The translations under genes and the position numbers were made by a program. Positions 1 through 64,000 of a stretch of 64,000 nucleotides of DNA are shown in pieces. Each line of letters begins with the position of its first letter. The first letter of the stretch is position 1. The DNA is from Rhodoblastus acidophilus (GTDB lineage Bacteria > Pseudomonadota > Alphaproteobacteria > Rhizobiales > Beijerinckiaceae): contig NZ_FYDG01000002.1 in assembly GCF_900187365.1 (NCBI RefSeq), forward strand, positions 124,001-188,000. Reading direction: 5' to 3'. The notes under the pieces are model-generated. The model had not been told where the DNA came from. It searched no databases and saw only the letters and a list, made by a program, of their open reading frames with translations.

Positions 1-1320
1 GTTCACCTTTTCCGCGCGGTAGAGCTTCATCATCTCTTCCTGCTGCTTCTGCTTATCGTCGGCGAAGCGCTCCTGGATCTCCTTCATCTTCGGCTGAATG
101 ACCTTCATCTTCGCCATGGAGGCGTAAGACTTGTTCGCCAGCGGGAAGAACAGGGCCTTCACAACGAGGGTGATCAGCAGAATGGCGACGCCGAAATTGC
201 CGACCAGATTGAACAGGGTTTCCAGCAGCCAGAACATCGGGCGGGTGATGAAATGGAACCAGCCCCAGTCGATCAGCATGTCGAACTTGCTGACGCCAAG
301 ATCGTTCTGATAGTGCTCAAGAACCTTGCTTTCCTTGGCGCCGGCGAAAATCCGGGTCGAAAGCGTCAGCGATTCGCCGGGCGCGAGCGTCTTCGATTCG
401 CCGAAAGCGTCGGCCTGATATTGCGGCTTGACGCCCGAAAACTCGCGGAACCAGCCCTTGTAGCCCTGGGCCGTGTCGGGAATGATCGCGGTCGCCCAAT
501 ATTTATCGGTGAAGCCGAGCCAGCCCCCGGTCGCGAAGGCGTCGACCGGCAGAACCTTGGCCTTGTTGGTTTCCTTGGCGATCTGGGCGTAAGTCAACTC
601 GGTCGAGGCCTGGTCCGCGCCGACTACGCCAATGAACCCTTCGTGCAGCACGGCGTAGCCGGAGGTTTTCGGCTCGCCCTGCCGGGTGGCGGAGGCGTCG
701 GAAAAGAAGTTCACCGCCTCCTTGGCGTGATTCTCCACCGTGTCGGCGACCGTGAACAGGTAATTCTCGTCCACCGAAATCTTGCGCTTGATGACGAGGC
801 CCTTGCCGTTATCGAAGGTGAGCGTCACCGGCGTCGTTTCGGTCAGGCGCTGGCCGTCGGCCTTCCACAAGGAATCGGACTTCGGCAGATCGACCGAGGC
901 GCCGCGCGGCGCGACATAATTGACGTCGACGAAATAAGCGTCGGGCGCGCCCGAGGGCGACAGCAGCACGATGTTCGGGCTGGTCGGGTCGGTGGTCTCG
1001 CGATAGGCCTTGAGCGAAAGGTCGTCGAGGCGCGCGCCCTTGAGCGCCAGCGTGCCCGAGAGCTTTTGCGTGTCGATGACGATGCGCGGGCTGGCCGCCA
1101 GCGCTTCGCCGCGCGCGATGGCCGGCGGCAAGGGCGCGACGGCGGCCGCTTCGGGTTGCGGCGCGGCGGGATCGGGCGTCTTGCCGCCCATTTGTTCGAG
1201 CTGGCTCTGCGTCTGCCGGGCCTGCTGCACTTTCGGCGCGGCGAAGAAATAATTCCAGCCGACGATGACCATGACCGACAAGGCCATGGCGAGGAGGAGG
1301 TTCTTCTGATCGTTCTGCAT
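1..1320 (-). CDS. yidC: Membrane protein insertase YidC (partial, C-terminus outside window)
   Basis: YidC inserts and folds inner-membrane proteins, alone or with SecYEG. The start is ATG at 1320, giving MQNDQKNLLLAMALSVMVIV, an N-terminal membrane anchor typical of Gram-negative YidC. A proline/alanine-rich linker follows, then the large periplasmic beta-sandwich domain (about residues 60-330), and then the first segment of the conserved core with the cytoplasmic loop rich in Lys/Gln/Met (around residues 400-440). About 440 codons are visible; alphaproteobacterial YidC is usually near 600 residues, so the last core helices lie left of base 1. It starts 2 nt after the rnpA stop, so it is almost certainly cotranscribed with rpmH and rnpA. 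Seen: sequence and order; known: family role. Confidence 0.95.
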   Translation of the reverse strand, partial: MQNDQKNLLLAMALSVMVIVGWNYFFAAPKVQQARQTQSQLEQMGGKTPDPAAPQPEAAAVAPLPPAIARGEALAASPRIVIDTQKLSGTLALKGARLDDLSLKAYRETTDPTSPNIVLLSPSGAPDAYFVDVNYVAPRGASVDLPKSDSLWKADGQRLTETTPVTLTFDNGKGLVIKRKISVDENYLFTVADTVENHAKEAVNFFSDASATRQGEPKTSGYAVLHEGFIGVVGADQASTELTYAQIAKETNKAKVLPVDAFATGGWLGFTDKYWATAIIPDTAQGYKGWFREFSGVKPQYQADAFGESKTLAPGESLTLSTRIFAGAKESKVLEHYQNDLGVSKFDMLIDWGWFHFITRPMFWLLETLFNLVGNFGVAILLITLVVKALFFPLANKSYASMAKMKVIQPKMKEIQERFADDKQKQQEEMMKLYRAEKVN

Positions 1321-1322
1321 GT

Positions 1323-1766
1323 TCAACGGTCTGACTTGCGTTCGGCGGAATGGATTTTCTGCAGGGCGCGGAGGAATTCGCCGCGCAGCTCGTCGAAACT
1401 CGTGGTCAGCGCCTCGATTCGGCCGACCAGGACATAATCGGTTCCGGGCTTGGTCCGGGCGCCGGCGCCCGCGGCATGAAGACGGACGATTTCACGCAGG
1501 CGGCGGCGGATACGGTTGCGGACGACGGAATTTCCGGTCTTTTTCGTGACCGTGAATCCGAATCGCGGGGCCGAACCACCCTCGCCTTGAGCGCGGCTGC
1601 GGGCCTGCAGCACGAAGCCGCGCTGATGCTGGCGGCGCCCCTTGGCGGCGGCGAGAAACTCGGCGCGTTTCTTCAACCGCTCAGGCCGCAACAAAGAAAT
1701 CGCGTCGCCTTCGACCGGAGCCGAAGGGCGGCGCGATTCGATTTCGCCGTCGCCGGGACGGGACAT
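1323..1766 (-). CDS. rnpA: Ribonuclease P protein component
   Basis: Protein subunit of RNase P, which assists the catalytic RNA in removing tRNA 5' leaders. The 147-residue product is basic. It has the family entry segment RLKKRAEFLAAAKG at about residues 29-43, followed by the core FGFTVTKKTGNSVVRNRIRRRL at about 69-90, the RNR-type RNA-binding motif of RnpA. The first 28 residues are an extra tail relative to short RnpA proteins, so a start nearer LLRPERLKKR is possible, but no better in-frame ATG exists before it. It lies 21 nt after rpmH and 2 nt before yidC in the standard rpmH-rnpA-yidC order. No yidD lies between rnpA and yidC, unlike many proteobacteria. Confidence 0.95.
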   Translation of the reverse strand: MSRPGDGEIESRRPSAPVEGDAISLLRPERLKKRAEFLAAAKGRRQHQRGFVLQARSRAQGEGGSAPRFGFTVTKKTGNSVVRNRIRRRLREIVRLHAAGAGARTKPGTDYVLVGRIEALTTSFDELRGEFLRALQKIHSAERKSDR

Positions 1767-1787
1767 GGCGCGAAACCGCGCCGAAAA

Positions 1788-1922
1788 TCAGGCGGAGAGG
1801 CGCTTGCGGCCGCGAACGCGGCGAGCGTTGAGCACCTTGCGGCCGCCGACGGTGGCCATACGGGCGCGAAAACCATGGCGACGCTTGCGCACGATCTTGG
1901 AGGGTTGATAGGTCCGCTTCAC
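1788..1922 (-). CDS. rpmH: 50S ribosomal protein L34
   Basis: L34 is the smallest large-subunit ribosomal protein. The 44-residue product begins [18 protein letters not shown] and ends RGRKRLSA, a full-length, very basic match to the family (44-46 residues). Translation starts with GTG at 1920-1922; there is no ATG in the right place. A strong sigma70-type promoter lies about 160 nt upstream at 2082-2110, leaving a leader of about 150 nt. First gene of the rpmH-rnpA-yidC unit. Confidence 0.97.
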
Positions 1923-2081
1923 GGTGAACTCCGATTGTCCGAGGCGCCGGACTCAGCCGACGCCGAAGTGTTCAAGGTTTCGCGCTTCGCCGGTTCCTGT
2001 TTGCGTCATGCGCAGGCTTGGCCCGCGATGAGGATGCAAACGCCCGTCGACGTCGGCGCGAAGCCGAAATCGCGAGCGGCC

Positions 2082-2110
2082 TTATAGGGGCAAGGGACGC
2101 CTAAAGTCAA
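2082..2110 (-). promoter_or_regulatory. Housekeeping promoter of rpmH-rnpA-yidC
   Basis: On the minus strand TTGACT (2110-2105) is followed after exactly 17 nt by CTATAA (2087-2082). This matches the alphaproteobacterial housekeeping sigma consensus (TTGAC-N17-CTATAT-like). Transcription would start near 2075 and run leftward into rpmH. Confidence 0.75.
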
Positions 2111-2222
2111 CGCGGGCGGCGCGCGAAAGGATGCGTGAAAAAATTGCGACAACGCCCTTGCCAAACGAAAATGGAGCCGTTAAACACCGCCTCAGTCGCG
2201 GCGGCCAAGCCCGTTGCGAAAG

Positions 2223-2299
2223 GCGCCCGTAGCTCAGCTGGATAGAGCACCAGACTACGAATCTGGGGGTCAGGAGTTCGAATCTCTTCGGGCGCGCCA
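2223..2299 (+). tRNA. tRNA-Arg (anticodon ACG)
   Basis: The acceptor stem GCGCCCG (2223-2229) pairs with CGGGCGC (2289-2295); discriminator G2296 and an encoded CCA (2297-2299) follow. The D-arm is GCTC-AGCTGGATA-GAGC, the anticodon stem CCAGA/TCTGG encloses CTACGAA, giving anticodon ACG (arginine, read as ICG), and the T-arm contains TTCGAAT. All arms fold without an intron. It is a stand-alone gene with no integrase or element at its 3' end. Confidence 0.97.
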
Positions 2300-2621
2300 T
2301 TCTAAAAACAAACAAGACCTCAAGCAAAGACGGCTTCGCTAGTCGGCGTCGTCGCAGAGGCGGCTGGCATAGCGGCCGGCGTCGCTGGCGGACCTGCAGA
2401 TCGGAAGGCTCACATCTGGGGCCCCGGCTTGTCTCGTCTTCGTTGATCACGGGCGCGCGGCGCCCGCGCCTCATTGCTCAGGGACGCCCAATCGCGCTGA
2501 GTCCAACCTCAATCCAATCGAGCAATGGTTCGCCCAGCGTCAAACGCTGCTGCGTGAACGGCGAACGCAGGCGAGCGACGTAAACTCCCCTCTTGGCCGA
2601 TATCCGGGTCGGGAGAGCGGG
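2300..2621. other. Intergenic stretch with no recognisable gene
   Basis: About 320 nt between the tRNA-Arg 3' end and the acyl-CoA synthetase stop. Short frames here have no ribosome-binding site or recognisable domain. I see no integrase remnant, attachment-site duplication or convincing terminator. Confidence 0.6.
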
Positions 2622-4265
2622 TCAGCCGCCAAAAAGCTCGCGCAGCGCGCGCTTGTTGATCTTGCCCACGCTGGTCTTGATCAGCGCCTCGACCAGTTCG
2701 ATCTCCTGCGGCACGCCATATTTCGAGATCAGTCCCCGCTCGGCGAATCCGGCGAGAAACGCCCGAATCGCCTCGGCGTCGACGGCCGCGCCGCACTTGG
2801 CCACCACCAGCGCCTTCGGCCGCTCGCCCCATTTCGGGTCCTTCACGCCGATCACCGCGACTTCGCTCACCAGGGGATGCTGGGAAATCAAATCCTCGAT
2901 TTCCAGCGAGGAAATCCATTCGCCGCCGGTCTTGATCACGTCCTTCAGCCGGTCCGTGACCTGGACATAGCCCTGCGCGTCAATATTGGCGATGTCGTTG
3001 GTGTGCAGCCAACCGCCGGCCCAGAGGGCGTTCGAGGCCTCGGGATTGTTCAAATACGCCTGCGCCAGCCAGGGCGCGCGCGCCACGATCTCGCCGGTGG
3101 CCTTGCCGTCATGCGGCGCGTCCTTCATGTCGGAATCGACGATGCGCAGATCGACCAGCGGAATCGGCAGGCCGGTCTTGACCCGCAAGCCCACGCCTTG
3201 GTCCGCCGCGTCCTTCAGCAGTTCGGGCTTGACATGGGCCAGCGTCAGGATCGGGCAGGTCTCCGACATGCCATAGCCGGCGAAGACGTCGATCCCGCGC
3301 GCCAGCGCGGCTTCCGCCAGCCCGGTCGGCAGGGCGGAGCCGCCGATGATCACCTTCCAGTTCGAGAGGTCGTACGCCGCGGAGTCCGGGTGCGACAGAA
3401 TCATGTGCAGGATGGTCGGCACGCAATGCGAGAATGTGACGCCCTCCCTTTGCTTCAGCCGCATCAGACTTTCGGGCGTGTAGCGGCCGGGATAGACCTG
3501 TTTCAGCCCGGCCATGGTCGCCGCATAGGGAACGCCCCAGGCGTGGACGTGGAACATCGGCGTCATCGGCATATAGACGTCGTCGCGGTGCAACCGCCCC
3601 TGCGCCGGCGCCAGCGCCAGCGCCGCCGTCTCGGCCAGCGTGTGCAGCACCAGTTGCCGGTGGCTGAACGAGACGCCCTTGGGCAGCCCGGTCGTGCCGG
3701 TGGTGTAAAAAGTGGTGGCGCGGGCGTTCTCGTCGAAATCGGGAAACGCGAAATCCGCCTCGCCCGACAGCAGCAGGATTTCATATTCGCAGTCGAACGG
3801 GACGGCGCTCGGCGCGGCGTGCGGCTCATCGCTGAGGAGCACGTATTTTTCCACCGATTCGATGCGGTCGGCCAAGGCTTCGACAATCGGCAGGAATTCG
3901 GCGTTGACCAGCAGGATTTTGGGCCGCGCGTGATTGAGCGTGTAGAGAATCTGCTCGTGGGTGAGCCGGATGTTCACGGTCTGCAGCACCGCGCCCATCA
4001 TCGGCGCGGCGAAGAAACATTCGAGATAGCGATGGCTGTCCCAGTCCATCACCGCCACCACGTCGCCAGGCTTCACACCCATTTTGGCGAGCCCGCTGGC
4101 GAGCTGGCCGATGCGGTCGCGCAACTGGCGATAGGTCAGGCGGACATGATCGCGATAGACGATCTCCCGATCCGGCGCGATGGCCAGCGGGGTGTGCAGC
4201 AGATGCTTGATCAGCAGAGGATAGGCATAGGCTTCGCGCGCGCGCTCGATCGGCTCGACTGACAT
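2622..4265 (-). CDS. AMP-forming acyl-CoA synthetase (medium/long-chain fatty-acyl-CoA ligase type)
   Basis: ANL-superfamily adenylating enzyme, 547 residues, that would activate a carboxylic acid with ATP and join it to CoA. The AMP/ATP-binding P-loop TTFYTTGTTGLPKGVSFS is at about residues 184-201, the GYGMSE motif is in the middle, and the C-terminal lid has DRLKDVIKTGGEWISS followed by the catalytic-lysine region VGKINKRALRELF. The start MSVEPIERA at 4265 is chosen because GGGAG lies about 10 nt upstream; an extension to 4409 is open but has no family similarity. The whole-length pattern resembles the fatty-acyl-CoA ligase group acting on medium-chain acids. The exact acid cannot be read from sequence. 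It is monocistronic, facing the tRNA gene. Confidence 0.88.
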   Translation of the reverse strand: MSVEPIERAREAYAYPLLIKHLLHTPLAIAPDREIVYRDHVRLTYRQLRDRIGQLASGLAKMGVKPGDVVAVMDWDSHRYLECFFAAPMMGAVLQTVNIRLTHEQILYTLNHARPKILLVNAEFLPIVEALADRIESVEKYVLLSDEPHAAPSAVPFDCEYEILLLSGEADFAFPDFDENARATTFYTTGTTGLPKGVSFSHRQLVLHTLAETAALALAPAQGRLHRDDVYMPMTPMFHVHAWGVPYAATMAGLKQVYPGRYTPESLMRLKQREGVTFSHCVPTILHMILSHPDSAAYDLSNWKVIIGGSALPTGLAEAALARGIDVFAGYGMSETCPILTLAHVKPELLKDAADQGVGLRVKTGLPIPLVDLRIVDSDMKDAPHDGKATGEIVARAPWLAQAYLNNPEASNALWAGGWLHTNDIANIDAQGYVQVTDRLKDVIKTGGEWISSLEIEDLISQHPLVSEVAVIGVKDPKWGERPKALVVAKCGAAVDAEAIRAFLAGFAERGLISKYGVPQEIELVEALIKTSVGKINKRALRELFGG

Positions 4266-4534
4266 GGCTGAACGTCTCCCACCCGGTTTTCCGATTGCTT
4301 GCGGATGATAACCTTTCGCGAAGTCTCGCCAAGACGCGCGCCATCGCCGCCAAAACATCGGTTCAGCTTGAAATATCTTAGATTTTTTGCAGGCCTCCGC
4401 CTGTTGCAATCGTCTTTGTTTCTTGTCCGGCGATGTTAAGCTGAAATTTCAACGACGGAAATAGCGTCAAATGGCCAAATGTCCGGCTTTCGCGGCGCGA
4501 GCATCAAGGGCGTCGTCGACATGCGGGCGAAAAA

Positions 4535-4573
4535 GGGGGCGCGCGGCGCTTGCCGCCGGTCAGCGCCGCCCCC
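4535..4573 (-). terminator. Intrinsic terminator after the ABC uptake operon
   Basis: A GC-rich hairpin directly after the ATPase stop codon: GGGGG plus CGGCGCT (one 4-nt bulge) pairs with AGCGCCG plus CCCCC. On the minus strand it is followed by a TTTTT run (complement of AAAAA at 4530-4534). Geometry and U-tract fit Rho-independent termination of the leftward TonB/ABC operon. Confidence 0.75.
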
Positions 4574-5317
4574 TCACGCGGGAATATCCCCCGGTTCGAG
4601 GCCGTACAGCCGCCGCAGCGTCTCGGGCGTCAGCACCGCGTCCGGCGCGCCGTCGCTGTCAATGCGGCCGGCCACCAGAGTCGCGATCCGCGTCGAGGCC
4701 AGCCGCGCCTGATCGGGATGGTGGGTGGTCATCAGCACGCCCCAGCCCTGCCCGGCGAGCCGGCGCAAATGGCCGAGCAGGCGCAGTTGATGGCCGTAAT
4801 CGAGCCCCGCCATCGGTTCGTCCATCACCAGAAGCCTCGCGCCCTGCGCCAGCGCGCGGGCGACCATCACCAATTGCCGCTCGCCACCGGAAAGAGTGGT
4901 GTAGTCGCGCTCGGCCAGATGCCCGATGCGCAGCATCGCCAGCGCCTCGTCCGCCGCCTGCGCGTCGCGCGCGCCCATGCGCCCGAACAGCCCGACCGCC
5001 GGCGCGCGGCCCAGCGCGACGATTTCGCGGGCGCGATAGGGGAAAGGCGCGACATGGGCCTGCGGCACGTAGGCGACCTGTTCGGCGAAGGCGCGGCGGT
5101 TCATCCGCCGGACCGGCGCGCCGCCGAGCGTCGCCTCGCCCCGCAGCGGCGCCAGCAGGCCGAGCAGGATGCGCAGCAGCGTCGTCTTGCCCGCGCCATT
5201 GCCGCCGAGCAGCGACACCAGTTCGCCCGGGCCGAAACTGAAATCGACGCCCTCGAGAATGGCTCGCCCGCCGCGCCCAAAACCGACCGCATGAGCCGCC
5301 AGCCGCGCCTCATCCAT
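4574..5317 (-). CDS. ABC transporter ATP-binding protein, FecE/BtuD type
   Basis: ATPase subunit (247 residues) of a siderophore/haem/cobalamin-type importer. Walker A GGNGAGKTTLLR occurs near residue 40, the signature LSGGERQLVMVARAL near 135 and Walker B RLLVMDEPMAGLD just after it, followed by the switch histidine in TTHHPD. The start MDEARLAAH at 5317 overlaps the permease end by 8 nt, which is normal for translational coupling in this family; a longer open frame to 5404 lies inside the permease gene and is rejected. Last gene of the operon, followed at once by a terminator. The substrate cannot be told from the ATPase. Confidence 0.92.
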   Translation of the reverse strand: MDEARLAAHAVGFGRGGRAILEGVDFSFGPGELVSLLGGNGAGKTTLLRILLGLLAPLRGEATLGGAPVRRMNRRAFAEQVAYVPQAHVAPFPYRAREIVALGRAPAVGLFGRMGARDAQAADEALAMLRIGHLAERDYTTLSGGERQLVMVARALAQGARLLVMDEPMAGLDYGHQLRLLGHLRRLAGQGWGVLMTTHHPDQARLASTRIATLVAGRIDSDGAPDAVLTPETLRRLYGLEPGDIPA

Positions 5318-6371
5318 TCCAGCCTCGCCTGACTCGGCCGAGCACGGCCATGAACACGGGAATCCCCAACAATTCCGTGACGATGCCGATGGGAATTTCG
5401 ACATCGGCCAAGGTGCGCGCCAGCGCGTCGGCGCCGAGCAGGAAAATCGCCCCGAGCAGCGCGCTGGCCGGAATCAGCCGGTCGTTGCGGGCGCCCAGCG
5501 CCAGCCGCGCCACATGCGGCACGATCAGGCCGACCCAGCCGATCATGCCCGCCAGCGACACCGTGAGCGCGGACACCAAAGTCGCCAGCGCCAGCGCGGC
5601 GAAACGCAACGCCGACACGGGCACGCCGAGGCTGCGGGCCTCGTCGTCGCCCATCGCCAGCAGGTCGAGCCCGCGCCCGAGCGCGCACAGCAGGACGACG
5701 CCGCCGAGCATGAGCGGCGCCAGCGCCAGCACCTGCGCCAGATCGGACTGGCCGAGATTGCCCATCAGCCAATAGACGATGTTGGGCAATTGGTTGACGG
5801 GATCGGCGACGAATTTGACGATGGACAGCAGCGCGGCGAACAAAGCGTTGCTGATCATGCCGCCGAGCACCAGCATCACCACCGGCGCGCCGCGAAACGC
5901 CGCCGCCACCGTTCCGCCGAACGCCACCGCCGCCAGCCCCATAACGAAGGCCAGCGCCTGCACGCCGGCCCAGGGCGCGCCCAGCACGATGCCGAGCGCC
6001 GCGCCGAACGAAGCGCCGGCGAGCACGCCGAGCAGGCTCGGCGAGGCCAGCGGATTGCGGAACACCGCCTGAAACGCCGCGCCCGAACTCGCCAGCGCCC
6101 CGCCGACCAGCACGGCGGCGGCGACGCGCGGCAGGCGGATGTCGATCACGACATTGGCCAGCGCCGCCATCCGCTCCGGCGACATGGCGCAGGCGCCGGC
6201 CATGGCGCAGAACAATTTCGGGACTTCCCCCGGCGCCATGGCGAATTTGCCCAGGCTCAGCGCGGCCAGCACGCCGCCCGCCAACGCCAGCGGCAAAATC
6301 AGCCGCCAGTCGGCGAGACGCCGCAGCCGGTTGGCGCGCCGGGGCGGCGCGGCGGACAGCAGCACGGTCAT
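5310..6371 (-). CDS. ABC transporter permease, FecCD/BtuC family
   Basis: Inner-membrane permease, 353 residues, about ten hydrophobic helices. It has the RLPRVAAAVLVGGALASSG segment near residue 75 that is a hallmark of FecCD/BtuC proteins, and GLIVPHVARL around 275, the coupling-helix region that contacts the ATPase. Its start overlaps the binding-protein stop by 4 nt (ATGA) and its end overlaps the ATPase. Together with the TonB receptor and periplasmic protein it completes an outer-to-inner-membrane uptake route for an iron chelate, corrinoid or comparable metal complex; the ligand is not predictable here. Confidence 0.92.
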   Translation of the reverse strand: MTVLLSAAPPRRANRLRRLADWRLILPLALAGGVLAALSLGKFAMAPGEVPKLFCAMAGACAMSPERMAALANVVIDIRLPRVAAAVLVGGALASSGAAFQAVFRNPLASPSLLGVLAGASFGAALGIVLGAPWAGVQALAFVMGLAAVAFGGTVAAAFRGAPVVMLVLGGMISNALFAALLSIVKFVADPVNQLPNIVYWLMGNLGQSDLAQVLALAPLMLGGVVLLCALGRGLDLLAMGDDEARSLGVPVSALRFAALALATLVSALTVSLAGMIGWVGLIVPHVARLALGARNDRLIPASALLGAIFLLGADALARTLADVEIPIGIVTELLGIPVFMAVLGRVRRGWNG

Positions 6372-7366
6372 GGCGCGAGCAGCCGGTCGAGGTCATCCTC
6401 GGAGGGCGTGACGCCGAAGAACAGCGCATAGAACGCCCGCGCGTCGGCGCGGAGATCGCCCAGCTTGGCCTCGGGATGCAGCTTGCCCGCCAGCCAACGG
6501 GCGCCCAAAGCGCGCAGGAACGACGGCGGACGATCGAACCAGTTGAACGGCCCGTTCGGCGCGGCGAACACCCGGTTGTCGCGCAAAGCCTTCAGCCGCG
6601 CCCAGCGCGGGTCCTTGCGAATGTCCTGCGCGGTGGCGGGGAAACGCGTGACGATCACATCGGGGTCGAGCATCAACAGCCGCTCCAGGCCGAGCGGATA
6701 ATTGGCGGCGAAGGGCGCGCCGGACTCGCAATGCAGCGCATTGACGCCCCCCGCGCGCGAAATGACCTCGACGCGGTCGGACGTGTCGCATTGCGTGGTC
6801 AGGCCGTCGAGCGATTCGGCGTAATAGACGCGCGGCTTGTCCTTCACATCGGCGACGGCCGCCTTCACCTCGGCCATTTCCCGCTCCAGCGCCGCCGCCA
6901 GCGCCTCGCCGCGCGCCTCGCGATGCAGCAGCTTGCCGAGAAAACGGAACGTCGCCGGATATTGGTCGAGCCGGTCCACGTCGATATTGACCACGGGCAG
7001 GCCGATGCGCTCGATCTGGCGCGCCGGATATTGCTCGCCCGGACTGGTCCAGCCCAGCGCGATATCCAGCTTCATGTCCTTCAGCTTTTCCAGATTGGCG
7101 TCGGGACCGCCGCCGAGATTGGGCAAGCGCGCGAGGTCGGGCGGCAACAGCCGCAACGCCTCCGGGCTCATGGCGCGCGGGCTGGCGAAGCCCGCGAGCT
7201 TGTCCGGCGCGAGCGCGACGACCAGCGGCATGGCGTGGGTCATCGCGTAGATCGAATGGATTTCGTCGGGAACCGAAACCGTGCGGCCGGACATGTCGAC
7301 AATATCGGCGGCGCGCGCGCCGGAAGCGACGCAGAGCAGCAGGGCGAGACAGAGCGGGCGGATCAT
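6368..7366 (-). CDS. Periplasmic substrate-binding protein of an iron-chelate/cobalamin-type ABC importer
   Basis: Secreted protein of 332 residues with a clear signal peptide (MIRPLCLALLLCVASGARA, cleavage after ARA). The mature part begins DIVDMSGRTVSVP, the typical opening of the TroA/FecB-like helical-backbone fold, and contains a two-lobed pattern with PDVIVTRFP before the second lobe and the late FNWFDRPPSFLRALGARWLA segment common in this group. It lies 12 nt after the TonB receptor and overlaps the permease by 4 nt. It should capture the ligand passed by the receptor. One Cys pair in the middle (QCDTSD and LHCESG) could form a disulphide. Confidence 0.88.
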   Translation of the reverse strand: MIRPLCLALLLCVASGARAADIVDMSGRTVSVPDEIHSIYAMTHAMPLVVALAPDKLAGFASPRAMSPEALRLLPPDLARLPNLGGGPDANLEKLKDMKLDIALGWTSPGEQYPARQIERIGLPVVNIDVDRLDQYPATFRFLGKLLHREARGEALAAALEREMAEVKAAVADVKDKPRVYYAESLDGLTTQCDTSDRVEVISRAGGVNALHCESGAPFAANYPLGLERLLMLDPDVIVTRFPATAQDIRKDPRWARLKALRDNRVFAAPNGPFNWFDRPPSFLRALGARWLAGKLHPEAKLGDLRADARAFYALFFGVTPSEDDLDRLLAP

Positions 7367-7378
7367 CGCGGCGTCCTC

Positions 7379-9613
7379 TCAGAAATTCACGGACATTGAG
7401 GCTTTGTAGGTGCGCGGCGCGCCGAGATAGGCGGTGTTGGTCGCGCCATTGACGCCGCTCATGTCGCCGTTGATCGAGGCCCAATATTTCTCGTCGAACA
7501 GGTTCTCGACCATGAAGCGGAAGGTCAGCGTCTGCGCGCCGACATGAGTCTCGTAGCGCGCGCCGAGATCGGTGGTGAAATAGCCGGCGGCCCAGCTGTA
7601 ATTCTCCGCGTCGGCGGCGCGCTTGCCGGTGTAATGCAGGTTGAGCACGCCGGTCAGGCCGCGCAATTCGGGAATGGCGTATTCGGCCAGCACATTGCCC
7701 TGCCAGCGCGGAATGCCCACGACCTGATGGCCGTTGTTGAGGGCGTTGCCGCCCTTCATGTCCGTCAGTTTGGTGTCGAGCCAAGTGACGCCGCCGACCA
7801 GGGTCAGGTCGTCGGTCACCTTGCCCCGCGCGGTGAATTCGGCGCCGAGATCGTCCTGATTGCCGAGATTCTTGTAATAGCCGTCCGCATCCGTCGCCGA
7901 ATACGGCCGTTCGACATAGAAGATCGCGCTGGTCAGATCGACGTTGCGCAGTTCGGCCTTGGCGCCGCCCTCGACCTGCCAGCTGCGCAGCGGCTCCAGC
8001 GCGGCGTTGGGATTGGCGACGCCGGTGGAGGGCGCGGTGTTGGACTGGACCGACGAGGAATAGGACACGTAGGTGGAGACGTCCTCGCGCGGCTTGAACA
8101 TCAGCGCCGTCACCGGGCTGAGCGCGGCGTTCTCGACATATTCGCTTTGCCGCGTGTGCGGGGCGGCGGCGCCATAGCTGGCGGTGTCGAGCCAGCTTTC
8201 GCTCAGGCCCAGCATCAGCGACCATTGGTCGTTGAAATGCACGGTGTCGTTCTGCACCAGGGATTGCTGGGTGATGGTCGAGGCGAGATATTTGGCGCCG
8301 GCCCAGTTCGGCGTGAAGGTCGAATAAACCTGCGGATCGTAGAGCGGGATTTTCGCGCCGAGCGTATTGGTGGCCGAAGAGGCCAGCGAATAGGCGTCGA
8401 GGCGGAAGCCGTTGGTGCCGAACACCAGCTCATGCTTGAGCGGCCCGGTGTAAACGACGCCGTTGACGTTGAGCAGATTGCTGACCACGGTCGACAGGCT
8501 GGCGCTGCTGGAATAGGTCGCCTTGTACGTGCCGTCGCCGTTGAGCGTGTTGGTGAGGCGGTTGTTGAACCAGCGGTCCGCCTGCTGCCGCAACACGCCG
8601 GCTTCCACGCTCCAGTCCTGGTTGAAATGGTGGATGATCTTGGCGTCGGTGATGTCGGTCTGCGCGATCAGCGCGCTCCAACGCTGGCCATAGCCCTGTT
8701 TGGTCGGATCGAGCGCGGCGGGCAGCGCCACCGCCCCGCCCTTGTAGGCGAAGCCGGCGGGCAGCCCGTCCTGCTCGTAGCGGTAGCGGTTGGCGTTCAG
8801 CTCGATCTTGGTGTCGGGCGTGAGATTGACGTCGACGCCCAGCCCGAGCGCGTCGCGCTTCAGCGCGCTTCCATCGACATAGGCGGGGCCGGCGCTGTGC
8901 AGCAGGTTGAGGCGATAGCCGAGCACGCCGTTGGTCTCGGGAACGGGGCCGCCGAAGTCGATGCCGAATTCCGCCTGCCCCGCCGAGACATAGCCGAGCG
9001 TCGCGTTCAACTGCGGCGCGGCGGTCGGCCGCTTGAGCACGCCGTTGAGCGTTCCGGCGGGATAGGAGAAGCCGTAGAGCGCGCCCGACGGCCCGGTGAG
9101 CACTTCAAAGCTCTGGTAGAGGCTGATCGGCAATTGCGTGTCGCCGCGCACGTTCATCCCGTCCACGCGGGTGTTGGCGGAGGTGTCGTCGGCGACGAGG
9201 CCCCGGATCACCGGCGGGCCGAATTCGAGGCCGGGATGGCCCTGCTGCTGCAGCGAGGGAATATATTTGGTCAGTTCGGAAAAGGTCTGGACGTCCTGGT
9301 TGACGATGAGCGCCTCGGGAATGGTGTGGACCGTGAACGGCAGGTCCAGAACCTTGCGGTCGCCCAGCGGCCCCATATTGACGCGCGTCTGGCGATAGCC
9401 CTCCTCCGCCTTGCCGGTCAGCGGCCTGGCGGCCGCCGCAGACTCCGCGGCGCGGGCGGCGTTGACGTCGAGAGGCGGAACTTCTTGCGCGTCTTCGGCC
9501 AGCGCGGGGGCGGCGTGCGGGCAGGCCAGCAAAGCGGTTGCGATCAGCAGCGCGCCACGGCGCGAACGGGCGGGGAAAGAAGCGGCGCGGGGGGATGACA
9601 AGGGCATGGGCAT
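7379..9613 (-). CDS. TonB-dependent outer-membrane receptor (siderophore type)
   Basis: Outer-membrane active transporter of about 744 residues. A signal peptide (ATALLACPHAAPALA) is followed by a plug domain with TVHTIPEALIVNQDVQTFSE and VIRGLVADDTSANTRVDGMN, then a beta-barrel with alternating aromatic strands, ending RTYKASMSVNF with the terminal Phe needed for BAM insertion. The plug and GPSGALYGFSYPAGTLN segment fit the TonB-dependent siderophore-receptor subfamily. The start is taken at 9613 (MPMPLSS); an open extension to 9769 would bury the signal peptide and is unlikely. First gene of a receptor/binding protein/permease/ATPase operon. I found no cobalamin riboswitch or clear iron box upstream, so regulation and ligand are open. 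Confidence 0.9.
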   Translation of the reverse strand: MPMPLSSPRAASFPARSRRGALLIATALLACPHAAPALAEDAQEVPPLDVNAARAAESAAAARPLTGKAEEGYRQTRVNMGPLGDRKVLDLPFTVHTIPEALIVNQDVQTFSELTKYIPSLQQQGHPGLEFGPPVIRGLVADDTSANTRVDGMNVRGDTQLPISLYQSFEVLTGPSGALYGFSYPAGTLNGVLKRPTAAPQLNATLGYVSAGQAEFGIDFGGPVPETNGVLGYRLNLLHSAGPAYVDGSALKRDALGLGVDVNLTPDTKIELNANRYRYEQDGLPAGFAYKGGAVALPAALDPTKQGYGQRWSALIAQTDITDAKIIHHFNQDWSVEAGVLRQQADRWFNNRLTNTLNGDGTYKATYSSSASLSTVVSNLLNVNGVVYTGPLKHELVFGTNGFRLDAYSLASSATNTLGAKIPLYDPQVYSTFTPNWAGAKYLASTITQQSLVQNDTVHFNDQWSLMLGLSESWLDTASYGAAAPHTRQSEYVENAALSPVTALMFKPREDVSTYVSYSSSVQSNTAPSTGVANPNAALEPLRSWQVEGGAKAELRNVDLTSAIFYVERPYSATDADGYYKNLGNQDDLGAEFTARGKVTDDLTLVGGVTWLDTKLTDMKGGNALNNGHQVVGIPRWQGNVLAEYAIPELRGLTGVLNLHYTGKRAADAENYSWAAGYFTTDLGARYETHVGAQTLTFRFMVENLFDEKYWASINGDMSGVNGATNTAYLGAPRTYKASMSVNF

Positions 9614-10013
9614 TCCATCGGGCGATCGGGCCGGCGCGAACAGCGCGGCCAATAGGGTGACGCCGGCCGCGCGGGCGGCCGTGCATGAAGGATTTTCAGG
9701 AGCAAGCAGACATTCGGACCATCGCGCCTCCAAGACCGGACGCGCGGCGTCTTCGGCGACGCCGCGCATGTCGGTCGGCTCAAGGAAGCGGCTCAGGCCG
9801 CAATCGGTCGCCTCAAGATAGAGGAGACGGGCGCGAGGCGCCGTCGCGGGCGACGGCCTTCGTCAACGGAAACTTAGCAATTGCCGCGCCAGCGCGCCAA
9901 ACGGGCGCAAAGCCTTGGCGAGCCTGCCCACAGCGCCGGTCGCGCCGGAAAAATTCGTTCAAGAACGTACGTTCCCGCGCCCGGGCGTCCGCGCGCGTTC
10001 ACACCCGCGCGCC
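9614..10013. promoter_or_regulatory. 400-nt non-coding region upstream of the TonB receptor, with nested palindromes
   Basis: No gene recognised. At 9956-9974 CGTTC-AA-GAACG-TA-CGTTC alternates three half-sites and includes the perfect 12-bp palindrome GAACGTACGTTC (9963-9974). At 9840-9857 GCCGTCGC-GG-GCGACGGC is a perfect hairpin. The region should hold the promoter of the leftward TonB operon. I could not assign a regulator, and saw no B12 box. Confidence 0.4.
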
Positions 10014-10055
10014 AAAAAAAGCGCGGGTCCGGCGATCATCCGCGCCGGACCCGCG
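10014..10055 (-). terminator. Intrinsic terminator of the N-methylglutamate synthase operon
   Basis: A perfect 13-bp stem, CGCGGGTCCGGCG (10022-10034) with CGCCGGACCCGCG (10043-10055), and an 8-nt loop, 6 nt after the stop of the GltD-like gene. On the minus strand it is followed two bases later by seven T (complement of A at 10014-10020). A textbook Rho-independent terminator for the leftward operon. Confidence 0.9.
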
Positions 10056-10061
10056 TGAACG

Positions 10062-12545
10062 TCAGGCGATTTTCTTGCGGCCCGCCATCACAATGCCGAG
10101 CGCGGCTTGCGCGCGCAGCGACAGCGTGCGCAGATCCTCGGGTTCGAGATTGTGGACATTGGTCTTGCCGCAGCAGCGCGCCATCATCGAACATTCCGAT
10201 GTCGCCGCCTTGAGATAGGCGGCGAGGCGCGGGCCGGCTTCCTCGGCGTCGGCCGCCGCGAAATCGAGCCCGTGGGGCGCGATGGCGCCGCCGGCGGCCA
10301 GGCCCGACGCGACGTCGACGACGCCGGCATTGGCCCCCAACGCCAGCATTTTGGCGAGGTCGGAGCCGGAACGCAGGCCGCCGAACCAGACCAGCGGAAA
10401 CGCCTCCTCCTGGCCGGCGGCGCGCAGGATGTCGACCGCGCGCGGCAGCAGCGACAGATCGGGCGCGCCGGCGAGATCGGCCCAGGCGTCGCCGAGATGG
10501 CCGGAGCCGTCGAGCACGACAAGATCCGCCTTTTCCGCCAGCGCGCAGGCCAGAGCCGCTTCCAGCGTTGCGGCGGTGGCGATCAGGCCGCGCAACTGTC
10601 CCGGGCGCGCTTCGGGCAGAACAGCCGCTTCGCGCACCCGCAGCAGCACCGCGTTCGCGTAGGGGTCCGCCGCCTCCGCGCCATCGATGATTTGCAGCCA
10701 GGGCGCGCCAAGGCCCGGCAGCGGGCGGCGGCCGAGATAGGCCGTTCCCGTTTCCGCCACCGTTCTGGCGACGGCGGCGGCGATGGTTTCGGGCGCGTCC
10801 TCGAAACCGGCGACGAGAAGCGGCTGCGCCAGCTTCATGCCCGCCAGAACGGTGGCGCTCTTGCAGGCCTCGCGATAGGGGTCGATCACAAGGCGGGTGA
10901 GATTGGCCGGCAGGAAAACCAGTTCGTCGAACGTGGCGGGGCCCGCAAGTTGGGGATCGGGGCGCTTGGCCAGCTTGGCGCGGGTGGCGGCGGCGAAATC
11001 CACCGGGCCGGCTTCGGGCCGCGCCAGCGCAAAGATGCTTTCGCGCGCCTTGACCGAATAATCCGACGATCCCGTTTCCGTGTCGCAGCGATAGCAGCGC
11101 GCCGCCTGTTCATGCGCGGTCTTGTCGTCGTAATCGGCTTCGGCCGGCCCGAACGGATCGCTGTTGTCGAGACCGAGGAAGGGCGCGTGTTTCGGCGCCA
11201 GCTTCTCCCACAACGGATCCTGCGCCACCGGCACATTGCGGGTGCGATAGGGCGTGCGGTAGGGCGCGGGATGCGCCACGCCTTCCAGCGCGGCCAGCAC
11301 GTAATAAGCGGCCTTGTGGCCCTGGAACATCGCCTGAACCAGCGTCGAAGACCCGAAAGCCGCGTCGCCCGCCGCGAACACGTTTGGCAGACGCGTGCCC
11401 ATGTCCGAGGCGCGGGTGAAAATCTTGTCGCCGTCCATCAGGCCGTGCTGCGCCAGTTCGAGACTCACGGATTTCTGGCCGACGGCGGCGATGACGAGGC
11501 CGCAGTCGAGATCGAAATCCGAGCCTTCGACCAGCGAAAACGCGCGGCGGCCATCGGCGCCGGGCGCGCCCAGCGCGGTCTTCTTGCACTTGATTGCGAC
11601 GCCGCCATTCTTGTCTTCAAGCGCCACCGGGGCGATGTTGTAGAGAATTTCGACGCCCTCGGCCTTGGCCGCTTGCAACTCATGGGCGCGCGCGGGGATT
11701 TCGTCGGGGCCGCGCCGATAGGCGACAATCACCTTTTCCACGCCGGGCAGACGCAGCGCGGCGCGGCAGGCGTCCATGGCGACGTCGCCGCCACCGATCA
11801 CCACAACCTTTTTCGGCAGGATCGGGCGCTCGCCGCCGTTGATCCGGTTGAGGAAGGTCACGCCGTCGATCACATGCGCGCCGTCGTCGCCTGATACCCC
11901 CAGCTTCTTGCCGCCGGAGGCGCCGATGGCGAGCAGCACGGCGTCATGGGTTTCGCGCAGTTCGTCCAGCTTCACCTTGTCGCCGAGCGGGCTGTCGAGA
12001 TGCAGCGCGATGCCGGGGCAGCGCGAGAGAACCCGGTCGATATCGTCCTGCACCACATCTTGCGGCAGGCGAAAATCGGGAATGCCCCACAAGGCCATGC
12101 CGCCCGGCTTTGAATGCGCCTCGTAGAGATCGACATGATAGCCCGCCAGCGCGATGTCCTGAGCGGCGGTAAGCCCCGCCGGCCCCGCGCCGATGATCGC
12201 CACCTTCTTCGCCTTGTCCGGCCGCACCGGCGCCAGGCGGTAGTCGTGGCCGAGCTTGTCGAGCACATGCCGTTTTAGCGCGCGAATGGCGACCGCGCCG
12301 TCGGAACTGGCGCGGCGGCAGGCCGGCTCGCAGGGCGCGTCGCAGACATAGCCGCAGACGCCCGACAGCGGATTGGTGGCCGTGATCGCCTCAAGGGCTT
12401 CCGGCATTTTGCCGTCCCAGATCAGCCCGACATAGGAGGCGACGTCGGTGCCAATGGGGCAGGCCACCTGGCAGGGCGGCGGCTGGTAATGCGGCAGGCC
12501 GCTTTCGTCCTGCGACAGATCGACGGAGAAGGGTTTGCAGGTCAT
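10062..12545 (-). CDS. GltD-like NAD(P)H flavoprotein fused to a divergent glutamate-synthase-type C-terminal domain
   Basis: 827 residues. Residues ~1-110 carry the dihydropyrimidine-dehydrogenase/GltD [4Fe-4S] region (CQVACPIGTDV and GVCGYVCDAPCEPACRR). At ~113-460 lie the FAD motif GAGPAGLTAAQD and the NAD(P) motif GGGDVAMDACRA. The last ~330 residues resemble an FMN-type glutamate-synthase barrel: LVWFGGLRSGSDLAKMLALG and the end pattern CCGKTNVHNLEPEDLRTLS. Canonical GltD is about 480 residues and lacks this part. It starts 1 nt after the MgsBC-like gene and is closed by a terminator, so it should supply electrons from NAD(P)H to the synthase FMN/FeS centres. Electron role: inference from GltD homology and operon position. 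Whether the C-terminal barrel binds FMN is uncertain. Confidence 0.85.
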   Translation of the reverse strand: MTCKPFSVDLSQDESGLPHYQPPPCQVACPIGTDVASYVGLIWDGKMPEALEAITATNPLSGVCGYVCDAPCEPACRRASSDGAVAIRALKRHVLDKLGHDYRLAPVRPDKAKKVAIIGAGPAGLTAAQDIALAGYHVDLYEAHSKPGGMALWGIPDFRLPQDVVQDDIDRVLSRCPGIALHLDSPLGDKVKLDELRETHDAVLLAIGASGGKKLGVSGDDGAHVIDGVTFLNRINGGERPILPKKVVVIGGGDVAMDACRAALRLPGVEKVIVAYRRGPDEIPARAHELQAAKAEGVEILYNIAPVALEDKNGGVAIKCKKTALGAPGADGRRAFSLVEGSDFDLDCGLVIAAVGQKSVSLELAQHGLMDGDKIFTRASDMGTRLPNVFAAGDAAFGSSTLVQAMFQGHKAAYYVLAALEGVAHPAPYRTPYRTRNVPVAQDPLWEKLAPKHAPFLGLDNSDPFGPAEADYDDKTAHEQAARCYRCDTETGSSDYSVKARESIFALARPEAGPVDFAAATRAKLAKRPDPQLAGPATFDELVFLPANLTRLVIDPYREACKSATVLAGMKLAQPLLVAGFEDAPETIAAAVARTVAETGTAYLGRRPLPGLGAPWLQIIDGAEAADPYANAVLLRVREAAVLPEARPGQLRGLIATAATLEAALACALAEKADLVVLDGSGHLGDAWADLAGAPDLSLLPRAVDILRAAGQEEAFPLVWFGGLRSGSDLAKMLALGANAGVVDVASGLAAGGAIAPHGLDFAAADAEEAGPRLAAYLKAATSECSMMARCCGKTNVHNLEPEDLRTLSLRAQAALGIVMAGRKKIA

Positions 12546-12546
12546 G

Positions 12547-14496
12547 TCAGGCGACCTCGGTCAGCAAATGTTCGACGGGGAAATAGTCGGGGTCGTACGG
12601 CAGTCCCGTGATGGCGGCGGCTTCCGGCGTCAGCGCGACGAGATCTTTCCGCGACAATTGGCGAAAATCCGTGTAGCCGAGCGCCTTGGTCAGCGTGGCG
12701 ATCTGCCAGCGCACCGCTTCGAGATAGCGCGCGATGGCCTTGGCCTGCACGTCGATCTTGTAACGCTCCTCATGCTCGGGGTCCTGGGTGGCGATGCCGA
12801 CCACGCAATTGCCGACATGGCACTGCATGCAGGAGATACAGCCGCCGGCGATCAGCGCCGCCGTGCCCATCGCCACGGCGCTCGCGCCCAGCGCCAGCGC
12901 CTTGACCGCATCGACGCCATCCTTGACGCCGCCCATGAACACGATGGGCATGTCGTCGCCGGCGTCGATCTCCTTCAAGCCGTCGAGCGCCTCCTGGATC
13001 GCCGCGAGCGTGGGGATGCCCATGTTTTCGAGCACTTCGGTCGAGGCGGCGCCGGTCGAGCCTTGCATGCCGTCGAGCTGGACGAAATCGAACCCGTCCT
13101 TGTAGGCGATCTTGATATCGTCGCGGACGCGGCCCGCGCCCATCTTGATCGAGATCGGCTTTTTGTAGCCGGTGGCCTCGCGGAACTCCTCGACCTTGAT
13201 GACGAGATCGTCGGCGCCCATGATGTCGGGATGGCGCGAGGGCGAACGCAGGTCGATGCCTTCGGGGATGCCGCGCACCGCCGCCAGTTCTTTCGTGACC
13301 TTCTTCGCCATGAGCTGGCCGCCGAGGCCGGGTTTCGCGCCCTGAGAGATATAAATCTCCAGACAGTCGGCCTTGAGCATGTCGTGGATGTTCCAGCCGA
13401 GCCGACCCGACAGGCATTGATAGATCAACTGCCCGGCTTCCGCGCGCTGCTCCGGCAACATGCCGCCCTCGCCGGTGTTTTCGACCACGCCCGCCAGCTT
13501 TGACGCCCGCGCCAGCGCGATTTTTGTGGACTTGGACAGCGCGCCATAGCTCATCGGCGCGATCAGCACGGGCATCGACAGTTCCAGCGGCTTGGCCCCG
13601 CTGCGGTCGCCGAGCTTGGTCTTGAGGTTCACGCTCGCCAGCGCGTCGGACGCGGCCTGGATGCGCTCAGGGTCGATTTTGAGCGCGATGTCGTTGAAAT
13701 GCGGCACCGTCTTGGCCGCGCCATAGCCGCGAATGCGATAGCGCCCGATCATCGCCTTGGCGTGAATATCCTCGGCGACCTTGGCGTTCCAGTACGTCCC
13801 TTCCGCCACCGTATAGGGCAACGGGCGCGCGATCGGCTCGTTGACGCCGTAACGCAGCTTGGTCCCGGCGTTGACGATTTTCTGGAATTCGCCCTCGAAG
13901 GCGATTCCATACTTGTTCAGGAAGGCGCGGATATCGGCGTCTTCTTCCGGCGTCATTTCGCCGAGCTTGGCGTCGGCCCCAAAACTTTGCACCTTGCCGC
14001 CGACATAAATGGCGCCGCCGCTCATGTCCTCGCCGACGCGCTCGCCGGAATCGCCGAGAATGATGATACGGCCGCCATACATCATATAGCCGGCGAGGAA
14101 GGACGCATTGCCGCAGCACAGCAGCGTGCCGGCCTTCATCACCTGCCCGGCGCGCGAGCCAGTGTTGCCCTTGATGACGATTTCGCCGCCGCGCAACGCG
14201 ACCCCGGCGATGGCGCTGGCGTTGCCGCCGACCACGACCGAACCGGCGTAGAGGCTGTCGCCGACGCCCCAGCCGACGTTGGACTCGATTTCGAACCGGG
14301 CGCCATGCGACAGGCCGGCGCAGAAATAGCCGGCCGAGCCGCGGATTTTCACCGTAACCGGCGCGACGAGGCCGACGCCGAGATGATGGCGCGCGTCGGG
14401 GTTGACGATTTCAATGTCTTCCCCGCGCGCGGCGGCGGCGCGCAAAGCTTCGTTGGCGTCGCGAACTGGGATTTGGGCGAGATCTAGCGTGACCAT
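12547..14496 (-). CDS. mgsBC: N-methylglutamate synthase, fused GXGXG (MgsB) and FMN/[3Fe-4S] (MgsC) subunits
   Basis: 649 residues joining two parts usually encoded separately (mgsB and mgsC, or glxC and glxD). Residues ~1-200 are a right-handed beta-helix with glycine repeats of the GltB GXGXG domain (GDSLYAGSVVVGGNASAIAG). Residues ~240-649 are the FMN TIM barrel with KPLELSMPVLIAPMSYGALS, the lysine/glycine-rich FMN site IKMGAGRVRDDI, FMGGVKDGVDAVKALALGAS, and the [3Fe-4S] motif C-x5-C-x4-C in GGCISCMQCHVGNC. It overlaps the amidotransferase gene by 13 nt. Expected reaction: make N-methylglutamate from gamma-glutamylmethylamide and 2-oxoglutarate, analogous to glutamate synthase. Assignment as Mgs rather than ordinary glutamate synthase rests on the neighbouring gmaS and mgd genes. 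Confidence 0.88.
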   Translation of the reverse strand: MVTLDLAQIPVRDANEALRAAAARGEDIEIVNPDARHHLGVGLVAPVTVKIRGSAGYFCAGLSHGARFEIESNVGWGVGDSLYAGSVVVGGNASAIAGVALRGGEIVIKGNTGSRAGQVMKAGTLLCCGNASFLAGYMMYGGRIIILGDSGERVGEDMSGGAIYVGGKVQSFGADAKLGEMTPEEDADIRAFLNKYGIAFEGEFQKIVNAGTKLRYGVNEPIARPLPYTVAEGTYWNAKVAEDIHAKAMIGRYRIRGYGAAKTVPHFNDIALKIDPERIQAASDALASVNLKTKLGDRSGAKPLELSMPVLIAPMSYGALSKSTKIALARASKLAGVVENTGEGGMLPEQRAEAGQLIYQCLSGRLGWNIHDMLKADCLEIYISQGAKPGLGGQLMAKKVTKELAAVRGIPEGIDLRSPSRHPDIMGADDLVIKVEEFREATGYKKPISIKMGAGRVRDDIKIAYKDGFDFVQLDGMQGSTGAASTEVLENMGIPTLAAIQEALDGLKEIDAGDDMPIVFMGGVKDGVDAVKALALGASAVAMGTAALIAGGCISCMQCHVGNCVVGIATQDPEHEERYKIDVQAKAIARYLEAVRWQIATLTKALGYTDFRQLSRKDLVALTPEAAAITGLPYDPDYFPVEHLLTEVA

Positions 14497-15380
14497 GTGC
14501 GGAACGTCCCCGGCGCGGGCTCGGTGGTGGAAAGCGGGCGGCCCGGGAAGAGCCGGTTGAGCGAGACTTCCTCGGAGGCGATGGCGACGAGGTCGTCGTT
14601 CTCGAACATCACCATGGGTTTTGCCGCGAGGCGGTCCTTGGCGAAGCCGATGCCGTCCTTGGTCGAGACCAGGAAGGAGAACACGCCGTCGAGATCGTCC
14701 ACGGATTGTTCGAGCGCCAGCTCCAGCGTCTCGCCCTGGGCCAGCTTGTCGGCGAGATAGACCGCGATCAGCTCGCTGTCATTGTCGGTGCGAAACTCGA
14801 ATCCGCGCGCTTCCAGACGGCGGCGCATCTTCCAGTAATTGGTGATCTGGCCGTTGTGGACGATGGCGACATCACTAAACCCCGTCGCCCAGAACGGATG
14901 CGCGGCCTCCGGCTTCACCTCCGATTCGGTGGCGAGCCGCACATGGCCGACGCCATGCGATCCCGCGATGGACTTGATGCCGTAGATTCGGTCAAGATCG
15001 TGCGCCGTGCCGACATCCTTGATGATGTCCAGCGCCGAACCGATCGAGACGAGCTTGGCCGCATGTTCCATCGCATAGGCGAACGGGCGGATTTCGCCGT
15101 CATATTCGACCTCGACGACGAAGCTGGCGCCCTCGCGCTTTTCGTTCACCAGCTTCGCGCCCTGCTCGGCCAGCGCGGCCTTGACGCGCGCCACGGTGGC
15201 GCCGGCGTCGTCATCGACGATGAAGCGCAACCGCAAGCCCTTGAACGTGTTCTCGTAAAGCGCGAATCCGGTCGAGTCCAAACCCCGGTGCTGACAGCCG
15301 TCGAGCATATCGACCAGCGCCTGCCCCAGAGTTGGATTGGTCTCGGCTTTCTTGAAGAAAATGCCGGCTATGCCGCACAT
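14484..15380 (-). CDS. mgsA: Class II glutamine amidotransferase subunit of N-methylglutamate synthase (MgsA/GlxB-like)
   Basis: Ntn-hydrolase amidotransferase, 298 residues. The protein begins MCGIAGIFF, so Cys2 is the nucleophile after Met removal; the glutamine-binding region GHVRLATESEVKPEAAHPF and the later HNGQITNYWKMRRRLEARGF and DNDSELIAVYLADKL are as in GltB/PurF N-terminal domains. The start at 15380 has AGGAGG 6 nt upstream. First gene of the leftward synthase operon, with TTGACA at 15436-15431 (minus) about 50 nt before the start. In the N-methylglutamate pathway this subunit would hydrolyse or transfer the amide of gamma-glutamylmethylamide; that use is inferred from context, since the fold alone fits ordinary glutamine too. 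Confidence 0.88.
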   Translation of the reverse strand: MCGIAGIFFKKAETNPTLGQALVDMLDGCQHRGLDSTGFALYENTFKGLRLRFIVDDDAGATVARVKAALAEQGAKLVNEKREGASFVVEVEYDGEIRPFAYAMEHAAKLVSIGSALDIIKDVGTAHDLDRIYGIKSIAGSHGVGHVRLATESEVKPEAAHPFWATGFSDVAIVHNGQITNYWKMRRRLEARGFEFRTDNDSELIAVYLADKLAQGETLELALEQSVDDLDGVFSFLVSTKDGIGFAKDRLAAKPMVMFENDDLVAIASEEVSLNRLFPGRPLSTTEPAPGTFRTWSR

Positions 15381-15680
15381 GTCGCCGCCTCCTTGATGTT
15401 GTGTTGACCCTAAGGGGCGCGCGGAGGATCTGTCAACACACGATGAAACAAAATTTCCTGATATGAATTTTTGAGCCGAAACAAGACGATGCGCGGGGGG
15501 AATTTCGCTCAAAACTTACGCATCCCTGCTCGTCTCTTAGGCGACAACGCACGTAAATGCGCAAATAACAGCCAAATATAACCTCGTTCAACTTTGTTTC
15601 TTGACAGTAAGGCGGCGGCGCGTTTTCCCTATCACAGCCAAGCGCAGTCGCGGCTTGAGCCAGCGTCATGAGGACAGCAG
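15381..15680. promoter_or_regulatory. Divergent mgs/gmaS control region with paired TTTGTTTC motifs
   Basis: 300 nt, noticeably AT-richer than its neighbours. On the plus strand TTTGTTTC (15593-15600) abuts TTGACA (15601-15606), 75 nt before gmaS. On the minus strand TTTTGTTTC (complement of 15445-15453) lies 8 nt upstream of TTGACA (15436-15431), before mgsA. -10 elements are weak on both sides. The same TGTTTC/GAAACA word is repeated at the promoter of the XRE-cupin gene, so these are candidate operators for that regulator (inference). Confidence 0.5.
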
Positions 15681-16979
15681 ATGACGGATCTCGCCCAAAT
15701 CGCCGCCGAGCGCGGCATCAAGTACTTTTTGATTTCCTACGTCGATCTGTTCGGTGTGCTGCGCGCCAAGCTGGCGCCGGCCTGCGCCATCGCGGGCATG
15801 CAGAAGAATGGCGCGGGTTTCGCCGGCTTCGCTTCGCATCTCGACCACACCCCCGCCCATTCCGACATGCTGGCCGTTCCCGATCCCGCCAGCCTCATTC
15901 AGTTGCCGTGGAAACCGGAGGTCGGCTGGCTCGCCGCCGATCTCTATTGCGATGGCGTCGAAGTGCAGGACTCCCCGCGCAGCGTGCTGAAGAAGCAGAT
16001 CGCCAAGGCCAAGGCGCTCGGCTACCAACTCAAGACCGGCGTGGAATGCGAATTCTTCCTGCTGACCAAGGACGGCAAGACCATCGCCGACCCCGCCGAC
16101 CTCTACCCCAAACCCTGCTACGATCAGCAAGCGCTGATGCGGCAATACGACCTGATCACCGGCATTTGCGACTCCATGCAAACGCTGGGCTGGAAGCCGT
16201 ATCAGAACGACCATGAGGACGCCAACGGCCAGTTCGAGCTGAACTGGGAATATGACGACGTGCTCGTCACCGCCGACCGCCACGCCTTCTTCAAATATAT
16301 GGTCAAAACCTATGCGGAAAACGCCGGGTTCCGCGCCACTTTCATGCCCAAGCCGTTCAACAATCTGACCGGCTCCGGCTGTCACATCCACGCCTCGCTG
16401 TGGAAGAACGGGGTCAATGTTTTCGAAGACCCGCGCGGCGAACTCGGCCTGTCGCCGCTCGCCTATAATTTCCTCGGCGGCGTCATCTATTCGGCGGCGC
16501 AGCTCTGCGCGCTGTTCAACCCCACGGTGAACAGTTTTAAGCGCATCAACGCGCCGCGCACCGCCTCCGGCGCGACCTGGTCGCCCAACACCATCACTTA
16601 CGGCGGCAACAACCGCACCCATATGGTGCGCATCCCCGAACCCAACCGCTTCGAGTTCCGCATCCTCGACGGCGCCACCAACCCCTATCTCGGCGCCGCC
16701 GCCGTGCTGATGGCCGGCCTCGACGGCATCGCCAACAAGCGCGATCCCGGCAAGCGGCTGGACATCGACATGTACGCCGAGGGCTACAAAATCAGCGACG
16801 CGCCAAGACTGCCGCTCAACCTGCTCGACGCGCTGCGCATGTTCGACAAGTCCGAGGTGGCGCGCGCCGGCTTCGGCGACCGCTTCGTCGATTCCTATGT
16901 GAAGCTCAAGATGGAATCCTGGAACGATTTCATGAGCCACGCCACCGAGTGGGAGCGTCTGCACACGCTCGACTGCTGA
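15681..16979 (+). CDS. gmaS: Gamma-glutamylmethylamide synthetase (GlnT/GmaS-type glutamine synthetase homolog)
   Basis: Glutamine-synthetase fold, 432 residues, of the GlnT/type III ammonia-ligase group that includes GmaS. Visible: the N-terminal beta-grasp region (ISYVDLFGVLRAKLAP), the catalytic-domain metal/glutamate site ECEFFLLTKDGK around residue 122, NDHEDANGQFELNW around 175, the ATP/histidine site GSGCHIHASLW near 230 and the late Arg-rich segment NRFEFRILDGATNPYLGAAA around 325. In the N-methylglutamate pathway it joins methylamine to glutamate with ATP. Separation from a true ammonia ligase rests on the adjacent mgs and mgd genes. It is transcribed divergently from mgsA and is followed 43 nt later by purU. 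Confidence 0.87.
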   Translation: MTDLAQIAAERGIKYFLISYVDLFGVLRAKLAPACAIAGMQKNGAGFAGFASHLDHTPAHSDMLAVPDPASLIQLPWKPEVGWLAADLYCDGVEVQDSPRSVLKKQIAKAKALGYQLKTGVECEFFLLTKDGKTIADPADLYPKPCYDQQALMRQYDLITGICDSMQTLGWKPYQNDHEDANGQFELNWEYDDVLVTADRHAFFKYMVKTYAENAGFRATFMPKPFNNLTGSGCHIHASLWKNGVNVFEDPRGELGLSPLAYNFLGGVIYSAAQLCALFNPTVNSFKRINAPRTASGATWSPNTITYGGNNRTHMVRIPEPNRFEFRILDGATNPYLGAAAVLMAGLDGIANKRDPGKRLDIDMYAEGYKISDAPRLPLNLLDALRMFDKSEVARAGFGDRFVDSYVKLKMESWNDFMSHATEWERLHTLDC

Positions 16980-17022
16980 ACCCGTTTTCCAAAACCTGCG
17001 CACGCCCCTCTGGAGTTCCGCG

Positions 17023-17889
17023 ATGGACCCCCAAACGAAAAACTATGTCCTGACCATTTCGTGTCAGGACGCCGTCGGCATTGTCGCGGCGGTCGCCGGC
17101 TTTCTGTCCGGACGCAATCTGTTCATTTCGGAATCCTCGCATTACGGCGATCCCGAGCACCACCGGTTCTTCATGCGGACGGTGTTTCAAGGCCCCGCCG
17201 ACGCCGCCGGACTGGCCGAATTGAAGAACGCCTTCGGCGCGGTGGTCGAGAAATTCGGCATGACCTGGCGCATCGACGACAGCGCCAAGAAATCGCGGGT
17301 GATGATCCTGGTGTCGAAATTCGACCATTGCCTCAACGATCTGCTCTACCGCTACCGGATCGGCGCGCTGCCGGTGGAGATTCCCGCCGTGGTTTCGAAT
17401 CATCCCGACCTGCAGCGCGTGGTGGAATGGCACGGCATCCCCTATTTCCACCTGCCGGTGACCAAAGAAACCAAGGCGGCGCAGGAAGCCAAGATTCTCG
17501 AAATGGTGGATCGCCTCAACATCGACCTCGTGGTGCTCGCCCGCTACATGCAGGTGCTGTCGGCGGACATGTGCAAGGCGCTGGCGTGGAAGACCATCAA
17601 CATCCACCACAGTTTTTTGCCGAGTTTTAAAGGCGCCAAGCCGTATCATCAGGCGCACGCGAGGGGCGTCAAGATCATCGGAGCGACGGCGCATTACGTG
17701 ACCAGCGACCTCGACGAGGGGCCGATCATCGAACAGGCGGTGGAGCGGATCGACCACAACCACACGGCCGAGGATTTCGTCGCCATCGGCCGCGACATCG
17801 AAAATCTCGTTCTGTCGCGCGCGGTGAAATTCCATGTCGAGCGGCGGGTGATTCCCAACGGCTCGAAAACCGTGGTGTTCCGGCAATAG
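17023..17889 (+). CDS. purU: Formyltetrahydrofolate deformylase
   Basis: Hydrolyses 10-formyl-H4folate to formate and H4folate. 288 residues: N-terminal ACT domain (YVLTISCQDAVGIVAAVAGFL, residues 6-26) and a C-terminal formyltransferase-like catalytic domain with LARYMQVLSADMC, NIHHSFLPSF and GATAHYVTSDLDEGPII, carrying the Asn/His/Asp catalytic set of this superfamily. A GGAG-like site lies before ATG at 17023. It follows gmaS by 43 nt in the same direction. Its place here makes sense: N-methylglutamate dehydrogenase loads C1 units onto H4folate, and PurU both recycles H4folate and releases formate for dissimilation. Metabolic coupling is inference. Confidence 0.95.
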   Translation: MDPQTKNYVLTISCQDAVGIVAAVAGFLSGRNLFISESSHYGDPEHHRFFMRTVFQGPADAAGLAELKNAFGAVVEKFGMTWRIDDSAKKSRVMILVSKFDHCLNDLLYRYRIGALPVEIPAVVSNHPDLQRVVEWHGIPYFHLPVTKETKAAQEAKILEMVDRLNIDLVVLARYMQVLSADMCKALAWKTINIHHSFLPSFKGAKPYHQAHARGVKIIGATAHYVTSDLDEGPIIEQAVERIDHNHTAEDFVAIGRDIENLVLSRAVKFHVERRVIPNGSKTVVFRQ

Positions 17890-17906
17890 CCGCCGCGCCG
17901 GACCGG

Positions 17907-18002
17907 CGCCGCCGCCAGCTCGGACTGAGCTTGGGCGGGCTGGCGCAGGCTGCGCACATCGCTGTCCCGGCGCTCCGCGATTACGAATCCGGGCGGTGGA
18001 AA
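17907..18002 (+). pseudogene. Possible remnant of an XRE-type helix-turn-helix
   Basis: Between purU and the convergent XRE-cupin gene the plus strand reads QLGLSLGGLAQAAHIAVPAL followed by RDYESGRW. The order LSL..LAQAA.I....LR.YESG closely mimics an XRE/Cro helix-turn-helix (helix 2, turn, recognition helix, then ESG). It has no start codon with a ribosome site and is not followed by a regulator, so it would be a decayed fragment. Chance coding is possible in 100 nt. Confidence 0.35.
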
Positions 18003-18003
18003 A

Positions 18004-18630
18004 CTAATTGTCGCCGGCGCGCGAATACACGATCACAGACAGCAGCCGGATCGGCAGCTTCGTCAGTTCTTCCGGCCCATGCGGCGCGTCGGCGTCGAAA
18101 AACAGGCTGTCGCCCGCGCGCATGTGGTAGAGCTTGTCGCCGTGGCGATAGGTGACCTCGCCTTCGACGATATAGATGAACTCCTGCCCGGCGTGCTGGA
18201 AGATCGGGAACACATCGGCGGTTTCGGTCAGCGTCACCAAATAAGGCTCCACCACCATCGACTTGCCGATGGAATGGCCGAGCAGGTGATATTGATGCCC
18301 GGCGCGGGTGCCGCGCCGCTCGATCGCCAGCCCCTGCCCCGCCTGCACGAAAGTGGCGTCGCGCTGTTCCTCGAACTTGCGGAAGAACGCCGTCACCGGC
18401 ACGTTCAAGGCCCGCGACATCGCCTGCAGCGTCGCCAGCGACGGCGAGGCGCCGCCGTTCTCCACCTTCGACAACATGCCCGCCGACAACCCGGCCTGCC
18501 GCGCCAGATCGGCCACGGTCATGCCCAGCTTGACGCGATATTCGCGCACCTGCCGGCCGATGGCGACTTCAAGCTGGTTCTCCTTCGCGCCGGACGTCGA
18601 ATGGGGGTCCTGGTCCTTGTTCGCCTTCAT
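18004..18630 (-). CDS. XRE-family transcriptional regulator with C-terminal cupin sensor domain
   Basis: 208 residues. The HTH is at about residues 22-80 (VREYRVKLGMTVADLARQAG, LSAGMLSKVENGGASPSLAT) and a cupin_2 domain at about 125-205 (GQEFIYIVEGEVTYRHGDKL, GDSLFFDADAPHGPEEL). Such proteins usually sense a small amine, amino acid or acid. The start MKANKDQ at 18630 is preferred because TATAAT lies at 18658-18653 (minus), putting transcription start near 18646; ATG codons at 18654 and 18690 would fall in or before the promoter. The protein sits between the gmaS-purU genes and mgdABCD. TGTTTC/GAAACA repeats at its promoter and in the mgs/gmaS region suggest autoregulation and control of the pathway (inference). 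Confidence 0.88.
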   Translation of the reverse strand: MKANKDQDPHSTSGAKENQLEVAIGRQVREYRVKLGMTVADLARQAGLSAGMLSKVENGGASPSLATLQAMSRALNVPVTAFFRKFEEQRDATFVQAGQGLAIERRGTRAGHQYHLLGHSIGKSMVVEPYLVTLTETADVFPIFQHAGQEFIYIVEGEVTYRHGDKLYHMRAGDSLFFDADAPHGPEELTKLPIRLLSVIVYSRAGDN

Positions 18631-18644
18631 CGCATCGCCTTGCT

Positions 18645-18688
18645 TTTGTTTCATTATAGGAAACATGCGCCGGCCGGCGCAATGTTTC
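18645..18688 (-). promoter_or_regulatory. Promoter and candidate operator of the XRE-cupin gene
   Basis: Minus-strand -10 TATAAT (18658-18653), with TTGCGC 18 nt upstream as a weak -35. Overlapping it are TGTTTC (18647-18652), GAAACA (18660-18665) forming TGTTTC-N7-GAAACA, a perfect 16-bp palindrome TGCGCCGGCCGGCGCA (18666-18681), and another TGTTTC (18683-18688). Dense dyads over the core promoter fit autoregulation. Confidence 0.6.
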
Positions 18689-18703
18689 ATTGCGCCGCCG
18701 CAA

Positions 18704-19672
18704 TCAGGACCGGCGCCGTTCGTCCGAGGGCGCGCAGCCGAAGCGGGCCTTGTAACGCTTGGAAAAATGCCCGCTGGCGGCGAAGCCGCAGGCCAGCGCG
18801 ACCTCGACCACCGGCAGGCTGGTCTGCCGCAGCAGGTTTCGCGCGCGATCGAGGCGAAGCCCGAGATAATGGGCGGCGAGCGTTTCGCCGAGATGATCGG
18901 CGAACAGCCGCTCCAACTGGCGCAGCGAGACGCCGGCCGCCCGCGCCAGCGCGCCGCGCGCCAGCGGGCGCTCGATCCGCTCCTCCATCAGCGCCAGCGC
19001 CTTCAAAACCTTGGAATTGGCGACGCGGGTGCGCTCGCGCAGCGAAACCCGCTGCGGCTGCTCGCCCGAGCGCGACTGCGTGCGCAAATACCATTCGCCC
19101 ACGGCCATGGCGAGCCGCGCGCCATGGCGCCGCCCGATCAGGTCGACCATCATGTCGAAAGCGGCGAGCCCGCCCGCGCAGGTGGCGAGGCCTCCGCCGC
19201 CGCCGGAGCGGTCGCCGTCGAACACATAGAGCGTGCGCTCCAGCAGCAGGTCGGGAAATTCCTCCAGCAGCGCCGGAATATGCTCCCAATGAATGGTGCA
19301 GCGCCGCCGCCGCAACAGGCCCGCGCGCGCCAGGATGAAGGCGCCGCCGGACATGCCGCCGATCTCGACGCCCGCAGCCGCCAGCGCCCGCAGCCGCGCG
19401 AAGGTCGGCTTGTGATCGAAGCCGGCGGGATTGCCGCCGGCGCAAACGAACAGGGCGTCGAGATCCTGCGCCGATTCCAGCGGGAGGTCGGGAACAATCT
19501 CCAGCCCGACCGACGCGCGCGCCGGCGCGCCGTCCACGGTGAGATGCGACCATTGGTAGATCGCCTCGCCCGCCAGCACATTGGCGGCGCGCAGCGGCTC
19601 TATGGCTGAGGCGTAAGACATCAGCGGGAAATCCGGCAGCAGCAGAAAGCCGATGCGCCGCGCATTTTCCAA
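18704..19672 (-). CDS. GlxA-family AraC-type transcriptional regulator
   Basis: About 322 residues: an N-terminal DJ-1/PfpI-like amidase-type domain (RRIGFLLLPDFPLMSYASAI, LFVCAGGNPAGFDHKP, IGGMSGGAFILARAGLL) and a C-terminal AraC double HTH (LARAAGVSLRQLERLFADHL, then VALACGFAASGHFSKRYKARFG). This is the GlxA type first named beside glxBCD and glnT in rhizobia, and here again it adjoins their homologs. A TTG start at 19672 is chosen because the open extension to 19729 runs over the 21-bp-spaced direct repeats upstream; that longer start cannot be excluded. It is divergent from mgdA and is a probable activator of it. Confidence 0.85.
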   Translation of the reverse strand: MENARRIGFLLLPDFPLMSYASAIEPLRAANVLAGEAIYQWSHLTVDGAPARASVGLEIVPDLPLESAQDLDALFVCAGGNPAGFDHKPTFARLRALAAAGVEIGGMSGGAFILARAGLLRRRRCTIHWEHIPALLEEFPDLLLERTLYVFDGDRSGGGGGLATCAGGLAAFDMMVDLIGRRHGARLAMAVGEWYLRTQSRSGEQPQRVSLRERTRVANSKVLKALALMEERIERPLARGALARAAGVSLRQLERLFADHLGETLAAHYLGLRLDRARNLLRQTSLPVVEVALACGFAASGHFSKRYKARFGCAPSDERRRS

Positions 19673-19685
19673 ACTGCCGCCCCCT

Positions 19686-19717
19686 GTCGCAAACAGACCA
19701 AGATTAGTCGCAAACAG
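19686..19717 (+). promoter_or_regulatory. AraC-type direct-repeat operator before mgdA
   Basis: The 11-mer GTCGCAAACAG occurs twice, at 19686-19696 and 19707-19717, exactly 21 bp apart (two helical turns on one face of DNA), in the gap between the GlxA-type regulator and mgdA. Spacing and same-direction layout match AraC-family half-sites just upstream of a -35 region; transcription would begin near 19750. Confidence 0.6.
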
Positions 19718-19782
19718 CCATGAAAGCAAAGCCGCCGGCGCCCATGATGTCGCTATGGCCGCGCGCCGCTTTGGACACTTCG

Positions 19783-21036
19783 ATGCGCTATTCGCTGTTC
19801 AACGTAATCGTCAACGGACTGACGAAGAACCTTTTCGCCGAGCGCGCCTGGCGCGATCCCGACCCCCGCCCCGCCTATGACGTGCTGGTGATCGGCGGCG
19901 GCGGCCACGGCCTCGCCACCGCCTATTATCTCGCGAAAAACCACGGGATCGCCAATGTCGCGGTGCTGGAAAAAGGCTGGATCGGCTCCGGCAACGCCGG
20001 CCGCAACACCACGATTTTCCGCTCCAACTACCTGCTGCCCGGCAATGAGCCGTTCTACGAACATTCGCTCAAACTGTGGGAGGGCCTGGAGCAGGAGCTG
20101 AACTACAATGTGATGGCGAGCCAGCGCGGCATCGTCAATCTCATCCATTCCGACGCCCAGCGCGACGCCTATGTGCGGCGCGGCAACGCCATGCGCCTCG
20201 CCGGCGCCGATTCCGAATTGCTCGACGCGGCGCAGGTGCGCAAGCTGCTGCCCTTCCTCAATTATGACGACGCCCGCTTCCCGATCAAGGGCGGCCTGCT
20301 GCAGGCCCGCGCCGGCACCGCCCGCCACGACGCCGTGGTCTGGGGTTACGCGAGAGGCGCCGACAAGCTCGGCGTCGATATTCTGCAAAACTGCGAGGTC
20401 ACAGGCTTTTTGCGCGGCGCCGATGGCGCGGTGACCGGCGTCGAAACCGTGCGCGGCCCGATCCGGGCGAAGAAGGTGGCGCTGGCCGTCGCCGGCTCCT
20501 CCTCGCGCCTCGCGAGCAAACTAGACCTGCGCCTGCCGATCGAAAGCTTCGTGCTGCAAGCCTTCGTCTCCGAGGCGATCAAGCCGCTGATTCCCGGCGT
20601 CTTCACCTTCGGCGCCGGCCATTTCTACATTTCGCAGTCCGACAAGGGCGGCCTGGTGTTCGGCGGCGACCTCGATGGCTACAATTCCTACGCCCAGCGC
20701 GGCAATCTGCCGGTGATCGAGGACGTGATGGAAGGCGGCATGGCGCTGCTGCCGTTGCTCGGCCGGCTGCGCCTGCTGCGGCAATGGGCCGGCCTGTGCG
20801 ACATGAGCATGGATGGCAGCCCGATCATCGACATCGGTCCCCTCCCCGGCCTCTACCTCAACGCCGGCTGGAATTATGGCGGGTTCAAGGCCACGCCGGC
20901 CTCGGGCTGGTGCTTCGCCCACACCATCGCCAGGGACGAGCCGCACCCGCTCACCGCCGCCATGCGTCTCGACCGTTTCCGCACCGGCCACGTCATCGAC
21001 GAAAAGGGAGTCGGCGCCCAGCCGAACTTGCACTGA
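19783..21036 (+). CDS. mgdA: N-methylglutamate dehydrogenase subunit A (SoxB-like FAD oxidoreductase)
   Basis: Homolog of sarcosine oxidase beta (SoxB), 417 residues from MRYSLFNVIV. N-terminal FAD motif VLVIGGGGHGLATAYYLA, followed by EKGWIGSGNAGRNTTIFRSN, where the flavin attaches in SoxB relatives, and a C-terminal substrate region ending GWNYGGFKATPASGW. The start at 19783 is chosen to agree with the family N-terminus and the candidate operator position; ATG at 19720 would add 21 atypical residues and sits only 3 nt after the repeat. First gene of four overlapping genes. In methylotrophs this set oxidises N-methylglutamate to glutamate and passes the methyl group to H4folate. Naming as Mgd rather than Sox is from gmaS/mgs context. 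Confidence 0.88.
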   Translation: MRYSLFNVIVNGLTKNLFAERAWRDPDPRPAYDVLVIGGGGHGLATAYYLAKNHGIANVAVLEKGWIGSGNAGRNTTIFRSNYLLPGNEPFYEHSLKLWEGLEQELNYNVMASQRGIVNLIHSDAQRDAYVRRGNAMRLAGADSELLDAAQVRKLLPFLNYDDARFPIKGGLLQARAGTARHDAVVWGYARGADKLGVDILQNCEVTGFLRGADGAVTGVETVRGPIRAKKVALAVAGSSSRLASKLDLRLPIESFVLQAFVSEAIKPLIPGVFTFGAGHFYISQSDKGGLVFGGDLDGYNSYAQRGNLPVIEDVMEGGMALLPLLGRLRLLRQWAGLCDMSMDGSPIIDIGPLPGLYLNAGWNYGGFKATPASGWCFAHTIARDEPHPLTAAMRLDRFRTGHVIDEKGVGAQPNLH

Positions 21037-21305
21037 TGCTGATCCCCTGCCCCTATTGCGGCGTCCGCGACGCCCAGGAGTTTTCGTACCGCGGCGACGC
21101 TATGCCGGTCCGCCCCGATCCGGCGGCGCCCGACGCCGAGGAAAAATTCCACGATTACGTCTATCTGCGCGACAACCCCGCCGGCGCGTTCAAGGAGATC
21201 TGGCATCACAGCGCCGGCTGCCGCCGCTGGGTCGAGGTCGAGCGCGACACGCTGACCCACGAGATCAAAGCCACGCGCTTCTCCGCTGAAGGGAGGCGCG
21301 CATGA
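21036..21305 (+). CDS. mgdB: N-methylglutamate dehydrogenase subunit B (SoxD-like zinc subunit)
   Basis: 89 residues, homolog of sarcosine oxidase delta. It begins MLIPCPYCGVRDAQEF, with the CPYCG zinc ligands, and contains DYVYLRDNPAGAFKEIWHH and GCRRWVEVERDTLTHEI, which supply the remaining conserved His/Cys. The ATG overlaps the mgdA stop by one base (TGATG) and its stop overlaps the mgdC start (ATGA), so the three are translationally coupled. The family role is structural, holding alpha and beta together with a bound zinc. Confidence 0.9.
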   Translation: MLIPCPYCGVRDAQEFSYRGDAMPVRPDPAAPDAEEKFHDYVYLRDNPAGAFKEIWHHSAGCRRWVEVERDTLTHEIKATRFSAEGRRA

Positions 21306-24262
21306 GCCGGCTCGACAAAGGCGGCCTGATCGACCGCGCGCAAACCCGCCGCTTCACCTTCGACGGCGAATATTTCGAGGGTTTTCAGGGCGACACCCTC
21401 GCCTCGGCCCTGCTCGCCAATAACGTGAAGCTGGTCGGCCGCTCGTTCAAATACCACCGCCCGCGCGGCATTGTCGGCGGCGCGACCGAGGAGCCGAACG
21501 GCCTGGTCGAACTGCGCTCCGGCGCCCGCCGCGAGCCCAACACCCGCATGACCACCACCGAGCTTTACGACGGCCTGGAGGCGTTCAGCCAGAACCGCTG
21601 GCCCTCGCTCGATTTCGACGTGCTCGCGATCAACGGCCTGCTGTCGCCGTTCTTCGGCGCGGCTTTCTACTATAAAACCTTCATGTGGCCGAAGGCCGCC
21701 TGGGAAAAGTTTTATGAGCCGGCGATCCGACGCGCCGCCGGCCTGGGACGCGCCGCGCTGGAGGCCGACCCCGACGCCTACGAAAAGAGCAACGCGTTTT
21801 GCGACGTGCTGGTGATCGGCTCCGGCCCAGCCGGCCTGAGCGCCGCGCTGGCGGCGGGCCGCTCCGGCGCCAGGGTGATCCTCGCCGAGGAGGATTTTGA
21901 ATTCGGCGGCCGCCTGCTCAGCGAACGCACGCCCATCAACGACGCGGCGCCGACCGAGTTCGTGGCAAAGACCCTCGCCGAATTGCGCGCCCTGCCCAAC
22001 GTCCGGCTGATGCGGCGCACCTCCGTCGTCGCGATCTACGACGATTGCTATGCGGCGGTGGAGCGCGTCGGCGACCACCTCCGCACGCCGGAAAAATACA
22101 AGCCGCGCCAAATCCTCTGGCGCATCGCCGCCAAGCGCGCGGTGCTGGCGGCGGGCGCGCTCGACCGCCCCATCGTGTTCGGCGGCAACGACCGCCCCGG
22201 CGTGATGCTGGCCGCGCCGGTGCAAAGCTACGTCAACCGCTTCGCCGTCGCGCCGGCGCAACGCATGGCTGTGTTCGCCAACAATGACGCGGCCTGGACC
22301 ACCGCCTTCGACGCCCACGATTCCGGCGCCGAAATCGCCATGCTAATCGACACGCGCGACGCCGTGGCGCCGGCGCTGGCCGAGGCCGCGCAGAAGCGAA
22401 ACCTGCGCGTCATCCTTGGCGGCGAGGTGTTCGCCACCAAGGGCAAATGCCTTGAGAGCATCGAGATCCGCGCCAACGGTCACACGGAGCGCCTCGCGGT
22501 GGACGGCCTCGCCATGTCCAGCGGCTTCTCGCCCAATGTCGCGCTCACCTGCCACCACGGCGGCAAGCCGGTCTGGGACGAGAGCCTCGCCGCCTTCGTG
22601 CCCGGAAAATGCCCGCCGGGCCTGCATGTCGCCGGCGCCGCCGCCGGCGCCTACGCCCTGTCGGACTGCCTCGCCCAAGGCGCGGCCAAGGGCGCGCTGG
22701 CGGCGACCGAAGCGGGTTTCCAGGCGACCGCGCCGGACACGCCCAAAACCCACGACACGCCGCGGGCGCTCAAAACCTTCTGGCATGTCGAGGCGTCAAA
22801 AGGCATGGCGTTTGTCGATTTCCAAAACGACGTCTGCGCCAAGGACATCGTCCTCGCCCACCAGGAAGGTTTTGTTTCGGTCGAGCATCTCAAGCGTTAC
22901 ACCACGATGGGCATGGCGACGGACCAGGGCAAGCTGTCCAACGTCCCCGGCCTCGCCATCATGGCGAAACAACGCGGCAAGACCATTGCGGAGACGGGAA
23001 CCACCATGTTCCGGCCGCCATGGTCGCCGGTGACGCTCGGCGCCTTCGCCGGTCATCATCGCGGCAAGGATTTTCGTCCCGCGCGGCTGACGCCGACCCA
23101 CGCGCTGGCGGAAGAACTGGGCGCGGTCTTCACCGAAGCCGGCCCGTGGCTGCGCGCCGCCTATTTCCCGCGCCAGGGCGAGACCGACTGGAAGCAATCG
23201 GTGGACCGCGAGGTCCGCGCCGTGCGCGAAAATGTCGGCGTGATCGACGTCTCGACCTTCGGCAAGATTGAGTTGCAAGGCCCCGACGTCGGCAAGTTTC
23301 TGGATCGCATTTACATCAACACATTCTCGACGCTGCCGGTCGGCAAGGCGCGCTATGGCGTGATGCTGCGCGAGGACGGCTTTGTCATGGACGACGGCAC
23401 GACCGCGCGTCTCAGCGAAGACCGCTGGATCATGACCACCACCACGGCCAACGCCGCCAAGGTGAGCCAGCACCTCGACTTCTGCCTGCAAGTGTTGTGG
23501 CCCGATCTCGACGTGCGCGCGGTTTCGGTCAGCGAGCAATGGGGTCAGATCGCCGTCGCCGGCCCGCGTTCGCGCGGCCTGATCGCGCAAATCGTCGATG
23601 ACCCCGCCGCGATCAGCAATGACAGCCTGCCCTATATGGGCGCGGTCGAAACCAGCGTGCTCGGCGGCGTCAAGGCGCGAATCTTCCGGCTGTCCTTCTC
23701 CGGCGAACTCGGTTTTGAAATCGCTGTCCCCGCCCATGAAGCGGAGCAACTCGCGCGAAAATTGCTCGAAACCGGCGCCGAATGGGACGTCACTTTCTAT
23801 GGCCTCGAAGCGCTGGCTGTCATGCGCATCGAAAAGGGCCATGTCTCCGGCCCCGAACTCAACGGCCAGACCAGCGCGGCGGATTTGGGTTTCGGCCGTA
23901 TGGCCTCGACCAAGAAGGACTATATCGGCGCGGTGATGGCGCGCCGCCCCGCGCTGACCGACCCGGAACGCATGGGTTTCGTCGGCTTCAAGCCGGTGAA
24001 CCCGAAAGAGGTTTTGCGCGCCGGCGCGCATGTGCTGGCCCAGGGCGCGGCGGCGACCACCGCCAACGACCTCGGCTATCTCACCAGCGCCACGGTTTCG
24101 CCCACGCTCGGCGGCGCCATCGCGCTCGGCTTCATCAAGGGGGGCGCCGCCCGAATCGGCGAGATCGTCCGCGCCTGGGACGGCGTGCGCGGAACGGATA
24201 TTCCGGTCGAAATCTGCGCCCCCGCCTTCTACGACCCCAAGGGAGAGCGTCTCCATGGCTGA
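21302..24262 (+). CDS. mgdC: N-methylglutamate dehydrogenase subunit C (SoxA-like, folate-dependent)
   Basis: 986 residues, homolog of sarcosine oxidase alpha. Order: an N-terminal ferredoxin-like part (GFQGDTLASALLANNVKL, about 30-60), an NAD/FAD Rossmann region with DVLVIGSGPAGLSAALAAG at about 169 and a second dinucleotide site, and a C-terminal GcvT-type folate-binding domain from about residue 590 (GKIELQGPDVGKFLDRIY, FGRMASTKKDYIGAVMARRP, MGFVGFKP). The last domain accepts the methyl-derived C1 unit on H4folate, giving 5,10-methylene-H4folate. Length and domain order are complete. It overlaps mgdB by 4 nt and mgdD by 8 nt. Confidence 0.9.
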   Translation: MSRLDKGGLIDRAQTRRFTFDGEYFEGFQGDTLASALLANNVKLVGRSFKYHRPRGIVGGATEEPNGLVELRSGARREPNTRMTTTELYDGLEAFSQNRWPSLDFDVLAINGLLSPFFGAAFYYKTFMWPKAAWEKFYEPAIRRAAGLGRAALEADPDAYEKSNAFCDVLVIGSGPAGLSAALAAGRSGARVILAEEDFEFGGRLLSERTPINDAAPTEFVAKTLAELRALPNVRLMRRTSVVAIYDDCYAAVERVGDHLRTPEKYKPRQILWRIAAKRAVLAAGALDRPIVFGGNDRPGVMLAAPVQSYVNRFAVAPAQRMAVFANNDAAWTTAFDAHDSGAEIAMLIDTRDAVAPALAEAAQKRNLRVILGGEVFATKGKCLESIEIRANGHTERLAVDGLAMSSGFSPNVALTCHHGGKPVWDESLAAFVPGKCPPGLHVAGAAAGAYALSDCLAQGAAKGALAATEAGFQATAPDTPKTHDTPRALKTFWHVEASKGMAFVDFQNDVCAKDIVLAHQEGFVSVEHLKRYTTMGMATDQGKLSNVPGLAIMAKQRGKTIAETGTTMFRPPWSPVTLGAFAGHHRGKDFRPARLTPTHALAEELGAVFTEAGPWLRAAYFPRQGETDWKQSVDREVRAVRENVGVIDVSTFGKIELQGPDVGKFLDRIYINTFSTLPVGKARYGVMLREDGFVMDDGTTARLSEDRWIMTTTTANAAKVSQHLDFCLQVLWPDLDVRAVSVSEQWGQIAVAGPRSRGLIAQIVDDPAAISNDSLPYMGAVETSVLGGVKARIFRLSFSGELGFEIAVPAHEAEQLARKLLETGAEWDVTFYGLEALAVMRIEKGHVSGPELNGQTSAADLGFGRMASTKKDYIGAVMARRPALTDPERMGFVGFKPVNPKEVLRAGAHVLAQGAAATTANDLGYLTSATVSPTLGGAIALGFIKGGAARIGEIVRAWDGVRGTDIPVEICAPAFYDPKGERLHG

Positions 24263-24827
24263 TTTTCTCGCCGCTTTGCCGCTCGGCAAGCCGCTGCCCG
24301 CCGGCCTCTATGGCGCGCAAAATTTTGAGCGCGTCGCCCTGTGCCGCCTGCCCGTGGACGCCTGCGCTCTGGTCGCCGGCCGCGACGTCGCGGCCGTGAT
24401 CGAAAAGGCCAAGGTTTTGGGCGTCGATCTGTGCGACGGCCCGCGCCGCAGCGGCGGCGACGATTGCGCCTTGATCGGAACAGGCCCCGGCCGCTGGCTG
24501 GTCCTGTCGTCCGCGAGCGGCCTCGCCGCACGGCTGGAGGCGGCATTCGCCCCGGAAGCGTCCACGTTCGAACAAGGCGGCGGCCTCGTCGTGCTGGAAG
24601 CCTCCGGCCCCACGCTGCCCGCCGTGCTGGCGAAACTGGTTCCGCTCGATCTCGCGACTTTCGCCGACGACGACGCGGCGACCGTCACCGCCGCCCATAT
24701 CAATCTGACGCTGTGGCGGCATGACGCGACGCACTGGCGTTTCGCGCTCGGCCGCTCTTATTTCGCGGCGTTCCTGCGCGCCTTCGCTTGCGCAGCGGCC
24801 GAATATGGGCTGGATTGGGCCGGCTGA
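24255..24827 (+). CDS. mgdD: N-methylglutamate dehydrogenase subunit D (SoxG-like)
   Basis: 190 residues, homolog of sarcosine oxidase gamma, a GcvT-like fold without known catalytic residues. Recognisable are DCALIGTGPGRWLVLSS near residue 70, the FTEQ-equivalent STFEQGGGLVVLEASGP near 105 and the C-terminal WRFALGRSYFAAFLRAFA. Its ATG lies 8 nt inside mgdC. SoxG-type subunits diverge fast, and identity comes from position as well as the weak motifs. Confidence 0.85.
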   Translation: MADFLAALPLGKPLPAGLYGAQNFERVALCRLPVDACALVAGRDVAAVIEKAKVLGVDLCDGPRRSGGDDCALIGTGPGRWLVLSSASGLAARLEAAFAPEASTFEQGGGLVVLEASGPTLPAVLAKLVPLDLATFADDDAATVTAAHINLTLWRHDATHWRFALGRSYFAAFLRAFACAAAEYGLDWAG

Positions 24828-24842
24828 AGCGGAGCGCAACAG

Positions 24843-25451
24843 ATGACGACTTTGATGCCGGTCGAGCCGGCGACGCTGACGGGCCGCGCCGTCCGGCTGG
24901 AGCCGCTGTCGCAAGACCATTGCGACGCGTTGATCGCGGCGGTGCGCGACGGCGAAATCTGGCGCCACTGGTACACGACCGCGCCCGAGCCGGAGCGGAT
25001 GGCGGCCGACGTCGACCGGCGCCTCGGGCTGCTGGCGGAAAAATCCATGCTGCCGTTCACCGTCTTCGACGCCGGCGGCAAGGCCGTCGGCATGACCAGC
25101 TATATGGCGATCGACCGCAAGCATTGGCGCGTCGAAATCGGCTCGACCTGGCTGGCGCGCGGCGCCCAGCGCACCGGGATCAACACCGAGGCCAAGCTGC
25201 TGCTGCTGACCCACGCCTTTGAAACACTTGATTGCATCGCGGTGGAGCTGCGCACCCACGCGCTCAACTTCCAAAGCCGCAAGGCCATCGAACGGCTGGG
25301 CGCCAAACTCGACGGCGTCCTGCGCAATCACCAGCGCGCGCGCAACGGCACGCTGCGCGACACCTGCGTTTACAGCATTATTCAGTCGGAATGGCCGACC
25401 ATTCGCGCCCATCTGCAATGGCAGGTCGACAAGCCGCAGCCCGGCGCCTGA
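24843..25451 (+). CDS. GNAT-family N-acetyltransferase (RimJ/RimL type)
   Basis: 202 residues with a RimJ/RimL-like GNAT fold: LTGRAVRLEPLSQDHCDALI at the start, the acetyl-CoA region VEIGSTWLARGAQRTGINTE at about 98-117, and LRTHALNFQSRKAIERLGAK at about 140-160, the characteristic end of the fold. It begins 15 nt after mgdD with a GGAG-like site and probably shares the mgd transcript. Its acceptor (protein N-terminus, amine or antibiotic) cannot be deduced. Its link to methylamine use may be only positional. Confidence 0.8.
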   Translation: MTTLMPVEPATLTGRAVRLEPLSQDHCDALIAAVRDGEIWRHWYTTAPEPERMAADVDRRLGLLAEKSMLPFTVFDAGGKAVGMTSYMAIDRKHWRVEIGSTWLARGAQRTGINTEAKLLLLTHAFETLDCIAVELRTHALNFQSRKAIERLGAKLDGVLRNHQRARNGTLRDTCVYSIIQSEWPTIRAHLQWQVDKPQPGA

Positions 25452-25525
25452 CCTGAACGCCGCGCAAACTTCCGCCGCCGCCGCGCGTTTCAGCTCCGCA
25501 AGGTTCCTAACTTCAAGGACAGCGG

Positions 25526-26533
25526 ATGAGCGAGACGACCGAAACCCTGGCGGCGGGGTTCGACTGGCTGGCGCAGGGCCGGCGCGTGGCGCTGGCGACG
25601 GTGATCGAAACCTGGGGCTCGTCGCCGCGCCCGGTGGGCGCGCGCCTCGTCATCGACGCGGACGGCGATTTTCTCGGCTCAGTGTCCGGCGGCTGCGTCG
25701 AAGGCGACGTGATCGCGGAGGCGCTCGAAGTCATCGCGGACGGACGGCCCCGCACGCTCGACTTCGGCGTCAGCGACGAAAAAGCCTGGAGCGCCGGCCT
25801 GTCCTGCGGCGGGCGAATCTCCTTGCTGGTCGAACCCTTGCGCCCCGGCGATCCGCTGGAGGCGGCGGCGGCGGAGCAACAGCGCGGCGGCGAAGTTTTC
25901 CTGGCGACCCGCCTGTCGGACGGCGCGCGGCTGCGCGCCGACGCCCCCGACGCGCCGCCCGCCGTGCAAGAAGCCGCGCGGCGACAGAGCGGCGCCCGCG
26001 TCTCGACCGAGGCCGGCGATTATTTCGTCGAAGTCTGGCGCCCCGATCTGCGGCTGATGCTGATCGGCGCGGCGCATATCGCCCAGGCGCTGGCGCCGAT
26101 GGCGTCGGCTTGCGGCTACCAGACCACCATTGTCGATCCGCGCACCGCCTTTGCGACGCCGGAGCGTTTTCCGGGCGTGGCGCTGGCGCCCGTCTGGCCG
26201 GACGCGTTTCTGGCCGACTGCGGCCTCGACGCCCGCTGCGCCGTGGTCGCGCTCACCCACGATCCGAAGATCGACGATCGCGCGCTGGCCGCGGCGCTGC
26301 GCAGCGCCGCCTTTTACATTGGCGCGCTCGGCTCGAAAAAGAGCGCGCAGGCCCGGCGGGAGCGCCTGCGCGCCAAAGGATTTGGCGAGGCCGATCTCGC
26401 CCGCATTCACGCGCCGGTCGGGCTGGACATTGGCGCGGCCGGGCCGGCCGAAATCGCCGTGTCGATCATGGCCGAGATCACCCTGAGCCTGCGGCGGCGC
26501 GTCCCGGCGGCGGCGGTCGCGCATGCCTCCTGA
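25526..26533 (+). CDS. xdhC: XdhC-family molybdenum-cofactor chaperone
   Basis: 335 residues. The N-terminal XdhC/CoxI domain has VIETWGSSPRPVGARLVI and GSVSGGCVEGDVIAEAL (the CVE motif), followed by LSCGGRISLLVEP; the C-terminal Rossmann-like XdhC_C domain contains LMLIGAAHIAQALAPMA and FYIGALGSKKSAQARRERL. XdhC proteins bind the molybdenum cofactor, promote its sulfuration and insert it into xanthine-dehydrogenase-family enzymes. It overlaps the next gene, mocA, by 11 nt, and both precede the molybdenum-hydroxylase-like operon, though a 122-nt promoter gap intervenes. Confidence 0.92.
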   Translation: MSETTETLAAGFDWLAQGRRVALATVIETWGSSPRPVGARLVIDADGDFLGSVSGGCVEGDVIAEALEVIADGRPRTLDFGVSDEKAWSAGLSCGGRISLLVEPLRPGDPLEAAAAEQQRGGEVFLATRLSDGARLRADAPDAPPAVQEAARRQSGARVSTEAGDYFVEVWRPDLRLMLIGAAHIAQALAPMASACGYQTTIVDPRTAFATPERFPGVALAPVWPDAFLADCGLDARCAVVALTHDPKIDDRALAAALRSAAFYIGALGSKKSAQARRERLRAKGFGEADLARIHAPVGLDIGAAGPAEIAVSIMAEITLSLRRRVPAAAVAHAS

Positions 26534-27140
26534 CGCGCTTGGGGTGCGGGTCGCCGCCGTCATTCTCGCCGCCGGGCGCTCCAGCCGCATGGGCGCGCAC
26601 AAACCGGCGCTCGAGCTCGACGGCAAGCCGCTGCTGCGCCATGTGCTCGACGCGGCGGACGCGGTGGGCTTCGCGGATGTGGTCGTGGTCGCCGGCGCCT
26701 GCGCCGATCAAACCCGCGCGCTGTGCGCGGGCGCGACGGCGCGGGTGGCGGTCAACGCGCGCTTCGCCGAGGGGCTTTCGACTTCGCTGCAAACGGGCCT
26801 GCGGGCGCTGGCGGACGATATGGACGCCGCCATGATCTTCCTCGCCGACATGCCCGACGTCGGCCCCGCTTTGATCCGCCGGATGATCGCGGCCTTCGAC
26901 CCGGCCGCCCGCGCCATCGTCGTTCCCACGCATGAGGGCCGGCGCGGCCATCCCGTTCTCTGGGCGCGCGCCTTCTTCCCGGCATTGTTGTCGCGCACGA
27001 CCGGCGATTGCGGCGCCAGACGGCTGATCGGCGAATTCGCCAGGCGGGTGCATGAAATCGAGGCGGACGACGCGGGCGTCCTGACCGATCTCGATACGCC
27101 GCAGGATTGGGCGCGGCGGCGTTTTTCCGCCGGCGTCTGA
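26523..27140 (+). CDS. mocA: MobA/MocA-like molybdopterin cytidylyltransferase
   Basis: 205 residues, nucleotidyltransferase fold: VAAVILAAGRSSRMGAHKPA near the start (the GxG..RMG..K NTP site), VVVVAGACADQTRAL, and FLADMPDVGPALIRRM with the metal-binding Asp near residue 100; GHPVLW follows. MocA attaches CMP to molybdopterin to give the cytosine dinucleotide cofactor used by CO-dehydrogenase/aldehyde-oxidase-type enzymes; MobA-like GTP users share much of this pattern. Pairing with xdhC and position before a hydroxylase-type operon favour MocA. Confidence 0.85.
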   Translation: MPPDALGVRVAAVILAAGRSSRMGAHKPALELDGKPLLRHVLDAADAVGFADVVVVAGACADQTRALCAGATARVAVNARFAEGLSTSLQTGLRALADDMDAAMIFLADMPDVGPALIRRMIAAFDPAARAIVVPTHEGRRGHPVLWARAFFPALLSRTTGDCGARRLIGEFARRVHEIEADDAGVLTDLDTPQDWARRRFSAGV

Positions 27141-27155
27141 CGCTTGCCCGCTGTT

Positions 27156-27169
27156 TTGACGGGGATCAA
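27156..27169 (+). promoter_or_regulatory. FNR/FixK-type box upstream of the hydroxylase-like operon
   Basis: TTGAC-GGGG-ATCAA, one mismatch from the FNR/FixK consensus TTGAT-N4-ATCAA, centred 100 nt before the 2Fe-2S subunit start and just after mocA. A class II arrangement would place -10 near 27192-27197 and the transcript start near 27204. A companion box lies before ubiT. Confidence 0.6.
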
Positions 27170-27262
27170 TGTGGTGAAAATTGAAAACTGTTTCCTAGGC
27201 AAACAATTCTGAACAGGCCGAAAGCCGGCCGAGAGGAAGCGCGGGTTCGCGCTCTTGAGCCA

Positions 27263-27757
27263 ATGAAATCAATCCTTTCCGTCACCGTCAACGGACGGCG
27301 GCGCGAAGACGCCATTCCTGACAATCTGCTGCTGATCGATTATCTGCGCGATGGGCTGGGCCTGACGGGAACCAAGCAGGGCTGCGACGGCGGCGAATGC
27401 GGCGCCTGCACGGTTCTGGTCGATGACGAGCCGCGTCTGGCCTGTTCGACGCTCGCGCTGCAGGTGCAGGGCCGCCGCGTCGAAACCATTGAGGGGCTGG
27501 CCGGCGACGGCGACCTCACCCCGCTGCAACGCGCCTTTCAGGACAAGCTCGGGACCGAATGCGGTTTTTGCACGCCCGGCATGATCCTGGCGGCCGAGGC
27601 GCTGCTGCGCCGCAATCCGCATCCCGGCCGCGAGGAGATCAAGCAGGCTCTGTCCGGCAATCTGTGCCGTTGCGCCGGTCACGCGCAGATCGTCGCGGCG
27701 GTCGAGACCGCCGCCGAATCCCGCAAGAATGAAACAGCGATGGAGGGCGCGCGATGA
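27263..27757 (+). CDS. [2Fe-2S] subunit of a molybdenum-hydroxylase-type enzyme (CoxS/HcrC-like)
   Basis: 164 residues with all eight cysteines of the two [2Fe-2S] clusters: the plant-ferredoxin-type [16 protein letters not shown] with CSTL further on (about residues 43-64), and the alpha-helical cluster [15 protein letters not shown] / [13 protein letters not shown] (about 99-142). Full length for the family. It shuttles electrons between the large subunit and the FAD subunit. It overlaps the large-subunit gene by 4 nt. Intact clusters matter because the large subunit downstream lacks its molybdenum site. Confidence 0.92.
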
Positions 27758-29490
27758 ACACGCAAGACATGCGTATCCCCCGCGCCGACGCCTCCCAAGA
27801 CAAGAGCGCGGCCAAAGTTTCCGGCAAGGCGCGCTACGCCGCCGACATTCCCGCCAACGGCGCGCTGGTCGGCCGCATTTTGCGCGCGAAAATTCCCCAT
27901 GCGCGCATCGTCTCGATCGACGTGTCGCAGGCTTTGGCGCTTGAGGGCGTGGCCGCCGTCTGCACCGGCGCGGACTGCCCCGCCCCGCTCGGCGGCGCCG
28001 CGACCGAATTCCCGCTGGCGCGCGACAAGGCGCGCTATCGCGGCGAAGCCGTCGCCGCCGTCGCCGCGCGCGACGAGGCCACCGCCGAACAGGCGATCCG
28101 CCTGATCCGCGTCGAATATGAAAAGCTGCCCGCGTATTTCGACGCCAAAAAGGCCATGGGCGAGGGCGCCGAGGCGATCCACGCCGACAAGCCCGGCAAT
28201 ATTTTGCGCGAGGCGCACGCCACCTCCGGCGATGTGGAAGCCGGTTTCGCCGCCGCAGAACTGACGCGCGAGAAAAGCATCAAATTCGGCGAGGTCAATC
28301 CGGCGCAGCTGGAGCCGAACGCGACGCTGGTCGAAGTTGGCCGCGACGGCGGGCTGATCCTGCACGCCGCGACGCAGGCGCCGCAGGACGTGCGGGCGTG
28401 CGTAGCGCAAGGCCTCGGCATGGACGAAGCGCAGATTCGCGTCGAAAACGCGTATGTCGGCGGCGGTTTTGGCGCACGGTCGGAGTGCGCGCCTTTTGAG
28501 ATCATTGCGGCGCTGCTGGCGCGCAAGGCCAAGCGCAGCGTGCGCCTAAAGCAGACGCGCGAGGAAACGTTTCTCGGCCATCGCGGTCGCCCCGAGACCC
28601 ATGTCGCCGTCAAGCTCGGCATGATGAAGGACGGCCGGTTCACCGCCTGCCAGGTCCAGACCACCCAGACCGGCGGCGCCTACGCCAGCCGGAGCGCCGC
28701 CGACGGCGCCGCGCCGGGACTCTATGCGCTGCACGCCCGCCAGCACGACCTGTTGCGCGCCTGCGCCAACCTGCCGCCCTGCGGCGGCGCGGCGGGCGCG
28801 GCCGAATCCATCGCCGGCGTCGAGGCGCTGATCAACGAAATGGCCGGGGAACTTGGCCTCGATCCGCTGGCTGTCCGCGCGCTCAACGCGCCGCGCGAAC
28901 TGGCGGACTGTCTTGAGGCGGTCAAGCAGGCTTCGGGCTGGGCCGAGCGGCGCGGCCAGACGCCCAAAGGACGCGGCCTCGGCCTCGCCTGCGGGCGGTT
29001 GACGGAAGGCGACGACGGCGGCGTCGCGGCGCTGGCGTTGGAAGTTTCGGTGGACGAGGTCACGGGCAAGGCGACGGCGCACAAGCTCTGGATCGCCGCC
29101 CATGTCGGCGGCGCGCTCGACCCGCGCGCGGCGGAAAGCCGGATTCGCACGGGCGTCTGGATGGGCCTGGGCCGGGCTTTGTCCGAAGAGACGCGCTATG
29201 TCGACGGCAAGATGCTGCACGGCAATCTGCTCGACTACCGCATGCCGACCCTGGTCGAAAGCCCGGACGTCGAGGTCGTCGTGATCGGCGCCGCCGACGC
29301 CGCCCCCGCCGACGCCTCCCCCGTCGATCCGCGGACGGGCGCGAACTGGGCCGCCGGCTTGAGCGCCGCCGTCATGCCCGCGCTGATGGGCGCCGTCCAT
29401 GAGGCCGCCGGCGTGTGGCCGCACACTTTGCCGCTGTCGCCCGACCGCGTCAGCGATCTCCTCGACGCGCGCGACAGGGTGAAAAAATGA
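27754..29490 (+). CDS. 4-hydroxybenzoyl-CoA-reductase-like large subunit lacking the molybdenum-cofactor segments
   Basis: 578 residues against about 770 for HcrA/XdhB. Residues 1-340 match HcrA-type subunits well, including [20 protein letters not shown] and [16 protein letters not shown]. After NLPPCG the expected MRGHG (arginine near Mo) reads GGAAGAAES. After GLGLACGRL about 165-170 residues are absent, covering the GQGSS and GSYSSR cofactor-binding segments; the sequence resumes at EVSVDEVTG, and the C-terminal GAKExxEG with the catalytic Glu reads [12 protein letters not shown]. Family comparison is from memory, not an alignment. The frame is uninterrupted and overlaps both neighbours by 4 nt, so this is not a simple frameshift. 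It may be a non-molybdenum electron-transfer or substrate protein, or early decay. Confidence 0.85.
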
Positions 29491-30458
29491 ACGCTCTTCC
29501 CGACTTCCGCCTGCACCGGCCGGCCACGCTGGACGAGGCCGTGCGCCTGAAAGCCCAGATCGAACACCCGGCCTGCGTCGCCGGCGGCTCCGACATCCTG
29601 GTCAATCTGCGGCGCGGCCTCGCCAAGCCCGGCGACCTGATCGACCTTTCGGGCCTGCGCGACCTCGACGCCATCGAGCGCATCGGCGACGAGTTGTGGA
29701 TCGGCGCGCTGACCACGCTGGCGCGGCTCACCCGCGACGGCGCCGTCGCTGCGGCCTATCCCGCGCTGGCGGAGGCGGCGGCCACGGTCGCCGGCCCCAC
29801 CCATCGCGCCGCCGCCACGCTCGGCGGCAATTTGTGCCAGGACACGCGCTGCGTCTATTACAACCAGAGCGAATGGTGGCGCGATGGCAACGCCTATTGC
29901 CTCAAGCATTGCGGTGAGAAATGCCACGTCGTCGCCAAAAGCGACCGCTGCTACGCCACCTATCACGGCGATCTCGCGCCGGTGCTGATGGCGCTCGGCG
30001 CCAGCGCCATCGTGGCGCGGGCGGGGGGCCTGCGGCGCCTGCCGGTGGAGAATCTGTTCCGCGAGGACGGCGCCCATTACCTCACGCTGGCGCCCGACGA
30101 GATTCTGGCCGCCATCGCCCTACCGCCGCTGAACGGCCGCGCCGCTTATGTGAAGGGGCGGGTGCGCGAATCCGTGGATTTCCCCCTCACCGGCATCGCC
30201 GCCGCTCTCAAGCGCGAAGGCGACGTCATCGCGGCTTTGCGCGTCGCCATCACCGGCATGAATTCGGCGCCGCTGATGGTCGATGTCAGCAAGCTGATCG
30301 GCAAGCCCTGGAACGACGAGACGGCGACGCTGCTGTCGAACGCGCTGCGCAGCCGGGCGACCGCGCTCGCCACCACCCTCGCCGGTCCGAAATACCGCCG
30401 CCGCGCCATGCAGGGGCTGGCGCGCCGGCTGATGGACCAGGTGTGGGCCCATGGCTGA
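29487..30458 (+). CDS. FAD/[4Fe-4S] subunit, 4-hydroxybenzoyl-CoA reductase beta type (HcrB-like)
   Basis: 323 residues. FAD-binding PP-loop: [20 protein letters not shown] at about 32-51 and [14 protein letters not shown] at about 111-124. The HcrB-specific insertion follows, with four cysteines placed as in HcrB: TRC, then AYC, EKC and DRC before [12 protein letters not shown] (about 124-165), which in Thauera HcrB hold an extra [4Fe-4S]. Ordinary xanthine dehydrogenase and CoxM lack it. This identifies the operon as HCR-like rather than CO- or xanthine dehydrogenase-like. It overlaps the large subunit (ATGA) and the MarR gene. No loss of key residues was seen in this subunit. Confidence 0.9.
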
Positions 30459-30963
30459 CGCACGCGTCGGCCGGCTGGCGTCGCAACATCGCGACGCCGC
30501 CGAGCCCCCGCCCGTCTCCTATGGCGTGCTCGGGCGGTTGCTCGGCTTTCACCTGCGGCGCAGCCAGACGGCGGTGGCGGCGCATGTGATGGATCGCGTC
30601 AATCCCGAGGACGCGATCACCCCCGGCCTGTTCGGCGCGCTGGAGGTGATCGCCGCCAATGAGGGGCTGGCGCAAAGCGACCTCGCCAAGGCCATGGGCG
30701 TCGACCGTTCCAGCATCGTCAAGGCGATCGACCAGTTGGAGGCGCGCAGCCTGATCCAGCGCCTGCCCTCCGACCGCGACAGGCGGCGGCATCGCCTGTG
30801 CCTCACCCCGGCGGGACGGGCCACCTGCGCGCGGCTGCGCGAACGCTTTTTGGCGCAAGAGGCGGTGTTCCTGCAGGCGCGCCTGTCGGCCGAGGAGGTC
30901 GAAACCCTGATGGGCCTGCTGGAGCGGCTGCATGGGGCCGCCGATCCGGCCTGCCTCGCCTGA
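30451..30963 (+). CDS. MarR-family transcriptional regulator
   Basis: 170 residues with a winged helix: LFGALEVIAANEGLAQSDLA, KAMGVDRSSIVKAIDQLEAR (recognition helix) and the wing SLIQRLPSDRDRRRHRLCLT. Its ATG lies 8 nt inside the HcrB-like gene, so it is cotranscribed. MarR proteins with this setting usually respond to aromatic acids or acyl-CoA thioesters, which would fit a 4-hydroxybenzoate-related ligand; that is inference. It converges with ubiX, 14 nt away. Confidence 0.9.
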   Translation: MADARVGRLASQHRDAAEPPPVSYGVLGRLLGFHLRRSQTAVAAHVMDRVNPEDAITPGLFGALEVIAANEGLAQSDLAKAMGVDRSSIVKAIDQLEARSLIQRLPSDRDRRRHRLCLTPAGRATCARLRERFLAQEAVFLQARLSAEEVETLMGLLERLHGAADPACLA

Positions 30964-30977
30964 GGCGCGTCAGAGCG

Positions 30978-31547
30978 TCAGGCCTCGCCGCGCCATTGCG
31001 CGGCGGTGGGCTCGAACAGGCGCAGCAGATCGACCGCGCGCCGGGCGATCTGGTCGATAATGTCCGCGACGCTCTGCGGTTTTAAATAGAAGGCGGGCGC
31101 CGGCGGCATGATGATGGCGCCGGCTTCCGTCGCCGCCGTCATGGCGCGCAAATGGCCGAGATGCAGAGGCGTTTCGCGCGCCAGCAGGATCAGCGGCCGT
31201 CGCTCCTTCAAATGCACATCCGCCGCGCGCGTCAAAAGATTGTCGGCGAGGCAGTTGGCGATGGACGCCAGCGTGCGCATCGAGCAGGGCGCGACGATCA
31301 TACCGCGCGTCGGGAACGAACCCGAGGCGATGGTCGCGCCGATGCTGTCGATGTCATGCACTTTGCTGGCGCGTTCGCGCAGGCGCGACAGCGCGTCCGG
31401 CCCAACCTCCTCGCGCAGCGTGAGTTCCGCCGCGCGCGAAACCACCACATGCACGTCCGCGCCGCGTTCGTCGAGAATTTCAACGATGCGCAGGCCGATG
31501 GCCGCGCCCGAGGCGCCGCTCAATCCAACGACGACGCGCGGATTCAC
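30978..31547 (-). CDS. ubiX: Flavin prenyltransferase UbiX
   Basis: 189 residues. UbiX prenylates FMN to make prenyl-FMN, the cofactor of UbiD decarboxylases. Motifs: VVVGLSGASGAAIGLRIVEI at the N-terminus (FMN phosphate site), the central IVAPCSMRTLASIANCLADN, and RRPLILLARETPLHLGHLRA with the prenyl-phosphate-binding Arg/Glu. GTG at 31547 is the start; it overlaps the ubiD stop (GTGA), so ubiD and ubiX are coupled. It converges with the MarR gene. Confidence 0.95.
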   Translation of the reverse strand: MNPRVVVGLSGASGAAIGLRIVEILDERGADVHVVVSRAAELTLREEVGPDALSRLRERASKVHDIDSIGATIASGSFPTRGMIVAPCSMRTLASIANCLADNLLTRAADVHLKERRPLILLARETPLHLGHLRAMTAATEAGAIIMPPAPAFYLKPQSVADIIDQIARRAVDLLRLFEPTAAQWRGEA

Positions 31548-33067
31548 TTGACGCCGTCGCGCTTGAACCCCGCCATCACCTGCGGCCAGAGCGCGTCCAC
31601 CCGCGTCTTGACCTCCGGCGTGGTGTCGAGCTTCACGCCCCATTCCCTGTGCGTTTCCGGCCCGATCTTGTTGGTGGCGTCAATGCCGAGCTTGCCGCCG
31701 AGGCCCGATTCCGGCGAAGCGAAATCGAGATAGTCGATCGGCGTGTCCCTGATGACGGTGAGATCGCGCGAGGGATCCATGCGCGTCGCCAAGGCCCAGG
31801 CGACATCGTTCCAATCGCGGGTGTTGATGTCCTCGTCCACCACGATCACGGTTTTGGTGTAGTTGAACTGCGGCAACATGCCCCACAGTCCCATCATCAC
31901 CCGCCGCGCCTGCCCCGGATACGTCTTGCGGATCGCGACGATGGCCATGCGGTAGGAGCACGCCTCCGGCGGCAGCCAGACGTCGACGATTTCAGGCAAC
32001 TGCCGCTTCATGGTCGGCAGCGCCAGATCGTTCAGCACGCTGCCGATCACCGACGGCTCGTCCGGCGGGCGGCCGGTGAAGGTGCTGAGGTAAATCGGGT
32101 CGCGCCGCGTGGTGATCGCGCTTACGGTGAGCACCGGGAACTGCTCGACGCTGTTGTAATAGCCGGTGTGGTCGCCATAGGGACCCTCGGGCGCCGTCTC
32201 GGTCACGGAGACATGGCCCTCGATGACGATTTCGGCATCGGCGGGGATCATCATCGGCACGGTCAGCGCCTGCGCCACATGCGGGCGCTCGCCGCGCAGC
32301 ACGCCGGAGAACCGCAGTTCCGAAACGGTTTCGGGCAGCGGCAGCACGGCGGACAGAATGGTGGCGGGATCGACGCCGATGGCGATGGCGACCGGCATGT
32401 CCTTGCCCTGCTTGGCCCAGAGCCGGTGATGCGCCGCGCCGCCGCGATGCGCCAGCCAGCGCATGATCAGGCGATTCTTGCCGAGCACCTGCATGCGATA
32501 GACGCCGATATTGATCTTGGCGGTCTCGTCGGCGTCGGTGTCCGGCGGACGGGTGATCACCAGCCCCCAGGTGATCAGCGGCGCCGGCTCGCCGGGCCAG
32601 CAGGTCTGCACGGGAATCCGGCCGAGATCGACGTCGTCGCCCTTAAAAACCTCGGCCTGGCAGGACGGGCGGGAAATCACCTGCTGCCGGGTGGACAAAG
32701 CCGCCCGCACCATCGGCCAGCGGCTCATCGCGTCTTTAAAGCCATCGACCGGCGCGGGCTCGCGCAAGGCGGCGAGCATTTCGCCCAATTCGCCGATGCG
32801 CGACAAAGCGACGCCGAAGCCGGCGGCGACGCGCTCCTGCGTGCCGAACAGGTTTGTGAGCACCGGCATGGCGGCGGGGCCTGCGGGCGAAACAGCCTTG
32901 TCGAACATCAGGGCGGGGCCGCCCGCGACCAGGACGCGGCGGTGCAGCTCGGTCATGTCGTGAACGAGGCTGACCTTTTCGCCGACGCGTGCTAACAGAC
33001 GCTCCTGCTCAAGGTATTTGGCGAAGGCGCGAAGATCGCGGAAAGGCGGCAGTTCTCGAAAAGTCAT
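31544..33067 (-). CDS. ubiD: UbiD-family decarboxylase (3-polyprenyl-4-hydroxybenzoate carboxy-lyase)
   Basis: 507 residues. UbiD removes the carboxyl group from 3-polyprenyl-4-hydroxybenzoate using prenyl-FMN. Motifs: NINIGVYRMQVLGKNRLIMR-type prFMN/Mn region (KINIGVYRMQ, about 223), FSGVLRGERPHVAQALTVPM, EIVIEGHVSVTETAPEGPYG with the E-x-P-E catalytic glutamates, and SGLGGKLGIDATNKIGPET near the end, close to E. coli UbiD. ATG at 33067 with AGG upstream is used; a long open extension to 33697 is antisense to ubiT. It is divergent from ubiT across an 81-nt region holding an FNR-type palindrome. Adjacency to ubiX and ubiTUV supports the ubiquinone role. Confidence 0.93.
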   Translation of the reverse strand: MTFRELPPFRDLRAFAKYLEQERLLARVGEKVSLVHDMTELHRRVLVAGGPALMFDKAVSPAGPAAMPVLTNLFGTQERVAAGFGVALSRIGELGEMLAALREPAPVDGFKDAMSRWPMVRAALSTRQQVISRPSCQAEVFKGDDVDLGRIPVQTCWPGEPAPLITWGLVITRPPDTDADETAKINIGVYRMQVLGKNRLIMRWLAHRGGAAHHRLWAKQGKDMPVAIAIGVDPATILSAVLPLPETVSELRFSGVLRGERPHVAQALTVPMMIPADAEIVIEGHVSVTETAPEGPYGDHTGYYNSVEQFPVLTVSAITTRRDPIYLSTFTGRPPDEPSVIGSVLNDLALPTMKRQLPEIVDVWLPPEACSYRMAIVAIRKTYPGQARRVMMGLWGMLPQFNYTKTVIVVDEDINTRDWNDVAWALATRMDPSRDLTVIRDTPIDYLDFASPESGLGGKLGIDATNKIGPETHREWGVKLDTTPEVKTRVDALWPQVMAGFKRDGVK

Positions 33068-33100
33068 AACCTGTCGTGCTTGGAAAGCCGCGCCTTCGCA

Positions 33101-33114
33101 TTGACAAAAGTCAA
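33101..33114 (+). promoter_or_regulatory. FNR/FixK-type palindrome between ubiD and ubiT
   Basis: TTGAC-AAAA-GTCAA, a perfect 5-bp dyad with a 4-bp centre and the layout of FNR/FixK/Dnr sites (consensus TTGAT-N4-ATCAA). Its centre is 41 nt from the ubiT ATG and 40 nt from the ubiD ATG, so it could act on either side. E. coli ubiUVT is known to be FNR-controlled, which strengthens the reading. Confidence 0.65.
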
Positions 33115-33148
33115 TGTGACGCTGAACATTTTCTGATTTGGTGGGATA

Positions 33149-33703
33149 ATGTGGAACGCTAAAGACATCCCTCTTTTCCCCGCCGCCGGGGCCGCCGTGC
33201 TGCGATTCGCGCCGCTCACGCCCCTGTCGATGGCCGGCGCGCATCTGGTGAAGACCCTGGTCCAACGCCACCCCTCGCTGTTTTCGCGGCTGGGCGAGCA
33301 GGCGGAGAAGACCTTCCTGATCGACCCGACCGATCTGCCTTTCGCCTTCCGGCTGCAGCCGCATGGCGAGGCCCCCAGCCTTGAAGCCGTGCGCCGCGAG
33401 GACGCCGGCTTCTGGGACGCGCGCATCGGCGGCCCGCTCGCCGCGCTGCTCGGGCTGGTGCATGGCGTTTATGACGGCGACGCCCTGTTCTTCTCGCGCG
33501 ATCTGGTGATCGAGGGCGACACGGAAGCGGTGCTGGCCCTGCGCAACGCCATCGACAACGAGGAGATCGACCTCGCCTCCGAAGTCGCCGCCTTGTTCGG
33601 CCCGCTGGAACATGTCGCCTCGGCCCCCGCCCGGCGCGTTTCCTCGCTCGTCGGCGCCTGGTTCGGCGTCGCCCTGACCCGCGAAGACGAGAGCCACGCA
33701 TGA
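33149..33703 (+). CDS. ubiT: Anaerobic ubiquinone biosynthesis accessory factor UbiT (SCP2 domain)
   Basis: 184 residues with an SCP2/sterol-carrier lipid-binding domain: FLIDPTDLPFAFRLQPHGEA, IGGPLAALLGLVHGVYDGDA and LFFSRDLVIEGDTEAVLALR, in the order seen in E. coli UbiT (YhbT). UbiT binds the isoprenoid quinone intermediate for the O2-independent pathway, as UbiJ does in the aerobic one. ATG at 33149 with GGTGGG just upstream. Its stop overlaps the ubiU start by 4 nt. Confidence 0.9.
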   Translation: MWNAKDIPLFPAAGAAVLRFAPLTPLSMAGAHLVKTLVQRHPSLFSRLGEQAEKTFLIDPTDLPFAFRLQPHGEAPSLEAVRREDAGFWDARIGGPLAALLGLVHGVYDGDALFFSRDLVIEGDTEAVLALRNAIDNEEIDLASEVAALFGPLEHVASAPARRVSSLVGAWFGVALTREDESHA

Positions 33704-34692
33704 GCCGCCCCCAGCTTGAACTGGTCTGCCCCGCCGGCACGCCCGCGGCCTTCCGCGCGGCGATCGACGCCGGCGCCCACACGGTCTATTGCGGCTTTAA
33801 CGACGAAACCAACGCCCGCAATTTCCCCGGCCTGAATTTCTCCGCCGACGAACTGGCGACCTCGATCGCCTACGCCCACAAGAAGGGCGCGCATGCGCTG
33901 GTCGCCATCAACACGTTTCCGCGCGCCGGCGCGGTCGAACTGTGGCACAGGCGCGTCGACGACGCCGCGCGTCTCCGCGCCGATGCGGTGATCCTCGCCG
34001 ACATCGGCCTGCTGGATTACGCCTCGAAAAAACACCCCGACCTGCGGCTGCATCTGTCGGTGCAGGCGGCGGCGGCCAACGCCGACGCGATTCGCTTCTA
34101 CGCCAAGGCCTTCGGCGTCAAGCGCGTGGTGCTGCCGCGCGTGCTGACCGTGCAGGAAATCGCGGCTGTGAACCGCGACATCGAAATCGAGACCGAAGTG
34201 TTCATCTTCGGCGGGTTGTGCGTGATGGCGGAAGGGCGCTGCTCGCTGTCCTCCTACGCCACCGGCAAATCGCCCAATATGAACGGCGCCTGCTCGCCGG
34301 CGAGTCATGTCGAATATCGCGAGGAGGACGGCGATCTCGTGTCGCGCCTCGGCGGCTTCGCCATCCATCGCGTGCATGCCGGCGAGGCCGCGCCCTACCC
34401 CACTTTGTGCAAGGGCTGCTTTGAAGCGGGCGACTACAAAGGCCATGTGTTCGAGGATCCGTCGAGCCTCGACGCCGCCGAACTCATCCCGCAACTAGCC
34501 GAAGCCGGCGTCACCGCGCTGAAGATCGAGGGACGGCAGCGCAGCCGTTCCTACACGGAATCGGTGGTGCGCAACTTCCGCAAGGCCGTGGACGATTACG
34601 CGGCGGGCCGTCCGGTCGTCGCCGGCGCCCTGCGCGGCCTGACCGAGGGCCAGACCACCACCGCAGGCTCGTATCGCAAGACGTGGCGTTGA
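33700..34692 (+). CDS. ubiU: O2-independent ubiquinone hydroxylase subunit UbiU (peptidase U32 family)
   Basis: 330 residues, U32-peptidase-like fold, starting ELVCPAGTPAAFRAAIDAGA. The four cysteines that ligate [4Fe-4S] in E. coli UbiU are present at matching spacing: GGLCVMAEGRC (two, 6 residues between them), NMNGACSP and LCKGCFE. With UbiV it hydroxylates the quinone ring without O2; the oxygen comes from prephenate in E. coli. Coupled to ubiT by ATGA overlap and followed by ubiV 18 nt later. Confidence 0.95.
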   Translation: MSRPQLELVCPAGTPAAFRAAIDAGAHTVYCGFNDETNARNFPGLNFSADELATSIAYAHKKGAHALVAINTFPRAGAVELWHRRVDDAARLRADAVILADIGLLDYASKKHPDLRLHLSVQAAAANADAIRFYAKAFGVKRVVLPRVLTVQEIAAVNRDIEIETEVFIFGGLCVMAEGRCSLSSYATGKSPNMNGACSPASHVEYREEDGDLVSRLGGFAIHRVHAGEAAPYPTLCKGCFEAGDYKGHVFEDPSSLDAAELIPQLAEAGVTALKIEGRQRSRSYTESVVRNFRKAVDDYAAGRPVVAGALRGLTEGQTTTAGSYRKTWR

Positions 34693-34710
34693 CAGGACTT
34701 TGGCGGTAAA

Positions 34711-35619
34711 ATGACCAAGAATTTCTCGCTGACTGTTGGACCGCTGCAGTTCAACTGGAGCGCCGACGCTTTTTCCGATTTCTACGCCCGGATCGCCGAC
34801 GAGGCGCCGGTGGATCGCGTGGTGATCGGCGAAACCGTCTGCTCCAAGCGCACGCCGTTCTATGAGGACCGCATCCCCGCCGCCATCGAGCGGCTGCAGG
34901 CCGGCGGCAAGACCGTCGTGCTCGGTTCGCTCGGCATGGTGACGCTGGAGCGCGAAAAGCGCGCCGCGCGCGAACTGTTCGAGCAGACCGCGCTTGAGGT
35001 CGAGATCAACGATCTCACGCTGATGAACTGGGCGCGCCCGCCCTTCTCCATCGGGCCGCTGATCAACGTCTATAATGAGGCGACGCTGGCGTACCTTGCC
35101 GGACAGGGCGCCAAACTGTTCTGCCTGCCGCCGGAAATCCCGTTCGCCTCGGTGGAAAAGCTGGCTCACGCCGCGAACCAATGCGACGCCGTGGCGGAAA
35201 TCTGGGCCTATGGCCGGATTCCGCTGGCCATTTCCGCCCGCTGCTATCACGCCCGCGTGCATGGCCTGAGCAAGGATTCTTGTCAGTTCGTCTGCGACAA
35301 GGATCCGGACGGGTTGACGGTCAACACGCTCGAAGGCCAGCAATTCCTGGCGGTCAACGGCGTGCAGACCATGTCGCAGAATTTTTGTAACCTGATCGCC
35401 GACCTGGACAAGCTGGCGTCGGCGGGCGTCAAGTCGCTGCGGTTGTCGCCCCACACCGGCGATTTCGTCGCCGTTTGCAAGACTTTCGCCGACGTGGCCT
35501 CCGGCGTTATGTCCGGCGCGGATGGTCTGGCGCGGCTGAAGGCGGCGGCGCCGGACGCGACCTTCTCCAACGGCTTTTTGTTCGGGTCGTGCGGCGCGGC
35601 GGAGCTGACGCCCGCCTGA
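34711..35619 (+). CDS. ubiV: O2-independent ubiquinone hydroxylase subunit UbiV (peptidase U32 family)
   Basis: 302 residues, partner of UbiU. Opens FSLTVGPLQFNWSADAFSDF, with VIGETVCSKRTPF (the first ligand) and ARCYHARVHGLSKDSCQFVC (three more), matching the C39, C180, C193, C197 pattern of E. coli UbiV. The end SNGFLFGSCGAAEL follows family form. ubiT-ubiU-ubiV is thus complete and intact, so the organism should make ubiquinone under low or no oxygen. A ThDP enzyme follows after 16 nt. Confidence 0.95.
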   Translation: MTKNFSLTVGPLQFNWSADAFSDFYARIADEAPVDRVVIGETVCSKRTPFYEDRIPAAIERLQAGGKTVVLGSLGMVTLEREKRAARELFEQTALEVEINDLTLMNWARPPFSIGPLINVYNEATLAYLAGQGAKLFCLPPEIPFASVEKLAHAANQCDAVAEIWAYGRIPLAISARCYHARVHGLSKDSCQFVCDKDPDGLTVNTLEGQQFLAVNGVQTMSQNFCNLIADLDKLASAGVKSLRLSPHTGDFVAVCKTFADVASGVMSGADGLARLKAAAPDATFSNGFLFGSCGAAELTPA

Positions 35620-35635
35620 TTTTGCGAGGCGGATC

Positions 35636-37177
35636 ATGAACGGCGCGCAAAGCCTCGTCAAAACCCTGCTCGCCCAGGGCGTGGACATGTGTTTCGCCAA
35701 TCCCGGCACGTCAGAAATGCATTTTCTGGCGGCGCTGGACAATCCCGCGATGCGCAGCGTGCTGTGCCTGTTCGAAGGCGTGGCGACCGGCGCGGCCGAC
35801 GGCTATTTCCGCATGAACGACACGCCGGCCTCGACCCTGCTGCATCTCGGGCCGGGGCTGGCCAACGGCCTCGCCAATGTCCACAACGCCCGCAAAGCCG
35901 GGTCGGGCATGGTCAATGTCGTCGGCGACCACGCGACAAGCCATCTCAAATATGACGCGCCGCTGGCCTCGGATCTCGACGGTCTCGCCCGCCCCTATAG
36001 TCATTGGCTCAGGCGCGCCGACGGCCCGCACACCATCGCGACGGATGTGGCGCGCGCCACGACAGCCGCGCGCAAAGGCCGGATCGCCACGCTGATCCTG
36101 CCGGGCGATGCGTCCTGGGGCGAGGCCGGCGACCCGCCGGACTGTCCCATCGAAACGCCCGTGTTCCACGCGCCCAAACCCGGCCGCGTGGACGCCGTGG
36201 CGAAAATCTTCAAGAACCCGGAAGGCCCGATTCTGGTGATCCTCGGCGGTCGCGCCTGCCAGGGCGAAGGTTTGAAGCTCGCGGGGAAACTGGCGGCGGC
36301 GACCGGCTGCCGGCTCGCCACGCAATTCTTCACCGGCCGCATCGCGCGCGGCGCGGGCCGCACGCCGCTGGAGCGCATTCCCTATTTCGTCGCGCCCGCC
36401 CTGGAATTTCTGAAAGATTTCCGCCACATCGTCACGGTCGAGACCGGCGAGCCCGTCGCCTTCTTCAGCTATCCCGACAGCCCGAGCCTGCTGAAACCCG
36501 AATCCTGCGACGTCCATGGCCTCGCGGAAAAGGACGAGGACGGCGCGGCGGGGCTCGACATGCTGCTCGACGCTCTTGGCGCCCGGACCGTCGCGCCCAA
36601 AAGGCAAGAACGCATCGAAACGCCGGTTCCGTCCGGCAAACTCGACCCGCAGACCATCGCCCTGGCGCTCGCCGCCGCGCTGCCCGAAAACGCCATCGTC
36701 GTCGACGAATCGCTGACCACCGGCCGCAACGCCGCCGGCTTCACCCTGGGCGCGGCGCCGCATGACATGCTGCAAAACATGGGCGGCTCGATCGGCTTTT
36801 CCACGCCGGTCGCCACCGGCGCGGCGCTGGCCTGCCCGGACCGCCGGGTGATCAGCATGACCGGCGACGGCAGCGCCATGTACACGATCCAGTCGTTGTG
36901 GACGCAAGCGCGCGAAAACCTCAACGTCACCACGATCATCTTCGCCAACCGCGCCTATCAGATCCTCAAGGCCGAATATGCCAATATGGGGTTCCCCGAG
37001 CTTGGTCCGCGGGCGGCGGCGATGATGGAGATCGACCGCCCCACGCTCGACTTTGTCGCGCTGGCCAAGGGCATGGGCGTCCCCGGCCTGAAGGTCGCCA
37101 GCGCCGAGGCGTTTTTCCGCGCGCTGCAAAAATCCTGCGCCGAGCCCGGCCCGATGCTGATCGAAGTCTGTCTCTGA
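35636..37177 (+). CDS. Thiamine-diphosphate-dependent decarboxylase, acetolactate-synthase/benzoylformate-decarboxylase-like
   Basis: 513 residues with the three-domain ThDP fold. N-terminal Pyr domain with the catalytic Glu in CLFEGVATGAADGYFRM (about residue 47), a central DHS-like domain (PILVILGGRACQGEGLK) and a C-terminal PP domain with the metal site GDGSAMYTIQSLWTQARENL ending in FANRAYQI. It is annotated in many genomes as acetolactate synthase large subunit, but has no FAD-site hallmark that I recognise, and lacks an ilvN neighbour; length and NPGTSEMHF opening fit the benzoylformate/phenylpyruvate decarboxylase-like branch. It begins 16 nt after ubiV and probably shares its transcript. 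Substrate unknown. Confidence 0.85.
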   Translation: MNGAQSLVKTLLAQGVDMCFANPGTSEMHFLAALDNPAMRSVLCLFEGVATGAADGYFRMNDTPASTLLHLGPGLANGLANVHNARKAGSGMVNVVGDHATSHLKYDAPLASDLDGLARPYSHWLRRADGPHTIATDVARATTAARKGRIATLILPGDASWGEAGDPPDCPIETPVFHAPKPGRVDAVAKIFKNPEGPILVILGGRACQGEGLKLAGKLAAATGCRLATQFFTGRIARGAGRTPLERIPYFVAPALEFLKDFRHIVTVETGEPVAFFSYPDSPSLLKPESCDVHGLAEKDEDGAAGLDMLLDALGARTVAPKRQERIETPVPSGKLDPQTIALALAAALPENAIVVDESLTTGRNAAGFTLGAAPHDMLQNMGGSIGFSTPVATGAALACPDRRVISMTGDGSAMYTIQSLWTQARENLNVTTIIFANRAYQILKAEYANMGFPELGPRAAAMMEIDRPTLDFVALAKGMGVPGLKVASAEAFFRALQKSCAEPGPMLIEVCL

Positions 37178-38698
37178 TTACAGAAAAGTTTTCGCCGTCA
37201 GCTCGGCCTTCAACCGGTCGGCGCGGCGGCGGATCGCCTGCAGCTCGTCGGCGTCCTTGCGCTCGAAATTGAGATATTGCGGCTTCATGCGCAGATTGCG
37301 CGCGAAGCGCGGCTTATGCCGCGCCAGAAAGTCGTAATAGAGCGTGGTGAACGGGCAGGCGTCGTCGCCGTCGGCCTTGTTGGGATCGTAGCGGCATTTG
37401 CGGCAGTGGTCGCTCATCTTGTTGATGTAATTGCCGCTGGCGACATAGGGCTTGGTCCCGACCACGCCGCCGTCGGCGTGCTGGCTCATGCCCAGCGTGT
37501 TGGGCAGCGACACCCAGTCGATGGCGTCGCGGAACATCGACATATGCCAGCGGTGGACGTCGTAGGGCCTGACGCCGAGCAGCAGCGCGAACAGGCCGAG
37601 GACCATGAGACGCTCGATGTGGTGGGCGTAGGCGTGGTCGATGGTGTGACGGATCGCCTCGGACAGGCAGCGCATGTCGGTCTCGCCGGTCCAGTAGAAG
37701 CGCGGCATCGGCAATTGCGCGTCGAGCGCGTTGCGGCCGGCGTAATCGGGCATCAGCAGCCAGTAGAATCCATGCACAAATTCGCGCCAGCCTAGGATTT
37801 GGCGCACGAACCCTTCGACCGAGGCGAGCGGCGCCTCGGCCTCCAGCACGGCCTGCAGCACCTCGCGCGGGCGCAAAAGATGCAGGTTGAGCGGCGCCGA
37901 CAGCAGCGAGTGAAACATGAAGGGCGCGCCGCCGACCATGGCGTCCTGATACGGGCCGAACTGGGCGAGGCGGCGGGCGGTGAAATCCTCCAGCGCCTCC
38001 AGCGCCTGTTCGCGCGTGACCGGCAGGTCGAAGCCGCCGAGTTTTCCCGGCGCGTGCGCAAAATCCTGCTCGACCAGCCGCATCACCGCCCGCGTCATTT
38101 CATCGGGCGAGAAATAGCATGGCGGCGGAATATGCGGGCCGCCCTTGCGCGGGAACGGCTTGCGGTTGTCCTTGTCAAAATTCCATTCGCCGCCGCGCGG
38201 TTGGTCGCCGTCCATCAGCGCGCCGGTCTCCGTCCGCATCCGCCGATAGAAGGTTTCCATCGCCATGTTGGGATGCTCGCCGGCGAAGGCCGCGAAGGTC
38301 TCGCGCGAACACAGAAAACTGCGGTCGGGACGGATGTCGAGCGGCAGTTGCAGGCTCGACAGCGCGGCCTGCACCCGCCAGTCGCCGGGGGCGAGCACGA
38401 CGACGCCTTGCGGCTTCAACCTGTTGTAATAGCGCCGCAACTCGTCGGGAAGGCTGCCGAGATTATCGGGATCGTCGAGCCGGCTGTAATGCGTGCGCCA
38501 CCCTTTCGCGCGCAAACGCTCGCGGAAATGGCGCATGGCTGAGAAAAACAGGACGAGGCGAATCTTGTGCTGGGGCACATAAGTCGCCTCCTCCCGCGCC
38601 TCGATCAGCAAGGCCGCGTCCTGCGACGGGTCAAACCCGTCGAAGGCGGCGGATTCGCTGTCGAGTTGATCGCCGAGAACGAGAACCAGATTGCGCAC
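37178..38698 (-). CDS. Iron-sulfur bacterial photolyase/cryptochrome (FeS-BCP, PhrB-type (6-4) photolyase family)
   Basis: 506 residues. N-terminal DPRP alpha/beta domain (LVLVLGDQLDSESAAFDGFD) and C-terminal FAD-binding helices (ILGWREFVHGFYWLLMP, HAYAHHIERLMVLGLFALLL). The four cluster cysteines of the FeS-BCP class are visible: MRCLSEAIRHT, then CRKC and ACPFTTLYYDFL near residues 438-456. These enzymes repair (6-4) photoproducts with blue light using FAD and a lumazine-type antenna. The gene ends abutting the convergent ThDP gene. Upstream are pfpI-type and secreted-protein genes on the same strand, probably one unit. Confidence 0.93.
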   Translation of the reverse strand: MRNLVLVLGDQLDSESAAFDGFDPSQDAALLIEAREEATYVPQHKIRLVLFFSAMRHFRERLRAKGWRTHYSRLDDPDNLGSLPDELRRYYNRLKPQGVVVLAPGDWRVQAALSSLQLPLDIRPDRSFLCSRETFAAFAGEHPNMAMETFYRRMRTETGALMDGDQPRGGEWNFDKDNRKPFPRKGGPHIPPPCYFSPDEMTRAVMRLVEQDFAHAPGKLGGFDLPVTREQALEALEDFTARRLAQFGPYQDAMVGGAPFMFHSLLSAPLNLHLLRPREVLQAVLEAEAPLASVEGFVRQILGWREFVHGFYWLLMPDYAGRNALDAQLPMPRFYWTGETDMRCLSEAIRHTIDHAYAHHIERLMVLGLFALLLGVRPYDVHRWHMSMFRDAIDWVSLPNTLGMSQHADGGVVGTKPYVASGNYINKMSDHCRKCRYDPNKADGDDACPFTTLYYDFLARHKPRFARNLRMKPQYLNFERKDADELQAIRRRADRLKAELTAKTFL

Positions 38699-38726
38699 GT
38701 TTCGTCCTCGATTCCGATTCTCTGAC

Positions 38727-38754
38727 GCGTCACCCCTGCAGCGTCACCCCTGCA
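38727..38754. repeat. 14-bp perfect tandem duplication
   Basis: GCGTCACCCCTGCA is repeated head to tail (38727-38740 and 38741-38754), then GCGTC again. It spans the 3' end and stop codon of the PfpI gene (stop at 38744-38746) and duplicates the stop codon downstream, a likely recent slippage event. Confidence 0.85.
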
Positions 38755-39322
38755 GCGTCGCCGGGTCGGGGCGCGCCGTGACCCTTTGCGCGAACAGCTC
38801 GACCATTTGCGCGTCGAACGCATCGAGGTCGTCGGGCTTGCGCGAGGTCACCAGATTGCCGTCGACCACCACCTGCTCGTCCACCCAGGTCGCGCCGGCG
38901 TTGGCGAGATCGGTCTTCAGCGAAGGCCAGGAGGTGATGCGCTTGCCGCTCACGCCGCCGGCGTCGATCAGGGTCCAGGGACCGTGGCAGATCGCGGCGA
39001 TGGGGCGGTTCTCATCGACGAACCGCCGCACGAAGTCAATGGCCTGCGGCGCCAGCCGCAGCGCGTCGGGATTGATCACCCCGCCCGGCAAGACCAGTCC
39101 GTCGTAATCGCGCGCATCGGCGGATTCCAGCGCCGTATCCACGGGAATCTGGCCGGCCTTGTCATAATGCCGGAACGCCTGGATGGTCCCGCTCTTGTTG
39201 GAGACAACCTGCACCTCCGCGCCTTCGCGCTTCAGCGCCTCGACGGGATTGGTCAGTTCGACTTCCTCGACGCCGTCGGTCGCGAGCACGGCGATTTTTT
39301 GTCCCTCAAGTCTGCCCGTCAT
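38744..39322 (-). CDS. DJ-1/PfpI family type 1 glutamine-amidotransferase-like protein
   Basis: 192 residues. LEGQKIAVLATDGVEEVEL at the N-terminus has the conserved Glu, and IAAICHGPWTLIDAGGV near residue 110 holds the nucleophile-elbow Cys-His (AICHGP). YDGLVLPGGVINPDALR is the PfpI signature. This branch (YhbO/PfpI-like) is linked with stress resistance and has been reported as a deglycase or chaperone in others. It starts 9 nt after the secreted-protein gene and precedes the photolyase by 45 nt, in an apparent stress operon. The C-terminus ATLQG lies on the 14-bp tandem repeat. Confidence 0.9.
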   Translation of the reverse strand: MTGRLEGQKIAVLATDGVEEVELTNPVEALKREGAEVQVVSNKSGTIQAFRHYDKAGQIPVDTALESADARDYDGLVLPGGVINPDALRLAPQAIDFVRRFVDENRPIAAICHGPWTLIDAGGVSGKRITSWPSLKTDLANAGATWVDEQVVVDGNLVTSRKPDDLDAFDAQMVELFAQRVTARPDPATLQG

Positions 39323-39331
39323 GGTCTGCTC

Positions 39332-39607
39332 CTATTTCGGCCGCACATTGGGGTCGCCGCCCGGCGCGCCCGGCGGCGGGATCACGGTGGGATCGTTCAC
39401 CGGCGGCGGCTTGCGGCCCATGGCCGGATCGAGATTGCGCTCCGGCGTGATCACGCCATTTGATTTGTCCAGCCTGTCGCTGAGCGCGCCGCCGTCGCGT
39501 GCGGGCGCTTCCGAGCCCGGCGCCTGCGATTGCGCCCAGGCCCCCGCGCCCGCCAGACAGCCGAACGCCAGCGCGATCAGCGCGCGCAACAAAGCTTGTC
39601 TTCGCAT
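39332..39607 (-). CDS. Small secreted proline-rich hypothetical protein
   Basis: 91 residues from MRRQALLRALIALAFGCLAG, a signal peptide cleaved after AWA, then a low-complexity tail with PPPVNDPTVIPPPGAPGGDP. No domain recognised. The ATG at 39607 has GAGG 8 nt upstream, better than the ATG at 39622. First gene before pfpI and photolyase on the same strand, with a candidate EcfG promoter at 39659-39634. Function unknown; an envelope or stress protein is only suggested by context. Confidence 0.6.
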   Translation of the reverse strand: MRRQALLRALIALAFGCLAGAGAWAQSQAPGSEAPARDGGALSDRLDKSNGVITPERNLDPAMGRKPPPVNDPTVIPPPGAPGGDPNVRPK

Positions 39608-39633
39608 CGGCGACCTCGACATGGGATGCGTTC

Positions 39634-39659
39634 AACCCCGGAAACGGCGGTTTCGTTCC
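39634..39659 (-). promoter_or_regulatory. Candidate EcfG (general stress) promoter, leftward
   Basis: Minus strand GGAAC (39659-39655), 17 nt, then GGTT (39637-39634); the alphaproteobacterial EcfG consensus is GGAAC-N16/17-CGTT, one mismatch. It would drive the secreted protein, PfpI and photolyase genes. Confidence 0.45.
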
Positions 39660-39666
39660 GTATCCG

Positions 39667-39691
39667 GGAACGTCCGGCGGGGCGCGCGGTT
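39667..39691 (+). promoter_or_regulatory. Candidate EcfG (general stress) promoter, rightward
   Basis: Plus strand GGAAC (39667-39671), 16 nt, then GGTT (39688-39691), one mismatch from GGAAC-N16/17-CGTT, but it ends only 24 nt before the TTG start of the PRC-barrel gene. Its mirror-image partner on the other strand makes the pair more believable than either alone. Confidence 0.4.
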
Positions 39692-39714
39692 GTCGCCGCA
39701 ACAGGAGACCGCCC

Positions 39715-40224
39715 TTGCGCAAAATTTTCGCCTTCGCCTGTGCGGTCCTGTCGTTATGGGTCGCGCCTATTCCTCTTTCGGCCCTCCTGCGCGCGCAGGA
39801 GGGCGCGGTCGCGCCCCCGAACGAAGCCAGACCCGCCCCCGCCAAACCCGACGACGCCGCCCCGCCGGAAACGCCCGCGACCGTGCTGAACGACGCCGGC
39901 GCGGTCGCCCTGCTCGGCAAGCCCGTGCAGAGCCTCAAGGCGGAGGACCTCGGCCGCGTCGTCGACGTCATCACCGACCGCAGCGGCCTGTTGCGCGCGG
40001 CGGTGATCGACTTCGGCGGCTATCTCGGCGTGGGCGCCCGCAAGATCGCCGTCGATTGGCGCGCCCTGCACTTTCCGGAAAAAGGCGGCATGGACCGGCT
40101 GATCGCCGACCTGCCGCGCGACCAGTTGCGCGCGGCGCCGGTTTACAAGGAGGGCGAGCCCATTGTGGTGCTCGGAGCCCCGGTCCAGCCGCTCGAAGCC
40201 GCGCCGGCGCCGCCGAAGCCGTGA
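39715..40224 (+). CDS. Secreted PRC-barrel domain protein
   Basis: 169 residues starting at TTG 39715 with GGAGA 6 nt upstream; earlier in-frame ATGs have no such site and would place the signal peptide internally. A signal peptide (KIFAFACAVLSLWVAPI) precedes a Pro/Ala linker, then a PRC barrel: ALLGKPVQSLKAEDLGRVVD, VITDRSGLLRAAVIDFGGYL, GVGARKIAVDWRAL. PRC-barrel exported proteins are common among general-stress-regulon members in this order. The stop overlaps the MFS start (GTGA). Confidence 0.85.
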   Translation: MRKIFAFACAVLSLWVAPIPLSALLRAQEGAVAPPNEARPAPAKPDDAAPPETPATVLNDAGAVALLGKPVQSLKAEDLGRVVDVITDRSGLLRAAVIDFGGYLGVGARKIAVDWRALHFPEKGGMDRLIADLPRDQLRAAPVYKEGEPIVVLGAPVQPLEAAPAPPKP

Positions 40225-41465
40225 CCGACCCCGGAGACCGACCGGGAAACGCCCATCGCGGCGCCGAGCGCGGGCTCGACTGGCTGATCTTCTTCGTCGC
40301 GGACATTCAGACGGGGTTCGGGCCGTTCGTCGCGGTTTTCCTCACCGAGCAGAAATGGACGCAAGCCGATATCGGCCTGCTGCTGACCACGGGCACCCTG
40401 GTCGGGCTGCTCGGGCAAATTCCCGCCGGCGTGCTGGTGGATTCCGTGCGCTCGACGCGGCTGGTCGCCGGGGTCTGCCTCGTCGCCATCGGCGCCAGCG
40501 CGCTGGTTTTCGCCGCCTTTCCCATTTTCGGCGTCGCGCTGGCCGCGCGCTTCGTCCATGGCGCGGCGAGCTGCGTGCTCAATCTGGCGCTGATCTCGCT
40601 GGCGCTGGGCCTGGCCGGCCCCGACCGAGCCGACCAAAGGCTCGCCCGCAACGCCGCCTTCGCCTCCGCCGGATCGGGCGTCGCCGCCGCGCTGATGGGG
40701 CTGGTGGGCTTTCGCATCTCGAGCCAGGCGGCGTTCTTCCTCGCCGCTGCGCTGGTCGTTCCGGCCCTGGCCGCGCTGTGGCGCATCCAGCCCGGCGAAC
40801 TCGGCCCCGTCTCCGACGCCGCGCGCGGCGCCCCGACCAACGCCCGCGCCTTCGGGCGCGGCCTGCGCCAACTGGCGGGCCGACGGAATTTCCTGGCGCT
40901 GTGCCTCTGCCTCGCGCTGTTTCATCTCGCCAACGCCGCCATGCTGCCGTTGGCGGCAGGTCTGGTGACGCAGCGCTCCAGCAGCCAGCAGGCGACGCTG
41001 ATGGTGGCCGCCGCGCTGCTGGCGCCGCAGTTCCTCGCGGCGGCGCTGGCGCCTTTCGTCGGGCGCGGCGCCCGTCTGTGGGGCCGCCGGCGTCTGCTGC
41101 TGCTCGGCTTCGCCGCCCTCACGACGCGCGGCCTGCTGTTTTCCCTCACCGGGGATCCGGTGGCGCTGGCGGCGGTCCAGGCGCTCGACGGCGTGTCGGC
41201 CGCCGTTCTCGCCGTGATCGTTCCGCTGGTCATCGTCGATCTCACCCGCGAGAGCGGGCATTTCAATTTGGCGCAGGGGCTGGCCGGCGGCGCCATGGCC
41301 GTCGGCGCAGGATTGAGCACCGTGATGGCCGGCTGGATCAACGACCAGTTCGGCGCGCGCGCCGCCTTCGACACGCTGACGCTTGTGGCGCTGCTCGGCG
41401 TCGCCGCCGTCGCCCTGATCTTCGCGGAAACCGAGCCGGAGGAGCAGAAGCCGCGCGGGCGATAA
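40221..41465 (+). CDS. MFS transporter
   Basis: 414 residues, about 12 hydrophobic segments. Start GTG at 40221, overlapping the PRC-barrel stop by 4 nt; a longer upstream frame is the PRC-barrel gene read out of phase. Loop motifs GVLVDSVRSTRLVAGVC (between helices 2 and 3, the MFS signature D-R-x-R region) and GRRRLLLLGFAALTTRG (8-9) are visible. C-terminal ETEPEEQKPRG is cytosolic. It resembles multidrug or small-metabolite exporters of the YfcJ/Bcr type loosely; substrate unknown. Confidence 0.88.
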   Translation: MTDPGDRPGNAHRGAERGLDWLIFFVADIQTGFGPFVAVFLTEQKWTQADIGLLLTTGTLVGLLGQIPAGVLVDSVRSTRLVAGVCLVAIGASALVFAAFPIFGVALAARFVHGAASCVLNLALISLALGLAGPDRADQRLARNAAFASAGSGVAAALMGLVGFRISSQAAFFLAAALVVPALAALWRIQPGELGPVSDAARGAPTNARAFGRGLRQLAGRRNFLALCLCLALFHLANAAMLPLAAGLVTQRSSSQQATLMVAAALLAPQFLAAALAPFVGRGARLWGRRRLLLLGFAALTTRGLLFSLTGDPVALAAVQALDGVSAAVLAVIVPLVIVDLTRESGHFNLAQGLAGGAMAVGAGLSTVMAGWINDQFGARAAFDTLTLVALLGVAAVALIFAETEPEEQKPRGR

Positions 41466-41547
41466 AATCCAGAGAAGCCAATCCCGCGCGGAACCCGCGC
41501 CGCCATCGCGCATTGGTGTCCGGCCAGCCGCAAAGGACCGATGAGTT

Positions 41548-43317
41548 TTGCCGACAGACCTTTGCCACTATCGCGATCGGCCGCTGGCGCTGATCGGCCG
41601 TTCCATCGCCCGCCGCCCGGTCGCTCACGGTTTCATTGTCGTCGCGGTGCTCGGCGCCGTGTTCTGTTCGATCGGCGTGCAATATGGCGTCAAACGGCTG
41701 GTGGATTCCCTCACGGGCGGCCCGGCCGGCGACCCCTGGCCGGCTTACCTGCTGCTGGTCGGCTTCATCGCCGGCGACAATCTGCTGTGGCGCGCCGGCG
41801 GCTGGATCGCCAGCTCCGTTTTCGTGCGCGTGACCGGCGATCTGCGCTCAGACCTGTTCCGCCATCTCACCGGACATGCGCCGGCCTATTTCGCCGACCG
41901 CCTGCCGGGCGCGTTGACCGGCCGCATCACCGCCGCCTCCAACGCCGTCTACCAGATGGAGACCATGTTCGCCTGGAACGTGCTGCCGCCTTGCGTCGCC
42001 ACCTTCGGCGCCATCGGTTTCCTCGCTTCGGTCAACGGGACCATGGCCGCCTGCGTCGCGGCGGCGGCGGGGCTGGTGATGGCGGCCATGCTGTATGGGT
42101 CCGCCGCCGGCGCCCCGCTGCACGGCGCTTTCGCGGACGCGGCGGCGAAAGTCGATGGAGAAATGGTGGATGTCGTCGGCAACATGCAGCTGGTGAGGAC
42201 ATTTGGCGCCATCGGGCGCGAACATCGCCGGTTCGACGGCGCCGTCGCGGACGAGATGCGCGCGCGCAGCCGCAGCCTGCGCTATCTCGAAACCTTGCGC
42301 ACCGCCCATGCGCTGACCGTGGTGGCGGGAACGCTGGCGCTGCTGGCCTGGGCGATCCTGCTGTGGCGCGCGGGACGCGCCAGCCCCGGCGACGTCGTGC
42401 TGGTCTGCACGCTGGGGCTGGCGGTGCTCAGCGCCACGCGCGATCTCGCCGTCGCCCTGGTTGACGTCGCCCAGCATTTCGCCCGGCTCGCCGAGGCGCT
42501 GCGCTTGCTGTTGTCGCCGCACGAAATGCGCGACCATCCGCAAGCCTCGGCGCTGGTCGCGCGCGGCGCGCGAATGACCTTCGAGAACGTGGCCTTCGCC
42601 TATCCTGGCGGCGCGCAGGTTTTCGAGGGTTTTTCCCTCGACATCGCCCCGGGACAACGGGTCGGCCTTGCGGGGCCGTCGGGCGGAGGCAAGTCCACGC
42701 TGGCGGCGCTGGCCCAGCGCATGTATCCGCTGCGCCAGGGCCGCATCCTGATCGACGGCCACGACATCGCCCACGCCACCGAGGACAGCTTGCGCGCCGC
42801 CATCGCCTTCGTGCCGCAAGACACCGCCCTGCTCAACCGGACGCTGATGGAGAACATCCGCTACGGCCGGCCGGACGCCAGCGACGAGGAGGTCTGGGCC
42901 GCCGCCCGCGCCGCCCGTTGCGGCGGCTTTATCGAGCGTCTGCCAGCGGGCCTGGACACGATCGTCGGCGACCGCGGCGTCAAATTGTCGGGCGGCCAAC
43001 GCCAGCGCATCGCCATCGCCCGCGCCTTTCTCAAAAACGCCCCGCTGCTGATCTTCGACGAGGCCACCTCCGCGCTCGACGGCGCCTCCGAGGAAGCGAT
43101 TCGCGGCGCGATGGAGACGCTGATGGCCGGCCGCACCGTGATCATGATCGCGCATCGCATCGCCACTCTGCGCGCCTTCGACCGCATTCTGGTGCTGCAA
43201 TCGGGCCGCCTGGTCGAAGACGGCGCGCCGGATCAGCTGATGGCGCGCGACGGGCTCTATCGCCGCCTGGTGCGCGACGAGATCGACCGTCTCAACGAGA
43301 AACAAAGCGCGGCCTGA
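41548..43317 (+). CDS. ABC exporter, fused membrane and ATPase domains (MsbA/multidrug type)
   Basis: 589 residues, half-transporter that should homodimerise. Membrane domain at residues ~25-310 with six helices; ATPase at ~345-585 with Walker A GPSGGGKSTLAALA, the signature LSGGQRQRIAIARAFLK, Walker B LLIFDEATSALD and switch His in IAHRIATL. A TTG start at 41548 has AAAGGA about 10 nt upstream; no in-frame ATG is better placed. Type I lipid A/drug exporters look like this, but the substrate is open. It stands alone between the MFS gene and the first MMPL exporter. Confidence 0.9.
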   Translation: MPTDLCHYRDRPLALIGRSIARRPVAHGFIVVAVLGAVFCSIGVQYGVKRLVDSLTGGPAGDPWPAYLLLVGFIAGDNLLWRAGGWIASSVFVRVTGDLRSDLFRHLTGHAPAYFADRLPGALTGRITAASNAVYQMETMFAWNVLPPCVATFGAIGFLASVNGTMAACVAAAAGLVMAAMLYGSAAGAPLHGAFADAAAKVDGEMVDVVGNMQLVRTFGAIGREHRRFDGAVADEMRARSRSLRYLETLRTAHALTVVAGTLALLAWAILLWRAGRASPGDVVLVCTLGLAVLSATRDLAVALVDVAQHFARLAEALRLLLSPHEMRDHPQASALVARGARMTFENVAFAYPGGAQVFEGFSLDIAPGQRVGLAGPSGGGKSTLAALAQRMYPLRQGRILIDGHDIAHATEDSLRAAIAFVPQDTALLNRTLMENIRYGRPDASDEEVWAAARAARCGGFIERLPAGLDTIVGDRGVKLSGGQRQRIAIARAFLKNAPLLIFDEATSALDGASEEAIRGAMETLMAGRTVIMIAHRIATLRAFDRILVLQSGRLVEDGAPDQLMARDGLYRRLVRDEIDRLNEKQSAA

Positions 43318-43421
43318 GCCTAGGCATTGGTCCAAAACGGCTTTTTGAAAAAGTCAAGACCAAGGCCATCCGCGGCGTTGACAAAGGCCAAGTCTGCCCT
43401 TCTAATCCAGGAGAACATAAG

Positions 43422-43466
43422 GTGACTATTGGTTTCGGGGATCGAAACCCCGTGTCCAGCGTTTAG
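43422..43466 (+). CDS. Possible 14-residue peptide over a hairpin
   Basis: GTG at 43422 with AGGAG 8 nt upstream encodes MTIGFGDRNPVSSV and then a stop at 43464-43466. The coding part folds into GGTTTCG-GGGAT-CGAAACC (43431-43449). It lies in the 190-nt gap between the ABC exporter and the MMPL exporter. I do not recognise the peptide; an upstream leader peptide or chance are both possible. Confidence 0.3.
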   Translation: MTIGFGDRNPVSSV

Positions 43467-43510
43467 CTTTCAGATGCGGCGGACGCCGCGCCATTCCGGA
43501 CCGGCCGGGT

Positions 43511-45856
43511 ATGAACAATGATAAACCGAACACCGCCGGAGACGTGCGGAAGGGCGCTCAGGCGCAGCGTTCGATCGCCTTCGGCTTCGAACGCCTTGGC
43601 CTGATCGGCCTGCGCGCGCCCTGGGCGACGGTCGTCGCCGCGGTCCTGATCGCCATTGTCGCCGCCTTCGGCATCCAGCGCATCGCCATCGACGATTCCC
43701 TGAGCCAGCTCTTTCGCAACGATACGGCGGAATTCCGCCAGTTCGAGCAGATTTCGCGCCAATTCCCCTCCTCCGAATATGACGTGCTCGTCGTGATCGA
43801 CGGCAAGGACGTGTTGCAGCGCGAGACGGTGGAGAAACTGCGCGCCGCTGTGACCGACCTTCAGCTGGTGGAGGGCGCGCGCGGCGTCATTTCGATGTTT
43901 TCGGCGCGCCAGCCGGCGCGCAACGGCGGCCTGCCCACGCCCTTGTTTCCCGATCCGCTGCCGGAGGGCGCGGCATACCAGGATCTGACGGCCAAGGTCG
44001 TCGGCAACGAATTGATCCGCGGCAAGCTGCTGTCGGAAAACGGCGATTTCACCCTGATCGTGCTGTCGCTGGAGCCGGACATCGTCGATGGGCGCGCGCT
44101 CGGCCCGGCGGTGGACGAAATCCGACGAACGCTCGACGAGGATCTTGCCGGCGCGCCGGTGACGGCGCAGCTGTCCGGCGTTCCCGTGATGCAGCTGCAG
44201 ATCCGCAAGGCGCTGGAGCGCGATCGCATCGCCTATAACGCGCTTGGCCTCGCCGCCGGCTGCCTGATCGCGATTTTCTTCTTCCGCCGCGTCTCGTTCA
44301 TGATCATCGCGGCGGCGCCGCCGCTGGCGGCGATCCTGCTGGCGCTGGGGGCGCTGGGCTGGCTCGGCTTCCAGCTCAACATGTTCCTGAACGTGATGAC
44401 GCCGCTGATCATGGTGATCAGTTTTTCCGACAGCATGCAGATGACCTTCGCCGCGCGCGACCGGATCATCGCCGGCGCGTCGCCGCGCGAGGCGTTCGGC
44501 GACGCCGTGCGCATCGTCGGCCCCGCCTGCGTGCTCACCCATGGCGCGGCGGGCCTCTCGATGTTCGGCCTGTTCTTCTCCGATTCCGACATGATCCGCG
44601 CCTTCGGCCACGCCGGGGCGCTGTCGATCCTGATCGCGCTCGTCACCGTCCTGACTCTGATCCCGGCGCTGGGCGTCCTGCTCGCGCCGCGCCGCGAGGC
44701 GCTGCCGGCGACGGGGCGCGATGGCGGGGTGCAAGCGCTGCGAAATTTCTGCAATTTCGTCGCCGAGCGCATGTTGCGCCGCCCCGGCGTCAACGCGCTG
44801 ATCGGTCTCGCCGTGGTGATCGGCCTCGGCTTTATCTACTCCGGCCTGCAGCCGCGCTACCGCCTCGCCGACCTGACGCCGGACCAGGAGCATGCGGTCG
44901 AGGCCAGCCAGCGCCTCGACGCCAAGCTGAACGGCGCCAATCCCATCGACGTCTTCGTCGCCTTCCCGCCGGACAAGGGGTTGTTCGCGCCAGAGACGCT
45001 GCAGGTTCTGGGCGAGGTCCACCGCGCGATGGAGACTCAGCCGGGCGTCGCCAATGTCTGGTCGCTGGAGACCCTGCGCCGCTGGCTCGCCGAAAAACTG
45101 AACCAGCGCGACGTCGCCACGCTCCAGCAATATGTCGACATGCTGCCGCCCTTCCTGGTGCGGCGATTCGTCGCGCAGGACCGCGAGTCCGCCCTGGTGT
45201 CCGGCCGCGTGCCGGACAAGGACGCTGGCAACCTGCTGCCCATTGTCGAACAATTGAACGCGCGGCTCGACGCGATCCGCGCGCAGCATCCCGGCTACGC
45301 CATCCGCCCCAACGGCCTGTCGGTGATCGCCGCGCGCAACAGCGCCGACATGATCGGCAAGCTCAATCGCGGGCTCACCATCGAATTCGCCTTTGTCGCG
45401 GCCTTCATCGGGCTGGCCTTCCGCTCGCTGCCGGTCGCGCTGGCCTGCGTGCCCGCGGGGGTGTTTCCGGTTTTCGCCGCGGGGGGGCTGCTGCGCGCGC
45501 TCGGCGACGGGCTGCAATTCGCCAGCGTGATCGCGCTGATCGTGTCGTTCGGCCTCGGCCTGAGCGCCACCATCCATTTCATCAACCGCATGCAGCGCGA
45601 AGACGATTCCAAGGCGGACCCAACAGTCGCGGTCGCGCGTTCCACAGTCCTGATCGGGCCGGCCCTGATTCTCACGGCCTTCGTGCTGGCCTGCGGGCTG
45701 GAGGCGTTGGCCTTTTCCAACCTGCCGCTGCTGCGGCTGTTCGGCTGGCTCAGCGCTTTCGCCATGCTGGCGGCGCTGACAGCCGATCTGTTGATCCTGC
45801 GCCCGACCGTCGCCGCGCTGATGCGGCTAGGCCGACGCGCGCGCGCCGCGCGTTGA
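43511..45856 (+). CDS. MMPL/RND-superfamily exporter
   Basis: 781 residues with the RND layout of two repeats: a first helix near residue 45 (AAVLIAIVAAFGIQRIAIDD), a periplasmic loop, helices ~235-400 including MVISFSDSMQMTFAARDRI, a second entrance helix near 430, a loop, and the last helices ~615-775 with IVSFGLGLSATIHFINRM. The sequence is of the HpnN/MmpL-like lipid exporter type, and HpnH and HpnN lie directly downstream; cargo is unknown. No MFP or OMF partner gene is adjacent. It is followed at 26 nt by a small secreted protein, likely cotranscribed. Confidence 0.85.
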   Translation: MNNDKPNTAGDVRKGAQAQRSIAFGFERLGLIGLRAPWATVVAAVLIAIVAAFGIQRIAIDDSLSQLFRNDTAEFRQFEQISRQFPSSEYDVLVVIDGKDVLQRETVEKLRAAVTDLQLVEGARGVISMFSARQPARNGGLPTPLFPDPLPEGAAYQDLTAKVVGNELIRGKLLSENGDFTLIVLSLEPDIVDGRALGPAVDEIRRTLDEDLAGAPVTAQLSGVPVMQLQIRKALERDRIAYNALGLAAGCLIAIFFFRRVSFMIIAAAPPLAAILLALGALGWLGFQLNMFLNVMTPLIMVISFSDSMQMTFAARDRIIAGASPREAFGDAVRIVGPACVLTHGAAGLSMFGLFFSDSDMIRAFGHAGALSILIALVTVLTLIPALGVLLAPRREALPATGRDGGVQALRNFCNFVAERMLRRPGVNALIGLAVVIGLGFIYSGLQPRYRLADLTPDQEHAVEASQRLDAKLNGANPIDVFVAFPPDKGLFAPETLQVLGEVHRAMETQPGVANVWSLETLRRWLAEKLNQRDVATLQQYVDMLPPFLVRRFVAQDRESALVSGRVPDKDAGNLLPIVEQLNARLDAIRAQHPGYAIRPNGLSVIAARNSADMIGKLNRGLTIEFAFVAAFIGLAFRSLPVALACVPAGVFPVFAAGGLLRALGDGLQFASVIALIVSFGLGLSATIHFINRMQREDDSKADPTVAVARSTVLIGPALILTAFVLACGLEALAFSNLPLLRLFGWLSAFAMLAALTADLLILRPTVAALMRLGRRARAAR

Positions 45857-45882
45857 GCGCCGTTGTCATAAAGGAGACCGAA

Positions 45883-46404
45883 ATGCCGTTCGACATGCAC
45901 GCTAGGGATATGCGCGCCAAGGGAATGCGCGCAAAGACCGCGGGGGTCGCGGCCGCGACGCTCGCTTTTGTTTGCGCCGCCCCCGCGCTGGCCCAATCGG
46001 CCGGCCCGTTCTCGGCCTTCGCCGGCAACTTCCATGGCGGCGGCGCGGTGATCGGCTCCGACGGCCACCGCGAGCGCATTTCCTGCCGCGCCCGCGGCGG
46101 CGCCGGCGACGGCGGCCGCTCGCTGACGCAAAGCGTGGTCTGCGCCAGCGACAGCTATCGCTTCAACATCAACAGCAACGTCGTCGCTGAAGGCGGCAGC
46201 GTGCGCGGCGAATGGTCCGAAACCACGCGCGGCGTGTCCGGCTCGATTTCCGGCCGCGTGAGCGACGGCAGTTTCAACGGCCGCGTCGATGGCGGAACGT
46301 TCACCGCCTCTGTTGCGCTGCGCGCCACCGGCCGCGGCATGAGCATGAGCCTTGCGCCGAGCGACGGCGACGTCGCCCGCGTGGAGGTCAGCCTGTCGCG
46401 CTAA
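45883..46404 (+). CDS. Secreted hypothetical protein, probable beta-rich
   Basis: 173 residues starting ATG 45883 with AAGGAGA 5 nt upstream. Signal peptide ATLAFVCAAPALA, then mature QSAGPFSAFAGNFHGGGAVI and a Gly/Ser-rich body with two Cys (ISCRARGG and SVVCASDSY) that could form a disulphide. The alternating short polar/hydrophobic pattern suggests a beta-barrel or jelly-roll. I do not recognise a domain. Position between an MMPL exporter and hpnH hints at an envelope-lipid role (inference). Confidence 0.7.
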   Translation: MPFDMHARDMRAKGMRAKTAGVAAATLAFVCAAPALAQSAGPFSAFAGNFHGGGAVIGSDGHRERISCRARGGAGDGGRSLTQSVVCASDSYRFNINSNVVAEGGSVRGEWSETTRGVSGSISGRVSDGSFNGRVDGGTFTASVALRATGRGMSMSLAPSDGDVARVEVSLSR

Positions 46405-46535
46405 GCGGAACCCTTGCCGCTGGCGGGGCGTTTGGTGCGACGGCGCAGATGAAACGAGAGAATTCCGCCCGCCCGCGGAACTTCGCGGAGCCTGACGCTT
46501 TCCCCTTCCCACAGGTACGCTCAGGAGTTTGTCCA

Positions 46536-47618
46536 TTGCCAAGAGATTTCCGTCGCGAGGCGAAGGTGGCCGCTTATCTGCTGAAGCAAAAGCTGCTGCG
46601 TCGCGAACGCTATCCGCTGGTTCTGATGCTGGAGCCCTTGTTCCGCTGCAATCTCGCCTGCGCGGGCTGCGGCAAGATCTCGCATCCCGACTCCATTCTC
46701 GACAAGCGCCTGTCGGTGCAGGAGTGCCTCGACGCCGTGGACGAATGTGGCGCGCCCATTGTCGCTCTGGTGGGCGGCGAACCGCTGATTCACCGCGACA
46801 TCGCGGAAATCGTGCAGGGCATCGTGGCGCGGAAGAAATTCGTCAATTTCTGCACCAATGCGCTGCTGCTGAAGAAAAAGCTGCATCTTTTCACCCCCTC
46901 GCCCTATTTCAGCTGGTCGATTCATCTCGACGGACTGAAGGCCGAGCACGACAAGGCGGTCGATCTCGCCGGGGCCTTCGAGATCGCGGTGGCCGCGATC
47001 CGCGAGGCGCGGGCGCGCGGCTTCAACGTCAATGTCAACGCCACGATTTTCGAGGGCATGGCGGCGGACAAGGTCGCCGCCTTCATGGATTTCGCCAAAT
47101 CGCTCGACGTCAGCGTGTCGATTTCGCCGGGCTACGCCTATGAGCGCGCGCCGGATCAGGAACATTTTCTGTCGCGGCGTCGGACGAAAACCTTGTTCCG
47201 CCGCATCTTCGAGCTGGGCAAGGGCCGCGACTGGCCGCTGCTCCACACCGGCTTCTATCTCGATTTCCTCGCGGGCAACCGGGCCTACGCCTGCACGCCC
47301 TGGGGCATGCCGACGCGCAATGTGTTCGGCTGGCAAAAGCCGTGCTACCTGCTCGACGAGGGCCACGCCGCAAGCTATCGCGAGCTGATGTCCACGACGG
47401 ACTGGGACAGTTACGGCACTGGAAAGCACGAGAAATGCGCGAATTGCATGGCCCATTGCGGCTATGAGCCGACCGCCGTGGACGACGCCATCCGTCATCC
47501 GCTGGCGGGTCTGTGGCGCACGGTCCGCGGTCCGCGCACCGACGGCCCCATGGCCCCGGAGCCGCAATTGCAGCCGCAGGCGGCCCGCGACCGTCAGGCG
47601 CCCAACCCCGCCGAATGA
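46536..47618 (+). CDS. hpnH: Hopanoid biosynthesis radical SAM protein HpnH (adenosylhopane synthase)
   Basis: 360 residues. HpnH uses a 5'-deoxyadenosyl radical to join adenosine to diploptene, the first side-chain step to C35 hopanoids. Radical-SAM motif CNLACAGCGKI (C-x3-C-x2-C) is at about residue 41, preceded by RYPLVLMLEPLFR, which is typical of HpnH; ALVGGEPLIHRDI and the C-terminal extra cysteines (KCANCMAHCGYEPTAVDDA) also match. TTG at 46536 with AGGAG 8 nt upstream gives the family N-terminus; an in-frame ATG at 46449 would add 29 unusual residues. Next to hpnN. Confidence 0.93.
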   Translation: MPRDFRREAKVAAYLLKQKLLRRERYPLVLMLEPLFRCNLACAGCGKISHPDSILDKRLSVQECLDAVDECGAPIVALVGGEPLIHRDIAEIVQGIVARKKFVNFCTNALLLKKKLHLFTPSPYFSWSIHLDGLKAEHDKAVDLAGAFEIAVAAIREARARGFNVNVNATIFEGMAADKVAAFMDFAKSLDVSVSISPGYAYERAPDQEHFLSRRRTKTLFRRIFELGKGRDWPLLHTGFYLDFLAGNRAYACTPWGMPTRNVFGWQKPCYLLDEGHAASYRELMSTTDWDSYGTGKHEKCANCMAHCGYEPTAVDDAIRHPLAGLWRTVRGPRTDGPMAPEPQLQPQAARDRQAPNPAE

Positions 47619-47718
47619 TCAGGGATGACCGGGTTTTCTTTGAACTTGAGCCGCGCTAAGATCGCGCCATTGGATTTACGTGGTTCCGGCGATAGCGGAA
47701 ATTGAGGTTTGGGCGCAA

Positions 47719-50328
47719 ATGTTGACGGCCGCTATCGTTCGTCTAGTTAAGTTCTGCGTAAGGAACGCCCACGCGGTCGCCGCCTTGTTCCTGGCCATCG
47801 CGTTGGGCTGCGGCTATTACGCCGGCGCGCATTTCAAGATCAATTCCGACATCAACGCCATGCTGTCGCCGGATCTCGGCTGGCGCAAGACGGAGCAGGC
47901 GTTTGAAAAGGCGTTTCATCATTATGACGCGGTTTACGCCGTGGTCGAAGCGCCGACGCCCGAACTGGCGGCGCAGGCGACCCGCGCGCTGACCGCGAGG
48001 CTCGACGCCGACAAGACCCATTTCCGCAGCGCGGCCAATATCGCAGGGCTGCCGTTCTTCGCCCGCAACGGCCTGCTGTTCCTGCCCCTGCCCGATCTGG
48101 AGCGCGCCGTGGGCGGCCTGTCGCAGGCCGGCCCGTTGATTCAGGATCTCACGTCCGACCCCAGCCTGCGCGGCCTCGTCGCCGCGCTCGAGGACGGGCT
48201 GATCGGGGTGAATTCGAACAAGCTGCAACTCAACGACATGACGCGCCTGTTCGACGCTTCCGCCCAGACGCTGGAGGACGTCGTCGCAGGCCGCCCGGCC
48301 TCCTTCTCCTGGCGGGTGCTGGCGCAGGGCCATCCGGCGACGGAAGCCGACCTGCGCGGCGTGATCGAGGTCCACCCCATTCTCGACTTCAATGAAGTGC
48401 AGGCGGGCCTCGCCGCCAGCACGGCCCTGCGCGCGGCGGCCGCCGACGTGCTGCCGCCCTATCAGGCGCGGCTGCGGCTGACCGGCCCGGTGGCCATGGC
48501 CGACGAGGAATTCGGCACGATCAAGGAAAACGCGGCGCGCAACGGCCTGATCACCGGCGCCGTAGTCCTGTTCATCCTGTGGCGGGCGTTGCGTTCCTGG
48601 CGCCTGATCGGCGCGGTAGCGCTCAACATTGTCGCCGGCCTCGCCATCACGGCGGCGGCGGGCCTGAAGCTGGTCGGCGCTCTCAACCTGATCTCGGTCG
48701 ATTTCTTCGTGCTGTTCGTCGGCATCGGCGTGGATTTCGGCATTCAGTTCAGCGTGCGCTATCGCGCCGAGCGGCACGAATTCGACAATCTCGGCGAGGC
48801 CATCGCGCGCGCCGCCTATCATTTCGGCGCGCCGCTGACGCTCGCCGGCCTCGCCACGGCCTGCGGCTTCCTGTCGTTCGCGCCCACCGATTACAAGGGC
48901 GTGTCGGAACTTGGCGTCATCGCCGGCCTCGGCATGATCGTCGCCTTCATCGTCAGCGTCACCCTGCTGCCGGCGCTGATCTATCTGCTCAATCCGGCGG
49001 GCGAACCGGAGCCGATGGGCTACGCCAGCCTGGCGCCGGTGGACGACTTCATGTCGCGGCACCGCAAGGCGATCATCGCCGGCGTGGCGCTGGTCGTCGC
49101 CGCGGGACTGCCGCTGTTCCACTGGCTGACCTTCGACTTCAACCCCATTCATCTGCGCGATCCCAAGACGGAATCCGTCGCCACCTATCTCGACCTCAAG
49201 CGCGACCGCAATCTCGAGATCGACAACATCCAACTGCTCGCGCCCAATCTGGCTGACGCCAACGCCAAGGCGGCGCGTCTCTCGCAATTGCCCGAGGTCG
49301 CCTATGTGCGCACGCTCGCGAGCATGGTCCCGGCCCAGCAGGACGAGAAGCTGGCGGCCATAAGCAAGACCGCCGCCGCGCTCAAGGATTCGCTGAAGCC
49401 GGCCGAGGTTCAGCCGACGCCCGCCGACGTGGATGTGGTCGAATCGCTGAACGAAGCCGCGCAAAGGCTCGACGAGGCGGCGCAGGACCCGCACAACGCC
49501 GGTCAGGCGCAAGGGATCGCCGGCGCGCGGCGCCTGGCGGCGGCTGCGCGCGCCCTGGCCGAAGCCAGCCCGGACAAGCGCGCGACGGCCGGCGAGGTTC
49601 TGGTGGCGCCGCTGGTTCACGACCTCGAGCAATTGCGCCAGATGCTGGCGCCTGAAAAAGTCACGCTGGCGAGCCTGCCTCCCGAAATCGTGTCGCAATG
49701 GCGCACGCCGGACGGGCAGGAGCGGCTGTCTATCGCGCCCAGGGACCAGTCGGGCGCGGAGGACTCGCTGCGCGCCTTCTCTCAGGCCGTTCTGAAAGTC
49801 GAGCCGGACGCCACGGAGGGGCCGGTCTCGATCCTGCAGGCGAGCCAGACCATCGTCGGCGCCTTTCTCGAAGCTGGCGGCTGGGCGCTGCTGTCGATCT
49901 CAATCCTGCTGATCGTCATGCTGCGCCGGATCAGCGACATGCTGCTGACCCTGCTTCCGTTGATCCTCGCGGCGGTGGTGACGCTGGAACTGACCGTGCT
50001 GCTGGGCATGCCGCTCAATTTCGCCAATATCATCGCCCTGCCGCTGCTGCTCGGCGTCGGCGTCGCCTTCAAGATCTACTACATCATGGCCTGGCGAGAG
50101 GGGCAGACCAACCTGCTGCAAACCAGCCTCACCCGCGCGGTGATGTTTTCCGCCGCCACCACCGCGACCGCCTTCGGCAGCCTGTGGTTTTCAAGCCATC
50201 CGGGCACATCGAGCATGGGCGAACTGCTCGCCCTGTCGCTGGCCTGCACGCTGGCCGCGGCCGTCCTGTTCCAACCCATCCTCATGGGCAAGCCGCGCGT
50301 GCGGCCGGCGCAGCCGCCGACGTCATAA
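47719..50328 (+). CDS. hpnN: Hopanoid transporter HpnN (MMPL/RND superfamily)
   Basis: 869 residues from ATG 47719 (MLTAAIVRLVKFCVRNAHAV), which agrees with known HpnN starts; a GTG at 47680 would add 13 residues. Two RND halves: helix 1, a periplasmic domain of ~230 residues, helices near 285-440 (VDFFVLFVGIGVDFGIQFSV, AGLATACGFLSFAPTDYKGV), then an entrance helix at ~460 and a second periplasmic domain with a coiled-coil-like stretch, and final helices to ~860. HpnN carries hopanoids to the outer membrane. It is 100 nt after hpnH on the same strand. The hopanoid cyclase (shc) and other hpn genes are not in the window. Confidence 0.93.
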   Translation: MLTAAIVRLVKFCVRNAHAVAALFLAIALGCGYYAGAHFKINSDINAMLSPDLGWRKTEQAFEKAFHHYDAVYAVVEAPTPELAAQATRALTARLDADKTHFRSAANIAGLPFFARNGLLFLPLPDLERAVGGLSQAGPLIQDLTSDPSLRGLVAALEDGLIGVNSNKLQLNDMTRLFDASAQTLEDVVAGRPASFSWRVLAQGHPATEADLRGVIEVHPILDFNEVQAGLAASTALRAAAADVLPPYQARLRLTGPVAMADEEFGTIKENAARNGLITGAVVLFILWRALRSWRLIGAVALNIVAGLAITAAAGLKLVGALNLISVDFFVLFVGIGVDFGIQFSVRYRAERHEFDNLGEAIARAAYHFGAPLTLAGLATACGFLSFAPTDYKGVSELGVIAGLGMIVAFIVSVTLLPALIYLLNPAGEPEPMGYASLAPVDDFMSRHRKAIIAGVALVVAAGLPLFHWLTFDFNPIHLRDPKTESVATYLDLKRDRNLEIDNIQLLAPNLADANAKAARLSQLPEVAYVRTLASMVPAQQDEKLAAISKTAAALKDSLKPAEVQPTPADVDVVESLNEAAQRLDEAAQDPHNAGQAQGIAGARRLAAAARALAEASPDKRATAGEVLVAPLVHDLEQLRQMLAPEKVTLASLPPEIVSQWRTPDGQERLSIAPRDQSGAEDSLRAFSQAVLKVEPDATEGPVSILQASQTIVGAFLEAGGWALLSISILLIVMLRRISDMLLTLLPLILAAVVTLELTVLLGMPLNFANIIALPLLLGVGVAFKIYYIMAWREGQTNLLQTSLTRAVMFSAATTATAFGSLWFSSHPGTSSMGELLALSLACTLAAAVLFQPILMGKPRVRPAQPPTS

Positions 50329-50375
50329 TCTAGGCCCTTTTTCAAGTCAGAAGGGCGCAACCAGGAGCACGATGC

Positions 50376-50609
50376 ATGTCGATAAAAATGGGCGCGGCGA
50401 TTCTATCCCTCCTCCTGACCGGCGCGGCCTCGTCGGCTTTCGCCGCCGGCACCAAGGAGCAGGAGGACGCCTGCCGCCCCGATGTGCGCCGCTATTGCCA
50501 CCAGGTTCATCCCGACGCCGGCGACGACGCCTTCCTGACCTGCCTGCAGGCGCATCGCGCCAAACTGACGCCGAAATGCCGTAACGTGCTTGAATCGAAC
50601 GGCGTTTGA
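50376..50609 (+). CDS. Small secreted cysteine-rich-repeat protein
   Basis: 77 residues: signal peptide (MGAAILSLLLTGAASSAFA), then one cysteine-rich repeat with C-x6-YC, LTCLQAHRAKLTPKC. The C...C...C...C spacing and the DVRRYC and LTCLQ words match the prokaryotic version of the GLG1-type cysteine-rich repeat. Function unknown; two disulphides are likely. It is 48 nt after hpnN and may belong to the same transcript. Confidence 0.7.
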   Translation: MSIKMGAAILSLLLTGAASSAFAAGTKEQEDACRPDVRRYCHQVHPDAGDDAFLTCLQAHRAKLTPKCRNVLESNGV

Positions 50610-50661
50610 CTTTTCTGGCGCGAACGCGCCCGCGCCGGCCTGCGTGAAAAGGAGACATCCC

Positions 50662-51321
50662 TTGTCCGCATTTTTCTTCCCGCAAATTTTCGCGCGCGCA
50701 GCTCTGGCGGCGGCGCTCGCGGCCCCATTGAGCGCCGCCCTCCCGAACGGCGCCCGCGCCGAAGGGCAGAAATCGCCTCTGACCGGGTTCTGGCAGGCCT
50801 ATTTCGATGACGGCAACCCCAGCGGCTGGTTCTACTTCTCCGAGAAGAACGGGCTTTACGAGGGCCGTCTCGTCAAAATGTTCAAGAAGCAGGGCGAGAC
50901 CACGCTGGTCACGACTTGCGCCGCCTGCCCGGGCGACAAGAAGAACAAGCCGATGCTCGGCCTGGTCATCGTCTACAATCTCAAGCCCGACGCCGGCAAA
51001 TTCGCGAACGGCAACATTCTCGATCCGCGCGACGGCAATGTTTATAACGCCGAGGCGGAGGTGACGCCCGACGGCCAGAAACTGCTGCTGCGTGGCTATC
51101 TAGGGTTCGAATTGTTGGGCCAGACCCAGACCTGGACCCGGCTGCCGGACAATACGATGGCGGTGGCCGACATTCCCGGCGATCCCCTCGCGCCCAAACC
51201 GGGCGCCAAACCGGCCGCCGCGCCCGCCAAGCCGGCGCCGGCCAAGCCCGCGCCGGCCGCGGCCAAGCCGCACACCGAGGCCCCCGTGGACGACGCCGCG
51301 CAGGCCGCCGGCCCGCAATAA
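50662..51321 (+). CDS. DUF2147 domain secreted protein
   Basis: 219 residues starting TTG 50662 with AAGGAGA 7 nt upstream. Signal peptide ends ARA; the mature part starts EGQKSPLTGFWQAYFDDGNP and shows the DUF2147 beta-barrel words GWFYFSEKNGLYEGRLVKM, MLGLVIVYNLKPDAG and GNILDPRDGNVYNAEAEVTP. A CAACPGDKK pair in the loop is usual for part of the family. A Pro/Ala/Lys-repeat tail follows, probably unstructured. Role unknown; DUF2147 proteins are periplasmic. Confidence 0.85.
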   Translation: MSAFFFPQIFARAALAAALAAPLSAALPNGARAEGQKSPLTGFWQAYFDDGNPSGWFYFSEKNGLYEGRLVKMFKKQGETTLVTTCAACPGDKKNKPMLGLVIVYNLKPDAGKFANGNILDPRDGNVYNAEAEVTPDGQKLLLRGYLGFELLGQTQTWTRLPDNTMAVADIPGDPLAPKPGAKPAAAPAKPAPAKPAPAAAKPHTEAPVDDAAQAAGPQ

Positions 51322-51349
51322 TCCCGCGCGCCGGCCGGCTCCGCTAAGC

Positions 51350-51688
51350 TCAGGCGCGCGGCCGGACAGGTCGGGCCGGCCCGAGATCGACCTGGATTTC
51401 GTCGCCCTCAACGCGCAGCGCATAGGCGTGCAGCGCGTTGGGAACGAGATGGGTGACGCATTTGCCGGTGCAGGCGTCAAAACCCCAGTTGTGGATGGTG
51501 CAGGTGACGGTCTTGCCGTCGAAACCGGCCTCCGTCAGCGGCACGTCGGCATGCGGGCAGCGGCCGCGATAAGCCTTGAGGTCGCCGCCCTCCGGCCAGA
51601 CCAGCAGCACGCTTTTCTTGCCCACCTGAAACAGGCCCATCGCGCCTGGCGTGATGGCGCTTGTGGGACAAACGACGGAAAAATTCAT
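51350..51688 (-). CDS. Rieske [2Fe-2S] ferredoxin (NirD/biphenyl-dioxygenase-ferredoxin-like)
   Basis: 112 residues. The Rieske ligands are CPHADVPLTEAGFDG and CTIHNWGFDACTG (C-x-H ... C-x2-H), enclosing the usual insertion. The opening FSVVCPTSAITPG fits the NirD/dioxygenase ferredoxin class. No oxygenase, reductase or nitrite reductase subunit is adjacent, so the partner is unknown. ATG at 51688; a longer open frame to 51970 is antisense to the TauE gene. It is divergent from the TauE/SafE gene by 113 nt. Confidence 0.9.
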   Translation of the reverse strand: MNFSVVCPTSAITPGAMGLFQVGKKSVLLVWPEGGDLKAYRGRCPHADVPLTEAGFDGKTVTCTIHNWGFDACTGKCVTHLVPNALHAYALRVEGDEIQVDLGPARPVRPRA

Positions 51689-51800
51689 CTGACGGCCTCG
51701 CGCAAGCGGAAGATGGTCCCGCGACGCAAGTTGCGGGCCATGGCGTCCGCGTGCGAAATTCTGTAACCAAGCCAAAACCTTCGTTACAGGACGCCTCACG

Positions 51801-52550
51801 TTGCAAGATGTTGTTTTCGTCGCCGGCGCCGGTCTTCTCGGCGGCGCCATGAACGCCATCGCCGGGGGCGGCTCTTTCGTGACCCTGCCCGCGCTGGTCG
51901 CGGCGGGCGTGCCCTCGCTCAACGCCAACGCCACCTCGACCGTCGCGCTGGTGCCGAGCGCGCTCGCCACCGCCTTCGCCTATCGCAAGGATTTCCAGAA
52001 TTTCGAGCAGATGAAATTCTCGACCATGGCGGCGGTCAGCGTCATCGGCGGCGTTCTCGGCGCGCTGTTGCTGCTCTCGACGCCGCAGCGGATTTTCGAC
52101 GCCATCTTTCCCTTCCTGCTGCTGTTCGGCGTTCTGGTGTTCGCCTTCGGCCGCCAGCTCGGCGAATCCTTGCGCGCGCGCGTCAAAGTGCATCCGGCCA
52201 CGCTGCCGGCGGCGCAGTTCGTTCTGGGCGTGTACGGCGGCTATTTCGGCGGCGCGGTGGGCGTGATGATGATGGCGACCTGGAGCGTTCTGACTCATGC
52301 CAGCCTCAACATGATGCAGGCCTCGCGCAATCTGCTCAACGCCGCCATGAACGCCACGGCGTCGCTGTTCTTCATCTTTGGCGGATTGATCTACTGGCGC
52401 CAGATGGGGGCGCTGCTGGTCGGCGCCGTGATCGGCGGCTATCTCGCCGGCCATTTCGGGCGCAAACTCGACCCAGCCCTCGCGCGAAAAATGGTGATCG
52501 GATTGAACGCCGTGATCGTCGCGCTGGTGTTCTGGCGCCAATACGGCTGA
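51801..52550 (+). CDS. TauE/SafE-family membrane permease (sulfite/organosulfonate exporter type)
   Basis: 249 residues with about eight hydrophobic helices arranged as two repeats. Family words: GGAMNAIAGGGSFVTLPALV at the start and AQFVLGVYGGYFGGAVGVMM about residue 135 (the second GxxGGxxGxG repeat). Start TTG 51801 with AGGA about 11 nt upstream. The family exports or imports small anions such as sulfite, sulfoacetate or acetate; which one is not predictable. Convergent with the HAD hydrolase, with a 1-nt gap. Confidence 0.88.
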   Translation: MQDVVFVAGAGLLGGAMNAIAGGGSFVTLPALVAAGVPSLNANATSTVALVPSALATAFAYRKDFQNFEQMKFSTMAAVSVIGGVLGALLLLSTPQRIFDAIFPFLLLFGVLVFAFGRQLGESLRARVKVHPATLPAAQFVLGVYGGYFGGAVGVMMMATWSVLTHASLNMMQASRNLLNAAMNATASLFFIFGGLIYWRQMGALLVGAVIGGYLAGHFGRKLDPALARKMVIGLNAVIVALVFWRQYG

Positions 52551-52551
52551 G

Positions 52552-53184
52552 TCAGCCGGCCGGCAGCAGCGTTTCCGCAATCTCGGCCACGCGGGCGAAC
52601 AGAAAATCGGGGTTTCGCGCCCGCAGCGCTTCGGGCGCGGCGTAGCCCCAGGCCACGGCGCCGCAAGCCAGGCCCGCCGCGCGCGCCGCTTCAATGTCGC
52701 GCACTTCGTCGCCAATGGCGATCACATCAGCGGGCTTGAGCCCGGCGCGCCGGACCACCCGCCGGAATTTGGACGCCTTGCCCATCAAGGCGGCGCCGCA
52801 ATCGAAGTCGGAAAACAGCGACGACAGGGCGCCGAGCTGCTGGCGCGCATTGGCCTCGGTGTCGGAACTCACCAGCGCCAGCCGAAGCCCCGCCGCCGAC
52901 AAAGACCGCGCCATGGCTTCGACGCCGTCAAACAGCGAGATTTCATCGAGATGGCGCGTCTTGACCTCGCGCATATGCCGCACGATGGCCGGCAGCCTCC
53001 ACAGCGGAACCTCAAGCTTGTTCAGGATCTCGCGCAGATCGGCGTGACGCAGATCCTCGAACTCGGCCTCGGCGACGCGGCGAAAGCCGAAACGGTCGGC
53101 GACGCCGTTCACATGGCGCCGGAACCAGGGAAAACTGTCGGCCAGAGTGCCGTCGAGATCGAAAATGACGAGCGAATAGGTCAT
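52552..53184 (-). CDS. HAD-superfamily hydrolase (phosphatase, Gph-like)
   Basis: 210 residues. Motif I VIFDLDGTLADSFPWF at residues 6-21 with the nucleophile Asp, motif II LALVSSDTEANARQQL, motif III Lys in MGKASKFRRV, motif IV VIAIGDEVRDIEAARAAG. A helical cap is inserted after motif I. This is the subfamily IA phosphatase form; substrates (phosphoglycolate-like, sugar phosphates) are not resolved. It is monocistronic, 34 nt downstream of the metallophosphoesterase gene, which it follows on the same strand. Confidence 0.87.
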   Translation of the reverse strand: MTYSLVIFDLDGTLADSFPWFRRHVNGVADRFGFRRVAEAEFEDLRHADLREILNKLEVPLWRLPAIVRHMREVKTRHLDEISLFDGVEAMARSLSAAGLRLALVSSDTEANARQQLGALSSLFSDFDCGAALMGKASKFRRVVRRAGLKPADVIAIGDEVRDIEAARAAGLACGAVAWGYAAPEALRARNPDFLFARVAEIAETLLPAG

Positions 53185-53217
53185 GCCCCGCCCGTATCAG
53201 ACGGCGGTTAACGGGAT

Positions 53218-53973
53218 TTAACGGCCGGCGAACAAGCGTTCGGCGAAAAATTCGGACAGCCCGGCCTGAACGATCTTCCGCGCCGCCGCCTCCACGTCAT
53301 AGTCCACCCGGTGAAAGGTCAGAACGGCGCGGTCGAGATCGTAAAGCGCGAAGGCGGCGCGCGGATCGCCGTCGCGCGGCTGTCCGACCGAACCGAGCGT
53401 CGCCAGCCAGCGCCGGCTGCGGGCCAGCGGCGTCGGCGTCGCCGTGGGCATGAAGGCGATGGCGGGCGCGGCGCCGCTGCGGTGGTAGAGCCTTGGCCGG
53501 TGCAGATGACCGCAGAAGGTGACGCTGGCCGCTGTCGCGTCCATCGACCGCGTCGCGTCCTCGGCGGTCTGAACATAAAGGAAGCGGCCGGGCGCGCTGG
53601 CTTCGGCGTGGACGAACAGGATTTCGCGGCCGGAGGCGTCGGCGCGCGTCGCCGTGAGCGGCAGCGCCGCCAGAAATTTTTTCTGCGCCGGATCGAGCTG
53701 CTCTCCAGCATAATCCAGGGCGCGGCGGGCCTCGTCATAGAGGCGCCGCGCGTCCGGCGCGACGACGCCGAGGTCGTGATTGCCCATGACCCCGAAGCCG
53801 CCTGTCGCGAAATCCTCAGCGACGCGGTCAACCACATAGGCGGGGTCGGCGCCATAGCCGACGAGATCGCCGAGATAGACGAAATTTTCCGCGCCCAACC
53901 GCCGCGCCTCGGCATGGCAAGCGTCGAAAGCCTCGCGGTTGCCGTGAATGTCCGTCAGCAGCGCCAGCCGCAT
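53218..53973 (-). CDS. Metallophosphoesterase
   Basis: 251 residues. Metal ligands are in order: ALLTDIHGNREAFDACHAEA, FVYLGDLVGYGADPAYVV, VMGNHDLGVV and later LFVHAEAS and VTFCGHLHRPRLYHR (GHLH). Such YfcE/MJ0936-like dinuclear enzymes cleave phosphodiesters or phosphomonoesters; target unknown. It ends just after xseA (1 nt gap) and may be cotranscribed with it. Confidence 0.88.
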   Translation of the reverse strand: MRLALLTDIHGNREAFDACHAEARRLGAENFVYLGDLVGYGADPAYVVDRVAEDFATGGFGVMGNHDLGVVAPDARRLYDEARRALDYAGEQLDPAQKKFLAALPLTATRADASGREILFVHAEASAPGRFLYVQTAEDATRSMDATAASVTFCGHLHRPRLYHRSGAAPAIAFMPTATPTPLARSRRWLATLGSVGQPRDGDPRAAFALYDLDRAVLTFHRVDYDVEAAARKIVQAGLSEFFAERLFAGR

Positions 53974-53974
53974 G

Positions 53975-55549
53975 TCAAAACAGGCTGCCCTGACGCGCGG
54001 CCTGCGGTTTTTTCGCCGCTGGCGCGCGTTTTTTGGCGGGTTCCTCGCCTGTGACGGTCGCCTCTACCTTGCCGTCGGAGAAATACAGCCGCAGGGCGTC
54101 GCCGGGACCCAACTGCCGCGCCGAGCGGACGATGCCGTCCTCCGCATCGCGCGCCAGGGCGAAGCCGCGGCGCAGCACCGCCTCATAGCCGACCGCGCCG
54201 AGCAATTGGGCGGCGTGGCCGAGCCGGTCGCGGCGGCGCGACAGCGCATGGGAATAGGTGCCATCGAGCCGCGCCGACAGACTGGCGAAGCGTTCCCGCG
54301 ACCGCGACACATCCTGCCGCAGAAACAGCAGCCGCGCCGAAAAGGCGGCAGCAAACCGCGTCCGCAGCGTCTCCAGCCGCTCGCGCCGGCGCTCCCGAAG
54401 CGTCCGCCCCGCCGCTTCAAATCGGTATTTCAGCGTGTTGAGCCGCCCGGAGACGCGCTGCAATTCGGCTTGCGGCGCATGACGGGCGAGAAGGCGCGAG
54501 GCCTCCGACAAGGCGAGCCGCCGCGTCCCGATGAAGCCGCGCAAGGCGGCGGCCAGGCGCTCGGCCGCGCGATCCTGCCGCTGCCGCGGCGTCGCCAGCA
54601 AGGCTTCGGCCTGCGGCATGGCGCGGGCCAGCGCGCGGAGATCGTTGCGGCGGCGCTCGATCAGCCGCAGGATCGACTCGTTGTGGCGCCGCGCCAGCGC
54701 ATTGACGGCGGCGAGCAATTCGGCGCGCACCGGCACCGCCTTCTCCGCCGCGCCGGTCGGGGTCGGCGCGCGCAGATCGGCGACATGGTCGAGCAGGGTC
54801 CAGTCTGTTTCGTGACCGATCGCGGAAATCAGCGGAATTTCAGAGGCGGCGGCTGCGCGTAAAACCTCTTCCTCGTTGAAACTCCACAAATCCTCCAGCG
54901 AGCCGCCGCCGCGCGCCACGATCAGCAGGTCGGGACGCGGGATCGCGCCGCCGGGCGGCAAAGCATTGAATCCCGCAATGCCCGCCGCGACCTCCGCCGC
55001 CGAGGTTTCGCCCTGCACCCGCACCGGCCAAACCAGCACGCGGCGGGGAAAACGATCGCTCAGACGGTGGAGAATATCGCGAATCACCGCCCCGGTCGGC
55101 GAGGTGACGATGCCGATCACGCCGGGCAGGAAGGGCAGCGCCTTCTTGCGCGCCTCGTCGAACAGGCCCTCGGCGGCGAGCTTTTTCCGCCGCGCCTCCA
55201 GCAGCGCCATCAGCGCGCCGACGCCCGCCGGCTCCAGCGCTTCTATGACGATCTGATAGGAGCTTTTGCCGGGGAACGTGGTGATCCGCCCGGTGGCGAT
55301 CACCTCCAGCCCCTCCTGCGGCTTGGTTTTCAGGCGCAGGAACGTGCCCTTCCACACCACAGCGTCAATGCGGGCGTTGGCGTCCTTCAGGCAGAAATAG
55401 GCGTGACCGGAGGAATGGGGGCCGCGATAATTGGAAATCTCGCCGCGCAGCCGCACATGACCGAACTGGTCCTCGATGGCGCGCTTGAGCGCGCCGGACA
55501 GTTCGGAAACGCTGAGTTCCAGGGCGTTGGTGGGAGAGGAGTCGACCAT
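53975..55549 (-). CDS. xseA: Exodeoxyribonuclease VII large subunit
   Basis: 524 residues. N-terminal OB fold ([40 protein letters not shown]), catalytic domain with [60 protein letters not shown] and [12 protein letters not shown], followed by a long coiled-coil rich in Arg, and a C-terminal beta-hairpin ([20 protein letters not shown]). Exo VII degrades single-stranded DNA; the small subunit xseB is not in this window. Adjacent to the metallophosphoesterase gene. Confidence 0.97.
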
Positions 55550-55599
55550 CGCCCCAAGTTAATCGTTTCGCCCCCGACTTGGCGAGGCCCTTTTCGCGG

Positions 55600-56037
55600 T
55601 CAGGGCGCCCAGCCCACCGGCGCCATCTCGAAGCCGGCGAAATCGAAGGCCGGCGCCACAATGCACGACGTCAGCGTCCAGGCGCCCAGGCTTTGCGCCT
55701 CCTGCCAGTCGCCGGCCGCGACTGTCGCCTGCAACGTCTCGCCGGCGCCCAGATCGGGGCCGAGTCGATGCACGCGCCGATCCGAGCCGGCGATCCCGAG
55801 CCGCAGCGGCGCGCCGGCCTGCCACAGCCAGATTTCCGCCGCGTCGACGCGATGCCAGCGCGAAGCTTCGCCGGCCGGAAGCAGGAAATAGATGCTGGTG
55901 GCGGCGCCGCGCGCGCCATGCGCAGGAGAATCGCGGAAAATTTCGCGGTAATGCCCACCCTCGGGATGCGGGATGAGATCCAGCGCGGCGATGACGTCGG
56001 CGGCGGCCAGCCGGGGATTGCGCAGGTCGAGGCCCAT
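55600..56037 (-). CDS. Cupin domain protein (DUF985 family)
   Basis: 145 residues. LIPHPEGGHYREIFRDS at the N-terminus and TSIYFLLPAGEASRWHRVDA, then LWQAGAPLRLGI and VAAGDWQEAQSLGAWTLTSC follow the DUF985 cupin pattern, with candidate metal ligands His/Glu on the first two strands. The start ATG directly abuts the stop of the upstream glycosyltransferase-like gene. Function unknown; cupins of this family are compact single-domain enzymes or ligand-binding proteins. Confidence 0.8.
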   Translation of the reverse strand: MGLDLRNPRLAAADVIAALDLIPHPEGGHYREIFRDSPAHGARGAATSIYFLLPAGEASRWHRVDAAEIWLWQAGAPLRLGIAGSDRRVHRLGPDLGAGETLQATVAAGDWQEAQSLGAWTLTSCIVAPAFDFAGFEMAPVGWAP

Positions 56038-56565
56038 TCACACCATCCTGATCGCGCGGACATTCAACGTCCGCGAGGGCCTGGCGTGACGAACAAGCGC
56101 GTTCAGGTCGCGCGCCTGAGCCGTACGAACGGCGCCGCGTTGCGCCAGCACGCCGACGGGGCGCGCCAGGCCGGGGGCGAAGCGCGTCGCCAGATTGTAA
56201 GGGGCGCGCCGCAGCAGCGCGCCGGCGAAATTGGCCCCTTCCAGCAGCAGGTCGCTGGCTTCCTCGATGAAGCCGGTTTGCGGCGCATAGCCGCCCTCGA
56301 GCGCGAACACGACATCGCCTCGCGTTTCGCTCAGCGCGCGCGCCCAGCCTTCCGAAAGGGTGTCGGCCTCGATATGGGCGCAGCCGGCGTAATCGGCGAC
56401 GGCGGCGAGGTCGTCGCAGGCCGGCCCGATCAGCGCGGCGTCGCGCACCACGCCTTCCATGGTCGCCCGGACCAGCGAACCCAGGCTGCGCGCCAAAGCC
56501 TCGGCGGCGCGCGGGTCGGGCGCGGCGGCGACGAGCGAGGGCGAGAGCAGCACGACCGAGATCAT
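56038..56565 (-). CDS. Glycosyltransferase-family-2-like protein
   Basis: 175 residues. The opening MISVVLLSPSLVAAA replaces the usual SVIIPTLNE; VVRDAALIGPACDDLAAVADYAGCAHIEADTLSEGWARAL and RGDVVFALEGGYAPQTGFIEE follow a family-2-like GT-A core. The short length and the loss of the aspartate-rich DxD site suggest it may not be active. This kind of small GT-like protein is found alone in Hyphomicrobiales genomes; its role is unclear. First gene of a two-gene unit with the cupin. Confidence 0.6.
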   Translation of the reverse strand: MISVVLLSPSLVAAAPDPRAAEALARSLGSLVRATMEGVVRDAALIGPACDDLAAVADYAGCAHIEADTLSEGWARALSETRGDVVFALEGGYAPQTGFIEEASDLLLEGANFAGALLRRAPYNLATRFAPGLARPVGVLAQRGAVRTAQARDLNALVRHARPSRTLNVRAIRMV

Positions 56566-56665
56566 GGCGCAGCTTTAGTCCTTTTTTTCCGCACGGCGCA
56601 AAAAGCCTTGACACAGGGTTAATGTTCGCGGATTGTTCGTTTCTGCTTTGTTCTGGGAGCGTGAC

Positions 56666-57772
56666 ATGACCGCCTGCCCCCTGCCCGTCTCCGCCGCGCC
56701 GGTCGATGTCGCGCCGCAACGCCGGCGCGGTCGCGGCGCCACGGCCAACCGCAGCGGACGCTTCGAGCGTGAAAGCCGCGAGGATTTCGACGACGGCTGG
56801 GGCGCGATCGAGGAGCTGCCGCCCTTTCCCACGCAGATCGCCCATGAACGGCCGCGCACCCTGATCACGCGCAACGACTCGCCCGACATCGGCTTCGATC
56901 GTTCGATCAACCCCTATCGCGGCTGCGAACACGGCTGCGTCTATTGTTTCGCCCGGCCCACCCACGCCTATCTCGGCCTGTCGCCGGGACTGGATTTCGA
57001 GAGCCGGCTGACCGTCAAGGACGGCGCCGCCGAGCTGCTGCGGCGCGAATTGGCCGCGCCGAGCTATCAGCCGAAAACCCTCGCCATCGGGACGAACACC
57101 GATCCCTACCAGCCGATCGAGCGCCGCCACCGGATCATGCGCGAGATTTTGCAGGTGCTGGCCGAGGCTCAGCACCCCCTGGCCATTGTCACCAAATCCG
57201 ACCATGTGCTGCGCGATCTCGACCTGCTCGCGCCGATGGCGGCCAAGGGGCTGGTGAAAGTGGCGCTGTCGGTGACGACGCTCGACCGGGGCCTCGCCCG
57301 CGCGATGGAGCCGCGCGCCTCGACGCCGGAACGGCGGCTGGAGGCGATCGCGGCGCTTTCGCGCGCGGGGGTGCCGACGGCGGTGATGGTGGCGCCAGTG
57401 ATCCCCGGCGTGACCGACCACGAGATGGAGACCATCCTGACCCGCGCCCAGGCCGCCGGCGCCAGCGAAGCCGGCTATATTCTGCTGCGTCTGCCGCAGG
57501 AGACGCAGGATCTGTTCGGCGGCTGGCTGCTGGAGAATTTCCCCGACAAATATCGCAAGGTGCTGGCGCTGCTGCGCTCGACCCGCGAAGGCAAGCTCTA
57601 TGACTCAAGCTGGGGCAAGCGCATGACCGGAACCGGCCCCTACGCCTGGACGCTCGGCCGCCGGTTCGAACTCGCCTGCGAGCGCCTGGGGCTGGGCGCG
57701 CGAAAAGGCAAGCTGCGCAGCGACCTGTTCGTCAAGCCGCAGACGGGAGGGGTGCAACTGAGCTTGTTTTGA
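56666..57772 (+). CDS. Radical SAM protein of the SplB-like PA0069 family
   Basis: 368 residues from ATG 56666 with GGGAG 6 nt upstream. The radical-SAM motif CEHGCVYCFARPTHAYLG gives C-x3-C-x2-C (around residue 88), with the N-terminal SDIGFDRSINPYRG. The spore-photoproduct-lyase-like TIM barrel contains AIGTNTDPYQPIERRHRIMR, and SMNG-like MVAPVIPGVTDHEMETIL. In other genomes the PA0069 family sits alone and its substrate is not known; an N-terminal Arg-rich tail might contact nucleic acid (inference). Confidence 0.88.
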   Translation: MTACPLPVSAAPVDVAPQRRRGRGATANRSGRFERESREDFDDGWGAIEELPPFPTQIAHERPRTLITRNDSPDIGFDRSINPYRGCEHGCVYCFARPTHAYLGLSPGLDFESRLTVKDGAAELLRRELAAPSYQPKTLAIGTNTDPYQPIERRHRIMREILQVLAEAQHPLAIVTKSDHVLRDLDLLAPMAAKGLVKVALSVTTLDRGLARAMEPRASTPERRLEAIAALSRAGVPTAVMVAPVIPGVTDHEMETILTRAQAAGASEAGYILLRLPQETQDLFGGWLLENFPDKYRKVLALLRSTREGKLYDSSWGKRMTGTGPYAWTLGRRFELACERLGLGARKGKLRSDLFVKPQTGGVQLSLF

Positions 57773-57803
57773 CGCCGCGACGCTTTGCGCCCGCCCGCCT
57801 CCG

Positions 57804-58178
57804 CTATTTGTTGGGCGGCGTGCAGACCACCGCCTGCTTCAGCACATAGCAGATCGACATGGCGCCGGTGCGCAGATCGACGCGGAACACGCCGCCCTCG
57901 CGCTCGTGACGCGAGGCGACGAGGCCGTATTCGCTCGGCGCCTGCGGACCCGCGCCCTCGCCGGACTTGTAGCAAATGGTCACGCCGATCGAGCCTTCAT
58001 CGGTCAGGCCGTATTGGCAGGCGCCGATCTCGCCCGTCGCCTTGTCGAGCCGGAACACGCGGTTGAGATCGGTCGCCGGCGCAGCGAGAAACTCGTAATT
58101 CGCCGCCCGCGCCGCGCCGGCCGTCAGCACGGCGCCCGCGGCCAGCCCCGCAAAGAAAATGCTTGAACGCTTCGCCAT
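57804..58178 (-). CDS. Secreted hypothetical protein
   Basis: 124 residues from ATG 58178: signal peptide (MAKRSSIFFAGLAAGAVLTA, cleaved after ARA), mature NYEFLAAPATDLNRVFRLDK. Four Cys (GACQYG, ICYKSG, SICYVL, VVCTPP) may form two disulphides; repeated short strands around DKATGEIGACQYG and DLRTGAMSICYV look like two similar units. No domain recognised. Convergent with the radical SAM gene. Confidence 0.7.
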   Translation of the reverse strand: MAKRSSIFFAGLAAGAVLTAGAARAANYEFLAAPATDLNRVFRLDKATGEIGACQYGLTDEGSIGVTICYKSGEGAGPQAPSEYGLVASRHEREGGVFRVDLRTGAMSICYVLKQAVVCTPPNK

Positions 58179-58353
58179 ATTCCGTCGCCCCACGCCAACC
58201 GACCGTCGGCGCCAATCGGCCGACGCTGGGACATTTCCGTCCCGCCGCGCCCTTGTCAACCGGGACGGCCAAATGCGTCGCGCGTGTTCGCCGCGCGGGC
58301 GTGACCTCACAGCAAGGTCGATGCTATAGGGAAGAGAAGGCGAGGAGGCGCAA

Positions 58354-59034
58354 TTGGCGGATCAGAACGGCAAAATTCTCTACATCTTCGATCTCGACGG
58401 CACATTGGCCGATACGGCGCCGGATCTGATGGCGACGCTCGATTACGTGATGATTCGCGAAGGCTTCGCCGCGACGCCGATGCAGGATGCGCGCTCGCTG
58501 CTTGGCGCCGGCGCCCGGGCCCTGATCCAGCGCGCCCTGCGCCAACAGGGGGCGGAGGTGGGCGTCGAGCGCGAAGACGCCATGTTCCGGCTGTTTCTCG
58601 CCCATTACGAGAGCCGGATCGCCGACGCCAGTCGGCTGTATCCCGGCGTCGAGGCCGCGCTCGACCAACTGGAGCGCGCCGGCGGCTTTTTCGCGGTCTG
58701 CACCAACAAGATCGAGCGTCCGGCCAAGCTTCTGCTGGAAAAGCTCGGCGTCGCCCAGCGTTTCGCCTTTATCTGCGGCCAGGACACGTTCGGCGTGGCC
58801 AAGCCCGACCCTACGCCGCTGTTGCGCACGATCGCCGCCGCCGGCGGCGATCCCGCGCGCGCGATCATGGTGGGCGATTCCAAGACCGACATCGCCACCG
58901 CCAAGGCGGCGGGCGTGCCGGTGATCGCGGTGGATTTCGGTTATACCGACCGTCCCGTGCAGGAGTTTTCGCCGGATCGCGTCATCTCGCATTTCAGCGA
59001 ATTGTCAGCGGCGGCGGACCGGCTGCTCGGTTAA
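58354..59034 (+). CDS. gph: Phosphoglycolate-phosphatase-type HAD hydrolase
   Basis: 226 residues. TTG start at 58354 with AGGAGG 6 nt upstream. Motif I YIFDLDGTLADTAPDLMATL, motif II FAVCTNKIERPAKLLLEKLG, motif III Lys FGVAKPDPTPLLRTIAAAGG and motif IV AIMVGDSKTDIATAKAAGVP are all present with an alpha-helical cap. This is the best match to Gph (2-phosphoglycolate phosphatase) and close relatives; exact substrate inferred. Confidence 0.88.
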   Translation: MADQNGKILYIFDLDGTLADTAPDLMATLDYVMIREGFAATPMQDARSLLGAGARALIQRALRQQGAEVGVEREDAMFRLFLAHYESRIADASRLYPGVEAALDQLERAGGFFAVCTNKIERPAKLLLEKLGVAQRFAFICGQDTFGVAKPDPTPLLRTIAAAGGDPARAIMVGDSKTDIATAKAAGVPVIAVDFGYTDRPVQEFSPDRVISHFSELSAAADRLLG

Positions 59035-59056
59035 GAGTTTCGGAAAATTTTTCGAA

Positions 59057-59085
59057 AAGGCCTTCGGTCAAAACCCGGAGGCCTT
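59057..59085 (+). terminator. Probable terminator after gph
   Basis: AAGGCCTTCGG (59057-59067) pairs with CCGGAGGCCTT (59075-59085), one mismatch, 7-nt loop, 22 nt after the gph stop. A U-run is poor (ATATTTT a few nt later). A second dyad CGCGAG-N8-CTCGCG lies at 59121-59140, followed by TAATAATTTC. Confidence 0.45.
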
Positions 59086-59182
59086 AAGCATATTTTCGCG
59101 AATATTTCTCTGGAAAATTGCGCGAGACTAAACACTCGCGTAATAATTTCAGCGATGTTCCAAGAAGTCTTGGGGGCGCGAC

Positions 59183-59464
59183 ATGCTCGTTTCCTTGAAT
59201 TCGTCTTCCGCTTATCCGGCAAACACTCTTGCCGCATCGCAAACCACGACCATCGGCGTCGTCAATCCGACAGCGACAAGCATGGCGGGCGACCCGTCTC
59301 TCCCGGACGCCGCGGCCGCCGCCGTCGATGCGCCCGGCTTCGGCCCTGAGGAAACGCCGCAATCGGCCGCGGCGAGCGCGAGCGAACAATTGGCGCGGCT
59401 CGGCGCGTCGATCGGCGGCGGCCGCGTCGAAATCGACCCGTTCAAGATCGGCTCGCCGTATTAG
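59183..59464 (+). CDS. Small hypothetical protein, Ala/Pro/Ser-rich
   Basis: 93 residues, ATG 59183 with GGGGGCG just upstream. The sequence is low-complexity (PTATSMAGDPSLPDAAAAAV) with a C-terminal end EIDPFKIGSPY. No signal peptide or domain is recognised. Real coding status is moderate: codon choice fits its surroundings but no family is known to me. Confidence 0.45.
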   Translation: MLVSLNSSSAYPANTLAASQTTTIGVVNPTATSMAGDPSLPDAAAAAVDAPGFGPEETPQSAAASASEQLARLGASIGGGRVEIDPFKIGSPY

Positions 59465-59488
59465 CGGTCGCTCGCGCCCGGAGTCCGA

Positions 59489-60469
59489 TCACTCGGCGGA
59501 CTCGCGAACCAGCACGATCTTTTCGGAAAACCCGGCGTCGACCTCGGCATAGGCCGCCAGCGCGTCCCGCAACGGGCGGCTGTGCGGGCGCGGCGGCGGC
59601 GGCAGGACGCCGCTGTCGAACCAATTGGCGAAGGTCGCCAGCATTTTGGCGCTGGCGACCGTATCGTTCAGCAGCGAGTTGACGCCGATCAGCGTCAGGC
59701 CGCGCCGATAGAACTCCAGCACCGGAAAATCCACGGTGGGCTGGCCCATGCCGGGCGGAGCGATCACACAAATCGCGCCCCGCTTCGCACAGGCGGCGAC
59801 GGCGGCCGGCAACCAGGCGCCGGTGGCCTCGAAAATCACATCGGCGCCGCCGGAGCATTTTCCCGCCACCAGCGCGGCGAAATCATCAGGCGCGCCGAGG
59901 GCGAGGGTTTCGTAGCCGAGCGCATCGAGCTTGGCGAGCCGGCTCTGCCGCCGCGCCGCCGCCACGACGCGCGCGCCCATCGCCTTGCCGAGCGCCAGAG
60001 CGGCGCGGCCGACCGCGCCATTGCCGCCGATCACCACAAGTTTCTTGCCAGGGCCGACGCCGGCGCGGATCAGGCCGTCGTAAGCCGTCGTATAGGGGAC
60101 GCCGCAGGCCGCCGCTTCCGCAAACGACAGCTTCCCCGGCATGGGCGCGCAACCGGCGGCGGGCAGCTTGACGAAATCGGCATGCGCGCCATCCCCGGTG
60201 AAACCGAGGTCGAGCCCTGTGCCCCAGACGCGCCGGCCGATCAATTCGGGCGGTCCCTGCCGCACCACGCCGGCGAAATCCCGACCGGGAATGCGCGGCG
60301 GCTTGGTATAGGCCGGGAAGAAGCCGAGCACGTTCTTCACGTCGCTGGGATTAAGACCGGCCGCCATCACCTCGACCACGGCCTCGCCCGGCTGCGCGAC
60401 CGGGTCGGGCCGCTCGATCAGCTTGAGCGCGGCGAGATCGCCGGTCTTGTCGAACATCAAGGCTTGCAC
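59489..60469 (-). CDS. Zinc-independent quinone-oxidoreductase-like MDR (alcohol dehydrogenase superfamily)
   Basis: 326 residues. N-terminal GroES-like domain (AGLNPSDVKNVLGFFPAYTK, RIPGRDFAGVVRQGP) and a C-terminal NAD(P) domain with LVVIGGNGAVGRAALALGKA (about 153). The zinc ligands of true alcohol dehydrogenases are absent, so it is an NADPH:quinone-reductase-like medium-chain reductase (QOR group). It stands between a small hypothetical gene and purD. Substrate not identified. Confidence 0.87.
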   Translation of the reverse strand: MQALMFDKTGDLAALKLIERPDPVAQPGEAVVEVMAAGLNPSDVKNVLGFFPAYTKPPRIPGRDFAGVVRQGPPELIGRRVWGTGLDLGFTGDGAHADFVKLPAAGCAPMPGKLSFAEAAACGVPYTTAYDGLIRAGVGPGKKLVVIGGNGAVGRAALALGKAMGARVVAAARRQSRLAKLDALGYETLALGAPDDFAALVAGKCSGGADVIFEATGAWLPAAVAACAKRGAICVIAPPGMGQPTVDFPVLEFYRRGLTLIGVNSLLNDTVASAKMLATFANWFDSGVLPPPPRPHSRPLRDALAAYAEVDAGFSEKIVLVRESAE

Positions 60470-60517
60470 GACGGCATATCCTCTCTTGCGGAATCCTCCC
60501 CGCCCGGCGGACGCGCC

Positions 60518-61783
<1,266 letters not shown>

Positions 61784-61848
61784 GAGCGCCTCGTTTCGGC
61801 GCTGTCTTTAGGGGGTGACGACGAACCTGTCGAGGGTCGCCGCTCCGT

Positions 61849-62136
61849 TCAGCCGTCCCAGCTGATCGCGGAATTGATCCGCGCCCGCACATCGTCGAGC
61901 GTGATGCTGCGAAAGAAATCGTGCCAGGGCTGCGGAACCAGATAGTCCATGCGCCCGCCGCCGTCCCAGACCAGGGCGATGGTTCCCTTGAGTCCGCAGG
62001 CGTTGGCGCGTTGCTGCAACTGGCCGATGGTCGCCTCCTGCTGGCTCGGGCTGGCCTGGACGAAACGGGGATCCATGATGACGATCACCATGTCCTGGCC
62101 CTGCTCGGTCAGATGGGCGACGGGAATGGACGGCAT
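61849..62136 (-). CDS. Hypothetical protein
   Basis: 95 residues from ATG 62136 with AAGGAG 6 nt upstream, the strongest start; one at 62175 would add 13. VIVIMDPRFVQASPSQQEAT, VWDGGGRMDYLVPQPWHDFF and RARINSAISWDG are the features. No domain recognised; acidic and Gln-rich, probably cytosolic. It lies between purD and the zinc metallopeptidase gene on the same strand. Confidence 0.65.
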   Translation of the reverse strand: MPSIPVAHLTEQGQDMVIVIMDPRFVQASPSQQEATIGQLQQRANACGLKGTIALVWDGGGRMDYLVPQPWHDFFRSITLDDVRARINSAISWDG

Positions 62137-62187
62137 GGGCGCTCCTTTGCGACGCCCAAGCACGATCCGCGCCAAAACGCCGTCCGT

Positions 62188-63081
62188 TCAGTTGAACGTG
62201 TTGCAGCTCGAAATCTTGCCCGATTGCAGCCCGCGCTGCAGCCATTTCACCCGCTGCGCCGCGGAACCATGGGTGAAACTGTCCGGCACGACCCGGCCTT
62301 GCGCGGCCTCCTGCAGCTTGTCGTCGCCGATCGCCTGCGCCGTGGCCACCGCCTTTTCGACGTCGCCCGGCTCGATCACCTGCCATTTCTGGTTGGCGTT
62401 GGCGGCCCAGACGCCGGCCAGGCAATCGGCCTGCAATTCGATCCGCACCGATATGGCGTTGGCGTCCACCTTGCTGGAGTTCTGCTGCGCCGCCTGCCAT
62501 TTCGACAGCGTGCCGAGCTGATCCTGGATGTGATGGCCCATTTCATGCGCGATCACATAGGCGTAGGCGAAATCGCCGCCGCCGCCGAACCGCTGCTTCA
62601 TCTCGCGGAAGAACGAGGTGTCCAGATAAATCTTCTTGTCCTCGGGGCAATAGAACGGCCCCATCGCCGATTGCGCCCGGCCGCAGCCCGAACGGGTCTG
62701 ACCGTTGAACAGCACCACGGGGGCGGGAACGAAGCGGACATTGGCCTGCTGCGGCAGCACATCCTTCCAGACATCCTCGTTTTCCGCGAGAATGGCGGCG
62801 ACGAACTGGCCGATGCGGTCCTTGGGCGCGCCCATCTGCCCGCGCGGCGCGGCGCTTTGATGCTGCGCCCCGCCGGACGCCATTTGCGACGCCATTTCCG
62901 CGCCGCCGATCAGCACGCGGGGATCAATGCCGAGGGCGTAGCCGATAATGCCGAGCACCACCATGGCGCCGAGGCCGAGATGGCCGGACGACCCGCCGAA
63001 ACCGCCGCCGCCGGATTCCGCATAGTCGGACCCACGGCGATCCTCGATATTTTCGGACTGACGGAAATCTTCCCATTTCAT
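62188..63081 (-). CDS. YpfJ-type neutral zinc metallopeptidase
   Basis: 297 residues. One helix near the N-terminus (AMVVLGIIGYALGIDPRVLI) anchors it in the membrane; the C-terminal domain has zinc-site YVIAHEMGHHIQDQLG (HExxH, about residue 184), preceded by FYCPEDKKIYLDTSFFREMK and followed by ELQADCLAGVWAANANQKWQ with the third ligand Glu. The whole matches the YpfJ family, of unknown substrate. ATG 63081. A neighbour of the 89-residue hypothetical gene. Confidence 0.93.
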   Translation of the reverse strand: MKWEDFRQSENIEDRRGSDYAESGGGGFGGSSGHLGLGAMVVLGIIGYALGIDPRVLIGGAEMASQMASGGAQHQSAAPRGQMGAPKDRIGQFVAAILAENEDVWKDVLPQQANVRFVPAPVVLFNGQTRSGCGRAQSAMGPFYCPEDKKIYLDTSFFREMKQRFGGGGDFAYAYVIAHEMGHHIQDQLGTLSKWQAAQQNSSKVDANAISVRIELQADCLAGVWAANANQKWQVIEPGDVEKAVATAQAIGDDKLQEAAQGRVVPDSFTHGSAAQRVKWLQRGLQSGKISSCNTFN

Positions 63082-63146
63082 CGCGGCGCGCTCCGGTTAC
63101 GCTTTGAGGCGGTTTTAGCAGGGTGCGGCGCGTTTGGGAAAGATGG

Positions 63147-63416
63147 TCACTCGTAGGCGACCACAAGACCCATGCGCTCGAACGCCTCGTCGATCGCTTC
63201 GAGAATCCGCTGCAATTCGTGCATTTCGATCTCGGTCTCGTCGTCGGGCGGGTCCCAGCAGACGAGATCGTCGAGATCGACGAAAAAATCGGCGTCGTCG
63301 TCGGCGTCCGGCGGCTTGGCCGAGGGCATGATCGTGCGCACCCGGCCCTTCCAGCTCACGCGGATCGCGCCCTCCGTCAGGGCGACCTCAGGCTTGTCGC
63401 CGCGCTTCTTGGACAT
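63147..63416 (-). CDS. Small acidic protein, Imm74-like
   Basis: 89 residues from ATG 63416. Acidic with DDADFFVDLDDLVCWDPPDD and MHELQRILEAIDEAFERMGL. The order EGAIRVSWKG, then FVVD-like strand, WDPP, then a terminal helix and VVAYE resembles the Imm74 immunity-protein family. No toxin is adjacent, so it may be an orphan or a misleading resemblance; confidence in the family is modest. It is 32 nt downstream of mutY, on the same strand. Confidence 0.55.
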   Translation of the reverse strand: MSKKRGDKPEVALTEGAIRVSWKGRVRTIMPSAKPPDADDDADFFVDLDDLVCWDPPDDETEIEMHELQRILEAIDEAFERMGLVVAYE

Positions 63417-63448
63417 GAACGCTCCCCGGATTGCCGCGAAAGTCCGCA

Positions 63449-64000
63449 TCATGCCGGCTTTATCGGCTCTGGCAAGCCCCATGCTTTCAACGCGCAGGCC
63501 TCGACCTTGCGCATCAGGCTCGGAAAGGCGGCGGCGCGCAGCTCGTCCGCCGCGAGCCAGAACCCGCCGTCCGGCGCGAGGAAATCCGCCGGCGCGGCGC
63601 CGACGAACACCGTCAGCCGCAAAGCGAAATGGGTGAAGACATGGTCGATTTCGCCGGCCAGCCGCCAGTTCGCCCGTTCGCAGGGCGAACGCTCGCGCCC
63701 GCGTTTGTCCGCCCAATCGTCGGCGCGGCCCTCGCGCCAGTCCGAGCCGAAAAATTCGGTCATGCCGCCCAGCAATCCCCGCTCGGGCCGGCGCCGCGCC
63801 AGCAAGGCGCCATCGGCGCGGCGCAGCACGAACGCCGCGCCGCGCTTGAACGGCCGCGCCTTTTTCGGCGGCTTTTTCGGGAAATCCTGCGGGCTTGCCG
63901 TCCGCGCGCGACAAAAGGTCGCCAGCGGGCAGATCAGGCAGCTTGGCGCGCGCGGCGCGCAGACCGTCGCGCCCAAATCCATCATCGCCTGCGCGAAATC
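63449..64000 (-). CDS. mutY: A/G-specific adenine glycosylase MutY (partial, N-terminus outside window)
   Basis: The 3' part of mutY, about 184 codons. It opens in the FAQAMMDLGATVCAP segment, followed by the [4Fe-4S] loop C-x6-C-x2-C-x5-C (CAPRAPSCLICPLATFC). The C-terminal NUDIX-like MutT domain (FVLRRADGALLARRRPERGL, LAGEIDHVFTHFALRLTVFV) recognises 8-oxoG opposite A. The catalytic N-terminal domain lies beyond base 64000. MutY removes A mispaired with 8-oxoG. Confidence 0.95.
   Translation of the reverse strand, partial: DFAQAMMDLGATVCAPRAPSCLICPLATFCRARTASPQDFPKKPPKKARPFKRGAAFVLRRADGALLARRRPERGLLGGMTEFFGSDWREGRADDWADKRGRERSPCERANWRLAGEIDHVFTHFALRLTVFVGAAPADFLAPDGGFWLAADELRAAAFPSLMRKVEACALKAWGLPEPIKPA

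Follow-up and report, generated by a model that had tools for sequence, protein, structure and literature searches.

The divergently oriented ubiD and ubiT genes in the 64-kb stretch of DNA analyzed here (hereafter the window) are separated by an intergenic gap of 81 nt that contains, at positions 33101-33114, the palindrome TTGACAAAAGTCAA. This arrangement raises the question of whether a single site serves both operons and, if so, which protein is likely to bind to it and where transcription would start in such a short gap. The first-pass annotation had described the sequence as an FNR-type dyad, TTGAC-AAAA-GTCAA, located nearly midway between two divergent starts and possibly switching both sides. 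Its letters and coordinates proved exact, and the distances from the dyad center (33107.5) to the A's of the ubiD ATG (33067, minus strand) and the ubiT ATG (33149) are 40.5 and 41.5 nt.

The ubiD-ubiT locus and its palindrome

The identities of the genes are established by the family matches given in Table 1. No protein of the genome other than UbiD matches PF01977, and UbiD scores 620 of 788 bits, below the cut-off, against the sole ubiquinone decarboxylase equivalog; because the gene is present in a single copy, some aerobic expression may be needed. The UbiX family match begins at residue 36 of the listed open reading frame, the true start of which may be internal. The closest named relatives of UbiU come from Rhodoblastus acidophilus and R. 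sphagnicola (93-94% identity). No match to COQ7 was detected in the genome, a single Ubi hydroxylase scores over the cut-off, and positions 32500-34000 contain no Rfam RNA at the gathering threshold.

The inverted repeat extends past the core. With 10-nt arms (33096-33105 and 33110-33119) and one mismatch, it is longer than the first-pass annotation reported, and the G/C just beyond the core is kept on both sides in the 19 Rhodoblastus-like loci described below.

Table 1. Genes and regulatory features of the ubiX-ubiD and ubiT-ubiU-ubiV locus (window coordinates)
Feature	Coordinates	Strand	Basis
ubiT	33149-33703	+	NF047962 equivalog above cut-off; SCP2 PF02036
ubiU	33700-34692	+	NF047963 equivalog above cut-off
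ubiV	34711-35619	+	NF047965 equivalog above cut-off
ubiD	31544-33067	-	PF01977, PF20695, PF20696; TIGR00148 subfamily above cut-off
ubiX	30978-31643	-	NF004685 and TIGR00421 subfamilies above cut-off
FNR-type dyad TTGAC-N4-GTCAA, core operator	33101-33114		Matrix, background counts, conservation in relatives
Longer inverted repeat TCGCATTGAC-AAAA-GTCAATGTGA	33096-33119		9/10 pairs complementary; flanking G/C conservation
Extended -10-like element TG-A-TTTGGT for ubiT	33134-33142	+	Hexamer 22 nt past the dyad; weak match
CACGAC, ubiD side	33073-33078	-	22 nt from the dyad; ambiguous: degenerate -10 or, in relatives, Shine-Dalgarno-like place
Predicted ubiT transcript start	33148-33149	+	Predicted from distance to dyad center (40.5-41.5 nt) and analogy with S. 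granuli ubiT
Predicted ubiD transcript start	33066-33067	-	Predicted from distance to dyad center (40.5-41.5 nt)

FNR-type sites in the genome and the candidate regulator

The exact dyad occurs once in the window, and when one mismatch is allowed there are 3 matches compared to 0.70 expected, a number reached in 3 of 100 shuffles. The first-pass annotation had called for a scan with an FNR matrix. The matrix used here was derived from 25 of the 28 R. sphaeroides FnrL sites in the ChIP part of Table 2 of PMC2908626, with two poor sites and the R. sphaeroides ubiD site excluded. Scanned in the 64-kb window, the dyad scores 17.18 bits, above the shuffled background: dinucleotide shuffles (n = 40) yield equal or better scores at a mean of 0.025 per 64 kb, or about 3e-5 per 81-nt gap. 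The dyad ranks second in the window, behind a site at 27156. This top-ranking FNR-type site, TTGACGGGGATCAA (27156-27169; 19.0 bits), has its center 100.5 nt ahead of 27263, the predicted start of a gene for a xanthine-dehydrogenase-type small subunit, so named from reading the sequence.

Genome-wide, TTGACN4GTCAA is found in 9 places compared to 2 for the reversed control, and the more permissive TTGAYN4RTCAA is found 40 times in the 4.7-Mb genome compared to 3. Thirty-six of these 40 sites lie outside predicted genes; non-genic positions, according to the same gene caller, make up 9% of the window and 17% of 15 other loci of this genome. For 27 of the 36 non-genic sites, a predicted gene start is located within 500 nt and points away from the site. 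The caller, a crude codon-usage method trained on nine window genes, left the other 9 without a facing gene within that distance and placed the ubiD start too far in; it is good for telling inside from outside and poor for exact starts. Within this accuracy, none of the 36 except the ubiD-ubiT site has a predicted start at a distance of 40-43 nt, which counts against the class II arrangement proposed below. A uniform -10 element at offset 22 was not seen by eye across the 36 non-genic sites, so that the class II assignment made below draws on relatives.

Seven proteins encoded in the genome match PF13545 over the cut-off. One of them, the product of the FNR-like gene at L078:1589-2389 (also present in L086), contains the helix LTVETVSRMM and an N-terminal C-x2-C-x7-C cluster, which presumably marks an Fe-S oxygen sensor and which, by eye, is found in this protein alone among the seven. 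Its best NCBIfam match is FnrL, at 169 of 300 bits; this is below the cut-off, and the protein is thus FNR/FnrL-like rather than a named equivalog. It also matches PDB chains of an FNR type regulator (residues 41-254) and of FixK2 (residues 75-243), with the recognition helix included, and a site of the same type is located 81.5 nt before the predicted start of its gene. The dyad scores above background in a genome that encodes an FNR/FnrL-like protein with a cysteine cluster and an FNR-like recognition helix. The matrix, the genome-wide enrichment, the presence of this regulator gene and the conservation in alphaproteobacteria described below all agree with the original FNR-type reading, and the dyad is very probably the binding site of an oxygen-sensing FNR-type regulator.

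The genes that face sites of this type include, besides the FNR-like gene itself, hemN/hemH, regA, ccoN, ubiG and a bchI-like gene. When 20 hand-chosen facing proteins were compared with NCBIfam, matches over the cut-off were obtained for RegA, UbiG, ferrochelatase, HemN, CcoN, two Grx4, PurL, PurB, the N-terminal part of DNA polymerase III alpha, a GGDEF domain and a PAS domain; the BchI-like protein fell just under the cut-off and the remaining proteins gave weaker matches or none. Several of these genes we take to be classical FNR targets, with the purine genes and the polymerase not obviously belonging there. The TTGAC-N4-GTCAA site at ubiG, also a ubiquinone gene (L145:1501-1514), is centered 35.5 nt before the predicted ubiG start; in the other direction, at 74.5 nt from the center, begins a divergent gene resembling aspartate kinase. 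Elsewhere, a gene encoding a fusion of a Crp/Fnr-type regulator with GGDEF (L131:155-1402, minus strand) has a TTGACTATGGTCAA site upstream and a chemotaxis-receptor-like gene divergent from it.

Conservation, promoter geometry and start codons among relatives

The locus was compared with its counterparts in 99 loci, 69 named and 30 from a family search (the window's own included). Seven of these were dropped as having no usable divergent ubiD; 92 loci with divergent ubiD and ubiT within 400 nt passed the filters (93 with the window) and represent 83 distinct gaps. A perfect 10/10 site is present in 44 of the 83, namely in 16 of 19 Rhodoblastus-like loci (UbiT identity of at least 64%, window included; several are MAGs under other names), in 23 of 26 hand-picked Rhodobacteraceae-like loci and in 5 of the 38 others. 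Counted among these 38 rather than in the Rhodobacteraceae-like set are four loci that by name belong to the same family, L019 and L023 (Paracoccus) and L038 and L039 (Leisingera); their sites are 9/10 and 8/10, and their ubiT side likewise has TA at offset 22. The divergent ubiD-ubiT gap holds a single FNR-type site, and sequence comparison establishes both the conservation and the spacing of this site. In many other gaps, variant Crp/Fnr dyads occupy the same place, such as TTGTTC..GCTCAA of the Bradyrhizobium type and TTGC....GCGCAA in several family members (the variant half-sites are carried by L048, L052-L064, which are Bradyrhizobium-type, and several of L115-L124), suggesting that the regulator changed while the position of the operator stayed fixed.

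Several individual loci show peculiarities. The MAG Rhodoblastus sp. BP08 has two divergent ubiD-ubiT loci (L007 and L067), both with the right half-site GTTAA instead of GTCAA. In Ruegeria sp. HKCCD8929 (L022), a TGA appears close to the 5' end of ubiD, which aligns only in part and is probably a pseudogene; the adjoining FNR-type site is intact. In 17 of the 26 Rhodobacteraceae-like loci (L014, L016, L017, L020, L026-L028, L030 and others), ubiD has ATT where the others read ATG, ATC, TTG, GTT or GGT. Amino acids in this group are conserved from the codon after the ATT onward and much less before it. Of the 17, 14 are preceded by a GGAG at a distance of at most 16 nt; in 8 of the 17 a stop codon is encountered upstream before any ATG, GTG or TTG, whereas in the remaining 9 an in-frame TTG or GTG lies 12-20 codons ahead of the ATT. 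Judging from these patterns, the 17 ubiD genes probably use an AUU start codon, and our start assignment is wrong for many Rhodobacteraceae-like ubiD genes.

In the Rhodoblastus-like set, the dyad center is 40.5-42.5 nt from the ubiD start in all 19 distinct loci and 40.5-43.5 nt from the ubiT start in 17. The two exceptions are strains of R. acidophilus (L001 and L096), in both of which a structured repeat of about 120 nt separates the dyad from ubiT, just past a TCTGA motif; the gap measures 201 nt in R. acidophilus and 81 nt in R. sphagnicola. The repeat is not found in the ubiT promoter of R. sphagnicola; genome-wide, it has 42 matches in R. acidophilus DSM 142 and 2 in R. acidophilus MO, along with 22 in R. 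sphagnicola and 0 in the window's genome. Class I FNR positions lie farther from the transcript start. With the dyad center 41 nt from both start codons, such positions would put the transcript start inside the genes, so that only class II would be possible for an FNR-type activator. Class II activation at a spacing of 40.5/41.5 nt would, in turn, put the first base of the transcript at the start codon or no more than about 2 nt away from it, too close for a leader in either direction.

The -10 elements were compared at offsets counted from the dyad. All 26 Rhodobacteraceae-like loci have TA 22-23 nt past the dyad on the ubiT side (permutation p = 0.006 anywhere); their ubiD side has a T at 22 (20 of 26), an A at 23 (23 of 26) and TG at 19-20 (18 of 26; p = 0.085). 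This is the layout that a two-sided class II promoter would have, clear on the ubiT side and less clear on the ubiD side. On the ubiT side of the Rhodoblastus-like loci, 18 of 19 keep TG at 19-20 and 17 of 19 keep T at 22, but the hexamer makes a poor -10 element: 22 is the best offset, with a mean score of -0.14 bits (permutation p = 0.015 there, 0.43 anywhere). On their ubiD side, offset 32 scores best instead of 22 (p = 0.04 there, 0.85 anywhere), and the second base of the hexamer is A in 19 of 19. In the leaderless-type loci of this set, TA occurs at 22 in 0 of 17 and at 24 in 8 of 17; with TA at 24 instead of 22, the transcript start could fall past the ATG. The -10 place on the ubiD side is often occupied by an AGGAG-like stretch, with a mean Shine-Dalgarno energy of -6.6 kcal/mol, which argues for a ubiD leader. 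A consensus promoter scan of 32950-33300 gave a single match, TGAACA-16-GATAAT (33123-33150, plus strand), which overlaps the ubiT ATG, does not fit the dyad and is given no weight; there was no promoter-like match on the minus strand of this interval. Most alphaproteobacterial promoters in one study are without the -7 T (PMC8407463, as far as the available text goes).

The position of the ubiT start relative to the dyad is bimodal. The start was taken as the in-frame ATG, GTG or TTG nearest to the protein alignment, a direct or nearly direct assignment for the Rhodoblastus-like set. Among the 83 loci, it is located at +33 to +36 past the dyad in 33 (10 of which, nine Bradyrhizobium-type loci and L109, are less certain, the assignment being 3-6 codons off the alignment), at +37 in 1 (L043, where a further ATG lies at +34), between +46 and +90 in 43 and elsewhere in 5, with none found in 1; no start falls at +38 to +45. 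The 62 representatives with less than 75% core identity include 23 close starts, 1 between, 34 far starts and 4 of the rest. The close group of 33 uses ATG in 29 loci and GTG in 4, with a median Shine-Dalgarno energy of -3.1 kcal/mol, and the far group of 43 uses TTG in 19, ATG in 17 and GTG in 7, with a median of -7.3 kcal/mol; this split is what leaderless as opposed to led messages predict. TA at offset 22 is present in 2 of 33 loci of the close group versus 39 of 43 of the far group, a scarcity that speaks against the leaderless reading and suggests a different or displaced -10 element in the former, and TA at 24 is found in 12 of 34 close-start loci.

A proposed shared class II operator, its alternatives and its relatives

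We consider it probable that the dyad is an FNR-type operator for two-way class II activation in a gap of minimal size. The regulator would probably be the FNR/FnrL-like protein of L078, proposed here as the bound protein from its sequence features. Without oxygen, a single binding event centered about 41 nt before the transcript start would recruit RNA polymerase in both directions, leading to the transcription of ubiT-ubiU-ubiV (oxygen-independent ring hydroxylation) rightward and of ubiD-ubiX (decarboxylation) leftward. In the window and in its Rhodoblastus-like relatives, the gap would have shrunk to the minimum, with about 6 nt between each start and its -10 element and 22 nt between each -10 element and the dyad, such that ubiT, and perhaps ubiD, might be transcribed from the start codon itself. 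Activation, the transcript starts and leaderless translation are what we infer here from sequence.

A similar system is documented in R. sphaeroides, where one FnrL-bound site is located between RSP0466-4 and RSP0467-8 (ubiD) and both are activated (ChIP-chip and expression, Table 2 of PMC2908626); by analogy, these data support the suggestion of the first-pass annotation that one site may switch both sides. The same R. sphaeroides site is given as a CrpK target in PMC4263372. As in the window, the listed divergent pair consists of ubiD and a lipid-carrier/U32 operon, which we equate with ubiT-ubiU-ubiV, with a single FNR-type site between them (PMC2908626); the site itself differs, being TTGATgtagGTCAA. 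A leader would fit in front of most genes in the 26 Rhodobacteraceae-like loci read here, whereas in the window the two start codons are about 41 nt from the center. For R. capsulatus, Table 2 of PMC4634722 lists an FnrL site and gives ubiD as not differentially expressed, and the available text of PMC10626278 reports that ubiD-X and ubiU-V mutants fail only anaerobically, a phenotype that fits two-sided activation.

Further parallels are found in other proteobacteria. The Fnr/Dnr sites nirS-nosR2 and hemA3-dnrE of Dinoroseobacter shibae also combine one dyad with two divergent genes, the hemA3-dnrE dyad being 41.5 and 39.5 nt from the transcript starts; these are, however, denitrification and heme genes, and a start codon at the transcript start is not described in the available text (PMC5398030). 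In Sphingopyxis granuli TFA, ubiTUV has a class II Fnr box, centered at -40.5 from the transcript start for ubiT (Table 1 of PMC7713065), whereas neither a shared ubiD side nor a leaderless message is described in the accessible part of that paper; the induction of ubiU is lost in a narG mutant as well, and direct control by Fnr was deduced by the authors from the box (PMC7713065). The parallel with E. coli drawn in the first-pass annotation is borne out by published Fnr control of ubiUV and ubiT, the same pathway, although in E. coli ubiT is divergent from ubiUV instead of ubiD, and there are two separate imperfect Fnr sites (PMC10470549, available text).

Several other readings of the site were weighed. 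That the dyad is a chance palindrome, or merely a -35 element, has negligible probability: TTGACA does equal the -35 consensus, but the two-sided symmetry, the conservation across families and the enrichment of the full dyad in the genome speak against both. Chance is rejected on the enrichment and on the matrix scores compared with shuffles, and a plain -35 box on the consensus scan, which pairs TTGACA with no -10 element at 16-18 nt. It is quite unlikely that the main binder is another protein of the Crp/Fnr family, of the FixK, Dnr, NnrR or CrpK type, instead of the FNR-like one. Six PF13545 proteins besides the latter might bind, CrpK shares the R. sphaeroides site (PMC4263372), Dufour et al. 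place the U32 and lipid-carrier families under DNR (Table 1 of PMC2908626), and half-sites differ at the same place in other lineages; yet TTGAC/T-N4-A/GTCAA is the FnrL site type in PMC2908626, and both the site upstream of the FNR-like gene itself and the restriction of the cysteine cluster to its product point to this protein. Activation of ubiT-ubiU-ubiV only, with ubiD-ubiX relying on a separate promoter and carrying a normal leader, and with the dyad neutral or inhibitory toward it, is unlikely. The AGGAG-like stretch with its pairing energy and the lack of a -10 peak at 22 on the ubiD side would fit such an arrangement, as would a possible aerobic requirement for the single-copy UbiD and the R. 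capsulatus expression data (PMC4634722); it is opposed by the activation of R. sphaeroides ubiD from the common site (PMC2908626), by the constant ubiD spacing in 19 of 19 loci and by the lack of a minus-strand promoter-like match at 32950-33300.

The start codons might also coincide with the predicted transcript starts by chance, with the real transcripts beginning elsewhere and carrying leaders, a possibility that falls somewhat short of even. It is favored by the weak -10 element of the Rhodoblastus-like loci, by GTG as the ubiT start in 4 of the 19 (all 171 leaderless mRNAs reported for S. meliloti in the available text of PMC3616915 start with AUG) and by a possible Shine-Dalgarno sequence before the window's ubiT (pairing of -7.4 kcal/mol in the 20 nt before the start). 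The bimodal distribution of ubiT starts (1 of 83 at +37 to +45) and the split in start codons and Shine-Dalgarno strength point the other way. Leaderless mRNAs are on record in the class, namely those of S. meliloti and that of acuR in R. sphaeroides (PMC3017554, available text). For the class II operator preferred here, we give a leaderless ubiT message about an even chance; leaderless messages for both ubiT and ubiD appear possible and on the doubtful side. A wider scenario is offered tentatively, at a little under even confidence: a minimal two-way promoter from which both operons are transcribed starting at the first base of the start codon, with ubiT having switched between leaderless and led messages several times across alphaproteobacteria while the dyad stayed fixed and nothing occurs in between, and with R. 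acidophilus ubiT having once gained a leader of about 120 nt through insertion of an interspersed repeat. A literature search weighted toward open access found no title on leaderless ubiT or ubiD.

A shared FnrL operator of ubiD and the U32/lipid-carrier operon has already been published, and the present locus is a further example with different geometry. The comparison extends this FnrL target to Rhodoblastus-like purple bacteria and reveals a shared ubiD-ubiT operator that is conserved in many of the sampled alphaproteobacteria. If the leaderless reading is true, close strains with and without a ubiT leader would exist at one regulated promoter, and would provide a natural test of the coupling among oxygen control, promoter geometry and the choice of the translation start.
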